Shown one piece after another: positions 1 through 36,943 of a DNA stretch of 36,943 nt (position 1 is the first letter of the stretch; each line of letters begins with the position of its first letter). The DNA is taken from the NCBI GenBank assembly GCA_028820655.1, contig JAPPIK010000022.1, positions 45,668 through 82,610 on the forward strand, written 5' to 3'. The DNA is from Candidatus Poribacteria bacterium (lineage in GTDB: Bacteria; Poribacteria; WGA-4E; JAJDTR01). Made by a program: the position numbers and the translations under genes. The notes under the pieces were generated by a model that did no database searches, was not told the origin of the DNA, and saw only the letters and a program-made list of their open reading frames with translations.

Positions 1-735
1 TTTGGTCCTGAACGTAGGCGCCAACGGGCAATCGCGACCTGGAGATCGCTCCTACCTTTTGGCCTAGCCCAATCCGTGAGGTCTCTCAATCTTTTGTAAT
101 TGATTAGTTTGGTCCTGAACGCACGCGCCAACGGGCAATCGCGACCTGGAGATCGCTCCTACATTTTGGCCTAGCCCAATCCGTGGGGTCGTTTAATCTT
201 TTGTAATTGATTAGTTTGGTCCAGAACGTAGGCGCCAACGGGCAATCGCGACCTGGAGATCGCTCCTACATTTTGGCGGAGCCTAATCCGTGGGGTCGTT
301 TAATCTTTTGTAATTGATTAGTTTGGTCCAGAACGTAGGCGCCAACGGGCAATCGCGACCTGGAGATCGCTCCTACATTTTGGCGGAGCCTAATCCGTGG
401 GGTCGTTTAATCTTTTGTAATTGATTAGTTTGGTCCAGAACGTAGGCGCCAACGGGCAATCGCGACCTGGAGATCGCTCCTACATTTTGGCGGAGCCTAA
501 TCCGTGGGGTCGTTTAATCTTTTGTAATTGATTAGTTTGGTCCAGAACGTAGGCGCCAACGGGCAATCGCGACCTGGAGATCGCTCCTACCTTTTGGCCT
601 AGCCCAATCCGCGAGGTCACTTAATCATTTGTAATTGATTAGTTTGGTCCAGAACGTAGGCGCCAACGGGCAATCGCGACCTAGAGATCGCTCCCACCTT
701 TTGGCCGAGCTTAATCCGTGATATCTCTTGATTCC
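1..735. repeat. 107-bp tandem repeat array (about 6.7 copies)
   Basis: Units begin with TTTGGTCC at 1, 108, 215, 322, 429, 536 and 643, so the period is exactly 107 bp. The last copy decays after about 717. Copies 3, 4 and 5 (215-535) read as identical, while copies 1, 2, 6 and 7 carry scattered substitutions, which suggests recent amplification of the middle. Each unit holds an imperfect palindrome of about 42 bp starting GTAGGCGCC and ending GATCGCTCCTAC, with an inner GCGA/TCGC stem. The period is not a multiple of three, so the array is not coding. It begins at the window edge and probably continues to the left. The last copy ends just before a lipoprotein gene and may form its leader. 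Confidence 0.95.
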
Positions 736-750
736 CGAGGATTGTCAACC

Positions 751-1752
751 ATGATTCTATTCAACCGAGAATTCCCATTGATTCCTCTTTTATCGGCGCT
801 TTTGCTTATGACAGTCGGATGCGGCGGCGATGAAATGGGAGGCATCAATTTAGCCCCACAAATCTTTGTCTTCGAAGTGGAATCCGACATCGTTGAGCCC
901 GGCAGTCAAATCCCGATCACAATTGAGGTCGGAGATCTTGAGGGGGATCCGATTACTTACCAGTGGTCGGCGACGGGCGGCGTAATCATCGGCGATTCGA
1001 CCGGAGCGCTCTGGACCGCACCCGAACGAGAGAGGAAATACCAAATTGAACTTTCGGTCAGCGACGGGAATAAATCAACTACGAGCACCATTGATCTCCA
1101 AGTATGGCGCACCCGTCCAGGGAATTACTATCCGCTAGCTGTCGGCAACACGTGGACGTATCGTGATGATGAAGGGAATAGGATAATCTTCACAATCGTC
1201 GATAAGATACTGATACACCTGTCGGAAGACGAGTTAATCGACAGTTATGTACTTGAGAAATCTAGCACTGACGAGAACTTGGAAAACATTAAAAATTATT
1301 CTTACCTCGGCGAGAGCCTCAATGAGGATGGGGCGGTTAATGGAATCGTCCAACACGCGCAGAATATTGCATCCGGTACCGACGGGACGATGCTGTTCCT
1401 GCCGTTTCTGCCGTTATACAACTTTCCCTTGATTCCGGGAAATAAGTGGGCGATTCGCTTTCAGGCAGAAATAGTGCCTGAACGGCTTCCTCTTGGCAAC
1501 GGGTTGGATGAATTCGAGGTATTATCGGAGGAAACTGTAAAGGTGCCGGCCGGTACGTTCGATCATGTCTTCCAAGTGCAGGAGTCGTTTAGATGGACGT
1601 TTTTTGACATGCAAGACCTTGATATAACTGTTGTAAAGAAGTGGTTGGCGCCGGATGTCGGCATCGTAAAATTCACCCAACTGCAAACACGCTTCAACGT
1701 TAGTGTTGAGGTACTTTTCGAGCTTGAATCGTTTGAGTTGGTTCCAAGTTAA
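751..1752 (+). CDS. lipoprotein with PKD/Ig-like domain
   Basis: 333 residues from ATG 751; an in-frame GTG at 718 lies inside the end of the repeat array and is less likely. The N-terminus is a lipoprotein signal peptide: a basic start, a hydrophobic run rich in Leu, and a lipobox LMTVGC near residue 24, so the mature protein should be membrane-anchored. Residues about 35-120 resemble a PKD or cadherin-like beta-sandwich (EPGSQIPITIEVGDLEGDPITYQW, then a TAP and a VSDG motif). From about residue 125 it continues with YYPLAVGNTWTY, a start seen in many secreted bacterial proteins of unknown role, to the C-terminus. No catalytic motif is visible. Exported binding or structural protein is the safest call. 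Confidence 0.8.
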   Translation: MILFNREFPLIPLLSALLLMTVGCGGDEMGGINLAPQIFVFEVESDIVEPGSQIPITIEVGDLEGDPITYQWSATGGVIIGDSTGALWTAPERERKYQIELSVSDGNKSTTSTIDLQVWRTRPGNYYPLAVGNTWTYRDDEGNRIIFTIVDKILIHLSEDELIDSYVLEKSSTDENLENIKNYSYLGESLNEDGAVNGIVQHAQNIASGTDGTMLFLPFLPLYNFPLIPGNKWAIRFQAEIVPERLPLGNGLDEFEVLSEETVKVPAGTFDHVFQVQESFRWTFFDMQDLDITVVKKWLAPDVGIVKFTQLQTRFNVSVEVLFELESFELVPS

Positions 1753-2054
1753 GTAAGTCTGAATATAGAAGTTTATTCTCCGTTCCGTATGAGTAGGACG
1801 AATAGGATCGGAAGGGTGGAAGAATTCCTCGTACATCACCTTGAATGGGTCATGCCTCCGGAGAGAATATTGGCCCATACGTTTTTCTAGAAACATGCTG
1901 CAGGATCTCCTATCGCGCTCCCTATCCATTCGCTTGATCCTCTGGAGCAGCATGTGTACAAAACAGGCACAACTTCCATTCTTATGCTCCGTATGTCCAG
2001 GATTTTTTGCTAGACAAACCATGCCGTAACTGATACAATCGCGATTGAGTAAAA
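1753..2054. other. gene-free stretch
   Basis: About 300 bp between the lipoprotein gene and the small membrane protein gene. A minus-strand frame stays open through it (down to 1522) but overlaps the lipoprotein gene, has no ribosome binding site that I can see and resembles no family I know. No tRNA, palindrome or clear terminator was found. Confidence 0.5.
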
Positions 2055-2333
2055 ATGTATCAGATTCACCTACCAATCAAACGATATCAAAATCTGGCCG
2101 GCATCGCCGCGATTGTTGGATTCCTGTTCGGAGTGGTTCTTCCTCTGTATGGCTTCGCTACAGGAAGGTGGGCGTGTCCGTTCGGTGATCACATTACCCA
2201 CAAGGCGATATTCGGATTGCTATCCGGCGCGGCTGGGGCTTTGATACTCGGCAATCTTGCCGCAGTGGGGCTGATTCTAATCGCCAAACTTCGCAAGCTG
2301 GCGATGCGGCTCGCCAGGAATTGCAAAAGGTAA
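2055..2333 (+). CDS. small two-helix membrane protein
   Basis: 92 residues with two hydrophobic segments, about residues 14-36 and 48-77, separated by a short loop containing CPFGDHITHK, and a basic C-terminus (KLRKLAMRLARNCKR) that should face the cytoplasm. I do not recognise a family. It ends three bases before the start of the TauE/SafE gene, so the two are almost certainly co-transcribed and perhaps translationally coupled. The ATG lacks a strong Shine-Dalgarno sequence. It could be an accessory subunit of the exporter, which is an inference from spacing only. Confidence 0.65.
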   Translation: MYQIHLPIKRYQNLAGIAAIVGFLFGVVLPLYGFATGRWACPFGDHITHKAIFGLLSGAAGALILGNLAAVGLILIAKLRKLAMRLARNCKR

Positions 2334-2336
2334 TAC

Positions 2337-3095
2337 ATGGAAAACCTTTGGGAAATCCCGTTAATACTCGTTGCCGGTGTCCTCGCCGGCTTCCTTAACA
2401 CCGTCGCGGGCGGCGGTTCACTGTTAGCCCTCCCGGTTCTCATCTTTCTTGGTCTACCCGCCGCCGTGGCAAACGGTACGAATAGAGTCGCCCTGTTTAT
2501 ACAGAATGCCAGCGCAATTATGGGATTCCGCCGCAAAGGCATTTCCAATTTTGGCTATAGTCTACTCGTCACCGTGCCCACGCTTTTTGGAGCTTGGCGG
2601 GGCGCAAGAATTGCCATTGATATAGATGAAGCGCTATTCAATCGAATCCTCGCCGGTGTCATGATTGCGGTGCTCTTCACGACGCTTTTCAGTCCGACGA
2701 AAAAGTTACAGGACGGGGCCGAGAACCTTAGTACAAAGCGAAAATGCATTGCGGTGGTGACATTTTACCTGCTCGGTTTTTACGGCGGCTTCATTCACGC
2801 GGGAATCGGATTCCTCATTATCGCGGCATTGACAACGATCAACGGGTTCGACCTCGTCCGTGCGAATGCAATCAAGGTATTTGCCATATTCTTTTATACC
2901 ATCATCGCGCTCGTTGCATTCATTATAGGCGGCAAGGTCAATTGGCAACTTGGATTGACCTTGGCTGTCGGAAATGCAACAGGTGCCTGGATCGGCAGCC
3001 ACTGGGCGGTTACCACAGGAGAAAAGTGGATTAAGGTCGTTCTTGTTGTCACTGTGATCGCGTTTGCGATTCGGTTAGTCTGGAAGACGCTCTAG
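2337..3095 (+). CDS. TauE/SafE family membrane transporter
   Basis: 252 residues, hydrophobic throughout with about seven to eight membrane segments. The N-terminus carries the family signature AGFLNTVAGGGSLLALPVL followed by GLPAAVANGTNRVAL, and the second half repeats the pattern (GFYGGFIHAGIGFLIIAAL ... NAIKVF), as expected for the internal duplication of TauE/SafE (formerly DUF81) proteins. Members export sulfite, sulfoacetate and other organosulfur or small anions; the substrate here cannot be told. Length is normal for the family. The start is preceded by AAAGG within the 3' end of the upstream small membrane protein gene, with which it forms a two-gene unit. Confidence 0.9.
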   Translation: MENLWEIPLILVAGVLAGFLNTVAGGGSLLALPVLIFLGLPAAVANGTNRVALFIQNASAIMGFRRKGISNFGYSLLVTVPTLFGAWRGARIAIDIDEALFNRILAGVMIAVLFTTLFSPTKKLQDGAENLSTKRKCIAVVTFYLLGFYGGFIHAGIGFLIIAALTTINGFDLVRANAIKVFAIFFYTIIALVAFIIGGKVNWQLGLTLAVGNATGAWIGSHWAVTTGEKWIKVVLVVTVIAFAIRLVWKTL

Positions 3096-3180
3096 TAACA
3101 ACCCTCTTACCTTACTGCGTCACGTCCTTGATATACGCCAGTTATGCACTCCTACCAGTCAAACAAGGGGTATTGAGACT

Positions 3181-3552
3181 ATGAGTTGTGGTAAAACCAC
3201 ACCAATCCTGCGAATCTTTGACGAAGCGAAAGCCAAGGAATTCTATGTCGATTTCTTGGGATTCAAGGTCGATTGGGAACACCGATTTGAAGAGGATTTA
3301 CCACTGTATATGCAGGTTTCCAAGGACGATTGCATCATCCATTTGTCGGAGCATCACGGCGACTGTTGCCCCGGCGGTGCAATGAGAATCGAAACGACGG
3401 AGATAGACGCGTATCAGAAGGAGCTAATCGCAAAGCAATACAAATACTATAGACCGGGAATCGAGAAAATGCCTTGGGGCACTCGGGACATGTCGATTAC
3501 CGATCCCTTCGGCAACAGATTGACATTCACGGACGGCGTCAGTTCCTCCTGA
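3181..3552 (+). CDS. glyoxalase/bleomycin-resistance fold protein
   Basis: 123 residues with one vicinal-oxygen-chelate repeat pair: PILRIFDEAKAKEFYVDFLGFKVDWEH at the N-terminus and MSITDPFGNRLTFTDG at the C-terminus, the usual ending of this superfamily. The length fits bleomycin-resistance-type (glyoxalase superfamily) proteins that act as homodimers, either binding a toxic ligand or catalysing metal-dependent chemistry on it. A central CCPGG stretch and an HLSEHHGD segment hold possible metal ligands. An AAGGGG-like site lies upstream of ATG 3181. A single gene with no obvious operon partner; the substrate is unknown. Confidence 0.85.
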   Translation: MSCGKTTPILRIFDEAKAKEFYVDFLGFKVDWEHRFEEDLPLYMQVSKDDCIIHLSEHHGDCCPGGAMRIETTEIDAYQKELIAKQYKYYRPGIEKMPWGTRDMSITDPFGNRLTFTDGVSSS

Positions 3553-3615
3553 GGCACATCATTTCTTAATCCGTATTCGCTAAGTGAACCAAGTGCATAG
3601 ACAGCAAGCTTGTAA

Positions 3616-3632
3616 GGTGCGCACTGCGCACC
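3616..3632. repeat. palindromic dispersed repeat, copy 1
   Basis: GGTGCGCACTGCGCACC is a 17-bp palindrome around a central C, inside a longer shared context (TTGTAAGGTGCGCACTGCGC, then CAGCCTTT). A second copy with the same flanks lies at 36919-36935, at the window edge. It sits between the glyoxalase and msrB genes. Confidence 0.8.
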
Positions 3633-3713
3633 AGCCTTTTCCCGTAGGTTAGAAGTGCGTTGGATACGCTCGTCTGCCTCCGGCGCGTGTGACTTCAGCA
3701 ATTGGAGCAAGTC

Positions 3714-4118
3714 GTGTCTGAGAAAATAGAAAAAACGGACAAAGAGTGGCAGGATCAGTTGACTCCCGAACAGTATTATGTGACGCGCAAAAAGGGAACC
3801 GAGCGCCCCTTCACCGGGGCATACCACGACTTCAAGGGGAACGGCGTCTACAAATGCGTGTGCTGCGGCGACGAGCTATTCGAGTCGGGGACGAAGTTCG
3901 ATTCGGGGACGGGATGGCCAAGTTTCTGGCAACCTCTGGCGGAAGGAAAAGTGGCGACTGAAATTGACACTAGTCACTTTATGACGCGGGTTGAGGTGGT
4001 TTGCAGCAAATGCGATGCGCATCTGGGGCATGTCTTTGAAGATGGTCCCCCACCAACCGGACTTCGCTACTGCATCAATTCAGCCGCGCTTGAGTTCACC
4101 GAACAAGAGTCGGAATGA
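3714..4118 (+). CDS. msrB: peptide-methionine (R)-S-oxide reductase
   Basis: 134 residues. I choose GTG 3714 because GGAG at 3704-3707 sits six bases before it; an earlier in-frame TTG at 3702 would overlap that site. MsrB reduces the R-epimer of methionine sulfoxide in proteins, repairing oxidative damage. Visible signatures are [10 protein letters not shown], the structural zinc pairs CVCC (Cys48/Cys51) and CSKC (Cys97/Cys100), [10 protein letters not shown] and RYCINSAAL with the catalytic Cys at about 120. The position where many homologues carry the resolving Cys (GCGWPSF) is Thr here, so recycling probably uses another thiol or acts directly through a reductant; this is known in part of the family. 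Full length and without an MsrA partner nearby. Confidence 0.95.
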
Positions 4119-4168
4119 ATCGGCGTCCGCAACCTACAGGCTCATAACGCTTGAAACGAACGGGAACC

Positions 4169-6475
4169 TTACTTTCCGACCAACATCTTTCGAGTGGTGG
4201 TGAAACTACTCGCGGTTAACGTGCAGAAATAGAGGCCACTGGATACAAACTCTCCCTGTTGATTGCGCCCGTCCCAATATGCCGCCCGGTTGCGGCTATG
4301 ATACATGCCCGCAGGTTGATGTCCCGCCGCCAACGTCCGAACCCTCTCCCCGTTCATATCATAAATCGTCAACACCACGTCTGCCGGTGTTTCCAACTGA
4401 TACGGTATCCACGTTTCCGGATTGAACGGATTCGGGTAGTTCGCCAAGAGTGCCGTTTGGCTAGAAGGCAATGGAGTGGCTGAAGGCGAAAGTTGCACAG
4501 CTTGCCTTGCACCATCCGTGATGGCTGCGTGCTTAACATTTCCCCAAGTCGTGACACGTCTAAGGTCCCACAGTAGAATCGTGCCGTCGTAACTCCCGCT
4601 GACAAGTGTACCTCCATCAGGCGAAAACGCAACAGTATTTACTGCGCCCGTATGCCCCTCAAGTGTCCGCTGGTGTTCGCCGGTGCGGACATTCCACAAG
4701 CGAATCACACAGTCTCTCGCACCGCTGGCAAGGGTACCTCCATCAGGCGAAAACGCTGTCGTAAACACTGGTCCTTTGTGTCCGTTAAGCGTCTGCAAGT
4801 GTTCGCCAGTGCGGACATTCCAAAAGCGAATTTTATAGTCTCCACTACCGCTTGCAAGGATACCTCCGTTGGGGGAGAACGCTACGGAATATACCGGACC
4901 CTTATGTCCGCTAAGCGTCTGAAAGTGCCCGCCGGTATTGGCATTCCACAAGCGAATCGTATTGTCCCGACTCCCACTGGCAAGTGTGCTCCCATCAGGG
5001 GAGAACCCTACGAAACTAACCTCATCCGTATGCCCCTCAAGGGTCTGCAGGTGTCGTCCGCTGCCGGCGTGCCACAACCGGATGGTGGAGTCACTCCAGC
5101 CCTTGTTGCTGAGAAACACGCCCCCGCTGCTGGCAAGTGTTCTGCCATCGGGCGAAAACGCTACGTAACAGAATAAATCCACATCTACCTTCAAGGTCCG
5201 TTTGTGTCGTCCGTTTCGGGTACCCCACCTCCGAATTGTGGAGTCTCTCCAACCTCCGCTGCTCGCAAGTGTTGCGCCATCAGGTGAAAACATCATCGAA
5301 CTGACAAAACCCGTATGCCCCTCAAGGCTCCTCAGGTATTGTCCGTTGCGAAGATACCACAACCGAACGGTCATGTCCATACTTCCGCTGGCAAGCGTTC
5401 TCCCATCCGGCGAGAATGCTAGGGAAATAACTTCACCCGTATGTCTCTTAATAGTCTTCAGGTTTTGTCCGGAGCGGACATTCCACAGTCGAATGGTGGA
5501 GTCATTCCAATTGTCCCATATAGCAAACCAGCCTCCGCTACTAGCAAGCGTTTTCCCATCCGGCGAGAACGCCAGGGAATTAACGCCCCTCACATGTCCA
5601 TCAAAGGTTTGCAAGTGTTGCCCGGAGCGGGCATCCCACAATCGGACCGTAGGGTCTCTGCGCCCTCCGCCGCTGGCAAGCGTGTCTCCATCGGGAGAGA
5701 AAGCTACAGATGAAACCTCAGCCTTGTGCCCCGACAGGGTTTTCCGGAGTTCCCCGGTGGAGGCATTCCATAAGCGAATCGTACCGTCCATGCCACCGTT
5801 AGCGAGTGTGTTCCCATCAGGCGAAAATGCTACGGAAAGAACGCTGTAACTATGCCCCGAGAAAGTAAGGCGGTGTACCCCGGCGTGGGTGTCCCACAAC
5901 CGGATGGTGCTATCCTTACTCGCACTCGCGAGTGAAAATCCGTCGGGTGAGAATACTAAGCAATGGACCAGCGAGGTATGTCCCTTGAGAAGCTTTCGAT
6001 GCACACCGGCGTGAACATCCCACTACCGTAGACTGCTGTCCACGCTCCCACTCGCAAGTATGCTCCCATCAGGTGAGAACGTTACGGAAGTAACGGAATT
6101 CGTGTGTCCCTCAAGGGTCCGCAGATGTACACCGGTACGGGCATTCCAGAGTCGGATTGTCGTGTCCCCGCTCCCACTGGCAAGGGTGCGTTCATCCGGC
6201 GAGAACGCTACGGAAGTGGCAAATCGCGTGTGTCCTGTTAGCAGGGCGATTTCAGCGCCTGTGGCTGCATCATAGAGCCAAATTCCGATTCCACCTGCAA
6301 CCGCGAGCCGAGTTCCGTGAGGCGAATAGGAAATTTCGGCGATTGCACCTTTGCCAAGGCGCGCTATGGCGCTTTCGGGCAGATTCGATTGGGTTAGATC
6401 TTCGGCAATGCTACTCTGAATGAACAGAGCAACAACGGATAAAAGGCTAAGGATGACACTTAAAGTGTTCCTCAT
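4169..6475 (-). pseudogene. secreted 14-blade WD40 protein, interrupted by an amber codon
   Basis: One reading frame of 768 codons plus stop, broken only by TAG at 6025-6023. The start is ATG 6475 with AAGGAG upstream (around 6485-6490), followed by a Sec signal peptide (MRNTLSVILSLLSVVALFIQ...IAED). Fourteen WD40 repeats of the form VAFSPDGxTLASGS...IRLWN...LxGH follow, enough for two seven-bladed propellers. The C-terminal ~90 residues form a FlgD-like domain (NYPNPFNPETWIPYQLE ... WDGRNQQGE ... RKMLVGK), the type used for surface targeting or anchoring in this kind of organism. The amber codon is in the third repeat, where SLR-stop-WD replaces the usual IRLWD; a single TTG to TAG change explains it. 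The frame is otherwise clean, so the mutation is recent, is read through, or is a sequencing error. Re-initiation at GTG 6004 would give a protein without a signal peptide. Confidence 0.9.
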
Positions 6476-6959
6476 GACATAACTCTCCTTGTTAACCGAT
6501 AAGAATCCGAGGATTGGTAAGAGAGTCAGTTCACGACAAGGGAGAGAACCAGGGTTGATGATCACCGACCCGACGAATTGGGTAACCACTAGCTGATCTA
6601 CGTTAGGATTTATGTGTTCAGTCTGTCGAGAGATATTTCTCCCCCGGGCGCCTGAATCCCCCTTATACCGCTCAAGTCTTTGGGCAAGTTTTGTGCCATC
6701 TGCGACAACTCAATCATACCGTCGAAATGGATTGGTTTCGTCTTTTCAGTGGACGGATCAGTGCAGACATGACCTTCATGCTGCACTGCTTGGTGCAGTG
6801 CTGAGCCCTGCTCTTAACGCTTAAAAGTTCACAGATTTTCGATAATAGAGAATACAGGAATGCAGATCGGCATTCCATTTCCGTATTTCGGATGGAGTTG
6901 GCAACTACGGGTAAGGTTGGAAGGAGTGATTACAGCAGACGCAAAAGAGATGCTTTCCG
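6476..6959. other. gene-free spacer upstream of the WD40 gene
   Basis: About 480 bp containing the leader of the WD40 gene. The only structure seen is a hairpin at 6783-6801 (GCACTGC, five-base loop, GCAGTGC) without a following T run on either strand. It lies downstream of the aldo/keto reductase gene in the direction of transcription and may be a weak terminator or a repeat relic. Confidence 0.5.
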
Positions 6960-8198
6960 TTAATCTCGTCCGCCTTGCGTCAGTCGTTTGACCGGCTCGC
7001 CGATGAGATTTTCGTGCGCATCTGTCAATATGCTCGGCAGCGCATCCGCGAAAGGGTTATCTTTTATTACGTCTGAGATGTCCAATTCGCCAATCCGAGC
7101 CGCATTGTTCCCGGGGAACCAGTGGCTGCCATTCCCAAGCAAGTTGTATTTCCACTTGGCAAATTCGTACATGTCGAGCCCCTTGGCAATCCCCCACACG
7201 CGCAAGATGTGAATGAGGTTCATCTCACCGGGGATTTCATCGTAGTCGGGAATACCGATATGGAAGGTATCGTACCAATCATCTCCCATAACGGAATTAA
7301 CCTCGTTCTTTAGGCGGGTTGCGATCGATTCTGTCAGTTCGTCGCCCTCTTTCGTGTTGTAATACGCCGATATGGCTTCGACATGCGCATCGAAGTTCTC
7401 CGGTCTGTCCGGTCCCAGGCTCAATGAGTGCACCTGAGGACGGGCGAGGCACCACAATAGATTGAACGCCATGGGAGTGAGGGGCTTGCACAAATCTACC
7501 AGTTTGGGAGAGGGTCTGTAGAGTCGACCGCCTTGGTCGTTCGGGCTGATGATGTAAACACCCATATCGTGTTGACTCGCCAACTCAATCGCGGGCCAAT
7601 TTCGATTGTCGACGAAATACCAGTGCAGGAAAATGTAGTCCATACGGTCAATTGAGATAACGCGGCACATCCTGTCTGTTGGCCCATGTGTCGAGAATCC
7701 GATATGACGGCAAAGGCCCTGATCTTTGAGCCGATACGCCCAATCCAAGCATCCGTTCTTCCGAAATGTCTGATAGAACTGTTCGGGGTTGTTGATGCCG
7801 TGCAGTGTAAAAAGATCGAGGTAGTCGACTTGAAGTCTTTCCAAGGACTTGTGAAAGGAGGTCAGGAATTCAGACTCATCTGCAGTCGGACCGACTTTCG
7901 TCTGAAGAACGTACTTGTCTCTTGGTATAGAGCTCAACGCATGCCCAAGTTGAACTTCGCTCGAACCGTAACCGTGCGCGGTTTCAAAATGGTTGATGCC
8001 GAGTTGCAGTGAACGATTGACAATGGCACTGACACCCTCGTGAATCTCTTCCGGGATATCCGCCACCGTCAGATCGTTCCTCCCACGCAAATCGCCCGAT
8101 TCCTCTTTTAGCGTGTACGAATAGCGCGTGCCGCCGCAGGAAATCACGGGCAACTCCAACTCCGTGCGACCAAAACGTCTGGTCGGAACTTGAACCAT
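6960..8198 (-). CDS. aldo/keto reductase family protein
   Basis: 412 residues from ATG 8198, preceded by GGAGGAG. The N-terminal ~300 residues form an aldo/keto reductase barrel, starting RRFGRTELELPVISCGGTRY. The catalytic tetrad is readable: Glu72 in HFETAHGYGSSE in place of the usual Asp, Tyr77, Lys101 in LQTKVG and His133 in LHGI. The Asp to Glu change occurs in a recognisable subgroup of the family. Such enzymes reduce carbonyls or oxidise alcohols with NAD(P)H; the substrate is unknown. The C-terminal ~100 residues (DDWYDTFHIGIPDYDEIPGE, then a region rich in Trp and Asn) extend beyond the classical barrel and resemble the helical extension of long AKRs, but without an iron-sulfur CxxC motif. 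Confidence 0.88.
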   Translation of the reverse strand: MVQVPTRRFGRTELELPVISCGGTRYSYTLKEESGDLRGRNDLTVADIPEEIHEGVSAIVNRSLQLGINHFETAHGYGSSEVQLGHALSSIPRDKYVLQTKVGPTADESEFLTSFHKSLERLQVDYLDLFTLHGINNPEQFYQTFRKNGCLDWAYRLKDQGLCRHIGFSTHGPTDRMCRVISIDRMDYIFLHWYFVDNRNWPAIELASQHDMGVYIISPNDQGGRLYRPSPKLVDLCKPLTPMAFNLLWCLARPQVHSLSLGPDRPENFDAHVEAISAYYNTKEGDELTESIATRLKNEVNSVMGDDWYDTFHIGIPDYDEIPGEMNLIHILRVWGIAKGLDMYEFAKWKYNLLGNGSHWFPGNNAARIGELDISDVIKDNPFADALPSILTDAHENLIGEPVKRLTQGGRD

Positions 8199-8278
8199 CT
8201 AGAACTCCTCCCCGAGTTCAATTGTTCGGGATTATACTCAGCATCGGTCAAATCTGCGCAATTGTGCACAGTAGGTTT

Positions 8279-8329
8279 GTAGGAGCGATCTCCGAATTGC
8301 GATGGTCGGGAATCGGAAATCCCTCCTAC
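8279..8329. repeat. solitary palindromic element related to the 107-bp array core
   Basis: 51 bp with arms GTAGGAGCGATCTCCGA and TCGGAAATCCCTCCTAC, complementary at 15 of 17 positions. The outer arm shares GTAGGAGCGATCTCC with the reverse complement of the palindrome in each unit of the array at 1-735. A REP- or MITE-like non-coding element in the leader of the aldo/keto reductase gene. Confidence 0.85.
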
Positions 8330-8414
8330 CACCCGCAAAGCTCACGCTCCATTTTTTGACTCATTAAAAACGCAACTTCCAACGGCGTAGAGTATAGTAA
8401 CTGTATAGTCCACC

Positions 8415-8438
8415 GGTCTGGATTTGTCAATCCAGACC
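8415..8438. other. perfect 10-bp hairpin
   Basis: GGTCTGGATT, four-base loop TGTC, AATCCAGACC. The stem is perfect and GC-rich but has no T run on either side, so I do not call it an intrinsic terminator. It lies between the Ldh_2 and aldo/keto reductase genes, both on the minus strand. Confidence 0.7.
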
Positions 8439-8691
8439 GAGCGGGAAGGGAGCGCGCCGCGTATGCTCGTAGAACCAAAAATTGGTAAAGCAACTATGTT
8501 TGTATTAATTGAGGGCGAGTAGTAAAATCCCTATCGCAGTCGCTAATCGCTCATTTGGTTTCCTACGATTGACATAGAGTCTACGCTCAATGAAACCGTG
8601 ACATGAACCGGCAACTGTAAGGTTTTGGGTTCCCAACCCGTTAGTCGCCTTCCTTGATCTACGCGCCCGCTTCTCAAGTAACACTCGACAT

Positions 8692-8804
8692 TGCACTCCG
8701 CTGGAGTGCAGACGCGAGGAAGAATGGTGTACTATTGACATTTCACTCCGCAGGAGTGAAGACCAGACCACGCAGGATTTTCGGCATTCGACTGCACAGG
8801 TGCA
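8692..8804. repeat. three palindromes at 50-bp spacing
   Basis: TGCACTCCGCTGGAGTGCA at 8692-8710 and TTCACTCCGCAGGAGTGAA at 8742-8760 are perfect 8-bp-arm palindromes exactly 50 bp apart. A degenerate third, TGCACAGGTGCA, lies at 8793-8804. Each is preceded by GACAT or GAC. They form a short degenerate repeat series just downstream of the Ldh_2 gene. Confidence 0.75.
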
Positions 8805-8806
8805 AT

Positions 8807-9853
8807 TCAACTGATATCAATCCCCAACGAATTAGCCATTTCCATGAGCCGTTCCCAGAGTGGGTCGGGCACCGGTATGCCGTCGCGTGCACGTATCTCC
8901 CGTGTGCGTGCTTCCAGATCGCCGGGAATTACCACTTCATCAAAACCGGTTGCCGGCGGTACCGACCGTGCCCGATTCGCCAACTCCTCGGCTCGATCAG
9001 TAAAATCGGAAAGCGGTTGAAACAGATCAGCTTTTACCGCCATCACCGTCGTGCCGGAGCGGCGAAATATCGGTCCGCCCCGGTCCTCAACCGCGAAGCC
9101 GTCCGCCCCCGAAAAAACTCTCCCGAGGAGTTCGACCGCCAGCATCAAAGCATAACCCTTGTGTCCGCCGAATGGCAGATGAAATCCACCTTGAAGATAA
9201 GCGTCCGGATCGTCGCTAGGGTTGCCGTCCTTATCAACGACACTATTCGGAGGCAGGGACAAATTTTTGTCCTTGTAGGAGGGCACTTTGCTGCCCGCAA
9301 CCACGGTTGTAGCGTAGTCGATTATCATCTGTGAACCATCCCTAAGCGGGAACCCCATCCCGATTGGGTTGGTGCTTAAGATCGGTTTGCGCCCGCCGTA
9401 GGGTACCGTAGATGGAACTTCCTCGCCAAATCCTCCCGCCCAGACGATACCTATCATTCCCTCGGACACAGCCATTTCCGCGTATTCTCCCAGGCGTCCG
9501 ATATGGTTCGCTTGAACAATACTAACAACGGATATGTTGTGGCACTTCGCTTTCTCTATTGCCACTTCCATACCGTACTTGGCGGCGACATGACCGAATG
9601 TCCAATTCCCTCCGATTTGGGCGGTGGTTCCATCCTCTTTCAGGATTTCGGGCCAAGCGGTTGGGACAATGTCGCCGGATTGCGCGAATCGGACATACCC
9701 CGGCAGGTGATGGATTCCGTGCGTATCAACGCCGCAGAGGCTCGACGACACCAATGCCTCTGCGACGCGATTGGCGTTCCTTTCATTTGCACCCGCCGCC
9801 ATCAGCGCTTTTCGAACCAATTCATCGAGTTCGGCAGCCGTTTTTATAATCAT
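8807..9853 (-). CDS. Ldh_2-family malate/L-lactate/ureidoglycolate dehydrogenase
   Basis: 348 residues, a full-length member of the NAD(P)-dependent Ldh_2 (malate/L-lactate dehydrogenase, MDH type 2) family. Visible features are the GVDTHGIHHLPGYV loop with His45 (SHG in most members), the catalytic-region VQANHIGRLGEYA with His117, NPIGMGFPL, and GGFHLPFGGHKGYALMLAVELL near residue 225. These enzymes oxidise 2-hydroxy acids such as malate, lactate, sulfolactate or ureidoglycolate; which one cannot be told. DYATTVVAGSKV replaces the more usual DFATSxxAxGKV. The start ATG 9853 has GAGG a few bases upstream. The inverted-repeat cassette at 9873-11890 begins only 20 bp before the start codon and has probably replaced its native promoter. 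Confidence 0.88.
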   Translation of the reverse strand: MIIKTAAELDELVRKALMAAGANERNANRVAEALVSSSLCGVDTHGIHHLPGYVRFAQSGDIVPTAWPEILKEDGTTAQIGGNWTFGHVAAKYGMEVAIEKAKCHNISVVSIVQANHIGRLGEYAEMAVSEGMIGIVWAGGFGEEVPSTVPYGGRKPILSTNPIGMGFPLRDGSQMIIDYATTVVAGSKVPSYKDKNLSLPPNSVVDKDGNPSDDPDAYLQGGFHLPFGGHKGYALMLAVELLGRVFSGADGFAVEDRGGPIFRRSGTTVMAVKADLFQPLSDFTDRAEELANRARSVPPATGFDEVVIPGDLEARTREIRARDGIPVPDPLWERLMEMANSLGIDIS

Positions 9854-10159
9854 TCCGAGTCCTCATAAAATAGTATCAAATGACCTGATGATGGCAGAAA
9901 TGCCCATTTTCATTGAGTTTGAGCCATCATCAAATGAGCGATCTAGGATGACTGAACCAGCAAATCCTTCAAGAAATTCATGCGACTGGATAGAAACACG
10001 ACGAAAGTATACCAAAAAGGGGATCGCATTCCGAGTTAATGTTAAAAGAGTTTAAAGAAAGTTTGACGTGTTTTGCCAAGTAAAGTTCTAGGCGATATTC
10101 GTCTCATTGTGTCATTGCCGGTTTCCCGTAGGTATGGAACTCGACAGCACGGTGTTATC

Positions 10160-11017
10160 TTAGCTGTTTTCCGAGTTGCTTGCCAAGTCTGCGTCAATGT
10201 CGTTCAGCGCATGTTGAGGAATTAGGTCGAGATATTGAGAGATGACGCGCTTGGAAAGTTTGGTAATCTGAGAGATTTTGTCAATATCATCGGTAGCGGT
10301 GCGAACAAGCTTAACAGACTCATAATCATGGATGTATCGGTCAACAGCTTCTTTGGAGTGCTTGGTCTTAGCAGCAATGGTCGGAGTCAGATGCCCTTGT
10401 AGATAAAGGGTGATAATCTCTTTCTTGTGGGTAATTGCCGCTGACAAATCGTGAATGTTGCCACGAGTGGGCAAGACTTTTCCACTGGTGCTTTGCCACT
10501 CATTGACATACTCACTCACCACCGGATCTCGGACGTTGAGCAACACAGCAAGGTCTAGTTGAGTCAACAATGCACCTTGGTCATAGGCTTGATAACACCA
10601 TCGCACCAATCGATGAATTCTGAGTTCACGGGAGCTGAAGTCGCTGTAATAGTGTTCAATGTCCTCGGGGGCGAGAAAGCTTAAAACCACAGGCTTCATG
10701 CGGGTTTTAACGATTGACTTCCCTTTCTGTGGATATTCGTCAATCGGCACGGCCATCCAAACCAATTGACCATAGCTAAGCATTCGTTCATTAGGGAGTT
10801 GTTCCCCGGAGGCTAGTTTATCAAGTGGCAAGCGAATCAGGAAATAGTCTTCGATGGTTTTGACGATGTCATCGACAATGGCTTTGGCAGTCACTTCGCC
10901 TTTGTCATACCCATAGGAATTGATAAAGCGATGAATCAGCAATTGTCGCAGTGATTTGTCATTGATGCGTCTGATTTTCTTCTCGTTGATTTCAGTGCGA
11001 GTCAATGGTTTACTCAT
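10160..11017 (-). CDS. DUF1670-family protein (second gene of the pair)
   Basis: 285 residues. ATG 11017 overlaps the stop of the upstream gene in an ATGA junction and is preceded by GGGGGAG, so translation is probably coupled. The C-terminal half shows DUF1670 features: LPTRGNIHDLSAAITHKKEI, then LYLQGHLTPTIAAKTKHSKEAVDRYIHD, then a third segment ISQITKLSKRVISQYLDL. The last two look like helix-turn-helix units, and a winged-helix-like segment (LLTQLDLAVLLNVRDPVVSEY) precedes them. This implies DNA binding. The N-terminal ~110 residues have no recognisable fold. It is a diverged paralogue of the neighbour, sharing YDQxALL and the RG-x2-HD-x5-HK pattern. DUF1670 has no established function; a transposition or regulatory role is inferred from the inverted repeats. 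Confidence 0.85.
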   Translation of the reverse strand: MSKPLTRTEINEKKIRRINDKSLRQLLIHRFINSYGYDKGEVTAKAIVDDIVKTIEDYFLIRLPLDKLASGEQLPNERMLSYGQLVWMAVPIDEYPQKGKSIVKTRMKPVVLSFLAPEDIEHYYSDFSSRELRIHRLVRWCYQAYDQGALLTQLDLAVLLNVRDPVVSEYVNEWQSTSGKVLPTRGNIHDLSAAITHKKEIITLYLQGHLTPTIAAKTKHSKEAVDRYIHDYESVKLVRTATDDIDKISQITKLSKRVISQYLDLIPQHALNDIDADLASNSENS

Positions 11018-11814
11018 GAGTTCTCCCCCTTTTTTTCATCAACGGGTTCGGGACGAAGTAAAGTCGTCATTCGCTCTGTATGTTTGTATTCATCATACAG
11101 GGAGAGGTACTCACGAATCAATCGGTCAGAGAGTTGAGTGATGAGCCGTATCTGTTCCTTTGGAAAGTCCTGATGATGGAGCGTTGCTACCTGAGTGAAA
11201 TTACGCAAGTATCGCGACACGGCACGTTCGGTGTGGTTCGTCTTTTGCTCAATTTCGGTGAATTGATACCCTCTAAAGTACAGTTCCAAGATTTGTGTCT
11301 TATGAGAAATGCCGGGGCCCATATCGTGTTTGGCACCGCGAGTCATTACAAATAACCCTTGCTGTTTCAGCTGTTGGACATCGCGTTTGACGGTTGCCGG
11401 ACTGGTGGTTAATAGCACCGCTAAATCTTCATAGCTGAGCAAGGCATCTTGGTCATAGGCTTGTTTGGTTAACCGTAAGATTCGATGTCGTCTGAGTCCT
11501 GCAAGTCCATAATTGGCTAAGACCTCAAGATCGGTGTGCACGTCATTGAACGTGAGTTGGCAGGAGACCTTTTTGGCTAAGGCAATGTGTTTACCTGCCG
11601 GTTCGTCGGCTGCTACGGCTTCATAGCAGATTTGGCCCGATGTGAGTTTAATATCGGCGTGTTGGGCAAAGTAGGAAGAAATCTGTTTATAGTAGGCTTC
11701 GGCGAGAATAGGCATCAGATTGAAGTCTGACGCAATCTTCTGAATGATTGCCGCTCTCGCCGTCTTTGATTCCAGACGATTGATACCGTAGTGTGAATTG
11801 CTATGTGACTTCAT
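11014..11814 (-). CDS. DUF1670-family protein (first gene of the pair)
   Basis: 266 residues. I choose ATG 11814, not the ATG at 11826, because GGAGG at 11824-11820 lies five bases before 11814. The order of motifs matches its partner: an N-terminal segment RAAIIQKIASDFNLMPILAEAYYKQI, LRRHRILRLTKQAYDQDALLSYEDLAVLL with a winged-helix look (PATVKRDVQQLKQQGLFVMTRG), the DUF1670 core HDMGPGISHKTQILELYFRG, then YQFTEIEQKTNHTERAVSRYL and IRLITQLSDRLIREYL as further helix-turn-helix-like units. Multiple DNA-binding modules and no catalytic triad I can name. The ribosome binding site can pair with the right terminal repeat (see the regulatory entry). Confidence 0.85.
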   Translation of the reverse strand: MKSHSNSHYGINRLESKTARAAIIQKIASDFNLMPILAEAYYKQISSYFAQHADIKLTSGQICYEAVAADEPAGKHIALAKKVSCQLTFNDVHTDLEVLANYGLAGLRRHRILRLTKQAYDQDALLSYEDLAVLLTTSPATVKRDVQQLKQQGLFVMTRGAKHDMGPGISHKTQILELYFRGYQFTEIEQKTNHTERAVSRYLRNFTQVATLHHQDFPKEQIRLITQLSDRLIREYLSLYDEYKHTERMTTLLRPEPVDEKKGENS

Positions 11815-11884
11815 AATGACCTCCATGAGTTAATGGCGATTGATGGGTTTACCAACCGCTTTTAGTTTAGCTCATGAGGTCATT
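11815..11884 (-). promoter_or_regulatory. foldback that can mask the ribosome binding site of the DUF1670 pair
   Basis: On the plus strand AATGACCTCCATGAG (11815-11829) and CTCATGAGGTCATT (11871-11884) are inverted repeats, 14 bp with one bulged base. The first arm contains the complete GGAGG site of the first DUF1670 gene; the second is part of the right terminal repeat. A transcript entering from outside through the terminal repeat would fold and hide the site, while one starting between the arms would not. Similar read-in protection is established for IS10, IS50 and IS200. Confidence 0.65.
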
Positions 11885-11949
11885 TGATACAAACTATAAA
11901 TCACTCATGTTAGGACATACGCAACTACGTATTACCCGTTACGTAGTCC

Positions 11950-12093
11950 AAGTTGCCACCTTTTCCGTGAGGGGCACAGAAACCGAGTTTTTTCCGACGT
12001 GGAAACACGAGGCTGACAAAAAAAACACAAATCTACGTATAATTCATCAATCGTGAATCAAAAACTCGGTTTCTCTGGTATAGGTGGCAACTT
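11950..12093. mobile_element. MITE-like 144-bp inverted-repeat element
   Basis: The left arm begins AAGTTGCCACC (11950-11960) and ends AGAAACCGAGTTTTT; the right arm begins AAAAACTCGGTTTCT (12060) and ends GGTGGCAACTT (12083-12093). Outer blocks of 11 bp and inner blocks of about 15 bp are perfect complements, separated by 17 and 8 unmatched bases respectively. There is no coding capacity between them. It lies just downstream of a PhyH gene and 60 bp beyond the DUF1670 cassette, whose terminal sequences it does not share. Confidence 0.75.
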
Positions 12094-12111
12094 ACGCAAA
12101 CGCTGGTTCCT

Positions 12112-13155
12112 TCACAGGTGTGCCTGTATCGCTTCTCGCGCGGCTTTTGCCCCGTCGGAGGCGGGATCGTTCCTGATGACACGCTCCAAGTGCAAAATAG
12201 CCTTCTCATCGCCCGCGTTGGCAAGCGACAAGGCTTCCGCAAACCCGTGCTCCGAGTATCCTTGGTCCTTCGGTATAACCGGTGTTTCGGGGGTGTCTAC
12301 CACATCCTTCCAATAATACTTCAAATCATCGGATTCCCAGTCTTGATAGACATCATCCCAACTAAGGGAATTAAATCCCCAAAGATGTGGACGAATTACT
12401 TCGTCGCAGATTGGGTCTCCGATGGTGTGGTAGCGGTTATCCAATGAAATACGCAGTCTATCTTCGGTTAGATTGGGCAATGCCTGATGCACCGTCAACG
12501 CCAAGAAAATGAGAGTGTCGCCGATTTCATAGTTCGTGCTGTGCCATTCGCCATCAATATCGTCAGTGTAGATCTGAAGAGCGCCGGCGCCCAGTGAAAA
12601 GTGGTGGTCAATGACGTGATCAACTTTGTGAGAGCCCGGCAACAGCGCCAACCCGCCCAATTCGATGGAGCAATCTCCCACCGGCGCCCAACAGGTGTAT
12701 GTGTCGAAGTGTCCCTGAAAGTGCACAAAGTCTTGGTGTATCGGTGTCGTATGATCAGTGTACTGCGGGAACCAGAGCCGTGCAATTTTCTGAGGATGTG
12801 GCAGCACAGGTTTGTCTGTCAGCTTTGCCAGTGTATTGAGCACTTCGGGCCAGTGCCCCGACTGGTGAAAGGCCTGCAGCTTGTAAACCTCGTGATAGAC
12901 ATCGGTGTAGCCGACATCACCTTCGGTGCACGCCTTCGCAGGGTCTGCTATCCCGTCAACCGGGTCAGTGCCGGGAACGAGCCAGCCTCCCGCCTGGATC
13001 ACCTCCATGATCTGTCGACGCAAATCGCGTAATTTATCCGGATCTTGCAGCCGCTTAAAAAACAGATATCCCTCATCCGCAATCCGGCGGCGTAATTCCC
13101 GAGGGTCGTTCATTGCGTCGTTTGACACCTTCAGTTCCTTCAGTTTCCCATCCAT
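12112..13155 (-). CDS. phytanoyl-CoA dioxygenase (PhyH) family protein
   Basis: 347 residues, preceded by AGGAGA. PhyH proteins are Fe(II)/2-oxoglutarate-dependent oxygenases that hydroxylate small or lipid substrates. The iron facial triad reads His140-x-Asp142 (PIHQDFVHF) and His223 (TVHQALPN), with Arg233/Arg235 (DRLRISLDNRY) as likely 2-oxoglutarate ligand. LLPGSHK is the usual loop before the second half. The C-terminal ~60 residues, ending in a helical ANAGDEKAILHLERVI segment, extend beyond the catalytic core. A second PhyH gene follows upstream with an 11-bp gap, so the two are probably co-transcribed. They are clearly different in sequence, so are not a recent duplication. Substrate unknown. 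Confidence 0.9.
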   Translation of the reverse strand: MDGKLKELKVSNDAMNDPRELRRRIADEGYLFFKRLQDPDKLRDLRRQIMEVIQAGGWLVPGTDPVDGIADPAKACTEGDVGYTDVYHEVYKLQAFHQSGHWPEVLNTLAKLTDKPVLPHPQKIARLWFPQYTDHTTPIHQDFVHFQGHFDTYTCWAPVGDCSIELGGLALLPGSHKVDHVIDHHFSLGAGALQIYTDDIDGEWHSTNYEIGDTLIFLALTVHQALPNLTEDRLRISLDNRYHTIGDPICDEVIRPHLWGFNSLSWDDVYQDWESDDLKYYWKDVVDTPETPVIPKDQGYSEHGFAEALSLANAGDEKAILHLERVIRNDPASDGAKAAREAIQAHL

Positions 13156-13166
13156 CTAATTTCTCC

Positions 13167-13964
13167 TCATGATGGTAGTTGCCTAGTTAATGTGCCCGCG
13201 TACTCTCCTCCGGCGATCCGAACTTCCGGTTCGATCTTGAAACGCTCCTGTCCCGTGGTTTGACGGCATTCGCCGGAGGCGTAGTGGTACTGTACGGCTC
13301 GCCGTCGATTGTCAGTTCGGTTCGGCGGGGTATAGTGATAAAGTTCTCCATGAAAGACGAGAGCATCGCCCGGCTTCAGCGGAATGGGCACCGCGTCTTC
13401 AAGAGATTGCGGCGTTACCAAGCCGTATTCGTCGCCAACTCCGGCGTGATCGGCGATGCCCCGTTGATGTGAGCCCGGGATGACATGCATACATCCGTTT
13501 TCGACGGTGGCATCGTCACACGCCACCCAGAAACCGAAGACAAGGTTCGGCACAAGCCGAAAGTAAGCGTTGTCTTGGTGCCAAACCTTTTCACCACCGT
13601 AGTGTGGCGGCTTCATGAGCAGTTGACCCTGATGCAATACGATGTCCGGTCCTAGTATGGCTTTCGCAATCATTACCATCTTGGGATGAAAGGCGAGGTT
13701 TCGGAAAAACTCATTGTGCCGCGCCATGCGCGAGAGTTTCCGAACCCCGAGTTCAAAAGATTCCGGTTTTCTCTCGCCGCTGGCGACGGTCGGTTCAATT
13801 TGCACCAACTCTGCGGGTACATCGGGATAGCGCGCGACAATCTTCGGAATCTCGTTCCGCACTCCTTCAACTTCCTCGGCTGTGAATAAACCTTTGACGG
13901 TAAAATACCCCTGTTCATTATACCGCCTTAGTAGTTGGTCATTGATAAGGTTGTCGTTACTCAT
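13167..13964 (-). CDS. phytanoyl-CoA dioxygenase (PhyH) family protein
   Basis: 265 residues. It starts LLRRYNEQGYFTVKGLFTAEEVEGVRNEI, the standard N-terminus of the family. Iron ligands are His129-x-Asp131 (VWHQDNAYF) and most likely His210 (LYHYTPPNRT), with Arg222 close by for 2-oxoglutarate. CMHVIPGSHQRG is the conserved loop. The length is typical for bacterial PhyH oxygenases. It is the first gene of a probable two-gene unit with the PhyH gene at 12112-13155. No good Shine-Dalgarno site precedes ATG 13964. The substrate cannot be predicted. Confidence 0.9.
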   Translation of the reverse strand: MSNDNLINDQLLRRYNEQGYFTVKGLFTAEEVEGVRNEIPKIVARYPDVPAELVQIEPTVASGERKPESFELGVRKLSRMARHNEFFRNLAFHPKMVMIAKAILGPDIVLHQGQLLMKPPHYGGEKVWHQDNAYFRLVPNLVFGFWVACDDATVENGCMHVIPGSHQRGIADHAGVGDEYGLVTPQSLEDAVPIPLKPGDALVFHGELYHYTPPNRTDNRRRAVQYHYASGECRQTTGQERFKIEPEVRIAGGEYAGTLTRQLPS

Positions 13965-14083
13965 TATTCATTCGCTTGATTGCAGTGCACACCCTACAAA
14001 ACCCTCCGATCTTCCAGCGTTATCCACCATCCTCAAGCTACCACCGTAATAGGAAGAGCCAAATAATGTCCAACACAGCATGT

Positions 14084-14443
14084 TTACAGTTGCCGCTGGC
14101 GCACGTATTTGTTGAACAACACGGCATAATCCTCGCGTATCGGGCTAAAGATGTCTAGCACGATTGCGCTGCCGCCAACGGCTTTACCCGTGTGAAGCGT
14201 ATTCGGCGGGATGATGAACATGTCTCCCGGTGTGCACACCCGAGTCTCATCGCCAATGGTTAACTCCATCTCGCCCACCAACAGCATACCAGCCTGTTCA
14301 TGCGGATGTTTGTGCAGCGGAACCACGACGCCCTCCCCCAGTTCCAGGTAGGACAGCATGATGTTTTCGCCGTAAGGTGTGCGCGCCTTTGCCCCGGGGA
14401 CCAATTCAACAGGCTCGTAATCTTCGATGTCGATAAACGGCAT
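14084..14443 (-). CDS. single-domain cupin protein
   Basis: 119 residues forming one cupin barrel. Motif 1 is visible as VPLHKHPHEQAGMLLVGEMEL with His44, His46 and Glu49 (or His48) as metal ligands, and motif 2 as PGDMFIIPPNTLHTG with His84. It could be a small metal-dependent enzyme (isomerase, dioxygenase or sugar/acid-modifying) or a ligand-binding protein. It lies on the same strand as, and upstream of, the two PhyH genes with a 119-bp gap, so a functional link is possible but not shown. Confidence 0.88.
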   Translation of the reverse strand: MPFIDIEDYEPVELVPGAKARTPYGENIMLSYLELGEGVVVPLHKHPHEQAGMLLVGEMELTIGDETRVCTPGDMFIIPPNTLHTGKAVGGSAIVLDIFSPIREDYAVLFNKYVRQRQL

Positions 14444-14463
14444 AGTATCTCAGTTACCAGAAG

Positions 14464-15600
14464 CTAGTGGTTAGTAAAACATCCAACACTACGGGAGGAC
14501 GACCGCATACGGTTGTCCCTACTCCGGTCCGGAGATGGTACGCAAACGTAGATCCAAGGTTTCCGAGCGCGCAGTTCGATTTGAAACCTCTGCTTGGTTG
14601 TGAAAGCGGGTTGTGTCTTCAATAGACTATCAAGGACAGATCGCTGAGTTGTGAGGAGCACCATCAGTCCTTTGGGTTTTAATGCGCGCTCACACTCGGC
14701 AAGAAACTCCCAATAAAGTTCGGCAATTTCGGATTCGTCAGCGTCCTTTTTTCCGGACGGCAAACTGCATACGATCTTATCCACGCTACGCCGATCAAGC
14801 GGTAGTTCCCGGGGGTCCCAGTGGAAGAGTTGCCTCGGTTGATGTTTTCTGCCGATGTTTGTCTGTGCGGCTTCCACGGCCTCCAACGATGAATCCCCGC
14901 CAAGCAGGCAGCGGTAACGTCCCGAATGTGCCCGCTCGATGAGAATGGTTCCCGCCCCACACATCGGATCCAACACTATGTCCTCAGGTTGTGGATCGGA
15001 AAGTTGAACGAGGCAGTAAGCGACAGTGGGGCTGATCGAGGCGGAGAAATCGGCTCTTTTATAGTTCCGTCTCGCCATCTCGCTTGAGGAGAGCTTAAAG
15101 CTGACAGTTACTCTTTCTTCATCCGCCTCCACCCAAATCTCAAGTGCAGGTTTTTCCTCAGATAAGCGCCAACCGTAGGTCATGAATGCGCGTTCAACGC
15201 CGCGCTGGAGGTCGGTTCGGCGAAAATTTCGCAACCCAACCATCCGACTTCTGACGCAAAAAGTGACCCGCCTCCGAAGCCGGACGCCCACTCGCCGGCA
15301 AATATCAAAATGCGGTTGAAAATCAATGCGTCCCAGCGATTTTTCTAGTGCCGTCAAGGAATGACGTGAGCGAGTCATTCTTGGCAAGGCCTTGACAACC
15401 AAGAATACCTGTTCCGCGGATCTAAGTGATAGCAGCGTTCTCGGGTCGCCCGAATAGCGGATCAAGATGCGCTCCGGTTCCTGCGAAACGAATTCAAGCT
15501 TGCCCTTGTCCTGCAAACGACGCTGAATTTCTTGGCGAGTGATTTCCACAAGCCCACGGCGCATTAGGACTGAATAATGGGGGTACACTGTTTCTCTCAT
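14464..15600 (-). CDS. THUMP-domain RNA methyltransferase-like protein with altered motif IV
   Basis: 378 residues from ATG 15600, chosen because the family begins near MRETVYPHYSVLMRRGLVEITRQEI; an in-frame TTG at 15708 lacks a usable binding site and runs into the neighbouring gene. Residues 1-150 resemble the N-terminal ferredoxin-like plus THUMP module of guanine-N2 RNA methyltransferases (RlmL/TrmN/THUMPD type). A Rossmann methyltransferase domain follows, with motif I DPMCGAGTILIERA (211-224). Motif IV, normally [D/N]-[P/L]-P-[Y/F]-G, reads S279-L-P-S282-G, so the residue that usually contacts the target amino group is lost. It may be inactive, or act on a different target. The C-terminal tail is Arg/Ser-rich. 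Confidence 0.8.
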   Translation of the reverse strand: MRETVYPHYSVLMRRGLVEITRQEIQRRLQDKGKLEFVSQEPERILIRYSGDPRTLLSLRSAEQVFLVVKALPRMTRSRHSLTALEKSLGRIDFQPHFDICRRVGVRLRRRVTFCVRSRMVGLRNFRRTDLQRGVERAFMTYGWRLSEEKPALEIWVEADEERVTVSFKLSSSEMARRNYKRADFSASISPTVAYCLVQLSDPQPEDIVLDPMCGAGTILIERAHSGRYRCLLGGDSSLEAVEAAQTNIGRKHQPRQLFHWDPRELPLDRRSVDKIVCSLPSGKKDADESEIAELYWEFLAECERALKPKGLMVLLTTQRSVLDSLLKTQPAFTTKQRFQIELRARKPWIYVCVPSPDRSRDNRMRSSSRSVGCFTNH

Positions 15601-15700
15601 ACCTATCGACTTTGGGAACACGGAACGCCCCAGAATCGTAATTCCACGCACAAGGTGCGAAACATCTGTTGCGGGAAAGGAGATTCCTGCTGCCGAAAGA

Positions 15701-16888
15701 CTATACAACCCCCTCTCGTTTCAACCTATCTACGTTCTCTGGGGATTTCCCAAGCAATACGGTCAAAATCTCCGTGGTGTGTTCCCCCAGCGCCGGTGCG
15801 GGGGCGGTAATCTGACCTGGGGTCTCCGACAACTTTATCGGCATTCCGGGTACCTCTACGTTGCCGGTGATGTCGTGTGATACTTTCGCAATCATCTCGC
15901 GGGCGAGCACTTGAGGGTGGTTCACCACCTTGTCAATCGTGTTGATGGGACCGCAGGGCACGCCAAGCGCGTCGAGTCCCTTAATCCACTGATCCGTGGT
16001 GCGTTCGCGCGTGATCTCGGTGAGAATGGGGTAGAGCTGGGCATGGTTTGTGGTGCGCGACGCATTCGATGCAAACCGCTCATCGGTGGCGAGGTCGAAA
16101 CGGTTCACATGATCGCAGAACTTCCTCCAGAGAGAATCGTTGCCGATTGCGATGATGATGTACCCATCCGCCGACTCGAACGCCTCAAAAGGGGTAATCG
16201 CCGGATGCTGGCTTCCCAACGGCGCCGGAATCTCACCGGTGGCGAAATGGCGCACGATGGCATTCTCAAGAATTGCGACCATACCGTCCAACATGCCGAC
16301 ATCGACCAATTGGCCCTTGCCCGTCCGATCCCGGTGGTGCAGCGCAGAGAGAATGCCTATCGCCGTAAACAGAGCAGCCGTGATATCGCTAATCGAGGTG
16401 CCGACGCGCACCGGCGGACGGTCCGGTTCGCCCGTGATGCTGATGATACCCCCCATTCCTTGGATAATCATGTCATACGCCCCCCGCTCGGCATAGGGAC
16501 CGGTTTGTCCAAACCCGGAGCAGGCGGCGTAGATCAATGAAGGTTGAGATTCACTGAGAGTCTCATAGTCAAGCCCCAGTTTCTTCATCGCGCCGGGTCG
16601 GAAATTCTCCACGAGAACGTCGGATTGCTTGACCAACTCCAAAAAGATCTCTTTACCTTTCGGCGCCTTCAGGTCGAGCGTCAGGCTCTGCTTGCCCCGA
16701 TTGACGCTCATAAAGTAGAGACTGAACCCGTTCTTGAAGGGACCGAAGTTGCGCGCTTCGTCGCCGGCGCCGGGCTGCTCCAGCTTGATAACTTCGGCGC
16801 CAAGATCACCCAAGACCATTGTGGCGTATGGACCTGCCAACACTCGCGTAAGGTCGAGCACTCTAATTCCCGTTAACGCACCTGGCAT
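15701..16888 (-). CDS. class III CoA-transferase (CaiB/BaiF family)
   Basis: 395 residues, the full length of a family III CoA-transferase. Signatures are LTGIRVLDLTRVLAGPYATMVLGDLGAEVIKLE at the N-terminus, FMSVNRGKQSLTLDL, NFRPGAMKKLGLDYE and SGFGQTGPYAERGAYDMIIQGMGG, in which Asp139 is the likely catalytic aspartate that forms the acyl-anhydride intermediate. TGKGQLVDVGMLDGM is the usual mid-region motif. These enzymes swap CoA between carboxylic acids (formyl-CoA:oxalate, carnitine, mesaconate and others); the actual pair cannot be read here. It is upstream of the methyltransferase gene on the same strand. No clear Shine-Dalgarno site precedes ATG 16888. Confidence 0.92.
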   Translation of the reverse strand: MPGALTGIRVLDLTRVLAGPYATMVLGDLGAEVIKLEQPGAGDEARNFGPFKNGFSLYFMSVNRGKQSLTLDLKAPKGKEIFLELVKQSDVLVENFRPGAMKKLGLDYETLSESQPSLIYAACSGFGQTGPYAERGAYDMIIQGMGGIISITGEPDRPPVRVGTSISDITAALFTAIGILSALHHRDRTGKGQLVDVGMLDGMVAILENAIVRHFATGEIPAPLGSQHPAITPFEAFESADGYIIIAIGNDSLWRKFCDHVNRFDLATDERFASNASRTTNHAQLYPILTEITRERTTDQWIKGLDALGVPCGPINTIDKVVNHPQVLAREMIAKVSHDITGNVEVPGMPIKLSETPGQITAPAPALGEHTTEILTVLLGKSPENVDRLKREGVV

Positions 16889-17164
16889 GGGTCAATTTAT
16901 AGCCTTTCGGTCTTGATGTCGGATTCCAATTTTTGTTGCAAAGCGGGCCACAAGAGCAGCAGCATTCACCGTCGGGTTTCGCGCCGTGAAATCATAGCAG
17001 AGGGAATTGGGGGTGTCAAGGGGATTCACCATTAACGTGTCGGCAGCGTTTCGCATTGAAATCACGCATAGGATAGGGTATAAATTGATTTGGGATTGGT
17101 GTGAAAACTCTCGGACAAGGGAGATTTGACCAACTTCAGGGCAGGTGCTTCGGAGAGATTCGCG

Positions 17165-17761
17165 ATGAACAATCGTAAAGAGATATATTTGGCAATCATA
17201 CTATTCACTACAGTCGCCGGCTGCTCCGAAGAGCTAAACCCCAATATCGAAGCCGCACGGGAACATCAAACCACCGGCTGGCTCGCGTATGACCGGAACG
17301 ACTTTTCGGCAGCGCTCCTGAGTTTTGAGCGTGCCGTGAACCTCAACTCAGAGCTTACCGACGCCCACAACGGTTTGGGCTGGAGCCACCTCAGTATGTC
17401 ACGTGTGTCGGCAGTCAATCCTCAAATTGTGTCAAAAGCAAAGGAGTCTTTCGAAGATGCGATACGCATTGATTCGTCGAATGCCGACGCGTGGGTCGGA
17501 TTGGCTAATACCCTCTTCCTACGCCGAAGGGACAACTCCGATTTTCAAGCCACACTTCTGGCACTTGAAAATGCCTTTGACGCAAACCACCGATTCTTAT
17601 TCCGGCACGATTACCGCTCGGCGGCGGATCTTCACGCCTTAAAGGCGGCTTGCTATTTCTATCTTGGCAAAAATGACCTAGCCAAGGCATCGGTTCAAAC
17701 GGTAATCGGGGTTGATTCCCAAAATCCTACCGCGCTGTCGCTCAAGGGACTGCTAGACTAA
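17165..17761 (+). CDS. TPR-repeat lipoprotein
   Basis: 198 residues from ATG 17165, preceded by GGAGAG with about eight bases of spacing. An in-frame TTG at 17126 would add an N-terminus that spoils the signal peptide. The sequence begins MNNRKEIYLAIILFTTVAGC, a lipoprotein signal peptide with Cys20 as the likely lipidated residue. Three to four tetratricopeptide-like helix pairs follow: GWLAYDRNDFSAALLSFERAVNLN, AHNGLGWSHLSM...AKESFEDAIRID, DAWVGLANTLFL..., and LKAACYFYLGKNDLAKASV. It is likely a membrane-anchored scaffold for protein-protein contacts. The gene stands alone, transcribed away from the CoA-transferase. Confidence 0.85.
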   Translation: MNNRKEIYLAIILFTTVAGCSEELNPNIEAAREHQTTGWLAYDRNDFSAALLSFERAVNLNSELTDAHNGLGWSHLSMSRVSAVNPQIVSKAKESFEDAIRIDSSNADAWVGLANTLFLRRRDNSDFQATLLALENAFDANHRFLFRHDYRSAADLHALKAACYFYLGKNDLAKASVQTVIGVDSQNPTALSLKGLLD

Positions 17762-18068
17762 TCTGAAGTAACAGGAAACTAGCACAGAGGGTACGTTAAT
17801 GGTAGGAGAATGACTGCGTAGATATGGTGTTTTGAGGTATACGAGTGCCTGATCTTCGGCTTTTAGTAAAATATATGGGTTCACCGATTTGGATAAACAA
17901 GCTCAGTTCAATGGGCGGGCCTGAACTTGCCTATGCAAACCTCATAAACCGCGTCGTATGGAACTCCAGCGTTAATTCACGGAGCCTATGGAGATAGGCG
18001 GTGCGGTTGCGCGGCCTGTTTCGCGCAATAGCGGGCAAGAAAATCAAGGCGTCAAATACTCCCGGGAT
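17762..18068. other. gene-free stretch with two hairpins
   Basis: About 300 bp between the convergent TPR lipoprotein and yajC genes. It contains GCCTAT-GGAG-ATAGGC at 17984-17999 and TTGCGCG, eight-base loop, CGCGCAA at 18007-18028. Neither is followed by a T run, but either could slow transcription leaving the yajC end of the operon. No coding signal was found. Confidence 0.55.
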
Positions 18069-18365
18069 TCACTCCCCTTCAATCAACTCCCCACCCTTCT
18101 TCACAAAGGCGATAGCGCTCTTTGAAACCTCGACCTTAACGCTCTGATCTCCGACTTCGGCAATTGAGATTACGGCGAGATCTTTATCCACGCCGACGAT
18201 TTTGCCGTGCAATCCCCCATTAGTCACGACCTCGTCCGCTTTCGTTAGATTTTCCAGCATCGCCTGATGTTTTTTCCGCTTAATTTGTTCGGGGCGCCAT
18301 AACAGAAAGTAGAAAATCACGAACATCGGCACGAGCATAAAAAGTACACCGGTAATTGAATCCAT
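18069..18365 (-). CDS. yajC: preprotein translocase subunit YajC
   Basis: 98 residues. One N-terminal membrane helix (about residues 3-22, TGVLFMLVPMFVIFYFLLW) is followed by the hallmark RPEQIKRKKHQAMLENLTKADEVVTNGGLHGKIV and a short soluble beta-rich domain, exactly the YajC plan. YajC joins SecDF and YidC at the Sec translocon in the inner membrane. It lies 18 bp downstream of queA, a common pairing. SecD and SecF, often next in line, are not encoded downstream here. Confidence 0.95.
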   Translation of the reverse strand: MDSITGVLFMLVPMFVIFYFLLWRPEQIKRKKHQAMLENLTKADEVVTNGGLHGKIVGVDKDLAVISIAEVGDQSVKVEVSKSAIAFVKKGGELIEGE

Positions 18366-18383
18366 TTATTGTATCCTCCAGAA

Positions 18384-19412
18384 TTAAAGAATCAGCATTG
18401 CGTCTCCGTAGCTGTAAAATCTATAGTTTCGCTTTATCGCCTCGCGGTAGGCTTTAAGGATTAACTCACGTCCCGCGAAGGCACTAACGAGCATCAACAG
18501 TGTCGATTTAGGTAAATGAAAATTGGTGATTAGGGCATCAACCAATTTAAATTGGTAGCCCGGATAGATGAAGATGCCGGTGTCGCCGATGTAAGGTGTG
18601 ATACCGCCTCCCGAAGCCGCGGTTTCAAGTGCGCGCACGGAGGTAGTCCCGACTGCCACGATCTTGTTTCCATCTTCTTTGGCAGCGTTGATAGTGGCGG
18701 CAGCCGCTTGGGAGAGTTCAAGATGTTCCGAATGCATCTTGTGTCTTTCGACATTCCTCACCTTAACAGGCTGAAAAGTCCCAAGCCCGACATGCAACGT
18801 CAGCGTTACAAATTTGAACCCGGTCCGCTTCATACGAACCATGAGCGGTTCGGTGAAATGCAACCCCGCGGTTGGCGCTGCGATTGCTCCTTCGGAGGTT
18901 GCATAAACACACTGATACCGATTCTTATCAGCCGGTTTGGGGTCACGTTTAATATAAGGCGGAAGGGGCACTTGACCTACGTTTGCAAGTATTTCGTGGA
19001 AATCCCCATTATGTTCGAACCGAACTATCCGACTACCGCTCTTCGTCAAAGCAATGACCTGCGCCCTCAACACGCCTCCGCCAAACTCGATTCGGGTGCC
19101 CGGCAGCACGCTTTTTCCCGGTTTTGCAAGCACCTCCCAGATATTGTTACCCTTTTGTTGAGCCAATAGAAGCTCGACTCTTCCTCCCGAAAGAGGCTTA
19201 TTGCCAATCAGCCTTGCCGGAATGACTTTCGTGTCATTTAGGGTCAGCAGCGCACCCTTCGGCAGAAATTCATCGATTTGGGAGAACTGCGCATGTCGGA
19301 ATACACGGGTGCATCGATCGATAACCATCAACCGGGACGTGTCTCGCCGCAAAACAGGCGATTGCGCGATCAAGTGTTCAGGAAGTTGGTAATCGAAATC
19401 GGCGAGTTTCAT
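18384..19412 (-). CDS. queA: S-adenosylmethionine:tRNA ribosyltransferase-isomerase
   Basis: 342 residues. QueA transfers the ribosyl moiety of S-adenosylmethionine to preQ1-modified tRNA to make epoxyqueuosine. Diagnostic stretches are MKLADFDYQLPEHLIAQSP at the N-terminus, LTLNDTKVIPARL, YQCVYATSEGAIAAPTAGLHFT, LTLHVGLGTFQPV, VGTTSVRALE and TNFHLPKSTLLMLVSAFAG. The length is normal. It sits in line with ruvB (74-bp gap) and yajC (18 bp). The tgt gene, which inserts preQ1 and often lies between queA and yajC, is absent from this position. Confidence 0.97.
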   Translation of the reverse strand: MKLADFDYQLPEHLIAQSPVLRRDTSRLMVIDRCTRVFRHAQFSQIDEFLPKGALLTLNDTKVIPARLIGNKPLSGGRVELLLAQQKGNNIWEVLAKPGKSVLPGTRIEFGGGVLRAQVIALTKSGSRIVRFEHNGDFHEILANVGQVPLPPYIKRDPKPADKNRYQCVYATSEGAIAAPTAGLHFTEPLMVRMKRTGFKFVTLTLHVGLGTFQPVKVRNVERHKMHSEHLELSQAAAATINAAKEDGNKIVAVGTTSVRALETAASGGGITPYIGDTGIFIYPGYQFKLVDALITNFHLPKSTLLMLVSAFAGRELILKAYREAIKRNYRFYSYGDAMLIL

Positions 19413-19486
19413 GCGCTAACTTTACGAGTGCACAATTGCGATCAGAAGATGATGGCGTTCGAGTTTTATAGAAGCGAGGTTCCTCC

Positions 19487-20515
19487 CTACAAGAATGTGT
19501 GTTGAAGGTCCTCTGGCAATTCATAACCCAAATGTCCGTGAGCGACATCGGTGGCAACCCGTCCCGTAGGCGTCAGCGCGAGGAAACCGAGTTTAATATA
19601 ATATGGTTCGTACACTTCCGAAACGGTTCGCTCATCCTCGGTCAGCGCGATTGCGAGCGCTTTCAACCCGGCACGCCCCTTAAACTTTTCAATCAACGTT
19701 CGGAAGTAAAGTCTGTCCCAATCGTCCAAACCCAAGTCGTCAATTCCGTAAAACTCGAGCGCTTCTGCCGCGATATCGAGGTTGATGACATTGTTACCTT
19801 TGACGGTGGCATAATCACGAACATTTGCCAGCAGTTTGTTGGCAATTCGCATCGTACCCCGCGATCGGCTACTCATTTCCTGTTCCGCTTCCTCGTCAAT
19901 TTTGACGTTCATCTTTTCGCTGTTCGTTCGGATGGCAATCTGAATCTCGGCGGGAGTGTAGTATTCCAAGTGCAGCCGAATGCCGAATCGGTCTCTGAAT
20001 GGTCCTGCCAGCAATCCTTCGCGGGTCGTTGCTCCGATCAGCGTAAATCGGGACAGCGGCACTTGCACAATCTCCGCCGAGGGCCCCTGTCCGATCGGCA
20101 AATCGAGTGTATAATCCTCCATTGCCGGATACAACGATTCCTGAACATGACCTTTGATGCGATGCATTTCATCAATGAACAGAACATCTCCGAGTTCAAG
20201 ATTCGTCAACATCGAAGCAAGGTCTATCCGCTCAATCACCGCGCCGATGCCCTGCTTAAATCCGCTCGACATTTCATTGGAGATTATCTTTGCGAGCGTT
20301 GTTTTTCCGAGTCCGGGCGGACCAACCAAGAGAATATGCTCTAGCGCCTCCTGACGTTGCTTGGCGGCTTCAATGTGAATCTGCAACTGCTCCTTGACCT
20401 TTTCCTGCCCGATGAACTCTCGTAATGACTGAGGTCTGAGGCTGTATTCTAAACTCTCATCCCCTTCATTGAGAGATTCCATCTGCTTGGAATTGGCTTC
20501 GTGTTGCTTGTTCAT
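19487..20515 (-). CDS. ruvB: Holliday junction branch migration helicase RuvB
   Basis: 342 residues. RuvB is the AAA+ motor that drives branch migration with RuvA. Walker A is GPPGLGKT at 65-72 and Walker B is FIDEMH around 114-118 (usually DEIH). Sensor 1 and the arginine-finger region read GATTREGLLAGPFRDRFG, and the C-terminal winged helix ends in the expected LGFLALTPTGRVAT. The N-terminus SLRPQSLREFIGQEKVKEQL is canonical after about 23 extra residues. It starts 16 bp after ruvA. Confidence 0.97.
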   Translation of the reverse strand: MNKQHEANSKQMESLNEGDESLEYSLRPQSLREFIGQEKVKEQLQIHIEAAKQRQEALEHILLVGPPGLGKTTLAKIISNEMSSGFKQGIGAVIERIDLASMLTNLELGDVLFIDEMHRIKGHVQESLYPAMEDYTLDLPIGQGPSAEIVQVPLSRFTLIGATTREGLLAGPFRDRFGIRLHLEYYTPAEIQIAIRTNSEKMNVKIDEEAEQEMSSRSRGTMRIANKLLANVRDYATVKGNNVINLDIAAEALEFYGIDDLGLDDWDRLYFRTLIEKFKGRAGLKALAIALTEDERTVSEVYEPYYIKLGFLALTPTGRVATDVAHGHLGYELPEDLQHTFL

Positions 20516-20531
20516 GGAGCGTGCTTATTCA

Positions 20532-21128
20532 CTAGATGTACCGAAGTGCGAGTCGGATAAGATCTTGCAAATCGGCGTCGTCTCCTAGCGCTTTCTGCGC
20601 TTCTATCATCGCTCGCTCCGCATCAGGTTCGGACGCGCCCAACCCGACCAATGCTTGCACACCTTCATCCGAATACCGAGTCGGCACCTGTACTTCACTC
20701 TTGGCTTCAAATTGCACCTTCCGAATCGAGTTTTTTAACTTAATGATGAAGAGTTGTGCAAGTTCCTTAGTGAGCCGGGGCACGCGCATGAGCGTCGCGG
20801 AATCCTCTCCGATCACCGCACGTTGGAATTCGGATGGCGAGAGTTTGGAGACGATATTTTGTGCCAAGGTAGGCCCTACTCCCTTTACAGTCAGTGCTAA
20901 CTCGAACACCTTGAGATCGTCACGCGAAGTAAAACCGTAGAGTTTAACCTCGTTTTCTCTACTCTGGTGATAATGGGTGTGGAAGGTGACTTCCGAACCG
21001 ATAGCCGACGATTCGTCAACCGTCCCGGGCGGAATCTCGAGACTATACCCAATTCCGTGAACATCAACGACGACCTCTCTTTCCTCCTGCATCACAAGAG
21101 TGCCCCTAATGAACGAAATCCACGTCAT
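20532..21128 (-). CDS. ruvA: Holliday junction recognition protein RuvA
   Basis: 198 residues. RuvA binds four-way junctions and loads RuvB. The N-terminal OB-fold reads ISFIRGTLV...EVVVDVHGIGYSLEIP, the central part carries helix-hairpin-helix segments (FELALTVKGVGPTLAQNIVSKL), and the C-terminal UBA-like domain (EGVQALVGLGASEPDAERAM) contacts RuvB. ATG 21128 overlaps the ruvC stop in an ATGA junction, so the two are translationally coupled. Confidence 0.96.
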   Translation of the reverse strand: MTWISFIRGTLVMQEEREVVVDVHGIGYSLEIPPGTVDESSAIGSEVTFHTHYHQSRENEVKLYGFTSRDDLKVFELALTVKGVGPTLAQNIVSKLSPSEFQRAVIGEDSATLMRVPRLTKELAQLFIIKLKNSIRKVQFEAKSEVQVPTRYSDEGVQALVGLGASEPDAERAMIEAQKALGDDADLQDLIRLALRYI

Positions 21129-21634
21129 GGATTGCGCCTCTCATATCTTCCGCTTAGTTGGAGTATCTTATGGGAGCGGGCGTGACAAATTGCGAGTGCA
21201 AGCGCATCTGCGGCATGATCGGGGTGAGGAACTTCCGTCAGCTTGAGAAGCACCTTAACCATTTTCTGAATCTGAACCTTGGTGGCTTTGCCGTATCCGG
21301 CAACAGCTTGTTTGATTTCGGCGGGTGTATACGTGAATACCTCGCAATCGGTGTTGGCAGCTGCCAACTTGACAATCCCCTTTACTTCACCCACACCAAG
21401 TGCGCTGCTCACGTTTTTGCTGAAGAAGACCTCCTCCAGCACCAAGAACTCCGGTTGATACCGCTCCACTAAATGAATCACCTCATCGTAAATCTTCTTC
21501 AAACGATGAGGCGACTTGGTTTTGCTCTCTGTTCTAATGTTACCAAAATCGAGGAGTTGATATTTGCCGCGATGAGATTCAACAATCCCGTATCCGGTAT
21601 TTGCAATGCCGAGGTCTATTCCAAGTATAATCAA
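21125..21634 (-). CDS. ruvC: crossover junction endodeoxyribonuclease RuvC
   Basis: 169 residues starting at TTG 21634, an uncommon start that the family alignment supports: the second residue onward reads IILGIDLGIANTGYG. RuvC cuts Holliday junctions using two metal ions. Acidic residues are present: Asp7, Glu67/Glu68 (LVLEEVFF) and His140/Asp139/Asp143 in PDHAADALALA. The gene overlaps ruvA by four bases and lies 89 bp after yebC. No strong Shine-Dalgarno site was seen, so expression may depend on coupling or be low. Confidence 0.95.
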   Translation of the reverse strand: MIILGIDLGIANTGYGIVESHRGKYQLLDFGNIRTESKTKSPHRLKKIYDEVIHLVERYQPEFLVLEEVFFSKNVSSALGVGEVKGIVKLAAANTDCEVFTYTPAEIKQAVAGYGKATKVQIQKMVKVLLKLTEVPHPDHAADALALAICHARSHKILQLSGRYERRNP

Positions 21635-21723
21635 GTCAGTTTGTCGTCGCGAGTCTCAGTCCGCAAATCCGTAACCGGGCATTGGGGTGAGGGAGGTTCT
21701 TGGTTGATGCTGAAGGATAGAGC

Positions 21724-22470
21724 TTACGCGGCAGCCTCTAAAATCTCATCGGGAATGTCGAAGTTTGCGTAAACCTTTTGAACATCGTCGCTATCCTCCA
21801 ATGCCTCCATAAGGCGTATCACTTGTTCAGCTTCTTTGGCTCCAAGTTCCACCAGATTCTGCGGTATCATGCTTATCTCAGCGACCGTAATCCGGATGCC
21901 GGCTTCTTCAACCGCCGTCCGCACGTTATCGAACGCATCAAACGGCGTAATAATTTCAATCGTACCTCCGAGCGGGGTTATGTCGTCCGCCCCAGCGTCC
22001 GCCACAACCATAAAGAGTTCATCCTCATCGGCGCTTTCTTCGTCAACCGCGATTAGCCCTCGTTTTTCGAACATCCAAGACACACACCCACGTTCCCCCA
22101 TGCTTCCGCCATGCTTCGTCAGAGCATGCCGCACTTCCGCGACGGCTCGGTTCCGATTGTCCGTCAACACCTCAATCAATAAGGCAATCCCTCCAGGTGC
22201 ATATCCTTCGTATGTAATCTCCTCATATTCGGCGCCTTCAAGCTCGCCCGTTCCTCGCAGAATCGCCTTGTCAATATTATCGTTCGGTACGTTATTTGAT
22301 TTGGCGGCCGAGATGGCTGTACGCAGCCGCGGGTTCATCTCGGGATCAGCCCCGGCGGCACGTGCCGCAACAGTAACTTCCTTAATCAACTTTGAAAAAA
22401 GTTTGCCGCGCTTTGCATCGTTCGCCGCCTTTTTGTGCTTGATTGTCGACCATTTGGAATGTCCTGACAT
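21724..22470 (-). CDS. yebC: YebC/PmpR family protein
   Basis: 248 residues, full length. The N-terminus MSGHSKWSTIKHKKAANDAKRGKLFSKLIKEV is the invariant family signature, followed by NPRLRTAISAAKSNNVPNDNIDKAI and the GGSMGERGCVSWMFEKRG loop. Family members were annotated as transcriptional regulators (PmpR), and YebC-type proteins have more recently been linked to ribosome function at difficult sequences. It is the first gene of the yebC-ruvC-ruvA-ruvB-queA-yajC block, preceded by GGAGG. The position next to ruvC is widely conserved in bacteria. Confidence 0.96.
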   Translation of the reverse strand: MSGHSKWSTIKHKKAANDAKRGKLFSKLIKEVTVAARAAGADPEMNPRLRTAISAAKSNNVPNDNIDKAILRGTGELEGAEYEEITYEGYAPGGIALLIEVLTDNRNRAVAEVRHALTKHGGSMGERGCVSWMFEKRGLIAVDEESADEDELFMVVADAGADDITPLGGTIEIITPFDAFDNVRTAVEEAGIRITVAEISMIPQNLVELGAKEAEQVIRLMEALEDSDDVQKVYANFDIPDEILEAAA

Positions 22471-22556
22471 TTGTCGTCCTCCTTAGCCCAAAAACCCAAA
22501 CGTATTTTAGCACATGGCTAAATCTGATGCAAGCAAATCCTGTGGCGCGCACATAG

Positions 22557-22670
22557 TAGCAGGATCAAGCGCTGGATAAGGAGTGCGATAGAAAACTTCC
22601 GTGTGCCGTCCGCATAACGTGGCATCCGCGCCCTGCATTATTACGGCATACGGCGTATGCCTACTACCTT
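22557..22670. repeat. dispersed repeat copy A, upstream of the third PhyH gene
   Basis: Starts TAGCAGGATCAAG and ends at CTACTACCTT. It contains the perfect palindrome GGCATACG-G-CGTATGCC at 22645-22661. It matches copy B (23826-24004) in order and orientation, including a GTGCCGTC segment and a GGCATCCGCGCCC / GGTATCTGCGCTCC segment, but is about 65 bp shorter because it lacks an internal part. Confidence 0.8.
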
Positions 22671-22787
22671 GTGGGTGTGTCGCCTCTACCGTCGGTACCA
22701 TTCGACGTGTGTAATTCTTTTTTCTGAAATACTCTTCCCCCTTGTTTTTGTGATACAATAGTAGCAACCACACGCCGCGTGTCGTAG

Positions 22788-22934
22788 CAACTTGCGTATA
22801 CGTCGCGGCGAAGTCGTGCGGCACGTTGGGATGGTAACAACGAGATGAGTAAGCTTGTGCCGAATGACATCTATTTTTACCAGCTGCGGGCGGATACAGT
22901 TGTCCACCTGCGGAAGATGGTCGTTCTCAAGTAG
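22788..22934 (+). pseudogene. remnant of a FlgD-like C-terminal sorting domain
   Basis: The frame between the stop at 22785-22787 and TAG 22932-22934 reads YTSRRSRAARWDGNNE..., then NDIYFYQLRAD and RKMVVLK-stop. This lines up with the end of the WD40 protein in this window (HSRNRAAYWDGRNQQGE ... GLYFCTLTAS ... RKMLVGK). Only the last ~45 residues of the domain remain; the upstream PNPFNP part is missing. It is a gene fragment left by deletion or rearrangement, not a functional gene. The ATG 22845 inside it is not a credible start. It lies 60 bp upstream of the third PhyH gene, after repeat copy A. Confidence 0.8.
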
Positions 22935-22994
22935 GGGTTGGGTCTCCCAACTTGTGGGACAATCGGCTAATGAGGAGTCAAGGAGGATAGTAAG

Positions 22995-23828
22995 ATGCCT
23001 GTTTTAACGGCAGAAGATCGGCAGTTCTGGGAAGAAAACGGCTACGTTGTCGTTCACAATGCTGTTCCACCGGAGAACCTCAAAGCTGCCGAAAGGGCGG
23101 TGTGGGACTTTCTGGAGATGCAGTCCGACGATCCGAGGAGCTGGTATCCCGACCCGCCTCGCGGCATCATGGCCGAGATGTATCAACATCAGGCGTTGTG
23201 GGACAACCGACAATATCCTCGCGTTCATCAAGCATTTGCGGAGATTTGGGGAACCGAGAAATTATGGGTGAGCATTGACCGCGCAAGCATGAACCCGCCA
23301 GAGCTGCCGGATTGGAAGTATCCCGGCATACTTCACTGGGATACCAATTTGGAACCGCCAATTGAGTTTTGGGTTCAGGGGGTGTTATACCTTACAGACA
23401 CCGCAGCCAATCAAGGAGCATTCAGTTGCGTGCCGGGATTCCATCGGCGGCTGGAGGCTTGGTTGAAGGACTTGCCGGCAGAGGCAAATCCACGTGAACA
23501 GGATCTGGAAAGCCTCGGAGCGCGACCGATTCCTGGGGCAGCGGGAGATCTCATCATCTGGCACAGCGCTTTGCCCCACGGAAGCAGTCCCAACACCGCA
23601 ACGCACCCTCGCCTGGCGCAATACATCACCATGTTCCCATCGCAGGGATATGATGAGGTGGCACGAAACCGTCGCGTTAAAGCGTGGCGGGATCGCCTAG
23701 CGGGATTGGTCATTGAGGTCACCGGCAAGAAGACATGGGAACTCCGAAACGAAAAGGAGCATCAGAGCGGTCAAACAGCAGAACTGTCTCCGCTGGGACG
23801 AAAATTGTTGGGATTGGACAGTTGGTAG
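22995..23828 (+). CDS. phytanoyl-CoA dioxygenase (PhyH) family protein
   Basis: 277 residues from ATG 22995, preceded by AGGAGG at seven bases. The iron-binding pair is His114-x-Asp116 (ILHWDTNLEPP) and the distal ligand is His195 (LPHGSSPN), with Arg206 (HPRLAQYITM) for 2-oxoglutarate. FSCVPGFHRR replaces the usual LPGSH loop. The N-terminus (EDRQFWEENGYVVVHNAVP) is typical. It is a different subgroup from the pair at 12112-13964 and is the only plus-strand PhyH gene. It is flanked by two direct copies of a dispersed repeat; the downstream copy begins exactly at the stop codon. No operon partner. Confidence 0.9.
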   Translation: MPVLTAEDRQFWEENGYVVVHNAVPPENLKAAERAVWDFLEMQSDDPRSWYPDPPRGIMAEMYQHQALWDNRQYPRVHQAFAEIWGTEKLWVSIDRASMNPPELPDWKYPGILHWDTNLEPPIEFWVQGVLYLTDTAANQGAFSCVPGFHRRLEAWLKDLPAEANPREQDLESLGARPIPGAAGDLIIWHSALPHGSSPNTATHPRLAQYITMFPSQGYDEVARNRRVKAWRDRLAGLVIEVTGKKTWELRNEKEHQSGQTAELSPLGRKLLGLDSW

Positions 23829-24004
23829 CAGGATCAAGAGAGCAATTAGCGATCAAATGACCGGATAGGGAACGCGATAGCAAATCCCGTGCGATAGAAA
23901 TCCTATAGAGATTTTCCATGTGCCGTCAGCAAAACATGGTATCTGCGCTCCATATTTTTACTACGTTACGGTTCTTACGGCATACGACGTATGCCTACTA
24001 CCTT
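23826..24004. repeat. dispersed repeat copy B, downstream of the third PhyH gene
   Basis: A 179-bp relative of copy A at 22557-22670, in the same orientation. It starts TAGCAGGATCAAG, overlapping the PhyH stop codon TAG, and ends CTACTACCTT. The palindrome GGCATACG-A-CGTATGCC is at 23979-23995. It runs up to three bases from the stop of the DSD1-like gene on the minus strand. Confidence 0.8.
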
Positions 24005-24007
24005 ATC

Positions 24008-25084
24008 TTAGAGAATTGGCAAAATTTCTAGTACGCGGTTGCCTTGAACAAAAGCAAATGTGTCGTGAGCACTGATTGTTGTTTCTGAGTTTACAGGAAT
24101 GATACACACTTTTTCCCCAACCTTAAATTGGTTGTCCGCCATGCTTAAATGCCCGAAAACTTCCTCCAAATGACAAAGGGTGGCGCTAGGATAGTGTTTC
24201 GTCGCGCCGAACGCTTTCTTAGCCCTATATCCGTCGAGGGGATAGGACAACGCCGGCAACTGATTGGTATGCTTGAGAGGTGTCGCGGTGAAATTTTGCA
24301 TACCGGCGTCCACGATTGCCAGATTCTTGCTTGGGGAGTCTATGACGGTCGTTAAGACTGCCAACGCACAGTCGGCGATCGTGCATTCGTTTCGGCACAC
24401 GTGAGAATAATCGTATAGCGCATACGCTCCAACGCACAGTTCGGTTATCTGTGGGACTTGATCAATTTGGAAAGAGTGGTCGATGTCTGTGCAACTAAGG
24501 ACCGGTATCGAAATCTCCGCGGCTTTAAATCGGCTGATAATCTCGTTAACATATCTGGAAGCCGCAGGCGAGGCGAGGTTAATCACGACACCGGCGAACT
24601 TAAGGTTCGGGACAGCTAAAATTCGCCGGGCAATCTCCAGAGTTTCGCGCGGTAACATCGCTCGATATCTATTTCCCTTATCATCAATGTCTATGAAAAT
24701 TGATGTTTGCAAACGTTTCCGCTCGGTAAGCCCTGCGATTTCATTCACGGCAGAGGATGAATCTGCCGCGAATTGTATCTTGAATCGCTCTGCTGCATTT
24801 AGCAAAGCTTTCAACTCTCCGTCGTTGAGAGCACTGCGCGGGACCAGGATGTCAACAAAACCCGCATCGGCAAACGTCTGAACTTGGCTCAGCGTCCGGC
24901 AAGCGATTCCACAAGCCCCTGCCGCGAGTTGCTTATAGGCAATCATCGGTATTTTGTGGCAACCGACATCAACCCGCAGATTAACCTGCCGTGCGCGGCA
25001 GTGACCCGCCATGCGTTCTATATTGGCGTTTAAGACAGGCTGTTCAACAAGCAACGCGGGGGTTTCAAGTTCGTCAATTTGCAT
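24008..25084 (-). CDS. DSD1/D-threonine aldolase-like protein lacking catalytic residues
   Basis: 358 residues with the fold-type III (alanine racemase-like) barrel plan of D-serine dehydratase/D-threonine aldolase enzymes: IDELETPALLVEQPVLNANIERM at the start, a C-terminal beta domain ending in AHDTFAFVQGN. Compared with the intact paralogue at 29487-30596, the segment holding the PLP lysine (LRPHAKTHKTP, Lys52) reads LRVDVGCHKIP, so the lysine is Gly41. The metal-binding PTHCCTT reads PVNSETT, so His and Cys are Asn332 and Glu334. Both cofactor sites therefore look lost, although the frame is intact and the rest of the barrel is preserved. It is likely a non-catalytic or repurposed member; it is not a simple pseudogene. 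It is transcribed alone. Confidence 0.8.
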   Translation of the reverse strand: MQIDELETPALLVEQPVLNANIERMAGHCRARQVNLRVDVGCHKIPMIAYKQLAAGACGIACRTLSQVQTFADAGFVDILVPRSALNDGELKALLNAAERFKIQFAADSSSAVNEIAGLTERKRLQTSIFIDIDDKGNRYRAMLPRETLEIARRILAVPNLKFAGVVINLASPAASRYVNEIISRFKAAEISIPVLSCTDIDHSFQIDQVPQITELCVGAYALYDYSHVCRNECTIADCALAVLTTVIDSPSKNLAIVDAGMQNFTATPLKHTNQLPALSYPLDGYRAKKAFGATKHYPSATLCHLEEVFGHLSMADNQFKVGEKVCIIPVNSETTISAHDTFAFVQGNRVLEILPIL

Positions 25085-25209
25085 TATTATTTCTACACTT
25101 TTGATTTGGCTATTGGGTGGGCGCTAGCCTTCGCTGCGTGAAATTTCTATTGCAGGTTTAGGTGTGTTGTGATAAAATGACACCAAATATAGATGTTGGA
25201 GGCACCTCT

Positions 25210-25662
25210 TTGAAAGTGACGACACATCGACAATCCGGTGTGACATCCACACAGATACTCATTGTTCTCGTAGTAATCGGCATTATAGCGGCTGTCATTC
25301 TTGCGCCCAGATTGCTGGGCCAAGCCGGCAAGGCGCAGCAGGCGCAAGCCGTGGAAGAGATCGAAAAAATCGGTATTGCGCTTGATCGCTACGCTAAAGA
25401 TAACGGGGATTATCCATCAACGGAGCAGGGGTTGGCCGCGCTCTGGGAGAAACCTGAAGAACCGCCTCTTCCCATTGATTGGAAAGGACCTTACTTGGAA
25501 ATCCCAATCACAAAAGATCCGTGGGGAAACAACTACATCTACATTCGACCGGGAATTCATGACAGATTCGGATATGATCTGATTTCGTTTGGCAGCGACG
25601 GTCGAGAAGGCGGGTCTGGTGATGCCGAAGAGATTGTGAGTTGGATTCGACCGGACGAATAG
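25210..25662 (+). CDS. GspG-like type II secretion pseudopilin (orphan)
   Basis: 150 residues from TTG 25210, chosen because GGAGG (25198-25202) lies seven bases before it; ATG 25177 lacks such a site. The start MKVTTHRQSG|VTSTQILIVLVVIGIIAAVILAP is a class III signal: short basic leader, cleavage after Gly10, then a long hydrophobic helix. Position +5, Glu in nearly all pilins, is Gln here. The C-terminal half matches the GspG globular domain: DRYAKDNGDYPSTEQGLAAL, then DPWGNNYIYIRPG and FGSDGREGG, the calcium loop. GspG is the major pseudopilin of type II secretion. No other gsp or pil gene is nearby, and the related phrase 'general secretion-like' is safer than a firm T2SS call. Confidence 0.87.
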   Translation: MKVTTHRQSGVTSTQILIVLVVIGIIAAVILAPRLLGQAGKAQQAQAVEEIEKIGIALDRYAKDNGDYPSTEQGLAALWEKPEEPPLPIDWKGPYLEIPITKDPWGNNYIYIRPGIHDRFGYDLISFGSDGREGGSGDAEEIVSWIRPDE

Positions 25663-25732
25663 GATTACGTGCGAGAGTCAAGATTCGTGCGCTTCGGTTG
25701 ACGTACCTTGCAGAAAACTCGCGGATGGAAAT

Positions 25733-26452
25733 TTAATGGGGGCGTACGGCGGCGAGTGCCGACCGTAGTTCCAAATCGCCCGTATATAACGCTCTACCGA
25801 TTATCGCTCCGCTTGCACCGAGAGATTTGAGGATCTTTAAATCCTCGACAGATGTGATTCCTCCCGAAGCAATAACATTGATGTCGACTGCTTCCACAAT
25901 TGCCCGCGTAGCCTCCATGTTGGGTCCCTTTAGCATCCCGTCACTCTTGATGTCCGTATAAATTATCGTGGACACGCCGAGATTCCGCATCTCTTTGGCG
26001 AACTCAATCGCCGGTTTGTGCGAGACATCAAGCCAACCCTCCGTTGCCACCAACTCATCTTTTGCGTCGATTCCCACAGCAATCTTCGCACCATATTCTC
26101 GACATGCGGTCTTCACCAAATCCGGATCCTTGAGGGCTGCCGTGCCTAAGATGGCTCGCGCCACACCCACCGCCAACACTTGGTCCAGTTGTTCCAACGT
26201 GCGGATTCCTCCACCCAATTGGACAGGCACCCGAATGGTCTCAACAATTTCTCGGACAATTTGCAGATTTGCCGAGGCGCCGTGAAAGGCGCCATCGAGA
26301 TCGACGAGGTGGAGATATTCCGCCCCTTCCGCCTCCCAGCGTTTCGCCATTTCTATCGGCTGATCCGAGAAAACCGTTTCCTCTTCCGCGCGCCCTTGAA
26401 CCAGGTTGACGCATTTTCCATTCCGTAAATCTATTGCGGGCAAAATGAGCAT
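25733..26452 (-). CDS. hisA: phosphoribosylformimino-AICAR phosphate isomerase HisA
   Basis: 239 residues from ATG 26452; an upstream in-frame start at 26518 would add 22 residues not found in the family. HisA opens the sugar of ProFAR to PRFAR in histidine synthesis. Features: MLILPAIDLRNGKCVNLVQG with catalytic Asp8, HLVDLDGAF, VQLGGGIRT, VGIDAKDE with Asp129, TDIKSDGMLKGPN and VIASGGITSVEDL with the C-terminal phosphate site. The length is normal. It stands apart from other histidine genes in this window. Confidence 0.96.
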   Translation of the reverse strand: MLILPAIDLRNGKCVNLVQGRAEEETVFSDQPIEMAKRWEAEGAEYLHLVDLDGAFHGASANLQIVREIVETIRVPVQLGGGIRTLEQLDQVLAVGVARAILGTAALKDPDLVKTACREYGAKIAVGIDAKDELVATEGWLDVSHKPAIEFAKEMRNLGVSTIIYTDIKSDGMLKGPNMEATRAIVEAVDINVIASGGITSVEDLKILKSLGASGAIIGRALYTGDLELRSALAAVRPH

Positions 26453-26584
26453 AAATGTAGATTTCGCTTTCTTCAATTCGGCTTGACATGGTACATGCCG
26501 ACCGCTAAAATATAGCAAACTTACCCACCCATTACAATAAATAATCCACGAAAATCCCTTGGCAATGAGGAGGATGGGAAATTA

Positions 26585-26944
26585 ATGCCCACGTACGACT
26601 ACCAGTGTCTTGATTGCGGAATAAAGTTCGAGTTATTTCAAAGTATGACCGAGGACCCAATTCAGGAGTGCCCCGACTGCCATGGCAAGGTTAAACGTTT
26701 GATCGGCGCGGGTGCAGGTCTAATTTTTAAGGGATCCGGTTTCTACATCACGGACTATCGGGGGGATGGTTATAAGGAAGCGGCGAAAAAGGACGAAGCG
26801 CCTTCTTCGGGAGACGGGAAAAAGAGTGACGAGAAGAAAAAGGGCGGAGACAAGAAACCTGGCGGAGACAAGAAATCGGATAGCGGGAAAAGTTCAAAAA
26901 GCCGTGAATCCAAAAGCGGTTCAACGGCGAGCAGCAATGTATAG
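26585..26944 (+). CDS. FmdB-type zinc ribbon protein
   Basis: 119 residues. The N-terminal ribbon MPTYDYQCLDCGIKFELFQSMTEDPIQECPDC binds zinc through Cys8, Cys11, Cys29 and Cys32 and is the hallmark of the FmdB/regulatory family. It is followed by LIFKGSGFYITDYR, another typical element. From residue ~60 the tail is a low-complexity stretch of Lys, Gly, Ser, Glu and Asp ending SGSTASSNV, flexible and probably binding nucleic acid or protein. Despite the name, a transcriptional role is not proven for most members. GAGGATGGGAAATTA lies upstream of the ATG. Confidence 0.93.
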   Translation: MPTYDYQCLDCGIKFELFQSMTEDPIQECPDCHGKVKRLIGAGAGLIFKGSGFYITDYRGDGYKEAAKKDEAPSSGDGKKSDEKKKGGDKKPGGDKKSDSGKSSKSRESKSGSTASSNV

Positions 26945-27073
26945 TTGGGATGAACAATGGGGAACAGATTCAAATCGTGAGCGTCTAGTTGCCGCAACCA
27001 AGAATATTGTGTGCCTGCGGTGTAAGAATCGGTATCACGAACATCGTCAAACAGAATTCAGGAGAGATTCATC

Positions 27074-27820
27074 ATGAGAACGGCGAATCCGGCACTTAAC
27101 GAAAATACATTCACGAGGCTGGAACGCACGTATGCGGATTCCGACGTAATGTCGATTCAGGGCACGGTCAACAAAATTGGAATGCTGCTCGTGCTGACGA
27201 TAGCCTCTGCTACTTGGACATGGACTCTAGCCGGAAGTGAATCTGAATTAGTGTTTCCCTTGTTAACCGTCGGTATAATCGGTGGTGTGATTTTCGGCCT
27301 AGCAACCGGGTTCAAACCAACTTGGGCACCCGTCACCGCACCGATTTACTGTTTGCTAAAGGGCCTCTTTCTCGGCGGCATCTCGGCAATCTTTGAAGCC
27401 TGGCGCCCGGGGATTGTCTTTCCGGCGGTGTGTTTAACCTTTGGCACGTTGGCTTGCATGCTTATTGCCTACAGAACCGGTCTCATCAAAGCGACGGAGA
27501 ATTTCAAACTGGGTGTGGCTGCCGCAACTGGCGGGATTTTTCTTGTATATCTGGTGACATTCCTTCTCGGTCTGTTCGGCATCGGTCAATTGGATTTCAT
27601 CCACGGTTCGGGGCTTCTTGGAATCGGTTTTAGCCTGTTCGTCGTAGTTATCGCGGCGCTGAATCTCGTGTTAGACTTTGATTTCATTGAAAATGGCGCG
27701 GCACGAGGCGCACCGAAGTTTATGGAGTGGTACGCCGCATTCGGATTGATGGTTACTTTGATTTGGCTGTATATTGAGATTTTGCGATTGTTGGCAAAAC
27801 TAGCGGCAAATCGGGATTAA
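27074..27820 (+). CDS. Bax inhibitor-1/YccA family membrane protein
   Basis: 248 residues with about seven membrane helices. The N-terminus MRTANPALNENTFTRLE is a signature of the Bax inhibitor-1-like subfamily common in Actinobacteria and relatives. It is followed by MSIQGTVNKIGMLLVLTIASATWTW, and the C-terminus carries the conserved LNLVLDFDFIENGAARGAPKFMEWYAAFGLMVTLIWLYIEILRLL, with acidic residues (Asp-Phe-Asp) that in homologues form a pH-sensitive calcium leak. The role in this organism is unknown. It follows the FmdB-type gene by 129 bp on the same strand. Confidence 0.9.
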   Translation: MRTANPALNENTFTRLERTYADSDVMSIQGTVNKIGMLLVLTIASATWTWTLAGSESELVFPLLTVGIIGGVIFGLATGFKPTWAPVTAPIYCLLKGLFLGGISAIFEAWRPGIVFPAVCLTFGTLACMLIAYRTGLIKATENFKLGVAAATGGIFLVYLVTFLLGLFGIGQLDFIHGSGLLGIGFSLFVVVIAALNLVLDFDFIENGAARGAPKFMEWYAAFGLMVTLIWLYIEILRLLAKLAANRD

Positions 27821-28048
27821 GGGTGATAACGATTCGCAATTGCACGCCGTGTTAGTTGGTGCCGGCTATGTGAAAACTAGCCTTTGGTTTCGATAAACTG
27901 ACAGAGCGCCAGGATGACATGAAGCGTCCATCGGCGGGCTGCCCTGGAACGCTTTAGATAGACATTAAAGCGACCCGGACGATGATGTTGACGCGCTCAA
28001 CAAGGGATTTTGTCTCGAATTGGCTGATTGGAGGATAAGAAATGAGGG

Positions 28049-28597
28049 ATGGTAGAATGGATTAAGTTTGTCGCGCCGCTGATTGCAATTGCCGGTCTGT
28101 GGTGGAAACTCACCACTTCAATGGCGACGAAAACTGAATTGAACGCCATGAGATCGGACGTGGCGGACATGAAGTCAGACCTCAAAGAAGATATTGCCTC
28201 GATAAAATCGGACACGGCGGACATAAAGGCAGATCTCAAAGAGGATATTGCCGAAGTAAAAGCGGATATGTCAGCCCTCAAGGCAGACCTCAAAGAGGAT
28301 ATTGTCGAGGTGAAAGCTGATATGTCAGCCCTTAAGGACGACCTCAAAGAGGATATTGCCGAGGTGAAAGCGGACATGTCAGCCCTCAAGGACGACCTCA
28401 AAGAGGATATTGCCGAGGTGAAAGCGGACATGTCAGCCCTCAAGCACGACCTCAAAGAGGATATTGCCAAGGTAAAAGCGGATATGTCGACACGCAACTC
28501 TGATTCCAAAACGGAAAACACGGAGCTAAGAGCGGACATAAGGGAAATCCGACAACTGCTATACAAGAATGTTGTTGAGGCTGAGAAGCATGAATAA
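28049..28597 (+). CDS. membrane-anchored coiled-coil protein with 18-residue repeats
   Basis: 182 residues. Residues 1-25 (VEWIKFVAPLIAIAGLWWKL) form one membrane helix. From residue ~44 an 18-residue unit, DLKEDIAEVKADMSALKA, repeats six times. Hydrophobic residues fall at spacings 4-3-4-3-4, a heptad plus hendecad pattern, so the helix should form a coiled coil with a regular stutter. The end (ELRADIREIRQLLYKN) is a further coil. The DNA repeats with a 54-bp period from 28178 to 28501, and units 4 and 5 are nearly identical. GGAGG lies 14 bases before ATG 28049, which is far. It is probably a structural or oligomerising membrane protein; no family I can name. Confidence 0.78.
   Translation: MVEWIKFVAPLIAIAGLWWKLTTSMATKTELNAMRSDVADMKSDLKEDIASIKSDTADIKADLKEDIAEVKADMSALKADLKEDIVEVKADMSALKDDLKEDIAEVKADMSALKDDLKEDIAEVKADMSALKHDLKEDIAKVKADMSTRNSDSKTENTELRADIREIRQLLYKNVVEAEKHE
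28178..28501 (+). repeat. six 54-bp tandem repeats inside the coiled-coil gene
   Basis: Units start at 28178, 28232, 28286, 28340, 28394 and 28448 with GA[C/T]CTCAAAGA. Units 4 and 5 differ at one position near their junction, indicating a recent duplication; units 1 and 6 are the most diverged. The period is a multiple of three, so copy number changes keep the frame. Confidence 0.9.
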
Positions 28598-28684
28598 TCG
28601 GTTTGCGTACTCAGTGTAGGCATCGTTAGAGGCGTGCACATTTTTGATGGGAACCAGAAACGAGAGTCGGAATTTCAGGGACAA

Positions 28685-29410
28685 TCAGAGGATTTCGTTC
28701 TGGCATCGGTTCAGAATTTCGTTCGCAACCGACAACGACTCGAGAGTTCCCGCATCGGTCCAGTCGCCCGATAGGATGTCATATTCCAGTTGGGAGCGCT
28801 TGATATATTCGTTGAGGACATCGGTGATTTCGAATTCTCCGCGCTCGGATGGTTTCTGCTGACGGATTAGCTCAAAAACCTTCTCATCGTACATGTAGTA
28901 GCCGATCACGGCATAGTTGCTTTTAGGATTCCCCGGCTTCTCTTCGACCGAGACAATCTTCTCCTCGTCTAGAGCGGCAATGCCGAATTCCGCCGGTTCG
29001 CTCACCTCCTTCAGCAAAGCTCGAGCCCCCCTTACCTGCCTTCGAAAACTGTCAACGTACGGCTTGATTGACTTGACAGCAATGTTATCCCCAAGGACTA
29101 CAACAATCCTCTCTCCTCCCGCAAAATCTTCGGCAAGTAGGAGTGCATGCGCTATTCCCTGCGCTTCCTCCTGAACCTTGTAAGTAAAATCCACACCGAA
29201 GCCTTTTCCGCTTCCAAGCAGATTGACAACGTCTCCCATGTGTTCCGTGCTTGTTACCACTAGAATCTCGGTGATATCAGCCGACACCAACTGCTTTATG
29301 GGATTAAAAATCATCGGCTCCCTTCCAACGGGAAGCAGATGCTTGTTCGTGACTTTTGTCAGCGGGTATAGACGCGTTCCCTTTCCGCCCGCTAGGATAA
29401 CACCCTTCAA
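28685..29410 (-). CDS. sugar-nucleotidyltransferase (RmlA-like)
   Basis: 241 residues from TTG 29410, the position where the family begins (KGVILAGGKGTRLYPLTKVTNKHLLPVG). GGAGGT lies about 13 bases upstream. The longer in-frame extension to 29674 would overlap the DSD1 gene and is not conserved. It carries the nucleotide-binding GGKGTRL, the metal site VLGDN, EVSEPAEFGIAALDEEKIVSVEEKP, SNYAVIGYYMYDEKVF and EITDVLNEYIKR, as in glucose-1-phosphate thymidylyl- or similar transferases that make NDP-sugars. Length is short, as in the single-domain subgroup without a C-terminal extension. No other sugar-pathway genes adjoin it. Confidence 0.88.
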   Translation of the reverse strand: MKGVILAGGKGTRLYPLTKVTNKHLLPVGREPMIFNPIKQLVSADITEILVVTSTEHMGDVVNLLGSGKGFGVDFTYKVQEEAQGIAHALLLAEDFAGGERIVVVLGDNIAVKSIKPYVDSFRRQVRGARALLKEVSEPAEFGIAALDEEKIVSVEEKPGNPKSNYAVIGYYMYDEKVFELIRQQKPSERGEFEITDVLNEYIKRSQLEYDILSGDWTDAGTLESLSVANEILNRCQNEIL

Positions 29411-29486
29411 GATAAACGAGTTTACCTCCGTATGAATTGGATTTCTTACTCGGAATTGAATTCGCGATCGGTTGTAGCCGGAGGAT

Positions 29487-30596
29487 TTATTGCGATTTTC
29501 CTCTTGCGGCGATTTCCCAAACCGATTCGACAATTCCGTTTCGGACGCCATAGTAACGGTCATGGAGATTGACCGTAGTGCAACAGTGAGTCGGCAAGAT
29601 TTCGAGCTTTTCGCCGGGCTTGAGGTCAACGCTTGGTTCGGCGTCCATTGTGCCATGTTCCTCTGACAAACCACGCATCTCTAGTCCATCGGCAAGCGGT
29701 TGAGGAATCCCAAACTCCTTTGCCAACACTTTCATTCCCGCATCGACGATAATCCGCGTAGGTTCCGGGCGGCTCACAACAGTGGTTAACAGAGTGAGTG
29801 AGCACTGAAACCGGTCGCCTACTCCTTCGACATTGTGGTATGTGCTATCCATGAAGACATAAGATCCCGCCTGAATTTCCGTTATTTCAGGGTACGATCC
29901 GGTAATGGCGAAGGTTCCGGTTCCGCCGCCGCTCATGATATTCACAGCAACACCGTATTCTTCAAGGAAATGCTTGGTGTCAATCAGCAACTCAACAGCT
30001 TTTCCGGTCTCGATTTTTCGTTCAATCAGGTCCGGTCTGGCTACCGTGTGCCCTTCATACCCCATCAATCCCTCAAACTTAAGCGCTTTCGATTTTAGAA
30101 TGTGCCGTGCGAGGGCCAATGTCGATTCTCCGGGCATGACTCCGCAGCGACCCATTCCGGTACTGACCTCAATCAAGACACGAAGCGTAACGCCCTTGGC
30201 TTCCGCAGCGGCGGAAAGTTGATCGACATTGTCGGCATCATCAACGGCAACCATAATTTCCGAGTTCTTCGCAAGATTAATCAATCGCGCAATTTTTTGA
30301 GTCCCCACGACCTGATTTGCAATCAACACATCACGAATGCCCGAGTGTACCATGGCTTCAGCCTCGCCAAGTTTGGCGCAGGTTATTCCGATTGCTCCGG
30401 CTTCAAGCTGCTTATGTGCAATGATTGGAGTCTTGTGAGTTTTTGCATGCGGGCGCAGTTCTGCGTTGACAGTCTTAAAAAATTTTGCCATGGTCTGGAT
30501 ATTGGCTTCAAACACATCCAAATCGATGAGCAAGGCGGGGGTGTCGATTTCTTCTTTGGAAATGCCTATGAAAACATCGGGATGAACCTCGGACAT
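29487..30596 (-). CDS. DSD1-family PLP-dependent enzyme (D-serine dehydratase/D-threonine aldolase type)
   Basis: 369 residues preceded by GGAGG at about seven bases. A fold-type III PLP enzyme with IDTPALLIDLDVFEANIQTM at the start. The PLP lysine is Lys52 in LRPHAKTHKTP. The C-terminal metal site reads PTHCCTTVNLHD with His337 and Cys339. Both are present, so this copy should be active on D-amino acids or 3-hydroxy-amino acids (D-threonine or D-serine type). Substrate not settled. It follows the FAH-family gene by 49 bp on the same strand and may share its transcript. The related gene at 24008-25084 has lost these residues. Confidence 0.93.
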   Translation of the reverse strand: MSEVHPDVFIGISKEEIDTPALLIDLDVFEANIQTMAKFFKTVNAELRPHAKTHKTPIIAHKQLEAGAIGITCAKLGEAEAMVHSGIRDVLIANQVVGTQKIARLINLAKNSEIMVAVDDADNVDQLSAAAEAKGVTLRVLIEVSTGMGRCGVMPGESTLALARHILKSKALKFEGLMGYEGHTVARPDLIERKIETGKAVELLIDTKHFLEEYGVAVNIMSGGGTGTFAITGSYPEITEIQAGSYVFMDSTYHNVEGVGDRFQCSLTLLTTVVSRPEPTRIIVDAGMKVLAKEFGIPQPLADGLEMRGLSEEHGTMDAEPSVDLKPGEKLEILPTHCCTTVNLHDRYYGVRNGIVESVWEIAARGKSQ

Positions 30597-30645
30597 TAGT
30601 TTGCCTCCTTGGGAAAAATGACGGTTGATACTATTCCTTCAAGCC

Positions 30646-31593
30646 CTAAAGCTGTTTGACCGGATTGGCAAGCGTGCCCAGTCCATCGATTTCAATCGTT
30701 ACAATATCTCGGGGGGCAAGCGGCAAGTCGTTCGGAACGATGATGCCGGTCCCGGTGGATACAACCGTTCCAATCGGAACAGGATTGTCTCGGCACAGAA
30801 ATTCGGTAAGCTCTTCGAACTTCCAGTTAATTTGGGAGGTGTTAACCTCGCCTTCATACAACGGTTTGTCGTTCCGCAGGACCGTGCATTTCACATCAAG
30901 ATTGTACGGATCGTCAATCTCGGATGCTGTGACAAACATCGGACCAAGAGCACAGCACCCTGAAAACACCTTCGATTGCGGCAAGTAAAGCGGATTCTCA
31001 CGTTCCAAATCCCAAGCGGAGACATCGTTACATATCGTGTATCCCGCTATCTCGCCATCGGCGCCGAGGACATAAGCCAATTCCGGTTCTGTTGCCGTCA
31101 ACTCGGAGTCGCTTCGGATACAAATAAAGTCGTTCGGACCGGTGCAACGAGGTACAGTTCCTTTGAAAAAGATTTCGGGGCGATTCGCGTTGTAGACACG
31201 GCTATAGATGTCCTGCTCGGTGTCTTCATCGCGCATATCTGCGCTCCGCTTATACGTTACACCGCAACCCCAGACTTCGGGCGTGTCAAGCGGCAGAAGA
31301 AGGTGAGGTTTATTCGGATCGGGCGGAATGTCAAGATTTTCAAATATCAATCTATCGCTTCTGGGTTCTCCCGACCTGCCCGGGCGTGAAGGTATCGGGA
31401 GCGGCGAATTCGCCACGCGCTCCTGAATATCTGCCAACAGAACGCCTAAACTAACTCCTTCACTGTAAGCTAGCTCCAAGATTTCGAGGACGCCTGGGGA
31501 TTCATCACTGGTGACATCAATAACCTCATCTTCGCGCGTAACGATTCCGACGCGCTTACCCATAGTGGGCAGATGAAATTGAATAAGTTTCAT
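30646..31593 (-). CDS. fumarylacetoacetate hydrolase (FAH) family protein
   Basis: 315 residues preceded by GGAGAG. FAH-fold enzymes hydrolyse, decarboxylate or dehydrate 2-keto acids with a Mg2+ or Ca2+ ion. Here the metal residues appear as ATE169PE171LAYVLG and a later acidic residue, CND190VSAWDLE. VWGCGVTYKRSADMRDED is similar to the family's AVGVTYxxS region in sugar-acid (2-keto-3-deoxy-acid) dehydratases. The length and N-terminal segment suit that subgroup. Residues ~70-81 (RPGRSGEPRSDR) are a small insertion in the linker before LDIPP. A second gene, DSD1, follows by 49 bp. Confidence 0.88.
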   Translation of the reverse strand: MKLIQFHLPTMGKRVGIVTREDEVIDVTSDESPGVLEILELAYSEGVSLGVLLADIQERVANSPLPIPSRPGRSGEPRSDRLIFENLDIPPDPNKPHLLLPLDTPEVWGCGVTYKRSADMRDEDTEQDIYSRVYNANRPEIFFKGTVPRCTGPNDFICIRSDSELTATEPELAYVLGADGEIAGYTICNDVSAWDLERENPLYLPQSKVFSGCCALGPMFVTASEIDDPYNLDVKCTVLRNDKPLYEGEVNTSQINWKFEELTEFLCRDNPVPIGTVVSTGTGIIVPNDLPLAPRDIVTIEIDGLGTLANPVKQL

Positions 31594-32356
31594 ATTCTCT
31601 CCTGTCTGTCTTTTTCTAGAACACCACGTACGGCTATAGGAGCGCGTGTTTGAACTTTGACCGCGTTTCGTAGGTACCGCGGATGCATAGATTTGTCACC
31701 CAGATCCCGTGATTGGCATTGACGGTGAAACCAATCTACCGTTGTATCCTGCAGCGCGGCCGCGGCAAAAACAATCTCCGGATCACTACGTACTGTTGTT
31801 CTTCCATGGGAAAGACGGCTTCATTCCATTTCAACCGAGTCGCGTGTCCAAAGCCTGCACAGGTCGGTATATGATATTTCTGGGTGTTTTAGGTGTCAAG
31901 CAAAATGTGGAGAGAAGGCAGCACTTCAACACGTTGATCGGGAATTTCGAGTGCGATACAAGTTGGGAGGTCTGAGGCAGATTGCAACCTTCTGAAACTC
32001 CATGGGTACACTCAATCGTTAAATGACAAGGGATCTGTTTCTTTCGTTCAACATTGTTGGATCTCAACTCTGAACCTCTGTTCAATCAGGGCGCTATCGC
32101 GAGATTCTTGAAACCCATAGAATACGTGGTTGTGTGAATTTAATACGAAGGCGAGTTCGGGATTGTATAGGGAAGAATGCGGAATGATGAATATCCTTAC
32201 TCTTTGCTCGTTACATATTGCAAATTCACACCTCGTTGATCCGGGATTACCTCGTTTCCGGGACGGTCAGCGACTAACTTGACCGCAGAGATTTAAACCG
32301 ATTGTTAGTGTCCCCAAATGCTTTCAATTTAACTACGAATCGTAGAGGAAGAAATA
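31594..32356. other. gene-free stretch of 760 bp
   Basis: It separates the divergent FAH-family and protease genes and must contain both leaders. Short open frames at 31709-31975 (plus) and 31831-32085 (minus) overlap each other, have no binding site and match nothing I know. No strong palindrome or tRNA was seen. Confidence 0.5.
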
Positions 32357-33760
32357 ATGAAGAATGGCGCCAACACCTCTCCAATACTCGCGCTGCTCGT
32401 TCTCAGTGTCTTGGTGTCGACCTGTAACACGTCGATTCAGCCAACGAGTCCCAACCGCGCTCCGATGGTTTCAACGGAAATCGAATTATTGGAAAGCATG
32501 CAGAGCGCGTTTGTAAATATTTACGATGAATGTAAACTGGCTGTTGTGAGTGTTTCGGCAAGAAACGTGAGGCGAAAAGCCGGCTTTGGCAACGCGAAAA
32601 ACGCGCCATTAGACCAACTCGAAGGCACGGGAATCATCTTCCGGTCAGACGGTTACATCGTAACGAACGATCATGTCGTGAACGGTGCGGAGACGATACG
32701 CGTTCGCCCGTTCAATCGTCAATGGTACGACGCCGAGTTGATTGGTGAGGATGCCAGCACGGATATCGCGGTATTGAAGATCGATGCGGGAGAAGAGTTG
32801 CCGACACTATCCTTTGCAGACTCTGATGAAGTTCGAGTTGGGCAGTTTGCCATTGCGATAGGCAACCCGTTCGGGCTTGACTTCACCATTACAACCGGAA
32901 TCGTGAGTGGAATAGGGCGTGCGCTTCCCCTCGGCGACAGCATAAATCGCTATCAAGACTTCATTCAGACGGATGCGTGGCTAAGTAAAGGCAACAGCGG
33001 TGGTCCCCTGTTGAATATCTACGGAAAAGTCATCGGACTCAACTCGGTCATCCGCAAAACGGACGATGCAATTGCTACGGACGCGGTCAAAGCCGGTGCT
33101 AGCTTTGCTATCCCAATTAATCTGGTCAAGCGAATTAGTGATCAGCTGGTTAACAACCGGAAGGTTACCCGTGGCTGGCTTGGCGTTCGCATGAGTAAAG
33201 TACGGGAAGGGATTCGAATCAGGGGAGTGATACCTTCGTCGCCAGCAGAACGCGGCGGCTTACAACGGGGAGACATCATCACGCTATATAAGGACGCAGA
33301 AGTGGCTGAACCTCGTCAGTTACAATTCCTCATAGCAGAATCGCTGGTTGGAGAGAAAGCCGAGATTACGATTCTTCGGAACGGTCAACACAAAACCGTT
33401 GAAATTGCAATTGGAGAGATCCCACCGCACCTCGTGGAGAGATGGATTGCCCCAACGTCGGTGTCTTGGAAAAGGTTGGGTCTTGCTGTCCGAGAACTCG
33501 GACCGAGTGATTTTGAATATTATGCTTTCCTCAAACCGGGAGACCAAGGTATTATGGTCAAAGCCATCAAGCCGGGTGCACCGGCGTATCACGCCGGGAT
33601 ATTGCGCGGAACCTTAATTGTGGCGATTAACGGTGTAAGAATTGAAAGCGTTGAACAATTCGACAAATTTCTCTTATCGGCGCTCGATATACCCGAGATG
33701 ACCTTAGAAATCACGCATAGCGAGGGCAAGAAGACGATCGACATCAATCCAAGCCGATAG
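32357..33760 (+). CDS. HtrA/Deg-type serine protease, lipoprotein
   Basis: 467 residues, preceded by GAGGAAG. The N-terminus (KNGANTSPILALLVLSVLVSTCNTS) looks like a lipoprotein signal; the lipobox V-S-T-C23 has Thr at the position before Cys, which is unusual, so a plain signal peptide is possible. The trypsin-like domain has the triad His106 (VTNDHVV), Asp136 (ASTDIAVLKI) and Ser214 (KGNSGGPL). Two PDZ domains follow, about 270-350 (GVRMSKVREGIRIRGVIPSSPAERGGLQRGDIITLY) and 375-460. It is likely a periplasmic or membrane-attached protease and chaperone in envelope quality control. Confidence 0.94.
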   Translation: MKNGANTSPILALLVLSVLVSTCNTSIQPTSPNRAPMVSTEIELLESMQSAFVNIYDECKLAVVSVSARNVRRKAGFGNAKNAPLDQLEGTGIIFRSDGYIVTNDHVVNGAETIRVRPFNRQWYDAELIGEDASTDIAVLKIDAGEELPTLSFADSDEVRVGQFAIAIGNPFGLDFTITTGIVSGIGRALPLGDSINRYQDFIQTDAWLSKGNSGGPLLNIYGKVIGLNSVIRKTDDAIATDAVKAGASFAIPINLVKRISDQLVNNRKVTRGWLGVRMSKVREGIRIRGVIPSSPAERGGLQRGDIITLYKDAEVAEPRQLQFLIAESLVGEKAEITILRNGQHKTVEIAIGEIPPHLVERWIAPTSVSWKRLGLAVRELGPSDFEYYAFLKPGDQGIMVKAIKPGAPAYHAGILRGTLIVAINGVRIESVEQFDKFLLSALDIPEMTLEITHSEGKKTIDINPSR

Positions 33761-33871
33761 TGAGAGCGTCGTTGACACGTTGATGTATGCATTCCTGGCA
33801 TTTCAATGCGGCGTCTAAAGTGGTGTGGGTACACATTTGGTTCTTTGGTATTCTAGCTCTATCCGGACAGC

Positions 33872-35875
33872 ATGAGCGAACGCCTATCAGATTTGAAGCA
33901 CATTTTTGGACCGGAGGGATTCATTGCTCAAGGTCTCCCTGCGTATGAATTTCGTCCTCAACAGCTTGAGATGGCGAATGCGGTGTCCGATGCTTTTCGT
34001 GCGGATGACCATCTCATTGTGGAAGCGGGGACCGGAGTGGGTAAGACCTTTGCTTACCTCTTACCGGCGATAGACCTAGCACTCAACACAGGTGAAACGG
34101 TTGTCATCTCGACAAACACCATCAGTTTACAAGAGCAACTCATTCGAAAAGACATTCCCTTTCTTCAAGAGGTACTGCCCGTTTCATTTTCTGCCGTGCT
34201 AGCTAAAGGACGCAGCAACTACCTATCGCGCCGGCGTCTCAACAGCCTTTTAACTTATGAAAGAGGTTTGTTTGATACAAGAGAAGAGGCCGAAGAACTG
34301 TCGAGGATTGTTCAATGGGTGGAAACCACTGACGATGGCAGCCGAGCAGATCTCGACAAGCAGCCGACGCCCGACATCTGGGATCGAGTTGTGTCAGATC
34401 GCGACAACTGTTTGAGATCAAAATGTCCGACGTATAATACTTGCTTTTATTTCAAGGCGCGGCGGCAGATGCAAGAAGCGCATCTGCTTGTCGTGAATCA
34501 TCACTTGCTGTTCAGCGACCTAGCGATCCGGCAATCTGCTGAGGTACAATCAGCCGTGTTGCCCGACTACAGTTATCTGATCCTTGACGAAGCTCATCAC
34601 CTTGAAGCCGTTGCGGGCAAGCACTCAACCGTTGAACTTACCAATTTCCGTGTCAGACGTTTCTTGGACTCACTTGATAACACGAGCGGCAAGGGTGGTC
34701 TCTCGGTCCGATACGCCGCGTCGCATCTGAAAGAGCCCGTTGAAAACGCGCGCAATCGGGCGAATGAATTTTTTAGAGCGATCGCTGACTGGTTGGAGAC
34801 GCAGGGTAGTCGGAGGTGGGGAGGAAGCGTAACACAGCGCGTTGACTGCGTGAACTTCGTGGAAAACGTGTTGGACGCACCCCTCGCAGCACTGCAAGGG
34901 GAGTTGAAAGATTTGAGGAAAACGGCACAGACAGACGATGATGAGGAAGAGATAACCTCCCATTTGCGCCGGTGCAGTGAATTGCGAGAAGATTTGGATC
35001 TCATGGTTAGTCATGAAGATCGGGATTCCGTGTATTGGATTGAAACGGTAGAACGCGGGCGATTTGCACGCACCACCTTAAATGCGACGCCAGTAAATGT
35101 AAGCGAGGCGTTGAATGAGTATCTGTTTGGCAAACTGAACAGCGTCATCCTGACGAGCGCCACGCTGGCAACGAATCAGAATTTCGACTTCTTCAAAAAA
35201 CGGCTCGGTCTGTTTGAATGCCGCGAGTTGATTGCCGGATCTCCATTCGACTACAAGAACCAAGTTGAAATACATCTCCCCTTGAAAATGCCTGATCCGC
35301 GACAATCCGTTGAGTTCACTCGATCCATTATCTTCCAAGTTAAACGATACCTCAGAATGACCCATGGAAAGGCATTTGTGTTATTTACGAGCTATCGGAT
35401 GATGGATGAGGTTTACGAGGATGTATCGGATTATCTGGAGAGACTCGGTATCGCCTCGTTTAAGCAGGGCGGAGAACTCACTAGAACTCAGATGCTGGAG
35501 AGTTTCAAGCAGGACACGAACTCGGTTTTATTCGGGACATCGAGTTTTTGGGAAGGGGTGGATGTTCAGGGCGAGTCACTCAGCAATGTAATCATTACAA
35601 AACTACCGTTTGAAGTCCCTACGCACCCAGTTGTGGAAGCAAAGATTAAGCGAATTGAGGAGCAGGGCGGCAATTCTTTCATGGAATTTAGCTTGCCCGA
35701 GGCGATTCTAAGGCTCAAACAAGGATTCGGTCGCCTCATCCGCACGAAGACTGACAAGGGGATGGTGGTTATTCTCGATCCGCGCGTGACAACCAAATTT
35801 TACGGTAAACAGTTCTTGAATTCCTTGCCGCCGTGTACAATCAACAGATCGAACCTGCAACGGCGCGATCTGTGA
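33872..35875 (+). CDS. DinG-family ATP-dependent helicase
   Basis: 667 residues, an XPD/DinG-type superfamily 2 helicase. Walker A is EAGTGVGKTF (51-60), Walker B is LDEAHH (239-243), and helicase motifs V and VI read GTSSFWEGVDVQGE and LKQGFGRLIRTK. The Fe-S domain insertion has Cys180, Cys185 and Cys191 (DNCLRSKCPTYNTC). The first ligand, normally in KGRxNYLC, is Ser119 (KGRSNYLSRRR) here. An N-terminal exonuclease domain, present in some long DinG proteins, is absent. DinG unwinds R-loops and other structures. The ATG has no strong binding site. It lies 111 bp downstream of the protease gene. Confidence 0.93.
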   Translation: MSERLSDLKHIFGPEGFIAQGLPAYEFRPQQLEMANAVSDAFRADDHLIVEAGTGVGKTFAYLLPAIDLALNTGETVVISTNTISLQEQLIRKDIPFLQEVLPVSFSAVLAKGRSNYLSRRRLNSLLTYERGLFDTREEAEELSRIVQWVETTDDGSRADLDKQPTPDIWDRVVSDRDNCLRSKCPTYNTCFYFKARRQMQEAHLLVVNHHLLFSDLAIRQSAEVQSAVLPDYSYLILDEAHHLEAVAGKHSTVELTNFRVRRFLDSLDNTSGKGGLSVRYAASHLKEPVENARNRANEFFRAIADWLETQGSRRWGGSVTQRVDCVNFVENVLDAPLAALQGELKDLRKTAQTDDDEEEITSHLRRCSELREDLDLMVSHEDRDSVYWIETVERGRFARTTLNATPVNVSEALNEYLFGKLNSVILTSATLATNQNFDFFKKRLGLFECRELIAGSPFDYKNQVEIHLPLKMPDPRQSVEFTRSIIFQVKRYLRMTHGKAFVLFTSYRMMDEVYEDVSDYLERLGIASFKQGGELTRTQMLESFKQDTNSVLFGTSSFWEGVDVQGESLSNVIITKLPFEVPTHPVVEAKIKRIEEQGGNSFMEFSLPEAILRLKQGFGRLIRTKTDKGMVVILDPRVTTKFYGKQFLNSLPPCTINRSNLQRRDL

Positions 35876-35909
35876 TGATCATCCCCCAACCTCCTAAATC
35901 TTGCGAAAA

Positions 35910-36671
35910 TCAATACTTGACGGGTGTAGGTTGAGCATGTCGAATCGATTCGCTATGCGTGAATGGGAAGTCAAATTGGATCGTTTGATACCGTTTCGTC
36001 GTGTTTGGCGGCGGGGCTTTTTCAATTGGTAGCATAACGGTCATCTCTCTGGCATTGAGCTTCGTCTGATAGAATGGTAGGAACCCCTCTATGCTCTCAC
36101 CTGGCGGTATTCCGTCATCCAATCTTCCAATCTGTTTTTCGATAAGCACCCGGCGTGCAATTGCCAATCCGTTTCTAACCGGCAAGCCCGCGACGCGGCT
36201 CATTAGTCCGAATCGTTCCACCAAGTCATCATAATCCAACGCACCGTACCAATTTTCTCCCTGATCCTCAATCTTGCACTTTCTGACGTCAAACAGGATT
36301 TTCTGAGGTCGATTATTGGTAATCTTGAGGTAAAACACGTCCGTTTTCTCGCCTTGGTGAAGGGCCTCGGACGCATAGAACGGGGACACAGAATTTCCAC
36401 GGTGATATTTTCGATTCAAGGCGTGGTGGCGCCAATAGCATATAGCAATTTCGATGTCGTCTTTCGTCATAATGAGAACTGGTGACTTTGCTGGGATTTT
36501 GAATTGTTCCGGATTGCTCTCGTCTAGTACAGTGTTTTCATCAAGTTGCTCGGACGGTTGTATCGGCGGTAGGTTCTTAAGTGGCGTTCCACTTGTGCAA
36601 CCCATAGTCAATAACAGTAATATGAATAATCCAGCGATACTCGGCCAGACAACGTTGTTTAGTCGTTTCAT
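35910..36671 (-). CDS. lipoprotein of unknown function
   Basis: 253 residues from ATG 36671, preceded by GGAGG 11 bases before; an earlier in-frame start at 36755 spoils the signal peptide. MKRLNNVVWPSIAGLFILLLLTMGC is a lipoprotein signal with lipobox LTMGC at Cys25. The mature part begins with a Pro-rich linker (PLKNLPPIQPSE), then a soluble domain containing AICYWRHHALNRKYHRGNSVSPFY and KITNNRPQKILFDVRKCKIEDQGENWYGALDYDDL. The middle recalls proteins with a beta-sandwich that hold a conserved 'xNNRxxxxxF' pattern, but I recognise no family. The gene is convergent with dinG. Confidence 0.75.
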   Translation of the reverse strand: MKRLNNVVWPSIAGLFILLLLTMGCTSGTPLKNLPPIQPSEQLDENTVLDESNPEQFKIPAKSPVLIMTKDDIEIAICYWRHHALNRKYHRGNSVSPFYASEALHQGEKTDVFYLKITNNRPQKILFDVRKCKIEDQGENWYGALDYDDLVERFGLMSRVAGLPVRNGLAIARRVLIEKQIGRLDDGIPPGESIEGFLPFYQTKLNAREMTVMLPIEKAPPPNTTKRYQTIQFDFPFTHSESIRHAQPTPVKY

Positions 36672-36918
36672 TAGCAGTATTGCCTCCTTGTTTATTTCAC
36701 TTATGCGCAATCGTACTGGTGTCAAGAAATCCGAACTCTTATTGTAGCACAACACAATCTTTTATTCCACCTAATACTTGGATGGTGCCGAGAAAATTGA
36801 ATAGTGCACACGAGCCACTAGTTCTCCATGTCAAGCGGTGTCACCTTAAGAACCCCGCTTTGAAATATATTTTTCCGGTCGAAAATCTTAGAGCCTGTTT
36901 GAAAAATACAATTTGTAG

Positions 36919-36935
36919 GGTGCGCACTGCGCGCC
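36919..36935. repeat. palindromic dispersed repeat, copy 2
   Basis: GGTGCGCACTGCGCGCC with the flank TTTGTAGGG before and CAGCCTCCT after. It differs from copy 1 at 3616-3632 by one base in the core. The copy is at the window edge and is probably part of a longer element beyond it. Confidence 0.75.
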
Positions 36936-36943
36936 AGCCTCCT

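What the first reader, a model, noticed from the sequence alone, without database searches (positions are those of the whole stretch)
9873..11890. A two-gene DUF1670 cassette with matching terminal inverted repeats may be an undescribed transposable element
The ends GTATCAAATGACCTGATGA and its near-exact inverse (18/19) enclose exactly two paralogous DUF1670 genes and little else. Both proteins carry two or three helix-turn-helix-like units but no nuclease or recombinase motif I recognise. DUF1670 has no assigned function; this arrangement suggests the pair is the mobility apparatus, or cargo of an element driven in trans. The subterminal stem at 9887-9931 and the repeated terminal core ATCAAATGA fit multiple binding sites for these proteins.
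Basis: partly seen in the sequence, partly recalled or inferred. Interest (0 to 1): 0.88.

Follow-up and report, generated by a model that had tools for sequence, protein, structure and literature searches.

The report
DUF1670 pair: site-specific jumping gene
Two genes of a protein family with no known function turn out to be the whole content of a jumping DNA element that slips into the very end of secretion-tag genes without harming them, so this family is very probably an unrecognised machinery for moving DNA.

Summary
Window 9870-11899 (2,030 bp) is one copy of a multi-copy insertion element of Candidatus Poribacteria whose only genes are two overlapping DUF1670 paralogues. The pair, with the same ends (ATAGTATCAAATGACC / GGTCATTTGATACAAACTATAA), was found at 24 places in 12 genomes, up to 8 in one, two of them 100% identical at unrelated loci. 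Empty orthologous sites show clean insertion after AA without target duplication. In 53 of 62 left junctions the target is AARATGNTNATNNNNAA, mostly the last codons of T9SS sorting-domain genes; the element's first bases (A-TAG) rebuild lysine and stop, leaving the protein unchanged. Internally deleted derivatives with the same ends occur at several sites, so mobility acts in trans on the ends. No known recombinase lies between these ends; DUF1670 shows only HTH similarity. Best reading: DUF1670 is the mobility apparatus of a new IS family; whether it cuts DNA itself is open. The window's own insertion site is atypical (4/11 motif match, upstream of a dehydrogenase gene). A structured non-coding left end with an outward promoter (weak in the window) may make a small RNA: suggestive only.

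The parts
9870..11899 (-). whole mobile element, 2,030 bp, boundaries from comparison with other copies and empty sites
   Evidence: absent from the same intergenic region of same-genus genome G013
9868..9869 (.). AA of the target directly before the left end; AA also ends the element on the right (11898-11899): the crossover dinucleotide
9870..9885 (+). left end LE: ATAGTATCAAATGACC (terminal inverted repeat core GTATCAAATGACC)
9886..9932 (+). subterminal hairpin TGATGATGGC...GCCATCATCA, present with other sequence in the other full copies and kept in the roughly 92-bp derivative L117
9870..10159 (-). non-coding left region downstream of ORF B, candidate small-RNA region (no Rfam match)
10006..10014 (-). 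extended -10 TGGTATACT pointing at the left end; in other copies TTGACA-N17/18-TGCTATACT; the -35 is weak in the window
10160..11017 (-). ORF B, DUF1670 protein, 285 aa
   Evidence: dN 0.126, dS 2.3 against L010
11014..11826 (-). ORF A, DUF1670 protein, 270 aa, overlaps ORF B by 4 bp
   Evidence: dN 0.13, dS 1.2 against L010
11864..11892 (-). possible ORF promoter inside the right end: TTGTAT-N17-TAAACT (TATACT in most other copies)
   Evidence: read from the sequence; below the thresholds of the promoter scan
11878..11899 (-). right end RE: GGTCATTTGATACAAACTATAA

Best explanation
It is an autonomous insertion-sequence-type element whose two DUF1670 proteins are its mobility apparatus. Shown: two genes plus two defined ends move as a unit to many sites; insertion is precise, after AA, without target duplication; the target is a sequence, AARATGNTNATNNNNAA, mostly the 3' ends of T9SS sorting-domain genes, whose lysine and stop codon the left end rebuilds; short derivatives with the same ends have spread too. 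Inferred: an assembly of proteins A and B binds the terminal inverted repeats and the left subterminal hairpin through HTH units, recognises the target motif (which resembles the hairpin arm TGCTGATGTTTAT and the terminal TTTGAT), and exchanges strands at the shared AA, possibly through an excised circle in which the ends abut as GGTCATTTGATAC-AAACTATAAATAG-TATCAAATGACC. The catalytic residues are not known; DUF1670 may itself be a recombinase of a new fold, or the targeting half of a system that borrows a host enzyme.
For: Multi-copy with identical ends; L041 and L044 100.0% identical at different loci, five G082 copies 98.6-99.8%. Precise empty ortholog L083 ATAAGGAA|GTAG against occupied L062, and further empty orthologs L085-L089, L092. 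L048 sits inside a leucine-rich-repeat gene whose neighbouring repeat gives the uninterrupted sequence and still matches the motif 9/11, so the motif and not the gene is read. 53/62 left junctions match at least 9 of 11 motif positions. Occupied sorting-domain ends always read AAATAG (21/21) against about half of 82 unoccupied ends at each variable position, so the element supplies A-TAG. Target genes carry TIGR04183 above cut-off. MITE family with shared internal structure at several sites in G067, G071, G072, longest frame 101 aa. Both ORFs under strong purifying selection, dN/dS about 0.05-0.16; A and B distances correlate, Mantel r 0.88, 0/2000 permutations. No known recombinase between these ends in the derivatives examined, apart from two with an Rpn-type ORF.
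Against: No nuclease or recombinase motif or fold was found, though the AlphaFold models rest on four sequences with mean pLDDT 55-62. The ends occur in genomes where no DUF1670 was detected (G072, G079), explained here by MITEs and relics but compatible with another driver. Two copies with these ends carry a Transposase_31/Rpn ORF instead. No experiment shows movement. The window copy itself sits at a poor motif match (4/11).
Confidence: 0.72

Rival explanations
1. Non-autonomous element: DUF1670 proteins are DNA-binding targeting or regulatory cargo, and a host or other mobile-element recombinase cuts and joins the DNA in trans.
For: Only HTH-type similarity; ends found as MITEs in genomes without detected DUF1670; two same-ended elements carry an Rpn/Transposase_31 nuclease gene.
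Against: DUF1670 A+B is the only gene content of every full copy; both genes are under strong purifying selection and co-evolve; no larger same-ended element with a known recombinase was seen in the loci fetched; Rpn is in only two of them.
Confidence: 0.23
2. RNA-assisted targeting: the structured left non-coding region makes a small RNA that helps choose the target, functionally like an IS110 bridge RNA but with unrelated proteins. (May hold together with the best explanation.)
For: Conserved promoter TTGACA-18-TGCTATACT reading into a 100-140 nt left region in nearly all copies; two hairpins kept with 13 double-sided changes against 5.1 in shuffles, slid controls 26-44% paired against 79%; z-scores down to -3.6 on this strand; hairpin arm resembles the target; IS110 elements likewise target repeats, recombine at a short shared core and express an RNA from a non-coding end through a sigma-70 promoter (PMC11208160).
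Against: No copy-by-copy match between hairpin and target at variable positions; degenerate positions of occupied sites do not clearly differ from unoccupied ones; RNAalifold gave no stable consensus; -35 lost in the window; derivatives without the promoter still spread; the other strand folds as well in several copies. The promoter could instead drive the ORFs across a circle junction.
Confidence: 0.12
3. Single-strand (IS200/IS605-like) chemistry: subterminal hairpins are read on one strand, insertion 3' of a fixed target, no duplication.
For: No target duplication and target next to the left end; a subterminal hairpin kept in the smallest derivative.
Against: True terminal inverted repeats are present; no HUH motif or fold; target motif is 17 nt; wobble bias between strands is weak (36 against 21).
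Confidence: 0.06
4. Ordinary paralogous regulator pair flanked by chance inverted repeats.
For: DUF1670 has HTH units and no annotated function.
Against: Multi-copy, identical ends, empty sites, target motif.
Confidence: 0.01

Closest known systems
IS110/IS1111 family (bridge-RNA recombinases)
   Same: Small element, sequence-specific insertion centred on a short core shared by element and target, preference for repeated targets, structured non-coding end with a sigma-70 promoter (PMC11208160).
   Different: Two DUF1670 proteins instead of one DEDD recombinase; terminal inverted repeats present; no guide-target match shown.
IS200/IS605 family
   Same: No target duplication, target adjacent to the left end, subterminal hairpin (own knowledge; abstract of PMC6006769).
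   Different: No HUH transposase, true inverted repeats, long target motif.
Tn7 / TnsD-type attachment at a gene 3' end
   Same: The 3' end of a protein-coding gene used as a harmless, reliable target (own knowledge).
   Different: Tn7 inserts downstream of the gene with a 5-bp duplication using several proteins including DDE TnsB; here the element abuts the last codon, rebuilds the stop, and makes no duplication.
IS607 (serine) and tyrosine-recombinase elements
   Same: Crossover at a very short shared core, possible circular intermediate (own knowledge).
   Different: No serine or tyrosine recombinase domain detected in either protein.
Bacterial MITEs
   Same: The short derivatives are typical MITEs mobilised in trans.
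   Different: Here the parent and its DUF1670 genes are identified.

Membership tests
Pfam PF07900 DUF1670 | profile match above gathering score | tested here: met
   202 and 212 bits against cut-off 25
Insertion sequence (mobile element with its own genes and ends) | multiple copies with identical ends at different loci | tested here: met
Insertion sequence (mobile element with its own genes and ends) | occupied and empty orthologous sites | tested here: met
Insertion sequence (mobile element with its own genes and ends) | encodes a transposase with demonstrated activity | not testable with these tools
   no assay possible; no known transposase model matches
DDE transposon | DDE/RNase H-fold transposase and target-site duplication | tested here: not met
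   no profile, no fold match (N-terminal part of the models is low confidence), no duplication
IS200/IS605 | HUH (Y1) transposase | tested here: not met
IS110/IS1111 | DEDD and Transposase_20 domains | tested here: not met
IS110/IS1111 | end-encoded RNA whose loops match target and donor | tested here: inconclusive
   structure and promoter present, no guide-target covariation seen
Serine or tyrosine recombinase element | Resolvase or Phage_integrase domain | tested here: not met
ISNCY/ISA1214 orphan archaeal IS | homology of proteins and ends to ISfinder entries | not tested
   ISfinder is not held; NCBIfam gives no transposase match

The most novel reading that the evidence does not exclude
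DUF1670 proteins form a previously unknown class of DNA recombinase (two paralogous subunits, no known catalytic fold) that inserts DNA site-specifically, without duplication, at a 17-nt motif and rebuilds the stop codon of the target gene, possibly helped by a small RNA from the element's left end.
Probability: 0.45. Interest if true: 0.93.

Novelty: new variant of a known kind. Interest (0 to 1): 0.8.

Why it matters
It gives a testable function to a protein family for which a 5.39-million-paper full-text library holds no paper. If A and B alone move the element, they would be a recombinase with no recognisable catalytic domain and a built-in way of inserting DNA at gene ends without damage, of interest for enzymology and for targeted DNA insertion. 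It also shows why sorting-domain genes, present in dozens of similar copies per genome, can act as a safe harbour: 9 of 19 motif-matching gene ends in one genome carry the element or a remnant.

Tried and rejected
Searches for DUF1670 in plasmids, phages and IMG/VR contigs found nothing, and the genome search could not be centred on Methanosarcina, whose control genome has DUF1670, so elements outside this phylum were not compared. PDB sequence search with single protein and profile: none. Rfam: none. PADLOC hits are HTH-level only. Guide-target covariation: hairpin and target compared copy by copy, no correspondence. Idea that left-end-only remnants of 16-20 nt (L100, L106, L107, L112, L114, L115) are a fixed excision footprint: not adopted, because inner breakpoints vary and the search pattern itself selects for them. 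Idea that larger same-ended elements hide the real transposase: not supported by the loci fetched. Strand-specific selection on the hairpin: weak. Reading the window's own insertion site as a motif match: rejected (4/11).

Full report
OBSERVATION. Both ORFs are on the minus strand and overlap by 4 bp. The window lies in a 5.9-Mb genome of the Candidatus Poribacteria (nearest named relative of the protein: MAG APA_bin_83, 81% identity). In its own genome there is one full copy and one isolated right end (G000:C49:4202).

MANY COPIES. A search of 85 genomes of the phylum with PF07900 found the family in 16. Taking each place with flanks shows both genes between the same two ends: LE = ATAGTATCAAATGACC and RE = GGTCATTTGATACAAACTATAA: 24 full or nearly full copies in 12 genomes. 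G081 has eight (one with a broken ORF A), G082 five. L041 and L044 are 100.0% identical over the element although they lie almost 0.9 Mb apart in unrelated flanks; the G082 copies are 98.6-99.8% identical. The window copy is 73% identical in DNA to the others. Both genes are under strong purifying selection (dN/dS about 0.05-0.16), and the A and B distances correlate (Mantel r 0.88).

BOUNDARIES AND EMPTY SITES. Joined flanks were searched in the family. L083 is the uninterrupted ortholog of the L062 site...ATAAGGAA|GTAG..., against ...ATAAGGAA|ATAGTATC...ACTATAA|GTAG... in the occupied one. L085-L089 and L092 are empty orthologs of the L010 site. So insertion falls after AA, with no duplication; AA is common to target and element end. 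L048 interrupts a leucine-rich-repeat gene; the neighbouring repeat gives the uninterrupted text. The window locus lacks the element in same-genus G013, where the dehydrogenase and PhyH genes are neighbours (genes), although the intergenic region there is too diverged to give the exact point.

TARGET. The left flank of nearly all copies ends in RKMxIxK codons. The genes examined are T9SS sorting-domain genes (TIGR04183 above cut-off; FlgD_ig). Over 62 distinct left junctions, 53 match at least 9 of the 11 fixed positions of AARATGNTNATNNNNAA and 40 match all. The LRR insertion matches 9 of 11, so sequence and not gene identity is read. In G081, G082 and G071 the 21 occupied ends all read AAATAG, while 82 unoccupied ends mix A and G at those positions: A-TAG comes from the element and restores lysine and stop. 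In G081 9 of 19 matched ends carry the element or a remnant. The window copy is one of nine exceptions (4/11); a MITE with two good ends at a poor site (L142) shows that off-motif insertion happens.

DERIVATIVES. Scanning for the ends and fetching places gave three kinds of further copies. (i) MITEs of about 370-770 bp and one of about 92 bp; L098, L113, L142 and L144 are full-length homologues of each other at different targets in three genomes, with no open frame above 101 aa. (ii) Two 1.4-1.5 kb elements with a Transposase_31/Rpn ORF (L099, L103). (iii) Relics, among them left ends cut after 16-20 nt. The smallest derivative keeps the terminal repeats plus the LE hairpin, hence these are the likely cis sites. 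In genomes without detected DUF1670 (G072, G079) the same ends bound MITEs and relics, not another transposase gene, in the places fetched.

PROTEINS. HTH-type similarity only; no PDB relative by sequence. AlphaFold with the four admissible sequences gives fairly confident HTH-rich C-terminal halves and an undefined N-terminal domain; Foldseek finds only weak HTH matches. Invariant polar residues shared by A and B could form an active site, but nothing shows it.

LEFT NON-CODING REGION. Between ORF B and LE (290 bp in the window) nearly all copies have a promoter-like site reading outwards (TTGACA-18-TGCTATACT in L053, 11/12 with extended -10; other copies). The window keeps TGGTATACT but not the -35. 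The 100-140 nt behind it have two hairpins. Pair counts exceed both controls, but related sequences can do that, RNAalifold finds no stable consensus, single-sequence z-scores range from -0.3 to -3.6 and Rfam has nothing. The hairpin arm TGCTGATGTTTATTAG resembles the target TGCTGATNNNNAAATAG; this may be a shared protein-binding site, a guide, or chance. The same promoter could drive the ORFs across a circle junction.

JUDGEMENT. That this is a mobile element is close to certain (0.97, inference from the above). That DUF1670 is its mobility apparatus is likely (0.72), since it is the only shared gene content and derivatives move in trans. That DUF1670 cuts and joins DNA itself is about even (0.45-0.5). 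No known IS family's defining protein is present; membership of IS110, IS200/IS605, DDE, serine and tyrosine families was tested and not met. The literature library holds no paper with DUF1670 or PF07900; ISfinder could not be consulted, so an entry there under another name cannot be excluded.

Noticed in passing
window 11950-12093: A second, unrelated 144-bp inverted-repeat element (ends AAGTTGCCACC/GGTGGCAACTT) next to the right end; about 20 related stretches in the same genome, absent with the DUF1670 element from G013.
   Followed up: partly
L099 2042-3568 and L103 582-2020: Elements with the DUF1670 ends carrying a Transposase_31/Rpn-type ORF (for L099) in place of the DUF1670 pair: cargo or a hijacked set of ends.
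   Followed up: partly
L100, L106, L107, L112, L114, L115: Left-end-only remnants of 16-20 nt directly after the target AA, some in orthologous sites that are otherwise empty; possibly excision scars.
   Followed up: partly
L118, L119, L121, L122 (G074), L064-L066 (G047): Contigs break inside the element, so copy numbers in draft genomes are underestimates.
   Followed up: no
L108, L126 and other loci: A repeat GCGTAAGTCCT/AGGACTTACGC is fused to relic ends in several genomes and a similar stretch lies near the window element; another mobile repeat of the phylum.
   Followed up: no
window 4169-6004: 611-aa WD40-repeat protein with at least 10 repeats.
   Followed up: no
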